Under the pieces are notes generated by a model. It was not told the origin of the DNA, made no database searches, and saw nothing but the letters and a program-made list of their open reading frames with translations. The position numbers and the translations under genes are program-made. 31,345 bases of DNA from positions 1 to 31,345 of the IMG/VR virus record IMGVR_UViG_3300032080_000018. One strand, written 5' to 3'. Of the stretch, positions 1-31,345 are shown one piece after another; the first letter of the stretch is position 1, and each line of letters starts with the position of its first letter. Source of the stretch: a virus.

Positions 1-48
1 GCAAAAGATCAAGACAACGATGTAGATGCCGAGGAATGCGTAGGCCAT
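1..48 (-). CDS. Small membrane protein, partial (runs off left edge)
   Basis: Only the first 16 codons are in the window. They begin MAYAFLGIYIVV and are almost entirely hydrophobic, so the product probably starts with a membrane segment. A strong ribosome binding site (AAGGAGTGAGCG) precedes the ATG, and the gene begins 3 bases after the stop of the 47-residue membrane gene upstream. It belongs to the leftward operon headed by the Cro-like gene. The rest is outside the window and no function can be assigned. Confidence 0.6.
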   Translation of the reverse strand, partial: MAYAFLGIYIVVLIFC

Positions 49-51
49 CGC

Positions 52-195
52 TCACTCCTTCAAGGTGAAGCCGAACAAGCCAATCAGAGTCAGCACCAGA
101 CCCAAAGCGGCCATGACAGGCTCGTGATCGACGTAGCCGAGCGATCCGAAGGTCACGCCGAAGAACAGCAGGAAGATGGAAAGGAGGCGGGTCAT
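52..195 (-). CDS. 47-residue membrane protein of the leftward early operon
   Basis: The product has two hydrophobic stretches: residues about 4-18 (LLSIFLLFFGVTFGSLG) and about 28-43 (MAALGLVLTLIGLFGF). They are separated by a short YVDHEP turn, so it is probably a two-pass inner-membrane protein. The ATG abuts the stop codon of the Cro-like gene, implying translational coupling. The next gene, also hydrophobic at its start, begins 3 bases after this stop. I do not recognise the family. Its position behind cro suggests early lytic expression, but that is inference. Confidence 0.6.
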   Translation of the reverse strand: MTRLLSIFLLFFGVTFGSLGYVDHEPVMAALGLVLTLIGLFGFTLKE

Positions 196-420
196 CTAGG
201 CCTCGGCTTTCTGCTTGGCGCGCTTTGGCTTGGCCCACTGGAAGTCATTGCAGGAGACTTCACGAGGAACCCCGGTCAGTTCTTCAAACCGCGTTGCGTG
301 GTCCTTTGGAACGTAGGCGTTCCGCTTCCAAGCGTTAACCGCCTGGCGGGAAACCTGGAGCTGTCGTGCTAAGCGCGACTGGATTCCGCGCTGGTCGAAG
401 ATGTGGGTCCATTCGGTCAT
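196..420 (-). CDS. Cro-like HTH regulator
   Basis: The 74-residue product has a helix-turn-helix of the Cro/YdaS type at residues about 8-36 (SRLARQLQVSRQAVNAWKRN). The recognition helix is followed by a short domain ending in a basic tail (KPKRAKQK). Its length fits phage Cro proteins. It is transcribed divergently from the CI-like gene and is followed leftward by small membrane genes, matching lambda cro at the head of the lytic operon. An in-frame TTG lies 36 bases upstream. The ATG at 420 is preferred because the protein then starts just before the HTH. No clear Shine-Dalgarno sequence precedes it, and a promoter placed so that +1 falls on the ATG suggests a leaderless mRNA. Confidence 0.75.
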   Translation of the reverse strand: MTEWTHIFDQRGIQSRLARQLQVSRQAVNAWKRNAYVPKDHATRFEELTGVPREVSCNDFQWAKPKRAKQKAEA

Positions 421-509
421 GCGCACAGTATGTCTTAAACACACATGTGTCGTCAATCCTGGATGAACAACTGACTTGTCATGAAGGAACGGCCTCTTAT
501 GCTCAAAAC
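421..509. promoter_or_regulatory. Divergent cro / cI promoter-operator region
   Basis: Leftward, TTGACG (456-451) and CATACT (432-427) are 18 bases apart, which places +1 at about 420, the A of the cro ATG. Rightward, TTGTCA (476-481) and TATGCT (498-503) are 16 bases apart, which places +1 at about 510, the A of the cI ATG. Neither gene has a Shine-Dalgarno sequence, so both could be leaderless, as lambda cI is from PRM. A perfect 10-base palindrome ACACATGTGT (441-450) lies in the leftward spacer, and two more CATG-centred sites lie at 480-483 and 509-512. These are operator candidates. The boxes were matched by eye. Confidence 0.5.
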
Positions 510-1127
510 ATGAGTGAACAAGAGACCTTCGGCGACCGCTTACGCAGGCGCATGAAAGAGAAGAACATCACCATGCCCGAACTCGGGCGTGGGCTGAAGC
601 CGCGAAAAAACGGGGTGTTGGACGGGGATTTAGGTCGAGCTGCGGTCTATGGGTGGCTGAACGGGAATGGCTTTCCCAACGTAATGCAGCTTGCCGCTAT
701 ATGCCAAAAACTTGATACAAGCGCCGACTTTCTGCTTTTTGGTAATAAGGTTGCCGTCAGCCCGAAGGTGGAGCGTGCCGCACAAGTAATGATGGAACTG
801 TCCGATGAGGAGCGGCTTGCTTTGTTTGCTGTCATCCAAGGGCCGTCAGTTTCAGATGAGCAGGTCGAGCAAGTAATGCCGATTACTAGGGCTGCCCCCT
901 TCAGGTATGAGCCAAAGACCGCGAAGAACCCTTTGCTGCCGGCAGAGCATTCCCAGCAGGCCAAACAGGCCACAGGAACTGACGACCCAGCACGCCCAAC
1001 GCTGCGCCGCGGCATGTCGGGCCACGTCCAATTCATAGGAAGCACCACTCCGGCGAAAGGAGCCCCTGATGGCAAAAGTGACAGAGATTCGCGAGTACCG
1101 CGCGAAAAACATTCGCGCGACTCTTGA
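510..1127 (+). CDS. CI-like phage repressor, HTH type without peptidase domain
   Basis: The 205-residue product begins MSEQETFGDRLRRRMKEKNI and has an XRE-type helix-turn-helix over residues about 7-65, ending in the usual Leu-rich helix (MQLAAICQKLDTSADFLLFG). The remainder is polar and low in complexity. I see no LexA/S24 Ser-Lys peptidase motif, so RecA-driven self-cleavage is unlikely and induction may use another route. The ATG at 510 is chosen because the HTH begins directly after it; an open frame further upstream crosses the control region. The last 59 bases overlap the next gene out of frame. By position opposite cro it is the lysogeny repressor. A regulator of another kind cannot be excluded. 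Confidence 0.75.
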   Translation: MSEQETFGDRLRRRMKEKNITMPELGRGLKPRKNGVLDGDLGRAAVYGWLNGNGFPNVMQLAAICQKLDTSADFLLFGNKVAVSPKVERAAQVMMELSDEERLALFAVIQGPSVSDEQVEQVMPITRAAPFRYEPKTAKNPLLPAEHSQQAKQATGTDDPARPTLRRGMSGHVQFIGSTTPAKGAPDGKSDRDSRVPREKHSRDS

Positions 1128-1335
1128 GGAAATGATTCGGCTGGTTGACTCCGGCGAGATGACCGGTCTGGCGTTCGCCTGCAAGATCGGCGACTCGCAC
1201 CACGGAATCGGACTGGCTGGCGACTACCGCGATGACCCGGCCCAGGTGCTGGCGGTGACCGCTCGAATCAAATACCTGATTAACCAGATGCTCGACGGGC
1301 AGACGAAGCCCGATACGAACTTCGGCGTCCTTTGA
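1069..1335 (+). CDS. CI-linked small protein A (paralogue of the next gene)
   Basis: The 88-residue soluble protein has no motif I recognise. Its core (LEEMIRLVDSGEMTGLAFAC, then a short gap, then AGDYRDDPAQ) aligns with the next gene's LETLLEGAKAGDVTGIAFAV and AGMCYKNPTF. The two are therefore diverged tandem duplicates. AGGAG about 6 bases before the ATG is a good ribosome binding site. The gene begins inside the 3' end of the repressor gene and ends before a terminator at 1977, so it is probably co-transcribed with cI and expressed in the lysogen. Similar small proteins next to phage repressors are, as far as I recall, uncharacterised. Confidence 0.7.
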   Translation: MAKVTEIREYRAKNIRATLEEMIRLVDSGEMTGLAFACKIGDSHHGIGLAGDYRDDPAQVLAVTARIKYLINQMLDGQTKPDTNFGVL

Positions 1336-1356
1336 CAAAGAGCCTTCGAGGGAAAG

Positions 1357-1608
1357 ATGCCATATCAGCTTGTGCACGACTACATCAGCCGCGACACCGT
1401 GGAAGCGCTGGAAACGCTTTTAGAGGGGGCTAAGGCCGGCGATGTCACCGGGATTGCATTCGCCGTGACACTCAAACGCAATCGCTACGTCACGAATGTG
1501 GCGGGCATGTGCTACAAGAACCCCACTTTTGCTCGGGGGATGATCGGTGCGCTCGGCGACGAGCTAGCTGGCATCATTCATGGCCGCGATCCACAAGAAA
1601 CGCGATAG
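1357..1608 (+). CDS. CI-linked small protein B (paralogue of the previous gene)
   Basis: The 83-residue soluble protein shares with its neighbour the pattern LxxLLxxAxxGxxTGIAFA, a short basic strand, then VAGxxxxxPxxARGMIGAL. It begins 21 bases after the previous stop with GAGGGA just upstream of the ATG. The conserved GDVTGIAFAVTLKRNRYVTN segment suggests a small alpha/beta fold. No catalytic motif, signal peptide or membrane segment is visible. It lies in the repressor transcript before the terminator. The function is unknown; the position suits a lysogenic accessory or superinfection-exclusion gene. Confidence 0.7.
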   Translation: MPYQLVHDYISRDTVEALETLLEGAKAGDVTGIAFAVTLKRNRYVTNVAGMCYKNPTFARGMIGALGDELAGIIHGRDPQETR

Positions 1609-1650
1609 GGAGACAGGCGCCCGCTTTCGCCTGGTAGATGGAGAAGCAAC

Positions 1651-1950
1651 ATGAAGACCGTAGCTTTGGCCTGTGCGACTTTCTTGGTTTTAGGATGTGC
1701 TGAGCAACCCAGAAATGCAAATTACCGGCCGCCCCGTGCCGACGAGCTGCGGCCAGGTGATACCCCGCCCTCGCCCGGTCCATTCGTCGAGTCCACAGTT
1801 CCAAGCGGTGTGCAGCCCCAACTACCAACCCGCTCCTACCAGCCTCTACCCACCCCTTATCAAGTCCCTGTCTATCAGATGCCGATCCAGCGGCAGACCA
1901 ATTGCACAAGCCAGCGAATAGGGAACCAGATTTACACAACATGTAACTGA
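1651..1950 (+). CDS. Small proline-rich lipoprotein linked to the repressor
   Basis: The 99-residue product has a lipoprotein signal (MKTVALACATFLVLGC) with the lipid-bearing cysteine at residue 16. A long Pro/Gln/Tyr-rich extended region follows, with a C-terminal NCTSQRIGNQIYTTCN motif whose two cysteines could form a disulfide. GGAG sits 8 bases before the ATG. It is the last gene before the terminator at 1977-1999, so it is probably made with the repressor in lysogens and placed in the outer or inner membrane. Envelope lipoproteins in this position can act in superinfection exclusion or lysogenic conversion. That role is inferred from position only. Confidence 0.75.
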   Translation: MKTVALACATFLVLGCAEQPRNANYRPPRADELRPGDTPPSPGPFVESTVPSGVQPQLPTRSYQPLPTPYQVPVYQMPIQRQTNCTSQRIGNQIYTTCN

Positions 1951-1976
1951 CCCATTCGCCCGACTCAATCCTGTAG

Positions 1977-1999
1977 GCCGCCCTTGAGGCGGCTTTTTT
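1977..1999 (+). terminator. Rho-independent terminator of the cI cassette
   Basis: A six-base-pair stem, GCCGCC (1977-1982) with GGCGGC (1988-1993), closes a five-base loop and is followed directly by six Ts (1994-1999). It lies 27 bases after the lipoprotein stop and separates the repressor cassette from the next rightward operon. Confidence 0.9.
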
Positions 2000-2062
2000 A
2001 CGCCCGCGTTATGCGCCTATGTCCGTTTTAGCCATACAGCATATGACAACGTATTCTATGGC

Positions 2063-2107
2063 AGATGTACGTCTTGGATTGACATCTAAGTTCATCTGAG
2101 ACACACT
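2063..2107 (+). promoter_or_regulatory. Putative PL-type early promoter with inverted repeat
   Basis: A consensus -35 box TTGACA (2079-2084) lies 17 bases upstream of a poor -10 match CACACT (2102-2107). The arms AGATGT (2063-2068) and ACATCT (2082-2087) form an inverted repeat with centres 19 bases apart that overlaps the -35 box, as expected of a repressor operator. The stretch from the terminator to the first gene at 2150 holds no gene. A new promoter is expected here, since the long operon downstream follows a strong terminator. The weak -10 box keeps confidence moderate. Confidence 0.45.
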
Positions 2108-2149
2108 TCATCCCAAGGCAGCAAACCGCTGCATCACTTGGAGATGAAG

Positions 2150-2365
2150 ATGTTCCCTCCCGAAACTGTCAGCCGCCGCATCTGCCCCCGGCACCAGGTC
2201 ATCGTCGTTCAGTCCTCGCCTGTAGAGCTTGAGGCAGAACTGGCGCCGCTCGAATTCAGCATCCCCGGCTTCCAGTCGCGCATTCGACCGCTGACGCTGG
2301 AAGAGCTTCATTCCATGGACCTCGTCCGCAGTGCTGCTGCTGGGCATGGTGGGGTGAAGTCGTGA
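2150..2365 (+). CDS. Small early phage protein, copy 1 of a duplicated pair
   Basis: This is a 71-residue protein. GGAG (2140-2143) lies 6 bases before the ATG at 2150, which is preferred over the in-frame TTG at 2138 and ATG at 2144. The C-terminal part (LAPLEFSIPGFQSRIRPLT, then LHSMD) matches the gene at 3358 (LAPVVFDMPGFERRIAPVT, then LRSMD), so the two are paralogues. Its stop overlaps the GTG of the next gene by 4 bases. No function is recognised. Confidence 0.65.
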   Translation: MFPPETVSRRICPRHQVIVVQSSPVELEAELAPLEFSIPGFQSRIRPLTLEELHSMDLVRSAAAGHGGVKS

Positions 2366-2670
2366 GCGCGGCGTTTACTCCGGGGCCGTGGGAGACGAAT
2401 GGGCCTTTCGTTAACTCCCAAGCCGTCACTGGAATTGCCGATTGTTCGCGCGGCGACATAGCAGAGAACTGGTCCGGTAGCGACTTCATTACGGGTCGAG
2501 AAGAAGCCAACGCTCGCCTGATCGCCGCCGCTCCTGAACTGCTGGAGTCGCTAATCCTGATGGTGCGCACTCACGACGAGCCAGCCGAAAGCACGCTGCA
2601 AGAAATGAAAGAGCAGCAGTGGCTTGCCAAGGCCCGCGCCGCCATCGCCAAGGCAGAGGTGAAGTCATGA
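2362..2670 (+). CDS. TPGPW-type phage protein, copy 1 of a duplicated pair
   Basis: The 102-residue protein has the N-terminal motif TPGPWETNG and the central motif ANARLIAAAPELLESL. This combination is familiar from many uncharacterised phage early proteins and recurs in the gene at 3543. It starts at GTG (2362) in a GTGA overlap with the previous gene. The second half is helical and charged. No enzyme motif is visible. The pair 2150/2362 looks like a duplicate of the pair 3358/3543. Confidence 0.7.
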   Translation: MSAAFTPGPWETNGPFVNSQAVTGIADCSRGDIAENWSGSDFITGREEANARLIAAAPELLESLILMVRTHDEPAESTLQEMKEQQWLAKARAAIAKAEVKS

Positions 2671-2993
2671 AAGCCTTCAGCATCACCCAGGGCAAAGGCT
2701 TTGGGATCACGTTCCCGAACGGCTACCAGATCAGCGTGCAGTTCGGCTACGGCAACTACTGCGACAACTACAACGCCTATCGCGAGCCGGGCGAGTCCAC
2801 CGACGCACACCACGCACGTCTCGGCGACATGGGCAGCGACAACGCCGAGTGCGCCGTGTTCAACGAAAAGGGCGACATGGTCACGCTGCCGGATGTGTTC
2901 GGCGGTCAGGAGGTGACGAATCGAAGCGACTCGGCGCAAGTCTTGGCGCTGATGAACTGGGCCGCATCGCAGTTCCCGGAGGCATCGTCATGA
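2667..2993 (+). CDS. Hypothetical early phage protein
   Basis: The 108-residue protein starts at the ATG of an ATGA overlap (2667). It opens MKAFSITQGKGFGITFPNGY and is rich in aromatic residues and Asn in the first half, which looks like a compact beta-rich domain. The second half contains AECAVFNEKGDMVTLPDVFG and a C-terminal helix. There is no signal peptide or membrane segment. I recognise it only as a type of phage hypothetical protein. Confidence 0.65.
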   Translation: MKAFSITQGKGFGITFPNGYQISVQFGYGNYCDNYNAYREPGESTDAHHARLGDMGSDNAECAVFNEKGDMVTLPDVFGGQEVTNRSDSAQVLALMNWAASQFPEASS

Positions 2994-3361
2994 CCGCCCC
3001 CACAAGAGTTCCCTGCTCCTATCCCGAATGCGGCGGAGGTTGCGCTGGGTGCCAGCCTGAACCGCAGCAAACGCCTCGGCCTTCTTGGGTGGATGGGGGT
3101 GCTGGCCTCCACAGCCGCAAGTGCGCGACGTGCGGCGGCTCCGGATGGATCGGCGGCCCGTCTTATTACAGCCCCGATGAGGGCGGAAAGGCTTGCCCAA
3201 CCTGCGAGGCCGAGTACGAAGCATTCAAAGCGTGCCTCGGCTCAATGCCGGAGTGGATGCCTGAATTCGAAGTGCACCGCGCGTGGGTCGAGCAGTTCGC
3301 ATGGAACGTCTGGCAGCACCGCGCCTCGCTCCCCGCCCCCAATCAAGGAGAAGCCTCGTGA
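2990..3361 (+). CDS. Cysteine-rich putative zinc-binding phage protein
   Basis: The 123-residue protein has an N-terminal cluster CSYPECGGGCAGC and a central pair of CxxC motifs, CATCGGSGWIGG and CPTCEAEYEAF. The last two, about 28 residues apart with Gly-rich turns, resemble a DnaJ-type zinc ribbon. The C-terminal third is Trp-rich (EWMPEFEVHRAWVEQFAW). The start is the ATG of an ATGA overlap at 2990. Zinc binding is inferred from the cysteine spacing; the function is unknown. Confidence 0.6.
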   Translation: MTAPTRVPCSYPECGGGCAGCQPEPQQTPRPSWVDGGAGLHSRKCATCGGSGWIGGPSYYSPDEGGKACPTCEAEYEAFKACLGSMPEWMPEFEVHRAWVEQFAWNVWQHRASLPAPNQGEAS

Positions 3362-3546
3362 TCCACCTGAACCGCCGCATCGACCCGCTCAACAAAAGCG
3401 TGATCGTCGATAAGTCTCCCGAAGCCGCTGAACTGACGCTGGCCCCTGTCGTATTCGACATGCCCGGCTTCGAGCGCCGCATTGCTCCTGTCACTGAAGC
3501 AGAACTGAGGTCTATGGACCGGGTTATTGCGGGGGCGCGGGTATGA
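3358..3546 (+). CDS. Small early phage protein, copy 2 of a duplicated pair
   Basis: The 62-residue protein starts at GTG (3358) in a GTGA overlap, with AAGGAG 6 bases upstream. Residues about 19-55 match the product of the gene at 2150, sharing SP, LAP, F, PGF, RI, P-T and the ending L-SMD. Gene order is also conserved: both copies are followed by a GPW-type protein in a 4-base overlap. Confidence 0.65.
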   Translation: MIHLNRRIDPLNKSVIVDKSPEAAELTLAPVVFDMPGFERRIAPVTEAELRSMDRVIAGARV

Positions 3547-3908
3547 GCACGCATACGAAAGGGCCTTGGACGTTTCGCCAGAGCGAGAACGGCGACTGGT
3601 ATCTCGTCTCTGGTGACGGCGTCCCTTTCCAGGGCAACGCCCAGTACTACCCATGGTGCTCGGAGAATAAAGAGGACTGGCTGTTGCAAGCCGCTGCTCC
3701 CGAACTGCTTGCCGCAGTCGAATCCGAGTACATCTTTCTTGCCGACATTCACAACGAATGGCCGGGCCGGCACTCGCCGGAAGGACAGCTGAAGCTCTGG
3801 CGGCTGCGTGACCTGATCTGCAAGGCAACCGGTCGCGAAGCTCAGGACGTGCAGGACGACTACGGCAATCGCAACCTCATCAAGGCTGCTAAGGGAGCCG
3901 AATCGTGA
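3543..3908 (+). CDS. GPW-type phage protein, copy 2 of a duplicated pair
   Basis: The 121-residue protein opens with THTKGPWTFRQSENGDWYLV and carries a LLQAAAPELLAAVE motif, as in the gene at 2362. The C-terminal half is longer than in copy 1 and contains an acidic helical region. The ATG at 3543 lies in an ATGA overlap. It is probably the second member of a duplicated gene pair. Its role is unknown. Confidence 0.7.
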   Translation: MSTHTKGPWTFRQSENGDWYLVSGDGVPFQGNAQYYPWCSENKEDWLLQAAAPELLAAVESEYIFLADIHNEWPGRHSPEGQLKLWRLRDLICKATGREAQDVQDDYGNRNLIKAAKGAES

Positions 3909-4177
3909 ACGCCATGACCCGAGCCCACTGGCGCGCAGCCCGCCTCCTGACCCTCCGCGCAGAGATGAAGCAGATCTGGCGCGAGGGCGGCATGAGCGAT
4001 GCCGAGCTTTCAGACATGGTGAACATGCTGGCCGCCCAGTGCGCTCCGGAACAGCACGAAGCCAAAGAACGGCTCGTGACCATCGCACAAGACCTTGATC
4101 TTGACGTGCCCGATGCAGACGCATTCCGTCGCTATCCGGGGCCAGCAACTCACGACTCACGATTGGAGCGCGCATGA
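3905..4177 (+). CDS. Hypothetical early phage protein
   Basis: The 90-residue, mostly helical protein starts at GTG (3905, GTGA overlap); an in-frame ATG three codons later is the alternative start. Its first half is basic (RAHWRAARLLTLRAEMKQIW), and the middle carries the regular helical pattern MSDAELSDMVNMLAAQ. No motif, signal or membrane segment is seen. Confidence 0.6.
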   Translation: MNAMTRAHWRAARLLTLRAEMKQIWREGGMSDAELSDMVNMLAAQCAPEQHEAKERLVTIAQDLDLDVPDADAFRRYPGPATHDSRLERA

Positions 4178-4353
4178 GCAACATGAGCTATTGCCGGTTC
4201 CGCAATACGTTGTCGGACTTGCGTGACTGCTACGAAAACCTCGATGAAGCGGTTTCAAGCGATGAAGAGTCGGCAGCCCGCAGGCGTCTCATCGAACTCT
4301 GCTGCGACATCTTCGACGAGTTCGGCCACGAAGTCGGAAGGGAATCCGAATGA
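4174..4353 (+). CDS. MSYCRF-type small phage protein
   Basis: The 59-residue acidic protein begins MSNMSYCRFRNTLSDLRDCY and ends with a helix rich in Cys and acidic residues (LIELCCDIFDEFG). The MSYCRF..T..DL.DC opening is a pattern I recognise from small phage hypothetical proteins. The start is the ATG of an ATGA overlap (4174), and an internal ATG three codons later would give the bare MSYCRF form. Its stop overlaps the next ATG by 4 bases. Confidence 0.65.
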   Translation: MSNMSYCRFRNTLSDLRDCYENLDEAVSSDEESAARRRLIELCCDIFDEFGHEVGRESE

Positions 4354-4544
4354 CCGCCCTCCGCCAAGCCTCCACCAACTGGGCATTGAGCATTGCCGCC
4401 ATGTTCGCGGTTCTGTACCTGAACGCCTACCTCGATCACAAGCATCCCGGTACAGAAGAGCTTACCGCTCAAGTCGTAGCAGATGTAGCCGCAGATGCGG
4501 CATCCAACAACCAAGAAGCGGCGAATGTCGCGATGAAGGAGTAG
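4350..4544 (+). CDS. Small single-pass membrane protein
   Basis: The 64-residue product has one hydrophobic segment at residues about 10-27 (NWALSIAAMFAVLYLNAYL) followed by an acidic, Ala-rich tail that probably forms a helix. The start is the ATG of an ATGA overlap at 4350. It is one of two small single-pass proteins in this operon (see 5165). A role at the host membrane is inferred; I do not recognise a family. Confidence 0.6.
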   Translation: MTALRQASTNWALSIAAMFAVLYLNAYLDHKHPGTEELTAQVVADVAADAASNNQEAANVAMKE

Positions 4545-4547
4545 ACC

Positions 4548-5168
4548 GTGAACGAACCGATCCGCGTTGCTGGCTTTCCGATTGATGCCGATATGTCGCT
4601 CAAGAAGCGCGTCGAGCACAACGGTCTGTACCTCGAAATCTCTAACCATGGTCGCAGCAAGTATGACTACGCCAACAAGACTTACAACGACAGCGACGGC
4701 ACCTGGTGCTACTACGTGACTGTCACTGAGCAGATGTTGCCAGCCGATAAGTTCGCCGAATTCTGGCTGGCTCCCGCCTCCACTCACAAGCGCTCCAGCG
4801 GCTGGGACGAGCCTTGCTATGCGTACTACGAAGCTTACTTTGCCTCGGCCCAATGGCACGGCGGAGTGACCTACTACGAGAAGCTTGGCGGCATTGATGG
4901 CGCCCCTCGTGCGGTCAAGATCGGTTGCGACTTCGGCCACTACTGGGACGAGGGTTACAGCTTCTGCTACGAGAGCGTCCTTTCTGAGGCGCAGGCCACC
5001 GCCGACGCGCTGCGCGAGATGTACGCCTTCTTCACGCGCTGCCCGTACACCGGCAAGTATCAACCCGCGTCCGAAATGATCGAGCGCGACGGGAAGCTGT
5101 ACTGCGCCGAGGGCATCGAAGCGATGGACAAGTACGCCGCTGAGCGTGCAGCCAAGGAGGCATCGTGA
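4548..5168 (+). CDS. Hypothetical early phage protein, aromatic-rich
   Basis: The 206-residue soluble protein starts at GTG (4548), 3 bases after the previous stop. It is rich in Tyr and Trp, with runs such as GTWCYYVTV and CYAYYEAYFASAQW. Near the C-terminus CPYTGKYQPASEMIERDGKL-YC resembles the fold-back loop of a small metal-binding knuckle (C..TG...C). The C-terminal helix is Ala/Lys-rich. I do not recognise the family. The GTGA overlap links it to the next membrane gene. Confidence 0.65.
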   Translation: MNEPIRVAGFPIDADMSLKKRVEHNGLYLEISNHGRSKYDYANKTYNDSDGTWCYYVTVTEQMLPADKFAEFWLAPASTHKRSSGWDEPCYAYYEAYFASAQWHGGVTYYEKLGGIDGAPRAVKIGCDFGHYWDEGYSFCYESVLSEAQATADALREMYAFFTRCPYTGKYQPASEMIERDGKLYCAEGIEAMDKYAAERAAKEAS

Positions 5169-5317
5169 ACTACCTCCACAGCCCTCTCGGTGACAACACC
5201 GACGCAGCCGAAGAGATGCCTTCGGCTCCGTTCGTGACTGTCGTCCTCTCCTTCGCTTTGATCATGCTGGTGGTGACCGGGCTTATTGCTGCGGCCATCT
5301 ACGGCATGGGGTACTGA
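5165..5317 (+). CDS. 50-residue single-pass membrane protein
   Basis: The product has a short polar N-terminus followed by one strong membrane segment at residues about 24-47 (FVTVVLSFALIMLVVTGLIA). It starts at GTG (5165) in a GTGA overlap and ends 8 bases before the bet gene. The reading frame is too short for most gene finders, but the tight junctions at both ends support it. The function is unknown. Confidence 0.6.
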   Translation: MNYLHSPLGDNTDAAEEMPSAPFVTVVLSFALIMLVVTGLIAAAIYGMGY

Positions 5318-5325
5318 AAGACACC

Positions 5326-6201
5326 ATGAGCACCGCACTCGCAACCCAAAACACCAGCCTCGCACTCCGCGAAGAAGACCTGTTGGCCGTTCTCGGATCC
5401 AGCCTCTACCCCGGCGCGGCGCCCGCTTCAATCAAGATGGTTCTCGGCTACTGCAAAGCAGCCGGTCTGGACCCGATGCAGAAGCCCGTTCACATCGTGC
5501 CCATGTGGGACGGCAAGACGCGGCAGATGCGCGACGTGGTGATGCCAGGCATCGGCCTGTACCGCACGCAGGCGGCCCGCAATGGCTGCGCTGGCGTGTC
5601 TGAGCCCGAGTTCGGCCCGGACGTGACTGAGGTCATCGGCGGCGCCAACACGACCTATCCAGCATGGTGCCGCGTGACCGTGAAGCGCCGCCTCGCAACC
5701 GGTGAAATTGTCGAGTTCACCGCGAAGGAGTTCTGGCGCGAGAACTACGCCGTCAAGGGCGGTCAGGACAAGAGCATTGCGCCGAACGCGATGTGGGCCA
5801 AGCGCCCATACGGCCAGATCGCCAAGTGCGCCGAGGCACAGGCCCTGCGGAAGGCGTTCCCGGAAATCGGCAGCGAACCGACCGCCGACGAGATGGAGGG
5901 CAAGGTGCTGTACGCCGATGAGCCCATTCGCCACAGCCCGACCCGCAATGTCGAGGAAGTCTCCAGCATTGCGCCGGAGCGCGAGCAAGAACTGCGCGCC
6001 GCTGCGGACATGGCTGTGGAGCTGTTTAACAACGGCGAGGGCGATGAAGTCGCAGCCTACGAACAGGTGTCCGGCGTCGATGACGGCGACGAACAAGTGT
6101 TCATCTGGAACTACCTCAAGTCGCACTCAAAACTGCGTTCGGCGATCAAGCGCCTGAAGGCGGCTGACCGCGCAGCAGCACAACAACCGGAGGCTGCATG
6201 A
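5326..6201 (+). CDS. bet: Single-strand annealing protein, Bet/RedBeta family
   Basis: The 291-residue product matches the phage recombination protein Bet family (lambda RedBeta). Residues about 35-90 carry the family block (KMVLGYCKAAGLDPMQKPVH, then a WDGKT turn and the MPGIGLYRTQA segment). Residues about 140-180 carry the conserved FWRENYA and KCAEAQALRKAFPE elements. Such proteins anneal complementary single strands during phage recombination and replication. The length is slightly above lambda Bet (261 residues), with an acidic, variable C-terminal tail as usual. The ATG at 5326 is the first in frame. No partner exonuclease of the lambda Exo/YqaJ type is seen in the window. Confidence 0.9.
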   Translation: MSTALATQNTSLALREEDLLAVLGSSLYPGAAPASIKMVLGYCKAAGLDPMQKPVHIVPMWDGKTRQMRDVVMPGIGLYRTQAARNGCAGVSEPEFGPDVTEVIGGANTTYPAWCRVTVKRRLATGEIVEFTAKEFWRENYAVKGGQDKSIAPNAMWAKRPYGQIAKCAEAQALRKAFPEIGSEPTADEMEGKVLYADEPIRHSPTRNVEEVSSIAPEREQELRAAADMAVELFNNGEGDEVAAYEQVSGVDDGDEQVFIWNYLKSHSKLRSAIKRLKAADRAAAQQPEAA

Positions 6202-6422
6202 CCGCCCAACTTACCCCCCGCGCCCAAGCCGTGATCGCCGATTCCGACGAATACACCGCTCCCATCTTTCGCGAGCGTCCTGGCGGCCGCGCGGGCGCAC
6301 GCTTTCCATCAACCTCCTGCAGCTCGTGCGGCAAAGGCTTCGGGCCGGATAACGAAGGATTCAGCCACTGCGCGGACCACGCTGCCATCGCCGCTACTGC
6401 CGCTACGGGGGAGGCATCGTGA
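6198..6422 (+). CDS. Small putative zinc-finger protein downstream of bet
   Basis: The 74-residue protein has a cluster CSSCGKGFGPDNEGFSHCAD(H) at residues about 40-60. CxxC followed by CxxH is consistent with one zinc site. The flanks are low in complexity. The start is the ATG of an ATGA overlap with bet. The finger makes nucleic-acid or protein binding plausible. No family is recognised. Confidence 0.6.
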   Translation: MTAQLTPRAQAVIADSDEYTAPIFRERPGGRAGARFPSTSCSSCGKGFGPDNEGFSHCADHAAIAATAATGEAS

Positions 6423-6832
6423 GCGAAGTCACCCACGAATATCCGCGCGCCTACAAAGCTGCAACCGAGGTCGATCCGCTGGTCTTGGCTCAGGCGCTGG
6501 ATCACATCGCTCGCACGGCAGCAAGGAGTCGCAGCCAGACCCGCCGCACACGGTGGATTGAGCAACGTGCCTTGATCGCCCTGAGTGGCGAGGACTACCG
6601 AGACATCGACGTCGATCTGCCGAAGAACCCGGGTCCGGGTACGCCAGAAAAGCTGCATCGCCGGATGACGTATCACATCGCCATCAAGCACCAACTTGCA
6701 CACGCTCTGATGCTCGTCCTGCCAATGGCGAAGGGCTATGCCGCAGCCAATTCAGTTGGCGCCAACGCCGAGAAGATCGCCATGGCCGAAGCCGCCCTGA
6801 ACAGTGTCGAGTCGGAAGGAGCAGCCCGATGA
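6419..6832 (+). CDS. Hypothetical early phage protein
   Basis: The 137-residue, predominantly helical protein starts at GTG (6419, GTGA overlap). It has a basic middle segment (RTAARSRSQTRRTRWIEQRA) and a C-terminal half rich in Ala and Met with the pattern IAIKHQLAHALMLVLPMAKG. No signal peptide and no catalytic motif are seen. Co-translation with bet and the zinc-finger gene suggests a nucleic-acid related role, but this is weak inference. Confidence 0.6.
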   Translation: MSEVTHEYPRAYKAATEVDPLVLAQALDHIARTAARSRSQTRRTRWIEQRALIALSGEDYRDIDVDLPKNPGPGTPEKLHRRMTYHIAIKHQLAHALMLVLPMAKGYAAANSVGANAEKIAMAEAALNSVESEGAAR

Positions 6833-7221
6833 GCGCCGTCGAAATCTGCGCCGAATGCGACATCGCGGACTGCCGTCACATCCGGGCGCGCCGCTCAGCC
6901 GAAACCGCCAAACCAAAGGAGCCCCGCATGACTGAAGAACTTAACGGTGGCTGCTTGGATGAGCGCGAAGCGTTTCCGCCTCTGCCTGAAGCGCAGTTCA
7001 TAGGTACATCCCGCTTCGGCTCGATCTTTCGAGGCCATAGCGATGAGGCGATGCGCGCATACGTCGCAGCCGACAGGGCAGCGCGGAAGCCCCTGACGGA
7101 TGAGGCAATCCGCGATGCCATCGAATTTCAGTTCTCGCAAACCGGAGATTGGCCCGAGGGCGATCTGGAAATCGCGCGCGTCATCGAGCGAGCGCATGGC
7201 ATCGGGGAGGCGTCCAAATGA
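6829..7221 (+). CDS. Hypothetical early phage protein with Cys cluster
   Basis: The 130-residue protein starts at the ATG of an ATGA overlap (6829). The first 20 residues hold a metal-binding-like cluster CAECDIADCRH. An internal ATG at codon 34, preceded by AAGGAG, could start a shorter product (about 97 residues) that lacks the cluster. The rest is charged, with motifs AMRAYVAADRAARKPLTDEA and AIEFQFSQTGDWPEGD. It could be a natural fusion of a small Cys-rich peptide with a common phage protein. Confidence 0.6.
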   Translation: MSAVEICAECDIADCRHIRARRSAETAKPKEPRMTEELNGGCLDEREAFPPLPEAQFIGTSRFGSIFRGHSDEAMRAYVAADRAARKPLTDEAIRDAIEFQFSQTGDWPEGDLEIARVIERAHGIGEASK

Positions 7222-8168
7222 GCACCTACGAACGCTGGAAAGCCTACGCCCACTCGGCGGGCCTTCTGAAAGACAACGGCGACCCATGGGACATGCAAAA
7301 AACTCGCGTTTCGTGGCTTTCATGGGAGATGTGCGAACGGACCAGCGGGTTCGTGGCCGCACGCGAATTCTGGGCGCAGCACGGCAGCCAGAACGTTTGC
7401 GACATGACTCGAATGGCGGAATTGCACGACGACGTTGAAATAACCCTGCGCGCGTCACTCTCCACCAGTAAGCAGGCAGGGGCAGAGCCGGTGGCTTGGG
7501 AGTGCCGCAAGCGCGTACCGAACAACCCAACGTGGAGCGAATGGACAACTTGCCTTGAACGCGATCACATCGCCATCCAAGCAAATTCGCTGCACTGGGG
7601 CATGGTGTACCAGTCTCGCGCCCTTTGCCTCGCCGCACCCGGTGCCGCTATCGCTGCGCGCGAGCAGGAGGCCGCGATCAACCCCGCCGTGCTGCATGAA
7701 GCCCTTGGCTACGCAGCGCATTGGGCGGCGTTTGAAGATAAGCGCGGCAACACGCTCGATGCGCAGCGCGTTCGCAAGGTGATCGCTTCGCTCGCATCGC
7801 GCGAGGAAGCACCAGCCACCCCTCCAGCCGCAACACCGGCAGCGCCGGGTGAGGTGATGGTCGTAGCGTGGCAATGTCAGTCCCCGGTAGCGGGTCTCGG
7901 CTACAGCTACACCGACATTCCCGAGCAGCGAGCGGAACTTGAGCGGAACGGCTGGACTTGCCACGAGCTTTCGCGCACCGCCGCCCTCACCCAGCCCACC
8001 ACCGTGCAGCAGGCGCTGACCGACGAACAGGCAAATGAAATCGCCCGGGCCTCTTTCGAGAAGCATTGCGGCAGGCCGCACCCATGGGAAGGTGCTCAGC
8101 CGTGGGTAATCGACGCTCTCAAGACCGCGCAAACAACCGCTCTGCCTGGCGACAAGGAGGCCGCATAA
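7218..8168 (+). CDS. Multidomain early phage protein
   Basis: The 316-residue protein starts at the ATG of an ATGA overlap (7218); the open frame extends further upstream without a better start. Three segments are visible. Residues 1-85 open with STYERWKAYAHSAGLL. Residues about 90-135 form a unit beginning EPVAWECRKRVPNNPTWSEW. After an Ala/Pro linker a second similar unit begins VMVVAWQCQSPVAGLGYSYT at about residue 212. VAW-type units of this sort recur in phage early proteins of unknown function; the neighbour at 8169 also begins with one. The stop is followed directly by the next ATG (TAAATG). Confidence 0.65.
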   Translation: MSTYERWKAYAHSAGLLKDNGDPWDMQKTRVSWLSWEMCERTSGFVAAREFWAQHGSQNVCDMTRMAELHDDVEITLRASLSTSKQAGAEPVAWECRKRVPNNPTWSEWTTCLERDHIAIQANSLHWGMVYQSRALCLAAPGAAIAAREQEAAINPAVLHEALGYAAHWAAFEDKRGNTLDAQRVRKVIASLASREEAPATPPAATPAAPGEVMVVAWQCQSPVAGLGYSYTDIPEQRAELERNGWTCHELSRTAALTQPTTVQQALTDEQANEIARASFEKHCGRPHPWEGAQPWVIDALKTAQTTALPGDKEAA

Positions 8169-8783
8169 ATGACCACCGACCAAAAGCCCGACGCCCTTCC
8201 TGTGGTTGCGTGGAAGTGCGGCAATGAATTTGCACCGTACCACCCGCAAGCCTCTCACATCAACCCTGATCACCGCGACGGCTGGAATGCATGCTACCGG
8301 GGCGCCCAAGCCTCTCTCCTTGCCAAAGAGGCGGACACCGACCGGCTGGACTGGATGGACAAGAATCCGGGCCGCATCAAGCACTCGATTGGCTACAGGG
8401 ACTCGCGCGATAGCTGGGTCTGGACGGACGGCAACGGCTACGGCCATGACGCTGTAAACCTGCGCGCCGCAATCGACGCGGCTCGAGCAGCGGCTGATCA
8501 GGGGGGGAGCATGAGCACACTACGCGAAGACTTCGAGGCGTGGGCCTTGCAAGAGCGTTATGCAGAACGCAACGCGCACGGGTTATGGTTTGCCAATAAC
8601 GTCCACGAGTTCAGCCTGTGGAAGGGCTACCAAGCTGCTACTGAGAGAGCTGCGAAGCTGTGCGACGAGATAAAAGATGCGTGTGATCGCGCGGATGAAG
8701 ACGGCGATCTCGTGATGACTTCAACGGCAATCGGTGCAGAAGCATGCGCCAAAGTCATCAGGGGCACTGGGGGCCAGGCATGA
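8169..8783 (+). CDS. Apparent fusion of two early phage proteins at a G7 tract
   Basis: The 204-residue frame contains two units. Residues 1-114 hold PVVAWKCGN and DTDRLDWMDKNPG...LRAAIDAAR, a pattern seen alone in phage early proteins. Residues 115-204 start with their own ATG (8511) behind a Shine-Dalgarno-like GGGGGAG and form another typical small phage protein (REDFEAWALQERYAERNAHG ... WKGYQAATERAA). The junction is a run of seven Gs (8501-8507). With six Gs the first frame would end at a TGA overlapping the second ATG as ATGA, the junction type used throughout this operon. Fusion by one inserted G, or a sequencing error, is likely. Functions are unknown. Confidence 0.6.
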   Translation: MTTDQKPDALPVVAWKCGNEFAPYHPQASHINPDHRDGWNACYRGAQASLLAKEADTDRLDWMDKNPGRIKHSIGYRDSRDSWVWTDGNGYGHDAVNLRAAIDAARAAADQGGSMSTLREDFEAWALQERYAERNAHGLWFANNVHEFSLWKGYQAATERAAKLCDEIKDACDRADEDGDLVMTSTAIGAEACAKVIRGTGGQA

Positions 8784-9004
8784 GCGAATATCACGTCAGG
8801 CTCGATGCTTCCATCAAGAGCGCACAGAAGAGCGTCCGAGCCATGAAGCGCGCATCACCGCAAATATTCCCGGAATGGAGCCGCCCGCAAACAGCGAAGT
8901 CGAACCTGAAGCGGGCGACGGAAGAACTCGCCAATGCCGAGCGCGCATGGAAGGCGCTGGGAAATCCGGCCAGTCAAGAGAAAGAGGGGGAGGGAGGATC
9001 ATGA
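8780..9004 (+). CDS. Small helical early phage protein
   Basis: The 74-residue basic, helical protein (MSEYHVRLDASIKSAQKSVR ...) is rich in Ala, Lys and Arg and ends in a Gly/Glu tail. The start is the ATG of an ATGA overlap at 8780, and its stop overlaps the ATG of the cupin-like gene. No recognised family. Confidence 0.6.
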   Translation: MSEYHVRLDASIKSAQKSVRAMKRASPQIFPEWSRPQTAKSNLKRATEELANAERAWKALGNPASQEKEGEGGS

Positions 9005-9549
9005 GCAACATCGATCTAACCATGCTCCGCCAGATGCGCAGCGGGCGCGTCGGCAACTACGTAATCCCCGGCCTCACGAGTTGGGTGATCGGCGCCAAGC
9101 ATGACGGCGGTTGCGTGCGGATGTTCTATTGCGAGCGCGAGCACCAGGAGCCGATCACGCCGCACTCGCACCGTTTCGACTTTCAATGCCTCGTGCTGCG
9201 CGGTCGCGTGACAAACCGCAAGTGGACATTCGTCTACGGCCAGCGCGGCGACCTGTTCGCCAAGTCGGCCCTCGTGTTCAGCGACATGGGCAAGTACGAG
9301 AAGCGGGCGCCTGTCGTTGGCCGCTACGAATTCGCTGATGAGGTCTTCAAGGAGGGCGAGTGGTACTCGATGAAAGCTCACGAGATCCACAGCATTTTTT
9401 TCGGCGCGCAAACCGAAGTGCTGTTCTTCGAGGGGCCGTCCACCACCGACACCTCTGTGATTCTGGAGCCCTACGTGGACAACGAAGTGATCCCCACCTT
9501 CGAGGTCAGGCCGTGGATGTTCAAAAAGGAAGGGAGCGCGGCAGCATGA
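9001..9549 (+). CDS. Cupin-like protein
   Basis: The 182-residue protein shows two beta-barrel motifs typical of cupins. The first is PHSHRFDFQCLVLRG, with two histidines two residues apart. The second is YSMKAHEIHSIFFG, which supplies further histidines. Between them lie several alternating hydrophobic strands. Cupins bind a metal or small ligand and include dioxygenases and sensors. The substrate cannot be told from sequence. A second cupin-like protein lies in the late operon at 22206. The start is the ATG of an ATGA overlap. Confidence 0.65.
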   Translation: MSNIDLTMLRQMRSGRVGNYVIPGLTSWVIGAKHDGGCVRMFYCEREHQEPITPHSHRFDFQCLVLRGRVTNRKWTFVYGQRGDLFAKSALVFSDMGKYEKRAPVVGRYEFADEVFKEGEWYSMKAHEIHSIFFGAQTEVLFFEGPSTTDTSVILEPYVDNEVIPTFEVRPWMFKKEGSAAA

Positions 9550-9998
9550 ACGACCTCACCCGCCAAGAGCTTTGCGTCCGCCTGCGGATCAGCGAGAGCA
9601 CGGTACGCCGCCTGGAAGCGCGCGGTCTCCCGTACATCAAGACGGAGTTCTCGCGCAGCAAGCGCTACAACCTAGTGACGGTGGGCCGGTGGTTGCGCCA
9701 GCACAGTGCCGTAGGCGCCGCGGACGTTGCCGGGCAGACGCCACGCAACTACTACGGGGCGAACGCTCGCGCGAAAGCGATCAGCCGCATGCCTGCCTGG
9801 GCGGACAAAAAGGCCATCAAGGCGGTCTATGAAGAAGCGCGCAGGCTGACCAAGGAAACCGGCGTTCTGCATCAGGTGGATCACAAGGTGCCTCTGTGTG
9901 GCCGGGAAGTGTCCGGCCTTCACGTCGAAAACAACCTACAGGTTCTGACGTTCATCGAGAACAGCCAGAAGCACAACCACTTCGAGGGGTCTGCATGA
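9546..9998 (+). CDS. HTH-HNH endonuclease-like protein beside excisionase and integrase
   Basis: The 150-residue product has an N-terminal helix-turn-helix (residues about 5-50: LCVRLRISESTVRRLEARGL). A linker follows, then a C-terminal HNH-type segment (residues about 108-145): VLHQVDHKVPLCGREVSGLH, then VENNLQVL and an Asn/Lys/His-rich end. The D-H pair, the second histidine after SGL and the downstream Asn fit the beta-beta-alpha metal nuclease core. HTH plus HNH suggests site-directed DNA cleavage or nicking. It overlaps the next HTH gene by ATGA and is translated just before xis-like and int. Roles in excision, packaging or homing are all possible. Confidence 0.7.
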   Translation: MNDLTRQELCVRLRISESTVRRLEARGLPYIKTEFSRSKRYNLVTVGRWLRQHSAVGAADVAGQTPRNYYGANARAKAISRMPAWADKKAIKAVYEEARRLTKETGVLHQVDHKVPLCGREVSGLHVENNLQVLTFIENSQKHNHFEGSA

Positions 9999-10315
9999 AC
10001 GCCAAAGAAGCCGCAGACCTGCTCGGCGTGGCCCCACGTACCATGTACACCCTGGCGGCCCCAGCCGGCCCCCTGCCCTGCCACCGCGTCGGGCGCCGGG
10101 TGATTTTCGAACGCGATGACATTCTGGAGTTCAAAGCATCATGTCGATCTACCGTGATAAGGCGAGCGGTGTCTTCGTCTTTGAGTTCAGTCGCCGTATC
10201 GAAGGTAGACGGGTCCGGGCTCAAAAGCGCCTTCCTCGCGCTTGGAATCAAGCCCAGGCCGACGCCTTCGACCGGAAAGAATCAGCCAGGCTCTACGCAC
10301 TTGCGACCAGTGTAG
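9995..10315 (+). CDS. Excisionase-like HTH protein
   Basis: The 106-residue product has a MerR/HTH_17-type DNA-binding domain in its first 48 residues (MNAKEAADLLGVAPRTMYTL, followed by CHRVGRRVIFERDDILEFK). That layout is normal for phage excisionases. Its position directly before the integrase supports a recombination directionality factor. The remaining 58 residues overlap the start of integrase out of frame for 175 bases and look like low-complexity Ser/Pro sequence, so the tail may be non-functional. The start is the ATG of an ATGA overlap at 9995. Confidence 0.65.
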   Translation: MNAKEAADLLGVAPRTMYTLAAPAGPLPCHRVGRRVIFERDDILEFKASCRSTVIRRAVSSSLSSVAVSKVDGSGLKSAFLALGIKPRPTPSTGKNQPGSTHLRPV

Positions 10316-11139
10316 GCGGCGCGGAGCGGTCGATTGATGACGCTGTCGAGGTGTATGTCCGCGAACGGCTGCCCGAGCTCAAGCACGGCAAGACGACCGG
10401 CAAGGAGCTGCAGCTGATGTCGCCCTACTACACGGGGCGCCCGCTCTCTGCCCTGGCAGACGTGTGCACGGCCTACCGGAAGAAGGCAACTCGAGAACAG
10501 TCGGCGGCGGAGATTGCGGCCAAGGTGCCACCCAAGCCACTGGCGCCGGCCACGATCAAGAACCGCATCCGCTACCTGACGGCGGCTTGCCGCTACGCCT
10601 GGAAGATGCATGCCATGTGCGAAAACGACCCAGCCGCCCGAGTAACGGTGCCCGAGGTCCGCAATGCCCGCACGGTGTTCCTGACCCGGGCCGAAGTGCT
10701 GACGCTGGCCAGGGCCTGCAAAGACCCCCAGACCCGCGCCGCAATCCTGATCGCGTTCTACAGCGGCATGCGGGCCGACGAGATCCGCCGCGCCCGCGTG
10801 GTGGGCACGGCCTTCATGCTGAACGACACCAAGAACAGCGATCCGCGCATCATCCCGATCCACCCGAACATTCGTCGGTACGTGGGCAAGCCGCAGCGGA
10901 CGAAGTTCGCCCAGCACTACCACTTTGGGAAAGCCAAGAAGGCCATCGGCATGCCGAGCCTGCGCTTTCACGATCTGCGGCACTCTGCGGCCTCCGCAAT
11001 GGTCGCGGCAGGGGCAAGTGCCAACGCAGTGGGCGCGGTCCTTGGGCATCGTTCTGCTCAGTCCATGAAGCGGTACACCCATTTCATGCAGGAGCAGCTT
11101 CGGGAAGCCGTGTTTAGCGTGGGGAGGAAGGTAGCGTGA
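10141..11139 (+). CDS. int: Tyrosine integrase
   Basis: The 332-residue product is a site-specific tyrosine recombinase. The N-terminal residues 1-35 (MSIYRDKASGVFVFEFSRRI ...) form a likely arm-binding domain. A core-binding SAM-like domain spans about 60-165, and the catalytic domain follows. Visible catalytic residues are R211 (SGMRADE), K231 (DTKNS), H277 and R280 (HDLRH), H303 (LGHRS) and the nucleophile Y312 (KRYTHF). It inserts and, with the excisionase, removes the prophage. The gene starts inside the preceding HTH gene, with GGAG about 11 bases upstream of the ATG. attP follows within 100 bases of the stop, as is usual. Confidence 0.92.
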   Translation: MSIYRDKASGVFVFEFSRRIEGRRVRAQKRLPRAWNQAQADAFDRKESARLYALATSVGGAERSIDDAVEVYVRERLPELKHGKTTGKELQLMSPYYTGRPLSALADVCTAYRKKATREQSAAEIAAKVPPKPLAPATIKNRIRYLTAACRYAWKMHAMCENDPAARVTVPEVRNARTVFLTRAEVLTLARACKDPQTRAAILIAFYSGMRADEIRRARVVGTAFMLNDTKNSDPRIIPIHPNIRRYVGKPQRTKFAQHYHFGKAKKAIGMPSLRFHDLRHSAASAMVAAGASANAVGAVLGHRSAQSMKRYTHFMQEQLREAVFSVGRKVA

Positions 11140-11143
11140 TGGG

Positions 11144-11156
11144 CAAGAATTTACCT
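11144..11156 (+). repeat. attP arm-type direct repeat, copy 1
   Basis: CAAGAATTTACCT is repeated exactly at 11342-11354, 198 bases away, on the other side of the tRNA-Cys core. Paired direct repeats flanking a core are typical arm sites for the integrase N-terminal domain. The role is inferred. Confidence 0.7.
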
Positions 11157-11207
11157 TGCTGCTACCCGGTTGCTATGATCCCTGTAGCAAGTAACCCGCA
11201 TGAATGG

Positions 11208-11253
11208 TGGAGGCGCGACCCGGAGTCGAACCGGGCTAGACGGATTTGCAATC
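11208..11253 (-). other. tRNA-Cys 3' fragment (attP core)
   Basis: Read on the minus strand, the segment gives an anticodon arm with loop TTGCAAA (anticodon GCA), the variable region, a T arm with GGTTCGACTCC, the acceptor strand TCGCGCC, discriminator T and terminal CCA (CCA at 11210-11208). The matching 5' half is absent: no GGCGCGA acceptor strand lies upstream. It is therefore a partial tRNA that would restore a host tRNA-Cys gene after integration. The host gene would run toward the integrase. Confidence 0.85.
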
Positions 11254-11341
11254 CACCAAGCGCTGAAAGCGCGAAGTATGCCACAGAGGGGAAAGCGCTT
11301 CGCATGGAGCGCCTGGACGGCTTGAAATGCCTCCAGTTGTC

Positions 11342-11354
11342 CAAGAATTTACCT
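11342..11354 (+). repeat. attP arm-type direct repeat, copy 2
   Basis: This is an exact second copy of the 13-base sequence at 11144-11156, in the same orientation, about 90 bases beyond the tRNA-Cys fragment. It is a likely integrase arm-binding site. Confidence 0.7.
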
Positions 11355-11498
11355 GACGACTACCGCCGAATCAGGCCCGTGCGCCAATCCCGCAACCACG
11401 GGCGAAAAGCCGTGAATCCATATTCCAACATCGGCCCCAATCTGGCCGCGCTTCCCTCTGGCGTTCAGTGGGCAATACCAACGATTGAAGGATAGAAA

Positions 11499-11780
11499 AT
11501 GACCCAGTACCGCAAGAAGCCCGTTGTTATCGAGGCCATCACTTTCGACGAGCTCGTGGAGTTCGGGATCGCCAATGGCGGGAACATCGTCCGCGGCATG
11601 CCGTGGTCGTTCACCTACGCCGGCCATCCCATCACGCATGAGAACGACGACTGTTATCTGATTCCGACACTCGAAGGCACCATGAAGATGGGGCGCGAGG
11701 ACATGCTGATCACGGGCGTGAAGGGCGAAATCTACCCCTGTAAAGCCGACATCTTCGCCGCTACCTACGAGCCGGCCTGA
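11499..11780 (+). CDS. Conserved phage protein (KKPVVIEA type)
   Basis: The 93-residue protein has the N-terminal motif YRKKPVVIEAITFDEL and the C-terminal motif GVKGEIYPCKADIFAATYEP. I know these as the two ends of a widespread uncharacterised phage protein family. AAGGAT lies about 7 bases before the ATG. It is the first of four + strand genes after attP, so in a prophage it would lie at the end away from the integrase. The function is unknown. Confidence 0.75.
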   Translation: MTQYRKKPVVIEAITFDELVEFGIANGGNIVRGMPWSFTYAGHPITHENDDCYLIPTLEGTMKMGREDMLITGVKGEIYPCKADIFAATYEPA

Positions 11781-11831
11781 CCCCCTCCCCTCTGTAGATC
11801 GACCTATCCCTATATTGAAGGAGGATTGAGA

Positions 11832-12119
11832 ATGAAGACCCTAGGCGAACGATTTGAGCAATTCGATACCGAGTTCCTGGCGTGGCAATTGGTTGCCAAC
11901 CCCCGGGCACAGCGCCGCGACTTGCACGCCTTCCTGCTGCTCGACGAGTTGGTGCCCGGCACGTTGCCGATCATCTGCGCTGCAGAGCACGACGAGTACT
12001 ACCTGGAAATCGACTGCGAGGCCCTGAACAAGGCGGCGACGGACGAGCAGCTGCTGGAATTGCGGCGCTGCGGCATCCGGTACGACAGCGAGTGCGATTG
12101 CCTCGCCGTGTTCGCGTGA
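11832..12119 (+). CDS. Hypothetical protein in the post-attP cluster
   Basis: The 95-residue acidic protein starts at ATG 11832, chosen because AAGGAGG lies 7-8 bases upstream; the TTG six bases earlier would lie too close. It is mixed helical and strand, with LHAFLLLDELVPGTLPIICA and a C-terminal ECDCLAVFA. The leader before it (AAGGAGGATTGA) recurs before the next gene. No family is recognised. Confidence 0.6.
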   Translation: MKTLGERFEQFDTEFLAWQLVANPRAQRRDLHAFLLLDELVPGTLPIICAAEHDEYYLEIDCEALNKAATDEQLLELRRCGIRYDSECDCLAVFA

Positions 12120-12170
12120 CCACCCCCACCCATCAGGGATAAACCGCCTTGTGCGTATAGGAGGATTGAT

Positions 12171-12404
12171 GTGACAGAAATCGACTACGCCGAATTTATG
12201 CTCAAGCACGGCACCACGTACTCGTATGCGCCCGGATTTGTGGCCTCCGACTGGGCCGAAACCGCCGCTATGGGCATCGCTGCGGACTTGTGCGACCGTC
12301 GAGGTGTCAAGTGGGAAATGGAAAAGGTCGATGACGAAGTGCGCGGAGACATCATCAAGGCGCACGCCGCGATCATCCGAGCTGCCGCTGCAATGGCCGG
12401 CTAA
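12171..12404 (+). CDS. Hypothetical protein in the post-attP cluster
   Basis: The 77-residue protein starts at GTG 12171; the ATG two bases before it runs straight into a stop. The leader TAGGAGGATTGAT gives a strong ribosome binding site. The sequence is acidic with an Ala-rich C-terminal helix (HAAIIRAAAAMAG). No recognised domain. Confidence 0.6.
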   Translation: MTEIDYAEFMLKHGTTYSYAPGFVASDWAETAAMGIAADLCDRRGVKWEMEKVDDEVRGDIIKAHAAIIRAAAAMAG

Positions 12405-12408
12405 CCCT

Positions 12409-12428
12409 CCCCTCCCTCTATGGAGGGG
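12409..12428 (+). promoter_or_regulatory. Short hairpin in the leader of the last post-attP gene
   Basis: CCCCTCC (12409-12415) pairs with GGAGGGG (12422-12428) around a six-base loop, just upstream of the ribosome binding site for the gene at 12449. There is no T run, so it is not a standard terminator. It may affect translation or mRNA stability. Confidence 0.4.
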
Positions 12429-12448
12429 CAGAAAGGATAGGATTGAGT

Positions 12449-12793
12449 ATGACGACGGCCACCAACATCTCCCGGCTCACCCCGGAGCTTGAGCAGATTC
12501 GCTTCGATGCCCTGCGCTACTGCGACGAACGCGGGCTGGAAGGCCTAGATGCATTGGAGCGCGTCATGGGTGCGTTGGCGCAGCAAGCTTTTCTGAAAAA
12601 TATCGAGCCTTACACCAAGGCGATGGCGGATGTGATGGCTTGCGGTACGGGCACAGTTCTTCAACATGCTGACGGGACCATCGAGTACATCCCCCAGCCA
12701 GTCGAGCCGTCGCTCCAGAGCGCTTTCGATGATCTGATCGAGAACGAGCGCAGGCGCTACGACCCGGCAGGGACTCGGCTTATATCGGGCTGA
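12449..12793 (+). CDS. Hypothetical protein in the post-attP cluster
   Basis: The 114-residue protein starts at ATG 12449 behind AGGATAGGA. It is helical in the first 65 residues (PELEQIRFDALRYCDERGLE ...), with a short GTVLQHADGTIEYIPQPVEP segment and a charged C-terminus. It ends 13 bases before the convergent stop of Rz1, so the rightward and late leftward transcripts meet here. No strong terminator is visible; only a small hairpin (12801-12816) overlaps the Rz1 stop. Confidence 0.6.
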   Translation: MTTATNISRLTPELEQIRFDALRYCDERGLEGLDALERVMGALAQQAFLKNIEPYTKAMADVMACGTGTVLQHADGTIEYIPQPVEPSLQSAFDDLIENERRRYDPAGTRLISG

Positions 12794-12806
12794 ATGCGGG
12801 GAAGCG

Positions 12807-13064
12807 TTAGCGCTTCGGCCAGAGCGAGTAGTCTGCAGGCTTGACCGGCTGGCCTGCAAGCGCTGCCTCTCGGCACTCGCGGTACTGCCCGGCCACCTCG
12901 ATCAGCTTGAGCGTCGTGGCGCCAAAGCTGTCATCGCTTAGGGGCGCCAGCTTCGGGCAGCTTGCCACCACCAGCGGGCTCGGCTGCGTCTCCCGTGAGG
13001 GCGGCGTTGATGTCGCGCAGCCAGTAGAGAGTAGAATGATATTCAGGAGAACCGCATATGCCAA
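12807..13064 (-). CDS. Rz1-like outer-membrane spanin lipoprotein, start rewritten
   Basis: The 85-residue frame has a hydrophobic signal ending in the lipobox LLSTGC (lipid-bearing Cys at residue 16). A Ser/Pro-rich stretch follows, then PKLAPLSDDSFGATTLKLIE and QYRECREAALAG, typical of Rz1-type spanins in beta- and gammaproteobacterial phages. It would be the outer-membrane half of the spanin pair. No ATG exists in frame; TTG at 13064 is the only useful start. It has no Shine-Dalgarno sequence and gives a signal peptide without a basic residue. The start overlaps the first codons of the opposite-strand HNH gene, which appears to have replaced the natural Rz1 start. Expression may be impaired. 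Confidence 0.65.
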   Translation of the reverse strand: MAYAVLLNIILLSTGCATSTPPSRETQPSPLVVASCPKLAPLSDDSFGATTLKLIEVAGQYRECREAALAGQPVKPADYSLWPKR

Positions 13065-13663
13065 GACTGATCGATGAGGCTGGTAATCGCTATGGAAGAT
13101 TGCTGGTGATTGAGGTTGGTGGTCGGCGGCGCACAGTTCCACTGTGGCGTTGTCTTTGTGATTGCGGGAAAGAAGTCCTGTCGGAGGGGGCTGCCCTGCG
13201 CTCGGGTCGGCATCGGTCTTGCGGGTGCCTAAAGAAAGATGGCGGAAAACAGCGATTAACAACGCACGGGCTCGGCCGCATACCAGAGGCAGCGATCTGG
13301 AATTCGATGAAGCAGCGTTGCTCAAATCCCAATACGCTTGGCTACGCCAACTACGGAGCGCGAGGGGTAAAGGTGTGCGAGAGGTGGCGCGAATCATTGA
13401 CGAACTTCCTCGAAGATATGGGCAGGCGCCCGTCCCCGCTGCATTCCGTTGATCGCAAAGACAACGACGGCGACTACGAGCCCTCGAACTGCCGATGGGC
13501 AACACTGGTTGAGCAGCACAGCAACACCAGAAGAAATGTTTTCGTTTTGCACGAGGATGAAGAAATCACGGTTGCCGAGTGGGCGCGGCGACACGGAGTC
13601 CACGTTCAGACTGCTTGGGGGCGCTATCGTCGCGGGGAGATTCCCCGGTCAGAGACTCGTTGA
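13058..13663 (+). CDS. HNH endonuclease inserted between Rz and Rz1
   Basis: The 201-residue product resembles free-standing phage homing endonucleases. The N-terminal part (residues 9-57) has GNRYGRLLVIE and a Cys cluster (C32, C34, C36, C55, C57) that could hold zinc. A middle segment has AIWNSMKQRCSNP and YANYGARGVKVCERW. The HNH motif (residues about 129-150) reads HSVDRKDNDGDYEPSNCRWAT, split here as HSVDRKDNDG plus DYEPSNCRWAT. A C-terminal helix-turn-helix-like segment (EITVAEWARRHGVHVQTAWG) probably reads DNA. It is transcribed against the whole late operon, with AGGAG 9 bases before its ATG. It sits exactly between the two spanin genes. Confidence 0.85.
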   Translation: MPRLIDEAGNRYGRLLVIEVGGRRRTVPLWRCLCDCGKEVLSEGAALRSGRHRSCGCLKKDGGKQRLTTHGLGRIPEAAIWNSMKQRCSNPNTLGYANYGARGVKVCERWRESLTNFLEDMGRRPSPLHSVDRKDNDGDYEPSNCRWATLVEQHSNTRRNVFVLHEDEEITVAEWARRHGVHVQTAWGRYRRGEIPRSETR

Positions 13664-13946
13664 TGTTGCGCATCACCTCCGCGGTATTCTTGCAATCTAT
13701 ATAGCGTGTGTTTTCGCGCACGATGGTTTCGACGCGGCCTTTGACGGTGGTGTTGACCACCTTGATTTGAGAGATTGCATCAGCAGCTCCTTGCTGGGCC
13801 GCAGCCCTCGTTTCGTCGATGGCTTTGTTGACCTTTGCCTGTTCAGAAATGATCCGGTCTTCGCCTACACCCATGCCGAACCAGCCGGCGCTACCGACTG
13901 AGGCGACCCAGAACAGGACGGCGCCGAGGATGAGGTAGGGGTTCAT
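13566..13946 (-). CDS. Rz-like inner-membrane spanin with altered C-terminus
   Basis: The 126-residue product has an N-terminal membrane anchor (residues about 3-25: PYLILGAVLFWVASVGSAGW). A periplasmic helical region follows with the Rz-like pattern RVETIVRENTRYIDCKNTAE and INESLTG, where comparable proteins usually end. The last 25 residues (from ESPRDDSAP) are read antisense from the end of the HNH gene and look like a new tail. Its ATG overlaps the stop of the zinc-knuckle gene (ATGA). It should span the periplasm with Rz1 for outer-membrane disruption. Separation from Rz1 by the HNH gene is unusual. Confidence 0.75.
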   Translation of the reverse strand: MNPYLILGAVLFWVASVGSAGWFGMGVGEDRIISEQAKVNKAIDETRAAAQQGAADAISQIKVVNTTVKGRVETIVRENTRYIDCKNTAEVMRNINESLTGESPRDDSAPKQSERGLRVAAPTRQP

Positions 13947-14023
13947 GCCAGCCTCCAGAAGAGCCGCTTGGTGCACTCAGAGGCGCTGTGCCCCTGCATG
14001 CCGCAGTAGGTGCACCACTTCAT
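13943..14023 (-). CDS. 26-residue zinc-knuckle peptide in the lysis cassette
   Basis: The predicted peptide begins MKWCTYCGMQGHSASECTKR. It contains a perfect CCHC knuckle, C-X2-C-X4-H-X4-C, covering half its length. It is linked by overlaps to the holin-like gene upstream and to Rz downstream (ATGA), which supports real translation despite its size. Zinc knuckles of this type bind single-stranded nucleic acid or proteins. I recall similar mini-proteins next to spanins in related phages, but know no function. Confidence 0.6.
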   Translation of the reverse strand: MKWCTYCGMQGHSASECTKRLFWRLA

Positions 14024-14205
14024 TTTTCTTCCTTTGTGAGCGCCTTTTGGCCCACGTTCGCGGCGAAGTACAGCGCTGTGACGCTGCCCCAGACGGTCAG
14101 CAAACCGGCTTGGTCGAGCAAGCCAAAGAAGCGCAGCACGGTAGGCGCGATCAGCAGGAAGACGGCGATCAGCCACTTCCGGGAGGCATATCGTTCTGTG
14201 TTCAT
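14020..14205 (-). CDS. Putative holin (two membrane segments)
   Basis: The 61-residue protein has a short basic N-terminus (MNTERYASRK), two hydrophobic helices (residues about 11-30 and 34-52) and a charged tail (KALTKEEK). Size, topology and location directly after the endolysin gene suit a class II or pinholin-type holin, which would release and activate the SAR endolysin. The start overlaps the endolysin stop as ATGA. The membrane protein encoded before the endolysin is the alternative holin. Confidence 0.6.
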   Translation of the reverse strand: MNTERYASRKWLIAVFLLIAPTVLRFFGLLDQAGLLTVWGSVTALYFAANVGQKALTKEEK

Positions 14206-14666
14206 GGCTTCTCGCAAAGCGTCCGTTCGGCGGCGCGTCGGTTGACCAAGCCCGGCAGCGTCTTGCCGCCAGCCATGACCCAGCGCGAGAGTTCTGCACA
14301 CGCGCCCGGCATGTCTCCCGCGTTGGCCTTGCGCACCAACGTAGACCCGCAGAATGCAGGGCGGCCCACATTGAAGGTGAACGAAAGCAGCGCAACCTTC
14401 TGGTTGTCGTTGAGCGGCACCTTCACGCAATCGAGGTCGTCGGCATGCTTGGCAAGGTCGCTGTAGAGCATTTCCCGGCACTGCTCTGGCGTGTATGTGG
14501 TGCCGAGCCGAAGCGACGAATCCACGTGGCCGGTGCAGGCGGTGATGATCCCGATGGGGTCGCGATACGTCTGGAGGACTGTGCCCTCTTTGCTCGCGAC
14601 AAATGCGACCGCAGCCGCCGCGGCCAGTGCGCCAACCTTGGCGATCAGTTTTGCCTTGGCGCTCAT
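14202..14666 (-). CDS. SAR endolysin, GH24 lysozyme
   Basis: The 154-residue muramidase has the T4/P22-type catalytic triad in the spacing E-X8-D-X5-T: E27, D36, T42 (SKEGTVLQTYRDPIGIITAC). GYxxN-like features and LLSFTFNVG follow further on. The N-terminal segment (residues 7-25, LIAKVGALAAAAAVAFVAS) is a weakly hydrophobic, Ala/Gly-rich helix directly before the catalytic Glu, typical of a signal-anchor-release sequence. The enzyme would be exported to the membrane in inactive form and freed when the membrane is depolarised. It cuts the glycan strand of peptidoglycan. Overlaps join it to genes on both sides. Confidence 0.9.
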   Translation of the reverse strand: MSAKAKLIAKVGALAAAAAVAFVASKEGTVLQTYRDPIGIITACTGHVDSSLRLGTTYTPEQCREMLYSDLAKHADDLDCVKVPLNDNQKVALLSFTFNVGRPAFCGSTLVRKANAGDMPGACAELSRWVMAGGKTLPGLVNRRAAERTLCEKP

Positions 14667-14956
14667 TTGATGGTCGTCCCGGCCTTGAAGGCTGTATAGA
14701 GACTCACGACTGCCGCGATTGCGCCAGCGATGTACCCGAGAGGACGTGCAAACTTGCCGATCCAGTTGAGCACTTTGAATGCCCCCTTGAGGTTCGAGAA
14801 TGCTTCCACCAGGTCGGAGGTGTTGCTCTCGATTCGCTTTGTTGCTTCGGTGTTGGCGGCCAAGCCATCCTCAATGCGCCCCATGCGGGAGTCGCCATCG
14901 TCTAGACGTTTGTTCATGGCTTCCAGAAGCTCGCCGGGTTGAGTGTCTTGCTGCAT
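14663..14956 (-). CDS. Coiled-coil/membrane protein of the lysis cassette, holin or antiholin candidate
   Basis: The 97-residue product has a helical, coiled-coil-like N-terminal half (LLEAMNKRLDDGDSRMGRIE and following heptads). A C-terminal membrane segment covers residues about 70-92 (ARPLGYIAGAIAAVVSLYTA). This is the layout of XhlA-type and some class III holin-associated proteins. AGGAGCAGGA precedes the ATG. It is the first gene of the lysis cassette and overlaps the endolysin start (ATGA). Holin or antiholin function is inferred from place and topology. Confidence 0.6.
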   Translation of the reverse strand: MQQDTQPGELLEAMNKRLDDGDSRMGRIEDGLAANTEATKRIESNTSDLVEAFSNLKGAFKVLNWIGKFARPLGYIAGAIAAVVSLYTAFKAGTTIK

Positions 14957-14964
14957 TCCTGCTC

Positions 14965-16161
14965 CTAGTTGTCGTGCACGACCCTGCGGCCACCAGTGCC
15001 GCCGCCGTCCATGAAGCCTGCCGACAGGTTGCCGCGCAGATCGTTGTGGTGAACCTCGTAATTGATCGTGGATGGCAGCACCACGTGTATCCCGTACTTT
15101 TGGGTATTCATCCGCGTGGAGGAATCGGTGCCGTTTATCGTCGCGCCCGAGCGGTTGTCGAAAATCTTGACCCCATCAGCGCCGTACACCACGATGCCGC
15201 TGTAGGTGTTGGGCGCCATCTGGCCGTTGCCAGTGACAATCACCCCCCCCATAGAACAGTCCTCGCATCCCACGTCGAACACAGCACCGTCAGTGCCGTT
15301 GTCGATGATCGAGCCGTTGCGCCACGAGAACACCTGGGTGTTCTTGGCGTGGAGGCCTCGCCCGCCAGCGACAGCCCCAATCCAACTATTGGAGAAATAC
15401 ACGCGTGCCAGCATGTTGTCCGTGCCGTCGAAGCACGCCCCCGGTCCTGCGATGGCCGGCCCACCCGCTCCGTCAACCGTGAACTGGTCAAAGAACAGGT
15501 TCGCCAAGTAACTCCGGCTGGCGGAAGGCCGCGCAATCACGCCGTTCTGGTAGCCGTGCACCTGGATGTGCGAGAAGAACATGCCGTCGCCAGAAACCAG
15601 GCGAAAGCCTGCGCCAGTGTTCGTGCTGTACGCTTGCGAGCGGATATGGCTGAACGTCATATTGCCGTGCTGCGGCTGCACTGGAGGCGCGCTGGCCGAC
15701 ACATCGACAAAGAACAGATCGTTCTTCAGGCCACGCGCGAGGATGTCGGTCGCTCCGCACTGGTCGCAACCGTCACCCCAGTAAACGCCGTTGAAGCCGT
15801 TGTGAAAGCCCACGCGGCGCACGTTGGCGAACGCGCCATAGAACTTGAACACGAAGCCGTTGGTGGATGCGCCGTGCACCGGGTGCCCGACCTCCATATC
15901 GCAAATGTCGATGCTGCCGCCAATGCCGGTGAACAGGTCGCCGGTCGTGTTGGATAGCATCAGCCGCGTCGCTGGCCCGTCGCCGAAGATGCATAGCCGC
16001 GAGTCGGCATTTCCCGACCAAGTCAGGCCGACAGCCCTGTAGGTGCGTGGCCCCGGAAGGTATATGCTGCCGCCGCCACAAGCAGCGAGCCTGTCGAGCA
16101 CCCTTTGAATTGCAATGGAGTCGTCCGAACACCCCATCACATCTTCGATAAGCTCAGGCAT
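14965..16161 (-). CDS. Tailspike-like beta-helix protein, possible polysaccharide depolymerase
   Basis: The 398-residue product starts with a pectate-lyase-type entry motif, DDSIAIQRVLDRLAACGGGS then IYLPG. It continues with repeated short strands and Gly/Asn turns (GDGPATRLMLSNTTGDLFTG, VRRVGFHNGFNGVYW and others) typical of a right-handed beta-helix. Such proteins bind or cut host surface polysaccharide. Unlike P22 gp9 it has no head-binding domain of its own. That domain is in the upstream gene, whose stop overlaps this ATG by 8 bases. A frame extending upstream overlaps the fibre gene and is not used. A G8 tract (15243-15250) lies in the coding sequence. Confidence 0.75.
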   Translation of the reverse strand: MPELIEDVMGCSDDSIAIQRVLDRLAACGGGSIYLPGPRTYRAVGLTWSGNADSRLCIFGDGPATRLMLSNTTGDLFTGIGGSIDICDMEVGHPVHGASTNGFVFKFYGAFANVRRVGFHNGFNGVYWGDGCDQCGATDILARGLKNDLFFVDVSASAPPVQPQHGNMTFSHIRSQAYSTNTGAGFRLVSGDGMFFSHIQVHGYQNGVIARPSASRSYLANLFFDQFTVDGAGGPAIAGPGACFDGTDNMLARVYFSNSWIGAVAGGRGLHAKNTQVFSWRNGSIIDNGTDGAVFDVGCEDCSMGGVIVTGNGQMAPNTYSGIVVYGADGVKIFDNRSGATINGTDSSTRMNTQKYGIHVVLPSTINYEVHHNDLRGNLSAGFMDGGGTGGRRVVHDN

Positions 16162-17368
16162 ATTCGTAGATGATTGCGAGGCCAGCACCGCCAACCCCAC
16201 CTGATGTGGCGCCCTGTGATGCACCAGCGACTCCGCCGCAGCCACCCGCACCTCGGCCCACCGCTGCCGCGCCCGGGAAGGAATTTGCCAAACCGCAATT
16301 GACAGCAATCCCCGTCGCGCCAGCTCTTGAGTTGCCGCCGACTTGACCTTGAACGTAACCGGCAGCAAACGAAGCCACGCCGGCCCCTCCAGCTTGCCCC
16401 TGGATGTTTATCACGCTGCCGCCGCTTACGCCCCCTCCAGCCCCGCCATTTGACGAGCTTGTGGGGGCGTTGTTTCCAGCGGCGCCGCCAACCCCACCAC
16501 CGGCAATAACGGCGTTGAAAGAGGTGGCCCCTCCTGCGCCTCCGTTAGCTCCAGAGCCAGCCGTGCCCGCAGCGCCAATCACGACTGCGCCGCCAGAAAA
16601 GCCCGAGGTCATGCGATGCAGGACATACCCGCCCGCCCCGCCTCCGGCGCCGGCAGCGACTTGGCCGGCAGCCGTCGCTAGCGTTCCGCCGCCGCCACCA
16701 CCAGCACCAAACAATTCGATGACGACGGAATTTGTCCCGTTCGTCGGCGTGTACGCCGCGCTCGCCGCTATCGTTTGAACGCCGATGAGCAGGCCGCCCG
16801 GTAGCGACGTGTTGAGCGACGAAATGATCCCGTAGGAGACTTGCGACAGGCCCGCGTCGAGAACGCCGCTGTCGTTGGTCACGGTCACCGTCGTGTTGGG
16901 TGCGCCGTAGGAGCTGCTGACGACCGTGCTGTAGATCGTGCCGCCAGTGTTCGTCGTCTTCAGGCGTCGGCGCGCCTGGAAGATCTGCGTCTGATCGCCG
17001 GCCACCGTGAACGAGGTCGCGCTGACATAGGTGGGCGCTGCTTGATAGACGATCCATTGGTCTGTGGCAATCGTCGTGTCGTTGACGCCGCTGACGTTAT
17101 CGATGGTGCGTTGAGTGACGCCAGCCGCGTTCTTGATGACAAACTTGTAGGCCGAGCCGCCAGTGATCCAGACCGCACCCTGGTTGTTCACACCCAAGGT
17201 GTTGAGCACGATGGGCCAGGTGTTCGGGATGAGTCCCGCCTTGTCGCTGGTCGTGGCTGCTGGCGTCGAAGTGCCGGCGAGATAGACCTCGATGGAGCCG
17301 CCAGAAAGCGGATTGCCATTGGCGTCTTCTTGCTGGTCGTTGATGATTGGGGCGAGAAATTGCGCCAT
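16154..17368 (-). CDS. Tail fibre with P22-like head-binding domain and glycine-rich tip
   Basis: The 404-residue product begins MAQFLAPIINDQQEDANGNP and continues LSGGSIEVYLAGTSTPAATT, matching the N-terminal head-binding domain of P22-type tailspikes (residues about 1-110). A middle beta region follows. The last 180 residues are a glycine-rich domain (GAGGGGGGTLAT, GGAGGATSF and others) ending LAIIYEYA, as in fibre tips with packed polyglycine helices. AGGAG 6 bases upstream supports ATG 17368 over an in-frame GTG 27 bases before. It should attach to the tail hub and contact the host. The separate beta-helix gene overlaps its end. Confidence 0.8.
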   Translation of the reverse strand: MAQFLAPIINDQQEDANGNPLSGGSIEVYLAGTSTPAATTSDKAGLIPNTWPIVLNTLGVNNQGAVWITGGSAYKFVIKNAAGVTQRTIDNVSGVNDTTIATDQWIVYQAAPTYVSATSFTVAGDQTQIFQARRRLKTTNTGGTIYSTVVSSSYGAPNTTVTVTNDSGVLDAGLSQVSYGIISSLNTSLPGGLLIGVQTIAASAAYTPTNGTNSVVIELFGAGGGGGGTLATAAGQVAAGAGGGAGGYVLHRMTSGFSGGAVVIGAAGTAGSGANGGAGGATSFNAVIAGGGVGGAAGNNAPTSSSNGGAGGGVSGGSVINIQGQAGGAGVASFAAGYVQGQVGGNSRAGATGIAVNCGLANSFPGAAAVGRGAGGCGGVAGASQGATSGGVGGAGLAIIYEYA

Positions 17369-17380
17369 GCGGGCTCCTGA

Positions 17381-17407
17381 AAACAAAAAGGCCACCCGTA
17401 GGTGGCC
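17381..17407 (-). terminator. Terminator-like hairpin directly before the tail fibre gene
   Basis: GGCCACC (17407-17401 on the minus strand) pairs with GGTGGCC (17396-17390) around a four-base loop and is followed by TTTTTGTTT. The T run ends about 7 bases before the AGGAG of the tail fibre gene. Strong pairing and T run fit a Rho-independent terminator between the injection genes and the fibre/lysis genes. Confidence 0.8.
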
Positions 17408-17426
17408 TGTGGCTTAAAATCCCCCG

Positions 17427-17519
17427 ATGGACTACATCGAGTTCAAACTTTGGAAACTGGCCGCATTCGTCCTGCTGGCCTTCATTTACGGGCTGTGGCG
17501 CGGCTTCACTGGCCGCTGA
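17427..17519 (+). CDS. 30-residue membrane peptide on the strand opposite the late genes
   Basis: The frame starts MDYIEFKLWKLAAFVLLAFI and ends WRGFTGR. It has one hydrophobic segment (residues about 10-24) flanked by basic residues. It exactly fills the gap between the injection protein gene (stop at 17520) and the terminator before the tail fibre, on the + strand. Short proteins of this look occur in related phages, to my memory. There is no clear Shine-Dalgarno sequence and no strong promoter, so expression is uncertain. Confidence 0.45.
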   Translation: MDYIEFKLWKLAAFVLLAFIYGLWRGFTGR

Positions 17520-19703
17520 TTACTGGCTCCCCGCGACCGGTGCTGACCGGTACAGCAGTTGCTCCACCTCGGGGCTGCGAGCGAACTGAAGCAGACGATT
17601 CGACTGAGGCGCCCCGCTCACTGCGTTGCGCATCGCTGAGCTGTTGAGCAGCGAATTCGCCGCCCTGCCAGTCGCCATGCCTGCCGCGAGCCCTTGAGGG
17701 CCAGTCAAGCCAAGAGCCAACGCGCCAGCCCCTACCCGTTGCGCTGCGCCGTGGGCACCTTCTCGGCTCTTCAGGAACTGGGCTGAGATGTCGGCAAGCT
17801 CCTGTAGCTCGGGGTTGTTGATGTTTTTCATGTTCGCCAGGCGGGCAATCGAAATGTTCCCCTCGGCGCCGTTCTGGGCGAGGTTTTCGAGGCTGAGCAT
17901 GTTGCTGTACTGCTTGCGAACGTTGGCGAAGGCCGCGGCTTCCGCTGGTCCAAGCGAACGATCCAGCGCCTCCATGAGCTTCTTCTTCAACTCGCGGGCG
18001 TAGAAGGCTTCGGGTGTCGAGCGATTGCTGATCCGGTCGAGCGTCTTCTTGATGTTGTAGGCTGCTTGGCCTTCGATTTCGCCCGTGGTTGCTTTCGCAA
18101 GGATGTCGTCAACCTGCTTCGAGATGATCCCGGCGCCGTCTGAGCCGAGTTCGCGCGATGCCATGTTCGAGGCGTCGGCCAGATCGGTCATGAACTTCTG
18201 ATCCACCTTCACGGTGTTGGACTGCAGCACCTTGTCAAACTTTCCGCCAAGATCCCCCTGTGCCTTGCGAAGGGCAGCGGTCACGTTGTCGGAGTTCTGG
18301 CCAAAGGTCTTCGACAGCGCCGTGTTGAGCTGCGAATTCATCTTGTCCATCGTCGCGGCGCGGCCACTGCCCGGCACGTAGTCGAGGCTGGAGGCGAGCG
18401 CATTGAGCGGTTTGCTGTTCACCAAGCGATCAGCCGGGATGTCGATGCCGAGTTCGGCGGCGCGGTCGGCAAGGGCCTTCACCTCGGGGGCGACAGGCTT
18501 TCCAGTGATGGTGCGCCCGATAGCCCGGCCAACCGTGCCCGCGGCCTGAGTGACCACCGGGAAGGCGCCGCCGATGAGCGCGCCAGTCCCCGTGGTTTCC
18601 GGGTCAACGAGTCCAGCAGATGCGGCGCCCACTGTCGCCCCTGCACCGGTGCGCGTAAGCAGGTTGCCGACTGCGGAGCCGCCAGGCTGGCCGAGCGTCA
18701 TTCCGCCCGAGCGGAGGGCATTCACGACCTTCGGCCCGGCTCCCGCAGCCTTTGCCCCGGCTCCAAGAACGTTCCCGGTTCCTGCGGTTCCAGCGATCTC
18801 GGATGTCAGCTTGCCAGCGCCGTAGTTCAGGGAGTTCGTGTCCACCCCTGCGGTTTGCAGGCCCGCGTCCATTTCTGCTCGGCGCGCCTTGTTCGTTGCG
18901 AGCAGCGGGCGACCCGCCATTGCATCTTGGATCGCATCGCCTGGTGCAAGCAGCGTTGCGCCGATGGAGCCAGCACCACGGACCAATCCGCCTGCCAGGT
19001 CTTTGGTGCCCTTCACTGCGCCGCCGATGAAGCGATCCAGACCGGATGGCTGTGCAACCTGCTCAGGCGCCGGAGTGGCTTCTGTGCTGGCAGCGCCCCC
19101 CCCCTTCAGCTTCTGGTAAGCGGCAAGCAGTTCCTCGTCGCTCATGCCGCCATAGGGCGATGCAGGCTCGGCCGCATTGGCCGAAGGAATGAGCGCATCA
19201 GTGACAGCCTTCCCCGCGGCCATGACCGGATTCAGCGGCTCCTTGGGCAGTCGTGCGGCCACTTGCTTTCCGTACTGGAGCGTGGTGGGAGCATTGGGAT
19301 TCCGGGGATCTGCGACAGCAACCCCGCGGCGAGCCTTCTCAAGTCCACCGGGGCCGCCGTAGTAGCCCGCGGCGGTAAGTGCAGGATCGCCCTCGGCTTG
19401 TTCGTAGAGCTGTTTGACGTACCGGATTCCGGCTCGTGCGTTGTGCGTCGGGTCATTGATGTCCCAATCCTTGTCAGCAACGCCTTTGAACGTGGCGGGG
19501 ATGATCTGCATCCCGCCGACAGCACCAGCGTTAGAGGTCTTGGTGTTCTTGCCGCTGGCCGACTCCTGCTGGTAGATGCTGCGGGCGATGTCCGCAACCT
19601 TCCCGGTGACGCCCTCGGCGGCAAGGGCCGACTCGAAGGGGTCTTTCGCAGTCTTGTACGCGGCCATCAACTCCGCGTCAGTCATGGACGCGAAGTCTTT
19701 CAT
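17520..19703 (-). CDS. DNA-injection protein with lytic transglycosylase domain (gp16-like)
   Basis: The 727-residue product has an N-terminal SLT-type transglycosylase domain (residues about 36-125). It shows catalytic E47 (YQQESASG), the GAVGGMQIIPATF block, and AGIRYVKQLYEQAEGDPALT with YYGGPG. Two repeats, MTDAELMAAYK (residue 7) and MSDEELLAAYQKLK, flank this domain. The remainder is Ala/Gly-rich helix, including a hydrophobic stretch that may enter the membrane. By position it matches P22 gp16, an ejected virion protein, here with a wall-degrading domain. A G9 tract (19096-19104) encodes three glycines after YQKLK. The ATG overlaps the upstream stop (ATGA). Confidence 0.85.
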   Translation of the reverse strand: MKDFASMTDAELMAAYKTAKDPFESALAAEGVTGKVADIARSIYQQESASGKNTKTSNAGAVGGMQIIPATFKGVADKDWDINDPTHNARAGIRYVKQLYEQAEGDPALTAAGYYGGPGGLEKARRGVAVADPRNPNAPTTLQYGKQVAARLPKEPLNPVMAAGKAVTDALIPSANAAEPASPYGGMSDEELLAAYQKLKGGGAASTEATPAPEQVAQPSGLDRFIGGAVKGTKDLAGGLVRGAGSIGATLLAPGDAIQDAMAGRPLLATNKARRAEMDAGLQTAGVDTNSLNYGAGKLTSEIAGTAGTGNVLGAGAKAAGAGPKVVNALRSGGMTLGQPGGSAVGNLLTRTGAGATVGAASAGLVDPETTGTGALIGGAFPVVTQAAGTVGRAIGRTITGKPVAPEVKALADRAAELGIDIPADRLVNSKPLNALASSLDYVPGSGRAATMDKMNSQLNTALSKTFGQNSDNVTAALRKAQGDLGGKFDKVLQSNTVKVDQKFMTDLADASNMASRELGSDGAGIISKQVDDILAKATTGEIEGQAAYNIKKTLDRISNRSTPEAFYARELKKKLMEALDRSLGPAEAAAFANVRKQYSNMLSLENLAQNGAEGNISIARLANMKNINNPELQELADISAQFLKSREGAHGAAQRVGAGALALGLTGPQGLAAGMATGRAANSLLNSSAMRNAVSGAPQSNRLLQFARSPEVEQLLYRSAPVAGSQ

Positions 19704-20944
19704 TTCAGCAGCCCCCGGCGCTTCAGTTCGGCTTCGAGGCCGCTGAGATCGGTTGCGGGCGGCTTGGCGCCTTTGAGGCCCTTGAGGGGTTCACTTGCTG
19801 AGCCGCCGCGAACCTGAGCAACTCGAGTCTCTGCGTCCGGCACTTCGGCCAGGATGCCGCGCGTAGCCAACTCCCGGTTGGCTTTCTTCTGCGCCCGCTG
19901 ATTCGGACCCTCCCCTGGTTGCGGGAAGTATTGCTTCTCTGCGCTGTCGAATTCACTAGGGCTGATGGCCGCGCCAGATTCCCGGCGCAGCACGGCGTTG
20001 ATGAAATCGCGCTTGGCCTGGTCGAGTTGTTGGCGTTGCTCGGGCTGGAGCGCGCTGATAACGGCGCCTACACCAAACCCCGCGCGTGAACCCGGCACAG
20101 AGGTATTCACGCCGTCCTCCGCCAGTTTGTCGAGGATCTCGCCTGCAACCTGCATGCGACTACCGAACTGCAGCGCCTTGGCTTGCGTGTCGTTCAGAGG
20201 CTTGCCGCCTGCTGGCTTCGTGTTCGGGTCGGCGGGGCCGCCTTGGATGAAACTGAGCGTTCCATCTGGGTTCTGGCGGTAGCCGGACGGCACTCGCCCA
20301 TTCACGTTGGCTTCACGCGCGCGGGCGTCCGTCATGTCGGCGGTGCGCTGAGAGTTCGCGATGGTGGCGGCGTTGTTCGACTGCGAGGTCTGCGCCTGGA
20401 GGCGCGCATTGGCCGAAGGGGTGGTGTATTCCATCTCCTTCCACTTCTGCTCCAGCTGATCCTTTACGGTCATTGCTTGCGCGCGCTTCTGCTCAATCAG
20501 TGCGGGGTCGTACTGCGCTGGCATCTGTGCGGCGGCTTCCGGCCCGAACGCTTGCGCCGTCTGTTGACGAGCAATGTCCCATGTGGCCTGATCCTTCACT
20601 GGCCCCATGATCCGAGCGGCAATGTCGTACTTCTGGATGATCGCCTCGTACTTAGACTTTTCAGCCTCGCGCGCCGTCTTCGCTTGTGTGGCTTGGAACG
20701 TCTGGGCTTCTTGCGCACGTTTGCCGAGGCCAGCGGAATAGAGCTTGTTCGGCAGTTCGTCAGGCGTTGCGCCAGAGCGCAGGACATTGCGATACGCAGC
20801 GTCGTCCTCCGACTCTTGCCGAAGCGCGTTTAGTTTCAGGCGCCCTGCCTCTCGCTGCATCTGCTGGTCTTCACGGTCAGCGGGCGACAAAAGGGGCGTG
20901 ACGCCCTTGCCGAGTTGGAAGACGATTGACGGGTCGAGTGCCAT
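19700..20944 (-). CDS. Internal virion / DNA-injection protein (gp20-like position)
   Basis: The 414-residue, polar, helical protein is rich in Gln and Ala, with long coiled-coil regions (residues about 25-200). Its C-terminal block, RRESGAAISPSEFDSAEKQY followed by FPQPGE, recurs in phage ejection proteins. The ATG at 20944 is preferred because it forms a TAATG junction with the upstream stop; another ATG 12 bases earlier lies too close to its Shine-Dalgarno sequence. Position between the other two injection genes equates it with P22 gp20. It is probably packed in the head and ejected with DNA. Confidence 0.7.
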   Translation of the reverse strand: MALDPSIVFQLGKGVTPLLSPADREDQQMQREAGRLKLNALRQESEDDAAYRNVLRSGATPDELPNKLYSAGLGKRAQEAQTFQATQAKTAREAEKSKYEAIIQKYDIAARIMGPVKDQATWDIARQQTAQAFGPEAAAQMPAQYDPALIEQKRAQAMTVKDQLEQKWKEMEYTTPSANARLQAQTSQSNNAATIANSQRTADMTDARAREANVNGRVPSGYRQNPDGTLSFIQGGPADPNTKPAGGKPLNDTQAKALQFGSRMQVAGEILDKLAEDGVNTSVPGSRAGFGVGAVISALQPEQRQQLDQAKRDFINAVLRRESGAAISPSEFDSAEKQYFPQPGEGPNQRAQKKANRELATRGILAEVPDAETRVAQVRGGSASEPLKGLKGAKPPATDLSGLEAELKRRGLLK

Positions 20945-22215
20945 TACGGTGTCCATCCTCTCTGGGTGTTGAGATTGGCAATCGGGTCGTTAGAGCCGCC
21001 CGTGTAGCCGGTGTAGCCGCTATACCCACCGCCCTGATTTGCAAGCAGCGTGTTCCAGCCCGCTGCACTATTCAGGTTGTTGTTTGAGTTGAAGCTGTTT
21101 GCAACGCCGTTCAACCCAGAAACAAGCGCATTGCTACCAGCCACCGCACCAGCTGCCTGTGTATTCCCTGCGCCAATGATGTTGTTGCCAACCGCGTTCG
21201 CCGTCTGCTGGTTGTTCGTGCCGACTTGCGCCGCCGAGTTCTGGCCCATCGTGGACTGTCCCGTCAGGAAGTTGTAGATAGTGTTCCGGTTCTGGTTGTA
21301 CGCGCCGAGGTTCGTGTTCCAGGTGCTCAGGTTGCGGCTGTAGGCGTCGTTGAACTTCGTGCCGGCGTAGTCCTCGTTGAACCTCGTAGCCTCCTTTATG
21401 GCCGCGCCAGAAAGGAAATTGCCGCGTGCCGCTTGGGCGCGCTCGATGCCCTGCGTGCCTTGGTTCAGCCCGAATTGATACCCGGGGTCTGACGCAAGAT
21501 CCTGGCCGGTAAAACTGAACTCCTGGCCGTTGCGGTATGGGCGCAGCAAAGAGCCGTAGGTCGGGTCTGCTTGGGCTGCTGCGTTCTGGGCGTTCACCTC
21601 GTCGTAGTAGCTGGCAATGGCAGCGTCGAGCCCTTCGTAGTCCACCTCGGTGGAAGGGCCAGCCTGCGTAGAGGTAGGCATGTACCACTCGTCGCCATGG
21701 ACGCCCGTATTCGCATCACCGCTGCCCTGCCGGACAACCGCGCCTTCGGGTGCGTAGCCAAGGAGGCGGTTGCGGAGCGCCGTCGAGCTTTCGGTGGGTT
21801 GGTCGTGGAAGTATTGCGCAGCACCGCCAGCGCCCAAGGCGTTGATCGCTGCAGCGCCATTGCGGTACTGGGGCGCCGCGGAGCCTCCGTTTGCAGGGGC
21901 GACGTTCCGCGTGAAGCGAGCGGTGAGCTGCTGGCGCACCTGGTCGGGCGTGAGGCCGGTTTGCAGGCCCATGGACGTGACGCCACCCGAGCCCGCACCA
22001 CCCAAGCCGAGATACTGGTTGAGGCGGTTCTGTGCTGCGCTGCCCGCCTGCACCCATGGCTGCAGATCCTGGCGCATTTGCGCTGCAGCCATCATCTGCA
22101 TCTGCGTGGCTTGATCGGATGCCCCCGATTGAGCGCTAGCAGCGTTGCCAGCGGCGTCCATCTGCGAAATCGTGCCAACGGCTGCGATCCCTGCGCCAAC
22201 CCATGCTACTGACAT
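20944..22215 (-). CDS. Internal virion / DNA-injection protein (gp7-like position)
   Basis: The 423-residue product begins with a short hydrophobic segment (VAWVGAGIAAVGTI). A central block, ASDPGYQFGLNQGTQGIERA and FLSGAAIKEATRFNEDYAGT, is a signature of a common phage injection-protein family. The C-terminal part is Asn/Gly-rich. GGAGG precedes the ATG by 8 bases. It is the first of three tandem genes in the slot of P22 gp7-gp20-gp16. The Asn/Gly-rich tail could be flexible for passage through the tail. Confidence 0.75.
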   Translation of the reverse strand: MSVAWVGAGIAAVGTISQMDAAGNAASAQSGASDQATQMQMMAAAQMRQDLQPWVQAGSAAQNRLNQYLGLGGAGSGGVTSMGLQTGLTPDQVRQQLTARFTRNVAPANGGSAAPQYRNGAAAINALGAGGAAQYFHDQPTESSTALRNRLLGYAPEGAVVRQGSGDANTGVHGDEWYMPTSTQAGPSTEVDYEGLDAAIASYYDEVNAQNAAAQADPTYGSLLRPYRNGQEFSFTGQDLASDPGYQFGLNQGTQGIERAQAARGNFLSGAAIKEATRFNEDYAGTKFNDAYSRNLSTWNTNLGAYNQNRNTIYNFLTGQSTMGQNSAAQVGTNNQQTANAVGNNIIGAGNTQAAGAVAGSNALVSGLNGVANSFNSNNNLNSAAGWNTLLANQGGGYSGYTGYTGGSNDPIANLNTQRGWTP

Positions 22216-22703
22216 ATCAAGTCCTCCGCGTACTCTGTGGTGGCGACTTCCGCCTCTATCTTTGCGATGTCGGTTTCATCCGTCCGAAAGACGTTGATGA
22301 AGACCGTGTCTTCGTGGGCGTATCCCACCTTTTGAATTCCTGGCTGCGAGACAGCCACGTGGCCAGCCTTGAAGCGCCCCGAGCCTGTCTCCGTGAGCAC
22401 AGATATGTCGCCCTTGGCAACGATGTTCACGCACTCCTTAAGGTGAATCTTTCCAACCAACATCGAGCCCTTCGGAATGAACAAAGTGCGCGTGTAAACC
22501 CCGTCGATCAATGTGTGCACGACTTCAAAATCGCGCTGCTCACCGGCTGGCAAATCGAGCAGGTTCTTCGTCCATGCTCGAATCTGCTTTCGAATCGCCG
22601 CGGGCGACTTGTCGGGCACGTTGAACACGACCTCGCCATCTTTCAGAACGAGCAATGCCCCCGGCCTCGTCATCACGAAGCCGCTGCCATACGTCACTTT
22701 CAT
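22206..22703 (-). CDS. Cupin-like conserved phage protein
   Basis: The 165-residue protein has a run of alternating strands: LFIPKGSMLVGKIHLKECVN, IVAKGDISVLTE, and VAVSQPGIQKVGYAHEDTVF ending INVFRTDE. This is a single-domain cupin pattern I recognise from many phage genomes, usually near tail genes. Only one His of the first motif is kept (KIHLKECVN), so metal binding is uncertain. The ATG at 22703 is in an ATGA overlap with AGGA upstream; longer frames extend into the neighbouring gene without similarity. The role in the virion or cell is unknown. Confidence 0.7.
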   Translation of the reverse strand: MKVTYGSGFVMTRPGALLVLKDGEVVFNVPDKSPAAIRKQIRAWTKNLLDLPAGEQRDFEVVHTLIDGVYTRTLFIPKGSMLVGKIHLKECVNIVAKGDISVLTETGSGRFKAGHVAVSQPGIQKVGYAHEDTVFINVFRTDETDIAKIEAEVATTEYAEDLICQ

Positions 22704-22951
22704 ACGGCGATTCCTGCTGCATCCCGCCACACGACGGGGTTGATTGCGTTCAGCCAGATAGGCTTGTTGAGGGTGGTGTCGTAAAAGGGCCGGCCTACCC
22801 AAAGCAGCTTCGTAGGCCGCTGCGCGGTCGGGCCGCTTTGCTGCACGGTGATAACGGCGTTGTGCGTGCGGGTGAGCCAGACGGCCCACGCGGTTGTGAA
22901 GTTCCCCGTTTCGTCGAGCGGAGGCCCGCTAGGGAGGTCGTAGGAGTTCAT
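22700..22951 (-). CDS. Small structural protein of the tail region
   Basis: The 83-residue protein begins MNSYDLPSGPPLDETGNFTT and ends with a block common in phage tail-tip and fibre proteins: RPTKLLWVGRPFYDTTLNKP then IWLNAINPVVW. The start is the ATG of an ATGA overlap with the gp10-like gene. It occupies the slot after gp10, where P22 encodes the tail needle gp26, but it is much shorter than gp26 and lacks a long coiled coil. Confidence 0.6.
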   Translation of the reverse strand: MNSYDLPSGPPLDETGNFTTAWAVWLTRTHNAVITVQQSGPTAQRPTKLLWVGRPFYDTTLNKPIWLNAINPVVWRDAAGIAV

Positions 22952-24351
22952 TGCGAGAACTCCCCCCATGCGCCGATAAAGACTGTCTTCACGGGGTCGG
23001 TGACGCGGAACTTGAACAGCCAGTCACGCCCGCGGCCCAGACGGTTAAACACGGCACGTGCGCCGTATTGGCCAATCTCGCCGATGTCTACCCAGACCTC
23101 GCTCGACCAGGTGTGACCGCCGTCCTTGCTGTACTGCATCATCAATTGCGGATTGGCGCCTTGGCCGGTGAGCGTTCCTACGCCAGCCTCCATTTCGAGC
23201 CACAGCTTCGACAGGAACGAGTAGTTGCCGGTCGATTGGTGGCGAGAGATGAACTCGCGCGCGATGGTCTGCCCGTCATCGGTCAGCACGCCGTCCTCGA
23301 AGCGGTACAGCTTGCCGTTCTCGTAGTCCGTCACCAGCGACTGTTCGAGGAAGTTGATCTGCATCTCGGCGCGGTGTCGGCTGTCGCTGGACTCGGCCTT
23401 GTGCCATTCCTTGCTGAGGCCGTCGTAGACCCACGACTCCCCTGCGGTCGGGAAGTTGATCTGATAGAACGGATGGCCCGAGATCATGTAGGCGAACCCG
23501 GACGCATCGGACACAGCCGCGTACTGGCTGAAGATGTAGTCCATCTCTGGGTTCGATACAGGCTGCGCGTTGTAGCCAGACAGCGTGCAAACCTGCACTG
23601 CCCCGAGCCGGTTCTTGCGCAGGAAGATGATCGAATCCATGAACTTGCACAGCGACCAGCGCGCCGCAAGGCCCCACTCGATAGCCGCGGCACCGACACG
23701 TGCGAACGGGAAGTCCAATGCGCCTGAATCGCTCCAGAACTCGGTCGTATCTGGGCCGAGCAGGATGATTTGTCCGTTGTCTGCGATGACGCGGACCAGG
23801 TTGTCGGGGTTCGATTCCGCCGTCGCGAAGTCGAGCGCGTTCCACGAGAGGCCGTCATAGAGCGCGGAGCAGTAGAACTGGCCCGTATTCGGCTTCTGCA
23901 CGACGAAATAGCCGTTCAGAAAGGTGACGGTGTTGGCGCCTGGCCAATCCGGGTCTGTGATCTGCGCGAAAGCCAGCGTCGAGGTGTTGTAGATGTACCC
24001 ATTGACGCCATCGACAATGATGATCTGTGTGCCGTTGTCGGTGATGTCCACGCGCCCTGCAGAGGTCGCCAACGTGCCGATGTTGGTCATCGTGCCGTCG
24101 TTGGTCACCTTCCACAGCGTGGCGCGGTTGACGACGTACAGCACATCGTCTTTCTTCCAGATGCCGCGGCTCGGGCTCGCGCCGAAGTTGACGAAGGTCG
24201 TCAAGCCCGGCGTCGGGTACAGCGTCAGAGTCCCCTTCTCGCCGTCCTGGTGGATCTCGGCGTAAAGGTTCGTGCGCTTTTGCGACGAGACGTTGCGCGA
24301 CTTGCCGAAGTTGCCCAGCCCGAAGAGTGGAACGGGTTGCAGAGTCACCAT
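22948..24351 (-). CDS. Tail-stabilising factor, P22 gp10-like
   Basis: The 467-residue beta-rich protein begins MVTLQPVPLFGLGNFGKSRN, followed by RTNLYAEIHQDGEKGTLTLY and PTPGLTTF. This opening is typical of the P22 gp10 family, and P22 gp10 has 472 residues. Repeated strands with VxDGxxGYIY-type turns suggest a propeller-like fold. It forms a hexameric part of the tail machine beneath gp4 and plugs the head exit. The gene overlaps the gp4-like gene by 7 bases. Confidence 0.85.
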   Translation of the reverse strand: MVTLQPVPLFGLGNFGKSRNVSSQKRTNLYAEIHQDGEKGTLTLYPTPGLTTFVNFGASPSRGIWKKDDVLYVVNRATLWKVTNDGTMTNIGTLATSAGRVDITDNGTQIIIVDGVNGYIYNTSTLAFAQITDPDWPGANTVTFLNGYFVVQKPNTGQFYCSALYDGLSWNALDFATAESNPDNLVRVIADNGQIILLGPDTTEFWSDSGALDFPFARVGAAAIEWGLAARWSLCKFMDSIIFLRKNRLGAVQVCTLSGYNAQPVSNPEMDYIFSQYAAVSDASGFAYMISGHPFYQINFPTAGESWVYDGLSKEWHKAESSDSRHRAEMQINFLEQSLVTDYENGKLYRFEDGVLTDDGQTIAREFISRHQSTGNYSFLSKLWLEMEAGVGTLTGQGANPQLMMQYSKDGGHTWSSEVWVDIGEIGQYGARAVFNRLGRGRDWLFKFRVTDPVKTVFIGAWGEFSQ

Positions 24352-25040
24352 TGCCCCGTGTAGATGTTGAAACCACGCGGCACAGAGTCCGGGATCTCAA
24401 GAAACATCGGCGTGAAATTCGTGCGCTTGAGCTTCTTCTTGAGGCTCGAAGCCTTGGTATGCACCGAAATGTGGATGTCGGCGCCGAACTCGGGTGCCAG
24501 ATACTCGGCCAGGTTGTAGACGATGGCATTCACATAGCCAGGAGGCAGGCTCACCACGTCCGTGAGGTTGGTGAACGTCGTAGTTGGCTTCCAAGTCCAC
24601 AGATTCAGCGTGGCCGCGACCGAGGGGACCGGATACAGCGTCACGGTCGCATTCGGGAAGGTCGGGCTGTAGTAGATGAACTGCGGGATGCTCGTGGTGA
24701 GCGTCTTCAGCGCGATGCTGTTGTACTGGTCGAGCGTGATGACCTCTAGCGGGTAGCTGATGCCGCCGATGTCGAGGTACGTGCCAGGGTCGATGGACAC
24801 AGGCCGGTCAGTGATGGTCGAGCCGGACGGCCCAACGGTGTACGAAGCGAGCGCCGGCGTGAGAACGATGGCGTTCAGCTTGGCGACGGGGAGCATGAGG
24901 TTTTCGTTCGCCCAGTCCTCCAGCATGGCGTTCAGCGATGCGAGGCCGTCGGTTGCTTCGGCATCGCTCACGGTTTCGCCGGTTCCGTAGACTTTGATGA
25001 TCCTCATCGCCCGAGTGATCAGGTCAAGAGCAGTTGCCAT
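24345..25040 (-). CDS. Head-to-tail adaptor, P22 gp4-like
   Basis: The 231-residue product begins with ALDLITRAMRIIKVYGTGET and LNAMLEDWANE, a helical start shared by gp4-type adaptors. Later segments, IPQFIYYSPTFPNATVTLYP and VVSLPPGYVNAIVYNLAEYL, are also usual in this family. It is longer than P22 gp4 (166 residues). It should bind beneath the portal and receive gp10. An AAAGGA ribosome binding site follows directly after a terminator-like hairpin at 25052-25080. Confidence 0.8.
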   Translation of the reverse strand: MATALDLITRAMRIIKVYGTGETVSDAEATDGLASLNAMLEDWANENLMLPVAKLNAIVLTPALASYTVGPSGSTITDRPVSIDPGTYLDIGGISYPLEVITLDQYNSIALKTLTTSIPQFIYYSPTFPNATVTLYPVPSVAATLNLWTWKPTTTFTNLTDVVSLPPGYVNAIVYNLAEYLAPEFGADIHISVHTKASSLKKKLKRTNFTPMFLEIPDSVPRGFNIYTGQW

Positions 25041-25051
25041 TTCTGTCCTTT

Positions 25052-25080
25052 AAGAACAAAGCCCACTCCGAGGAATGGGC
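25052..25080 (-). terminator. Terminator-like hairpin directly before the gp4-like gene
   Basis: On the minus strand GCCCATTC (25080-25073) pairs with GAGTGGGC (25068-25061), including one G-T pair, around a four-base loop and is followed by TTTGTTCTT. The AAAGGA of the next gene begins right after the T run. The T run is interrupted, so termination may be partial. Confidence 0.6.
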
Positions 25081-25087
25081 TTGAGTC

Positions 25088-25408
25088 TTAGGCGACGACG
25101 CCGGTTTGCACCGAGTCAGGCCGAGCCCACGTCACGAGGTAGACCTGTGAAGCTGTGGGGACGATGGGAGAAGCGGTGTTGTTGCTGAACGTCATTGCCA
25201 ACGTTCCTGCCGCCGATACGCGCATGCCAACGATCCCGAGGCCCGCCTGTGCGGTGGGCTTGTTCACGTTGACGATGACGTCAGAAGCCAACAGGCCCGG
25301 CATGGAGAACGTCTGTTCCGCCGTGGTGTTGGCTGCGACCGATGCCGGCGAGAGGGTGAGCGATGCCACCCCCATCGACTGCATGTTTCCTGTGATGATC
25401 CCGGCCAT
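25088..25408 (-). CDS. Small beta-rich structural protein, possible head decoration
   Basis: The 106-residue protein is rich in Ala, Thr, Ser and Val, with short strands (ASLTLSPASVAANTTAEQTF, VIVNVNKPTAQAGLGIVGMR). The VNKPTAQAGLGI and TFSNNTASPI blocks recur in small phage structural proteins. It lies directly after the coat gene, a usual place for decoration proteins; P22 has none there. The start is ATG 25408, 2 bases after the coat stop. Confidence 0.65.
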   Translation of the reverse strand: MAGIITGNMQSMGVASLTLSPASVAANTTAEQTFSMPGLLASDVIVNVNKPTAQAGLGIVGMRVSAAGTLAMTFSNNTASPIVPTASQVYLVTWARPDSVQTGVVA

Positions 25409-25410
25409 GA

Positions 25411-26607
25411 TCAGTTGCTCAGGATGCGGGCTGCGAGCTGCGCGCGGATGGTCTTGTAGCCGTACAGCACGTCGATACGGCACGGGAGCGTGTCGCTGTT
25501 GATCGCGTACTGGCGAACGATCCGCATGGAGATGCCGTCGTAGACCTCACGAGCGGACCAGTCCACGCCTTCGGGCATGAGCAAGTCGGCGGTTGCGAAG
25601 GTGAAGGCGTCCTTGTGGAAAGCCAGCGAAGGCTTGTAGACAGCCGATGCACCGCCAACCTTGGTGATCGCAGCACCGTTGGGCATGCCGCCTGCCGTGA
25701 CGTTCTGGCGGCCAGTCGTGGTGTAGATCGCAGGAGCGAACGACAGCGAACCAGCACCGCCAGCGTAGTCGGCAGTCACGACGAACTGTTGCAGAACACC
25801 AGTGTCGGCCTTCGTCTCGGGGTGCACGCGGTTGCAACCCACCACCGTGAACACGTCGCCCTTCTTGAAGGTCGTTGCGCCCACTGCGACGGTGACTGCA
25901 GCTGTGCCGTTGACCGTGATCGCGCCGTTGACCGTGTAGGTCGTGGCCGCGAGCGCCGTACCGGTCGTCTGGTTGGCGAGCAGCGTGTTCTCGTAGATGG
26001 TGCCGAAACCAGCCGTGCGGCCGACCATGCCTTCGCGGTACTGCTTGCTGATCTCGCTGGAGTCCTGGAACAAGCCTTTCAGACCATCGACCAGGTCGAG
26101 GTTGTCTTGGGTGTTCAGGATCAGCGTGCGCTTATCGCCGGGGGCGAGGTTGTCCACGAGCAGCTTGCGAGCAGCGAGAGCCTTGTTCAGCGTGATCGCC
26201 GAGCCGACGTTGTTGACCGCGTTGTAGACGTCCAGAGCCATGCTCAGGGCATCCGACTCCATGCGGGCGGCAAGCACGGCCATTGCGGGCTCGATGATGC
26301 GTTCCGAGAAGTCGTCGAGCTTCATCGTCAGCTCGGCAGAAGTGAAGTTCATGCCGACGTGCTTCTGGCTCGAAACGGTCAGCGTGGTGCTCAGTTCGCC
26401 CGTGTCTTGCGTCACGAGGGTGGCACCGTCCGAAACGAGATATTCGTTCGGCAGGCGGATCTTCAGCGAGTCGCCGATCTTCGCGCCGGTCTTGGCGAAA
26501 GAGTCGTCGTACTGGCGGTTGATCGAACCGATGAAGTTCAGCTTTTGGTGAAGAACCTGCAGCGCCTTGCGGGTCACTGCGGTTGGGGTGAGGATGTCGT
26601 TTGCCAT
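25411..26607 (-). CDS. Major coat protein, P22 gp5-like
   Basis: The 398-residue product opens with LTPTAVTRKALQVLHQKLNF and IGSINRQYDDSFA, then KIGDSLKIRLPNEYLVSDGA, the HK97-fold N-terminal region shared by P22 gp5 relatives (P22 coat has 430 residues). The middle has an inserted beta domain (VGATTFKKGDVFTVVGCNRV) like the I-domain region. The C-terminal GISMRIVRQYAINSDTLPCR and DVLYGYK motif is also family-typical. It builds the icosahedral shell with the scaffold protein. A terminator-like hairpin precedes its ribosome binding site (GAAAGAAG). Confidence 0.9.
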   Translation of the reverse strand: MANDILTPTAVTRKALQVLHQKLNFIGSINRQYDDSFAKTGAKIGDSLKIRLPNEYLVSDGATLVTQDTGELSTTLTVSSQKHVGMNFTSAELTMKLDDFSERIIEPAMAVLAARMESDALSMALDVYNAVNNVGSAITLNKALAARKLLVDNLAPGDKRTLILNTQDNLDLVDGLKGLFQDSSEISKQYREGMVGRTAGFGTIYENTLLANQTTGTALAATTYTVNGAITVNGTAAVTVAVGATTFKKGDVFTVVGCNRVHPETKADTGVLQQFVVTADYAGGAGSLSFAPAIYTTTGRQNVTAGGMPNGAAITKVGGASAVYKPSLAFHKDAFTFATADLLMPEGVDWSAREVYDGISMRIVRQYAINSDTLPCRIDVLYGYKTIRAQLAARILSN

Positions 26608-26620
26608 TTGCTTCTTTCAG

Positions 26621-26648
26621 AAACAGAAAAGCCGCCTCAAAGGGCGGC
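26621..26648 (-). terminator. Terminator-like hairpin between scaffold and coat genes
   Basis: On the minus strand GCCGCC (26648-26643) pairs with GGCGGC (26636-26631) around the loop CTTTGA, followed by TTTTCTGTTT. The stem is the same as in the terminator at 1977-1999. The coat Shine-Dalgarno sequence begins a few bases after the T run. Confidence 0.75.
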
Positions 26649-26665
26649 CTCGTGGGGTCGTGGAA

Positions 26666-27418
26666 TTACCCGCGTCGGGCGACTCGTTCCCGCTCCTTGC
26701 GCATCCACGTTTCAATGTCGTCGTCGTCGCTCGGAAGCGGCGAAGCGGCGGACTTGCCACGGGTGCCCACGGGAGTGATGGGTTCGGGTGCCTTGCTCGG
26801 GCTTGCTTTGGGTTTCGCTGCGATCTCCGCCTCGATACGAGACAGTTCACGCGCGGCTCGGATGGGACTCAGTTGCGCAATCTGGTCCGCCTTGGCAGGG
26901 TTCTTGCCGAGGTAGTAAGCAACGTCAGGGCCGTGCTCCGAATCCATGATGAATTCGGCCATTGCCTCGTTGACCGACAGAAGTGGGTTCTCCACCACCG
27001 CCGTGAAATCGGCGTAACGCTCCCGGGCCTTCTCAGTCCGCTCGTCGTATTGCTCGCGCAAACGGTCGGTCTGTTCTGCCCTGGTGCGTTGCTCGACGAT
27101 CTCGCGTGCTTTCGTCTCGGCCAGGTGCCTCACCTTGGCGTCTGAGTACGCTTCGTCATCTTGGAATTGCTCACGCTTCGGCTCTGCTGCGACGACTCGT
27201 TCTTGAGCCATCTGTTCAGCATGTCGAGCCTGGCGGCGCGCTTCCTTCACAAGCCGTCTTTGGATCAGGGCATCTACCTCGGCTTGGGTAAAGACCTTTT
27301 CCACCTGCTCTTTGTTTTCCACGGCCCCTTCGGCGGCAGTCACCTCGGGAGTGTTCGACACGGGTTTAGCGTCGTCCGTTACGACTGTCGATTGCTCGAC
27401 AACTTCTTCGTTTTCCAA
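26666..27418 (-). CDS. Scaffolding protein
   Basis: The 250-residue protein is highly charged and helical, with long Arg/Glu-rich coiled-coil stretches (residues about 45-135: RRLVKEARRQARHAEQMAQE and onward). It ends in a basic helix (ETWMRKERERVARR) that fits the coat-binding end of P22 scaffold (303 residues). Gene order portal-scaffold-coat supports the call. The start is TTG (27418), well supported by AAGGAG 6 bases upstream; no ATG is near. It would guide procapsid assembly and then leave. Confidence 0.85.
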   Translation of the reverse strand: MENEEVVEQSTVVTDDAKPVSNTPEVTAAEGAVENKEQVEKVFTQAEVDALIQRRLVKEARRQARHAEQMAQERVVAAEPKREQFQDDEAYSDAKVRHLAETKAREIVEQRTRAEQTDRLREQYDERTEKARERYADFTAVVENPLLSVNEAMAEFIMDSEHGPDVAYYLGKNPAKADQIAQLSPIRAARELSRIEAEIAAKPKASPSKAPEPITPVGTRGKSAASPLPSDDDDIETWMRKERERVARRG

Positions 27419-27458
27419 CTAGCGCTCCTTGCAGCGTCTCGCGACGGATGCTTAGATC

Positions 27459-27491
27459 CCTGTGAACGCACAGGTACGCGGGCTGAGCCCG
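27459..27491 (-). other. Two short hairpins upstream of the scaffold gene
   Basis: CCTGTG-CGTT-CACAGG (27460-27475) and the CGGGCT/AGCCCG palindrome (27479-27491) lie back to back in the 76-base gap before the scaffold gene. Neither is followed by a T run, so they are not standard terminators. They may protect or process the late mRNA. Confidence 0.4.
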
Positions 27492-27494
27492 TTG

Positions 27495-27725
27495 TTAACT
27501 GAACCGGACGATCCCGGTCGCAGTCGTTCCAGTCGAGCGGATCTTCTGGAATGAGAGTGCGTAGTACACGCCAGCGGTGCACACGGGCCACACTGCGTTC
27601 GTGCCATCGGCGAATTCAAAAGAGACGGGGCCGGTCACACCCACGCTGAAGCCGACGCCAACATTGGGCTCGGTGTCGGAGGGTGTGACAGCGATGAATC
27701 GGCTCGGGTTGTCTGCGGTGTTCAT
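27495..27725 (-). CDS. Small beta-rich structural protein between portal and scaffold
   Basis: The 76-residue protein (FIAVTPSDTEPNVGVGFSVG, FEFADGTNAVWPVCTAGVYY) consists of short strands and ends KIRSTGTTATGIVRFS, a layout seen in small phage head proteins. Its ATG overlaps the portal stop (ATGA). P22 has no gene here. A minor head or decoration role is inferred. Confidence 0.6.
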   Translation of the reverse strand: MNTADNPSRFIAVTPSDTEPNVGVGFSVGVTGPVSFEFADGTNAVWPVCTAGVYYALSFQKIRSTGTTATGIVRFS

Positions 27726-29917
27726 TGGAATCCTTCGTTCTCTGGCATCGGCATGCCGCCATCAACGGGCGGCTGCTCGGGTTGTGGCATTGCCATCGCC
27801 GGTTCAGGCATCGGCATCGGTTCTGGCTGGCGCTGCTCAAGCATGTTGGCAAGAGCTGCGGCCACGGCCTGATTCACCATGTCCTGCACGTTGCCTTGCC
27901 CGGCTGCAGGGTTCGCCGCGGCTGCGCTGTCCTGCGCCTTCTCGATGGCAAGCAGGGCGTTCGCCTTGTCCGCGTCGATCTCGGCCTTCATGCGCTTGTA
28001 CGTCTCGTCGGTCACCTTCTGATTGGCCTTCTGCAAGTCCTGATCCATCTTCTGGAGCTGCTGGCCCATTTGCTCCATCTGCTCGGCGACCTGCATCATT
28101 CGCTGTTGCACGTCAGGCGGAATCTGCGGCTGTTGCTCGGGGCCGCCCTCGTCCTTGCTGATCTCGGCCTGGATCGGCGCGGGCAGCATGAGACGCATGC
28201 GCTTGGCGAGTTCTTCCGCGCCAGGCCAGTCCATCGACTTGACCATGAGGTCACCGGCCATCTGCCACATCTCGGGGTTGCCCTGAGCAATCGCGGTCAT
28301 GGCTTCGGTGGCTTCCACCCGCCGGGTCGAATAGCTCGGGCCTGTCGTCGTGTACACGTCATACAGCCCGATGTTCGGGTTGAAGATGCGCTTGATCTCG
28401 CCGTTCTCGTCGCGCACTTCCGTGAACGCTTCCGGGCTTTCCGGGTCGAGGATCGCGTTGGCCGCCTCGCCGTCTTCGCCCAAGATGCGCGCGACACGCT
28501 TGGTGTCGTAGATGGCAGGGATCATGTCGAGGATGATCCGGCCCACGTGGCGAACTGCGCGGGCCAGGTTGTCCACGTAGTGGTACGTTGCGTTGTCGCC
28601 CTCTCGCTGGCGCGCCATGATGGCCTTGCCTGACGTCTCGTTCGACTTCTGGCCCAGCGATGCGTCGTACTGCCCAGTCTCGGCCTTGATGTCATCCGAG
28701 GCGGACATTGCGATCTGCGCCAGACCGGTTTCGACGGTTGCTGGAGCGGTGCGATTCGGCGCCGGGATTGGGTTGTTCGCCTCGTCCAGGTGGTTGTAGG
28801 GCAGGAAGGAGTGATTCGCCGTGTTGGCGGTCTGCCACTCCTTTTCGTAGCCCTCAATCGCCTCTGCAGGCGCAACCCACGGCGACTTCGGCGCTTGCAT
28901 CACACGCTCGACGATGGCCGTTTGAGCGATGTTGTACATGCGCTGCGAGTCCTTCGCATTGCGCACGATGCCGGAGATGTAGTTCTTGCCGTCTACCTCG
29001 TACTCATTGCCGACGACGCGAGCAACCGGGATGTAGCGCGACGGGAAGACCTTGCCCTCGTCGCCGCCTTCGAGGATCTGCTGGCCGTTCATCTTGCGCC
29101 AGCGACACTCGCACTTCATGACGCTGCGCTCTTTGATCGGCTGCTCGGGCGCCATCACGCCTTCAGGCCGCGGCTCGTCCTTGAACGACGTTTCGCCATT
29201 GGCCCAAAGGCACAGCGTGGCCTTCTTCTCCACGATCTCGAAATACTCTACGACGCGAACCTGCTTGTCGCCGGGATACCACTCAGAGTCGCCCGCATAG
29301 TCCCAGTCGATGGGATCAGCATCGGGGTACTGAGCCTTGAACTCGTCTTCCTTCAGGTCTTCGTCGATGAAGCACCACTTCGCATCGGAACCAGCTGGAT
29401 CGCAGATGTCCGGATCCATGTGGACGCGGAACGGGTTCTTGACCCGCTTGATATAGATGTCCTGATCGAACGACTCGTCGCTGATGTAGTCAGACACCAC
29501 GCGGATGTACCCGAGGCCGGAAGTGACTTCGTGCTCTGCTGCGGTGTCGTACACAACGTCTGCATCGGAATGCGCCTCGATGTGCCGGGCCAAACCCATC
29601 AGGATCTCTGCGACCTCAACGTCTGCCTTGTCGTCCGCAGGCCGGTACTTGATCGACGGCCTGTTCTGGCGGATGTCGTTCGTGACCTGGCGGATGTGCT
29701 GAGGCATCTTGTTGATGGTCAGCATGGGCCGGTTGTTCTTGCGCTCCTTGCGGGTCGTTTCGTCCCACTGCCAAGGGTCATCAGGAGACGACGCGGCGAA
29801 GCGGATGTCTTCCTTCATGCGCGCAAGGTTCTCCGACTCGCGGCTCAACGCATATTGAAAGCGCTCTTTCGCCGTAGCAAGAACGGTGTCTTTCTTGTCC
29901 GCGGGTTTGGTTGCCAT
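27722..29917 (-). CDS. Portal protein, P22 gp1-like
   Basis: The 731-residue protein matches P22 portal in length (725) and architecture. The N-terminal helical region has MLTINKMPQHIRQVTNDIRQ, NRPSIKYRP, and a wing region with VTSGLGYIRVVSDYISDESF, DQDIYIKRV and FRVHMDPD. The stem region is around residues 380-450 (AIMARQREGDNATYHYVDNL). A long C-terminal coiled coil with Gln-rich heptads (residues about 600-690) fits the P22 barrel helix. It forms the dodecameric DNA gate. Its gene starts 36 bases after the terminase stop, with no clear Shine-Dalgarno sequence. Confidence 0.92.
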   Translation of the reverse strand: MATKPADKKDTVLATAKERFQYALSRESENLARMKEDIRFAASSPDDPWQWDETTRKERKNNRPMLTINKMPQHIRQVTNDIRQNRPSIKYRPADDKADVEVAEILMGLARHIEAHSDADVVYDTAAEHEVTSGLGYIRVVSDYISDESFDQDIYIKRVKNPFRVHMDPDICDPAGSDAKWCFIDEDLKEDEFKAQYPDADPIDWDYAGDSEWYPGDKQVRVVEYFEIVEKKATLCLWANGETSFKDEPRPEGVMAPEQPIKERSVMKCECRWRKMNGQQILEGGDEGKVFPSRYIPVARVVGNEYEVDGKNYISGIVRNAKDSQRMYNIAQTAIVERVMQAPKSPWVAPAEAIEGYEKEWQTANTANHSFLPYNHLDEANNPIPAPNRTAPATVETGLAQIAMSASDDIKAETGQYDASLGQKSNETSGKAIMARQREGDNATYHYVDNLARAVRHVGRIILDMIPAIYDTKRVARILGEDGEAANAILDPESPEAFTEVRDENGEIKRIFNPNIGLYDVYTTTGPSYSTRRVEATEAMTAIAQGNPEMWQMAGDLMVKSMDWPGAEELAKRMRLMLPAPIQAEISKDEGGPEQQPQIPPDVQQRMMQVAEQMEQMGQQLQKMDQDLQKANQKVTDETYKRMKAEIDADKANALLAIEKAQDSAAAANPAAGQGNVQDMVNQAVAAALANMLEQRQPEPMPMPEPAMAMPQPEQPPVDGGMPMPENEGFQ

Positions 29918-29953
29918 AAGTTCGGGGCGCTTCGCAGCGATGCCTTTATCGGG

Positions 29954-31189
29954 TTAACCCATCCAGGAGCCGGATGAGTCGGGAATGGTTTTGAGTTCTC
30001 GCCTCGGTCGTGCGAGAGCAGCCCTGCGAACACCCTCGCAGGCGTAGCGCAAAGCGTCAATAACGTGGTTGTCCTTGTCTGCCAACACTGGCATGACCAG
30101 ATTCGTGAGCGGGTCGGTCTTGTAGCTGTACAGCGTCAACTCGTCGATCAAATGCTTGCAGCGCGGGTGGACCACGATGTCGAAGCTCTTCAGGAACTCG
30201 ACACCTTCCTCCAGACTCTTCGCGCCCTTGACCGCGCGCATGATCTTCGGGAAGCCGTTGCGCTGCATGTGGCTGATCGTCTCGGGCCTGGCTGAGTCGG
30301 CAACGATTGGCCACCTCTCGCTGTCTGGCACGGTCATGAACAGCGCCGGGGTGTCTACGATCTCGCAGCCCACGCGGTACGCTTCATACGGCACATAGAG
30401 CTTGCGCCCCTCAATCCAGCACTGCACGAGCACGGACGGATCGACCGAGAATCCCCAGTCAGCACCTTGCCGGATGGTAGCCTTGGGATCGACCTCGAAC
30501 TCTTCAATCGTCCAGTTGCGGAACACTCGGGCTTCGCTGTTCCTGCGGTACTCACCGAGCCACACGTGCGCGTACTTGTCTGGGTCGCGGCGGCGGTCGA
30601 ACTCCATTTCGTCTCGCAGCTCTTGCGGAAGCCACGGGTTGTCCATGTAGTTTGCTTCGACCACCACCGCGCCCTTGGGCAATTCATCGCCCCTGAGCAG
30701 CACGTCAATCGGGTCTGTGTTCAGGTCTGGATTCCAGCCGAACCACATCTGCGACCCTGGCTTGCGGATCGTTGGCCGCAGCAGTGTGAGGCTCTTGTCG
30801 CTCGCGTTCTGCGCCTCTTCGAACCAAGCTCTATCGAACCCTTCCAGCGACTTGATCGACTCGGCTGTGTGATTCTGCATGCCCTCGAAGATCGTCACTC
30901 CACCATGCTTGGAGAGGATGCGACGGTCCTGAACATCGAAATATGCACCTGCGTTGAAGCGCTCGATCTTTGATTCGAGCAGCTTCTTGACCGAGAACTC
31001 CAGCGATTTCAGCGTTTCCCGAAGACAGACGCAATCCAGTTTCTCGGCTACGTTCTCTTCCAACCACAGCTCACCAAAGAAGTGCGACTTACCCGACCCC
31101 CGCCCGCCATGAACGCCTTTGTACCGAGCATGCGCAAGCAGTGGCTCGAATACTTCAGGCGTCTGGATTCGGAGAACGGACGATGACAC
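29954..31189 (-). CDS. Terminase large subunit
   Basis: The 411-residue packaging motor has an ATPase domain with Walker A GGRGSGKS (residues 28-35) and Walker B with catalytic Glu, FDRAWFEEA (118-126). The RNase H-like nuclease domain carries acidic residues D244 (ADWGFSVDP), D298 (IVADS) and D378 (NHVIDALRYA). It drives DNA into the procapsid and cuts concatemers, and its P22-like neighbours suggest headful packaging. The start at GTG 31189 puts the normal short N-terminus before Walker A. It overlaps the small-subunit gene by 35 bases. The frame continues upstream without similarity. Confidence 0.9.
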   Translation of the reverse strand: MSSSVLRIQTPEVFEPLLAHARYKGVHGGRGSGKSHFFGELWLEENVAEKLDCVCLRETLKSLEFSVKKLLESKIERFNAGAYFDVQDRRILSKHGGVTIFEGMQNHTAESIKSLEGFDRAWFEEAQNASDKSLTLLRPTIRKPGSQMWFGWNPDLNTDPIDVLLRGDELPKGAVVVEANYMDNPWLPQELRDEMEFDRRRDPDKYAHVWLGEYRRNSEARVFRNWTIEEFEVDPKATIRQGADWGFSVDPSVLVQCWIEGRKLYVPYEAYRVGCEIVDTPALFMTVPDSERWPIVADSARPETISHMQRNGFPKIMRAVKGAKSLEEGVEFLKSFDIVVHPRCKHLIDELTLYSYKTDPLTNLVMPVLADKDNHVIDALRYACEGVRRAALARPRRELKTIPDSSGSWMG

Positions 31190-31345
31190 GTTCGATCTTT
31201 TCGAAGGCCAACGGGTTTTCAGCGTCCCCGGACAACGTGATCGCGGACAGGTCGGCAATGCTCTTGCGCAACAGAATCTCGATGGCCTTCATGCGGCTCA
31301 TCGAAAGCTCTTCAGTTTCGCCAAGTGCGTGTTTTTGCAGCACAT
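31155..31345 (-). CDS. Terminase small subunit, C-terminal part (runs off right edge)
   Basis: About 63 residues are in the window. The segment HALGETEELSMSRMKAIEIL then LRKSIADLSAITLSGD matches the C-terminal part of terminase small subunits: a helix, a K..PDLSA-like turn, then an acidic linker. The DNA-binding N-terminus lies beyond the window. It recognises the packaging site and activates the large subunit, whose gene overlaps its end. Joining the two ends of the window does not restore the N-terminus, so sequence is missing between them. Confidence 0.75.
   Translation of the reverse strand, partial: VLQKHALGETEELSMSRMKAIEILLRKSIADLSAITLSGDAENPLAFEKIERVIVRSPNPDA

Follow-up and report, generated by a model that had tools for sequence, protein, structure and literature searches.

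An HNH-type endonuclease gene appears to have been inserted, in antisense, into an ancestrally overlapping pair of spanin genes, Rz and Rz1, giving a separated pair in which the formerly shared segment is duplicated. On the basis of sequence comparisons, we put the probability of this reading at about 0.85. The DNA examined was an IMG/VR virus record of 31,345 bp, analysed at its full length (the window). The lysis cassette lies on the reverse strand and comprises a phage lysozyme (endolysin) gene (14202–14666; Pfam PF00959, E 1.1e-39), a gene for a hydrophobic protein of 61 amino acids (14020–14205) that is a putative holin from its position only, Rz (13566–13946) and the mature Rz1 frame (12807–13019). 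A 26-amino acid ORF (MKWCTYCGMQGHSASECTKRLFWRLA; 14023–13943, reverse strand), which lies between the holin gene and Rz and overlaps the Rz start, carries a CCHC zinc-knuckle pattern and has near-identical copies in three of the sequences compared (L007, L008 and L009). An earlier note on this DNA had placed an HNH gene of 201 codons on the opposite strand between Rz and Rz1, and its coordinates (13058–13663, forward strand) were found to be right.

In a PHROG profile search, the product of this gene matched phrog_374 (E 1.2e-59), and it is 40–44% identical to annotated homing and HNH endonucleases, with a C terminus shorter than in most relatives. The gene starts at an ATG preceded by the Shine–Dalgarno (SD) sequence AGGAG (13045–13049, forward strand; duplex −7.4 kcal/mol), and its stop codon is located within the Rz-side copy of the duplicated segment, which is read on the other strand. 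The 201-codon product gave no match to a Pfam HNH domain and only a weak match to the I-HmuI (1u3e) profile (E 0.55). Its structure was predicted with AlphaFold at a pLDDT of 81 and a pTM of 0.50, and a Foldseek search of this model against the PDB returned no significant match. At the position where a catalytic His (DH) is usual in HNH motifs, the phrog_374-type family has DR; in the family alignment (window 13448–13511) this Arg is invariant, and the Asn is kept. Antisense to the gene, the Rz1 frame is open through most of its length, running for 232 codons from a GTG at 13505 (13505–12807, reverse strand).

An alignment with relatives lacking the HNH gene had been proposed beforehand, and in these relatives both the Rz tail and the Rz1 start differ from those of the window. 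The closest, L006 (IMGVR 3300048913_000141), shares these genes apart from HNH, its Rz and Rz1 being 70 and 84% identical, respectively. The Rz of L006 ends in VRDINSALTGEPAEPAGGGKLPEAQPAK and a stop codon; Rz1 uses the +1 frame of this DNA, its most likely start being an ATG within Rz that has the SD sequence GGGAG. Overlap is likewise found in the annotated relative from phage Mano. A survey was made of homologous Rz/Rz1 pairs from very diverse contigs (76 distinct Rz1 sequences with Rz nearby), in which the genes overlap in 69 pairs, are separated by a gap of <100 nt in five and carry an insert in two, the latter being the window and a second contig, L026. Because 69 of the 76 pairs, L006 and Mano are overlapped, the layout of the window, where Rz1 does not start within Rz, is taken to be derived. 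The insertion into the junction proposed in the earlier note is therefore upheld, relatives without HNH having continuous, overlapping genes and the inserted segment being ∼650 bp. It stated that Rz and Rz1 normally overlap or adjoin; the ancestral genes overlapped and did not merely adjoin.

Rz (126 amino acids) was matched to Rz-like spanins in PHROG (E 0.004) and is 50–70% identical to the Rz of L002–L010. It has the features of an i-spanin, namely a hydrophobic N terminus (read from the sequence), a position in the lysis cassette and homology to the annotated i-spanin of Mano. Residues 1–102 are homologous to relatives, whereas the 24 residues that follow LTGE (103–126) are new and are read from the antisense strand of the HNH gene. 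The two genes overlap in antisense by 98 bp; a tail antisense to the HNH 3′ end had been noted before, but it comprises 32 residues (95–126) and not 25. Compared with L006, the Rz DNA drops in identity from 85% to 57% at codon 73. This divergence beside the insert was considered as a sign of imported flanks and rejected, the same or a larger drop being present in six of the 14 uninterrupted pairs used as controls.

Remnants of the earlier arrangement were scored with a PSSM built from 67 uninterrupted relatives. To the left of the HNH gene, the old Rz tail is kept unread in the abandoned Rz frame (13020–12931, reverse strand), where LRDINAALTGD...APKR and its stop codon (in full, LRDINAALTGDAAEPAGGGKLPEAGAPKR) scored 30.6 bits. 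A second, recoded copy, MRNINESLTGE (13673–13641, reverse strand), stands near the present end of Rz and scored 18.8 bits, a value reached by none of 200,000 random segments. As DNA, these are imperfect repeats of 31 bp, 74% identical and 653 bp apart, and direct comparison of the two copies gave p = 0.0007 against shuffles. Judged from these copies, DNA formerly shared by both genes is now present once for each gene. The junction had been described as a site without coding slack, where an insertion may weaken or rewire spanin expression; duplication of the shared segment softens the damage. The original Rz1 start also persists within Rz, where an SD sequence AAGGAG (−7.8 kcal/mol) and an ATG at 13780, corresponding to the Rz1 start of L006, lead into MQSLKSRWSTPPSKAASKPSCAKTHAI, closed by a TAG after 27 codons (13697–13780, reverse strand).

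The same repeats could recombine, and the separated form with the HNH gene might then be ancestral, with the overlap of the relatives arising by deletion; for a comparable pair of phages, T5 and Shivani, the direction was indeed left open by Kongari et al. (PMC6139136). We consider this very improbable. Overlap is found in 69 of 76 pairs from very diverse contigs, and the sole two inserts are unrelated nuclease-like genes; moreover, the original Rz1 ATG and SD sequence survive in Rz as a dead start, and the old Rz tail, stop codon included, is retained in the abandoned frame. It is these relics of the before-state, on both sides of the insert, that fix the direction of change. Taken at the level of sequence, the comparisons demonstrate an insertion with its polarity, the relics, the duplication and the rewriting of both gene ends.

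HNH genes are frequently carried by group I introns, and a self-splicing intron or bypassed segment, the removal of which would restore Rz and Rz1, was also weighed. The likelihood of this is close to nil: no Rfam match at E ≤ 1 was obtained in 12600–14100, the HNH gene is antisense, and joining at the repeat restores Rz but not Rz1, the Rz-side frame of which is closed by TAG and TGA. On these grounds the HNH gene is assigned to neither a group I intron nor an intein.

On the other side of the insert, mature Rz1 runs intact from the lipobox Cys to the stop codon, and its homologue in Mano is annotated as an o-spanin. As reported in the earlier note, Rz1 contains no in-frame ATG, the TTG at 13064 overlaps the HNH start, and the signal peptide started there (LAYAVLLNIILLSTGC) is without Lys or Arg. 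The Rz1 frame ends at 12807, its overlap with the HNH gene at the TTG amounts to 7 bp, and this TTG has no SD sequence (+0.3 kcal/mol). A second possible start missing from that note, an in-frame GTG at 13142, also has none, and these two are the only standard starts within 60 codons. The new signal peptide (LAYAVLLNIILLSTG; 13020–13064, reverse strand) precedes the lipobox Cys (13019–13017); no homology to relatives could be detected in the DNA before the lipobox (p 0.49), which is antisense to the leader of the HNH gene, with the SD sequence of the HNH gene lying antisense to part of the signal-peptide coding region. Rewriting of both spanins at the junction, as previously claimed, is thus seen in the new Rz end after LTGE and in the replaced N-terminal part of the Rz1 signal peptide. 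A promoter-like site on the reverse strand (13064–13036) was regarded as a chance occurrence (0.4 expected in the region); transcription from it would begin downstream of the TTG at 13064.

Of the features of an o-spanin, Rz1 has the lipobox and a mature part 84% identical to that of L006, but its TTG start is without an SD sequence and its signal peptide without a basic n-region. Rz1 might accordingly have been destroyed by the insertion, leaving a remnant frame with no usable start, and lysis would proceed without it or via another protein. The absence of an in-frame ATG and the poor TTG and GTG starts would fit such a loss, as would the restarted o-spanins of L026 and Shivani, which do have an ATG with a strong SD sequence (−9.9 and −9.2 kcal/mol, respectively). 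Against it, the mature frame is intact, although a recent event would leave an intact frame too, and a hydrophobic stretch and a good lipobox (LSTGC) stand in frame before the Cys although the upstream DNA is new. We lean away from loss while taking it as a serious possibility; Rz1 is probably still made from the TTG at 13064, weakly. Because Rz1, unlike its counterparts in L026 and Shivani, has no start backed by an SD sequence, o-spanin output may be low here. Far from the lysis cassette, at 1651–1950 (forward strand), the window has another small lipoprotein frame, rich in proline (MKTVALACATFLVLGCAEQPRN...). It looks host-like, and a role as a spare o-spanin is unlikely but possible.

The second insert found in the survey, in L026 (IMGVR 3300048837_000371), is an ORF of 180 codons in the same Rz/Rz1 junction that is unrelated to the HNH gene of the window. 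Its best PHROG match (5046, E 1.6e-10) is labelled HNH, it contains a LAGLIDADG-like motif (AGIVEGEGWIG), and no Pfam match was obtained; given this disagreement and the lack of a Pfam match, we call it only a putative endonuclease. In L026, LGLVNDALAGQ (23.2 bits) stands on the Rz side, and LQLVDQALAGS (25.4 bits) is kept on the Rz1 side together with the old signal-peptide region (score of 22, with shuffled sequences reaching at most 17). When compared directly, the two copies gave a marginal result (p 0.047). Its Rz1 restarts inside the nuclease-like ORF, at the ATG with a strong SD sequence given above.

A published case is provided by Shivani/phiR201 and T5, in which Kongari et al. (2018, PMC6139136) described spanin genes separated by a GIY-YIG homing endonuclease gene. 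As in the window, a stretch of ∼700 bp that holds a free-standing endonuclease gene parts the overlapping spanins, and the i-spanin has a new end and the o-spanin a new N terminus. The Shivani gene (T5orf172/MUG113 domains) differs in lying on the same strand as the spanins, with an o-spanin started by ATG and SD sequence, whereas the window has an antisense HNH gene and a weak o-spanin start. Both insertion and deletion were left possible for T5/Shivani (PMC6139136), while the direction in the window is settled by relics and many relatives. In our alignment, a short imperfect duplicate of the overlap was present on both sides of the Shivani insert, the i-spanin side carrying LSGSLEYC and the o-spanin side a copy identical to that of T5; direct comparison was again marginal (p 0.016). 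The portion of PMC6139136 available to us does not describe this duplication. Further endonuclease genes lie just upstream of the i-spanin gene in T5 (L149; hegF) and Shivani (L147; Shivani49), which shows that T5-like lysis regions carry several such genes.

The duplication pattern would be common to three unrelated inserts, two of them with moderate repeat statistics (p 0.047 and 0.016). An endonuclease gene between spanin genes had been published for T5/Shivani (PMC6139136); what appears to be new here is the antisense HNH gene, the settled polarity and the shared duplication pattern.

As to the origin of the duplicate, the Rz tail copy and the HNH gene could have been imported from another phage as one recombination cassette, with the resident tail displaced downstream. 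Shivani and T5 differ mainly in about 20 nt beside the insert, the preceding i-spanin DNA being nearly identical after the first ∼60 nt; Rz tails are mosaic in this phage family, and replacement C termini have precedents in fungal atp6, rps3 and cox2 (PMC4019555). However, no donor with the Rz tail and this HNH gene was found, and a similar picture would result if the segment had been duplicated locally during repair and the copies had then diverged. Import as a cassette is thus a tentative proposal, to which we would give slightly less than an even chance.

The fungal mitochondrial elements (Allomyces atp6, Ophiostoma rps3 and Phlebia cox2; PMC4019555) resemble the window in having an endonuclease gene near the 3′ end and a new or duplicated C terminus, with the old one displaced downstream. 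No further coding role is known for their displaced tail, whereas that of the window must stay, as it encodes Rz1 in another frame. Like the mob genes of T4-like phages, which are HNH genes of the free-standing kind (PMC2988022), the HNH gene of the window lies outside an intron with short overlaps to its neighbours, but the mob genes are intergenic with known or suspected targets, and the window gene lies in formerly dual-coding DNA. The overlapped spanins of JG068 (gp48/gp49) and Achromobacter phage Mano share the order of Rz followed by Rz1 in the +1 frame, with Rz1 extending beyond Rz; theirs remain overlapped, and those of the window are separated by the HNH gene.

Among the other viral contigs searched, the same HNH gene was absent from the Rz/Rz1 junction. 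The flanks matched the L006 contig solely, and an HNH peptide motif matched two contigs, both of which lack this gene at the junction. As no close relative carries it there, movement of the element was not seen. In L009, a close relative with an intact Rz/Rz1 overlap, a homologous HNH gene (39% identity; L009:565–1134) lies in antisense orientation, flanked by lysozyme and the ORF that precedes Rz, and the cassette has thus been struck at a second place. Of the homing-type insertion previously suggested, the insertion is backed by relatives and the gene may have arrived by homing, but homologous HNH genes (about 40% identity) are present at many unrelated sites. Since phage endonucleases that are free-standing can cleave at a distance from the gene encoding them (PMC2988022), the Rz/Rz1 junction need not be the cleavage site.

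In the mechanism that we favour, an HNH-type homing endonuclease gene would have entered the overlapping pair in antisense and separated it, with a segment of at least about 31 bp, which coded for the Rz tail and, in a second frame, for the beginning of mature Rz1, being doubled to one copy per gene. Each spanin would thereby retain the residues that it needs. The Rz copy would continue into a new tail, antisense to the HNH gene; the Rz1 copy would have lost its original start and signal-peptide N terminus and would use hydrophobic codons from the antisense strand of the HNH leader. Selection may have kept only those insertions in which the overlap was duplicated and both frames retained the shared segment.

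How phages switch between overlapped and separated spanin architectures is an open question in the spanin literature (PMC6139136). Endonuclease genes of unrelated kinds may land repeatedly in the spanin overlap, each tolerated insertion duplicating the dual-coded segment to one copy per gene, which would be a general route from overlapped to separated genes; we regard this generalization as evenly balanced. The window, L026 and Shivani suggest that dual-coding DNA is open to invasion by a mobile gene provided that the shared segment is doubled, and, if the landing-site reading is true, they would constitute a natural experiment on how overlapping genes get pulled apart.
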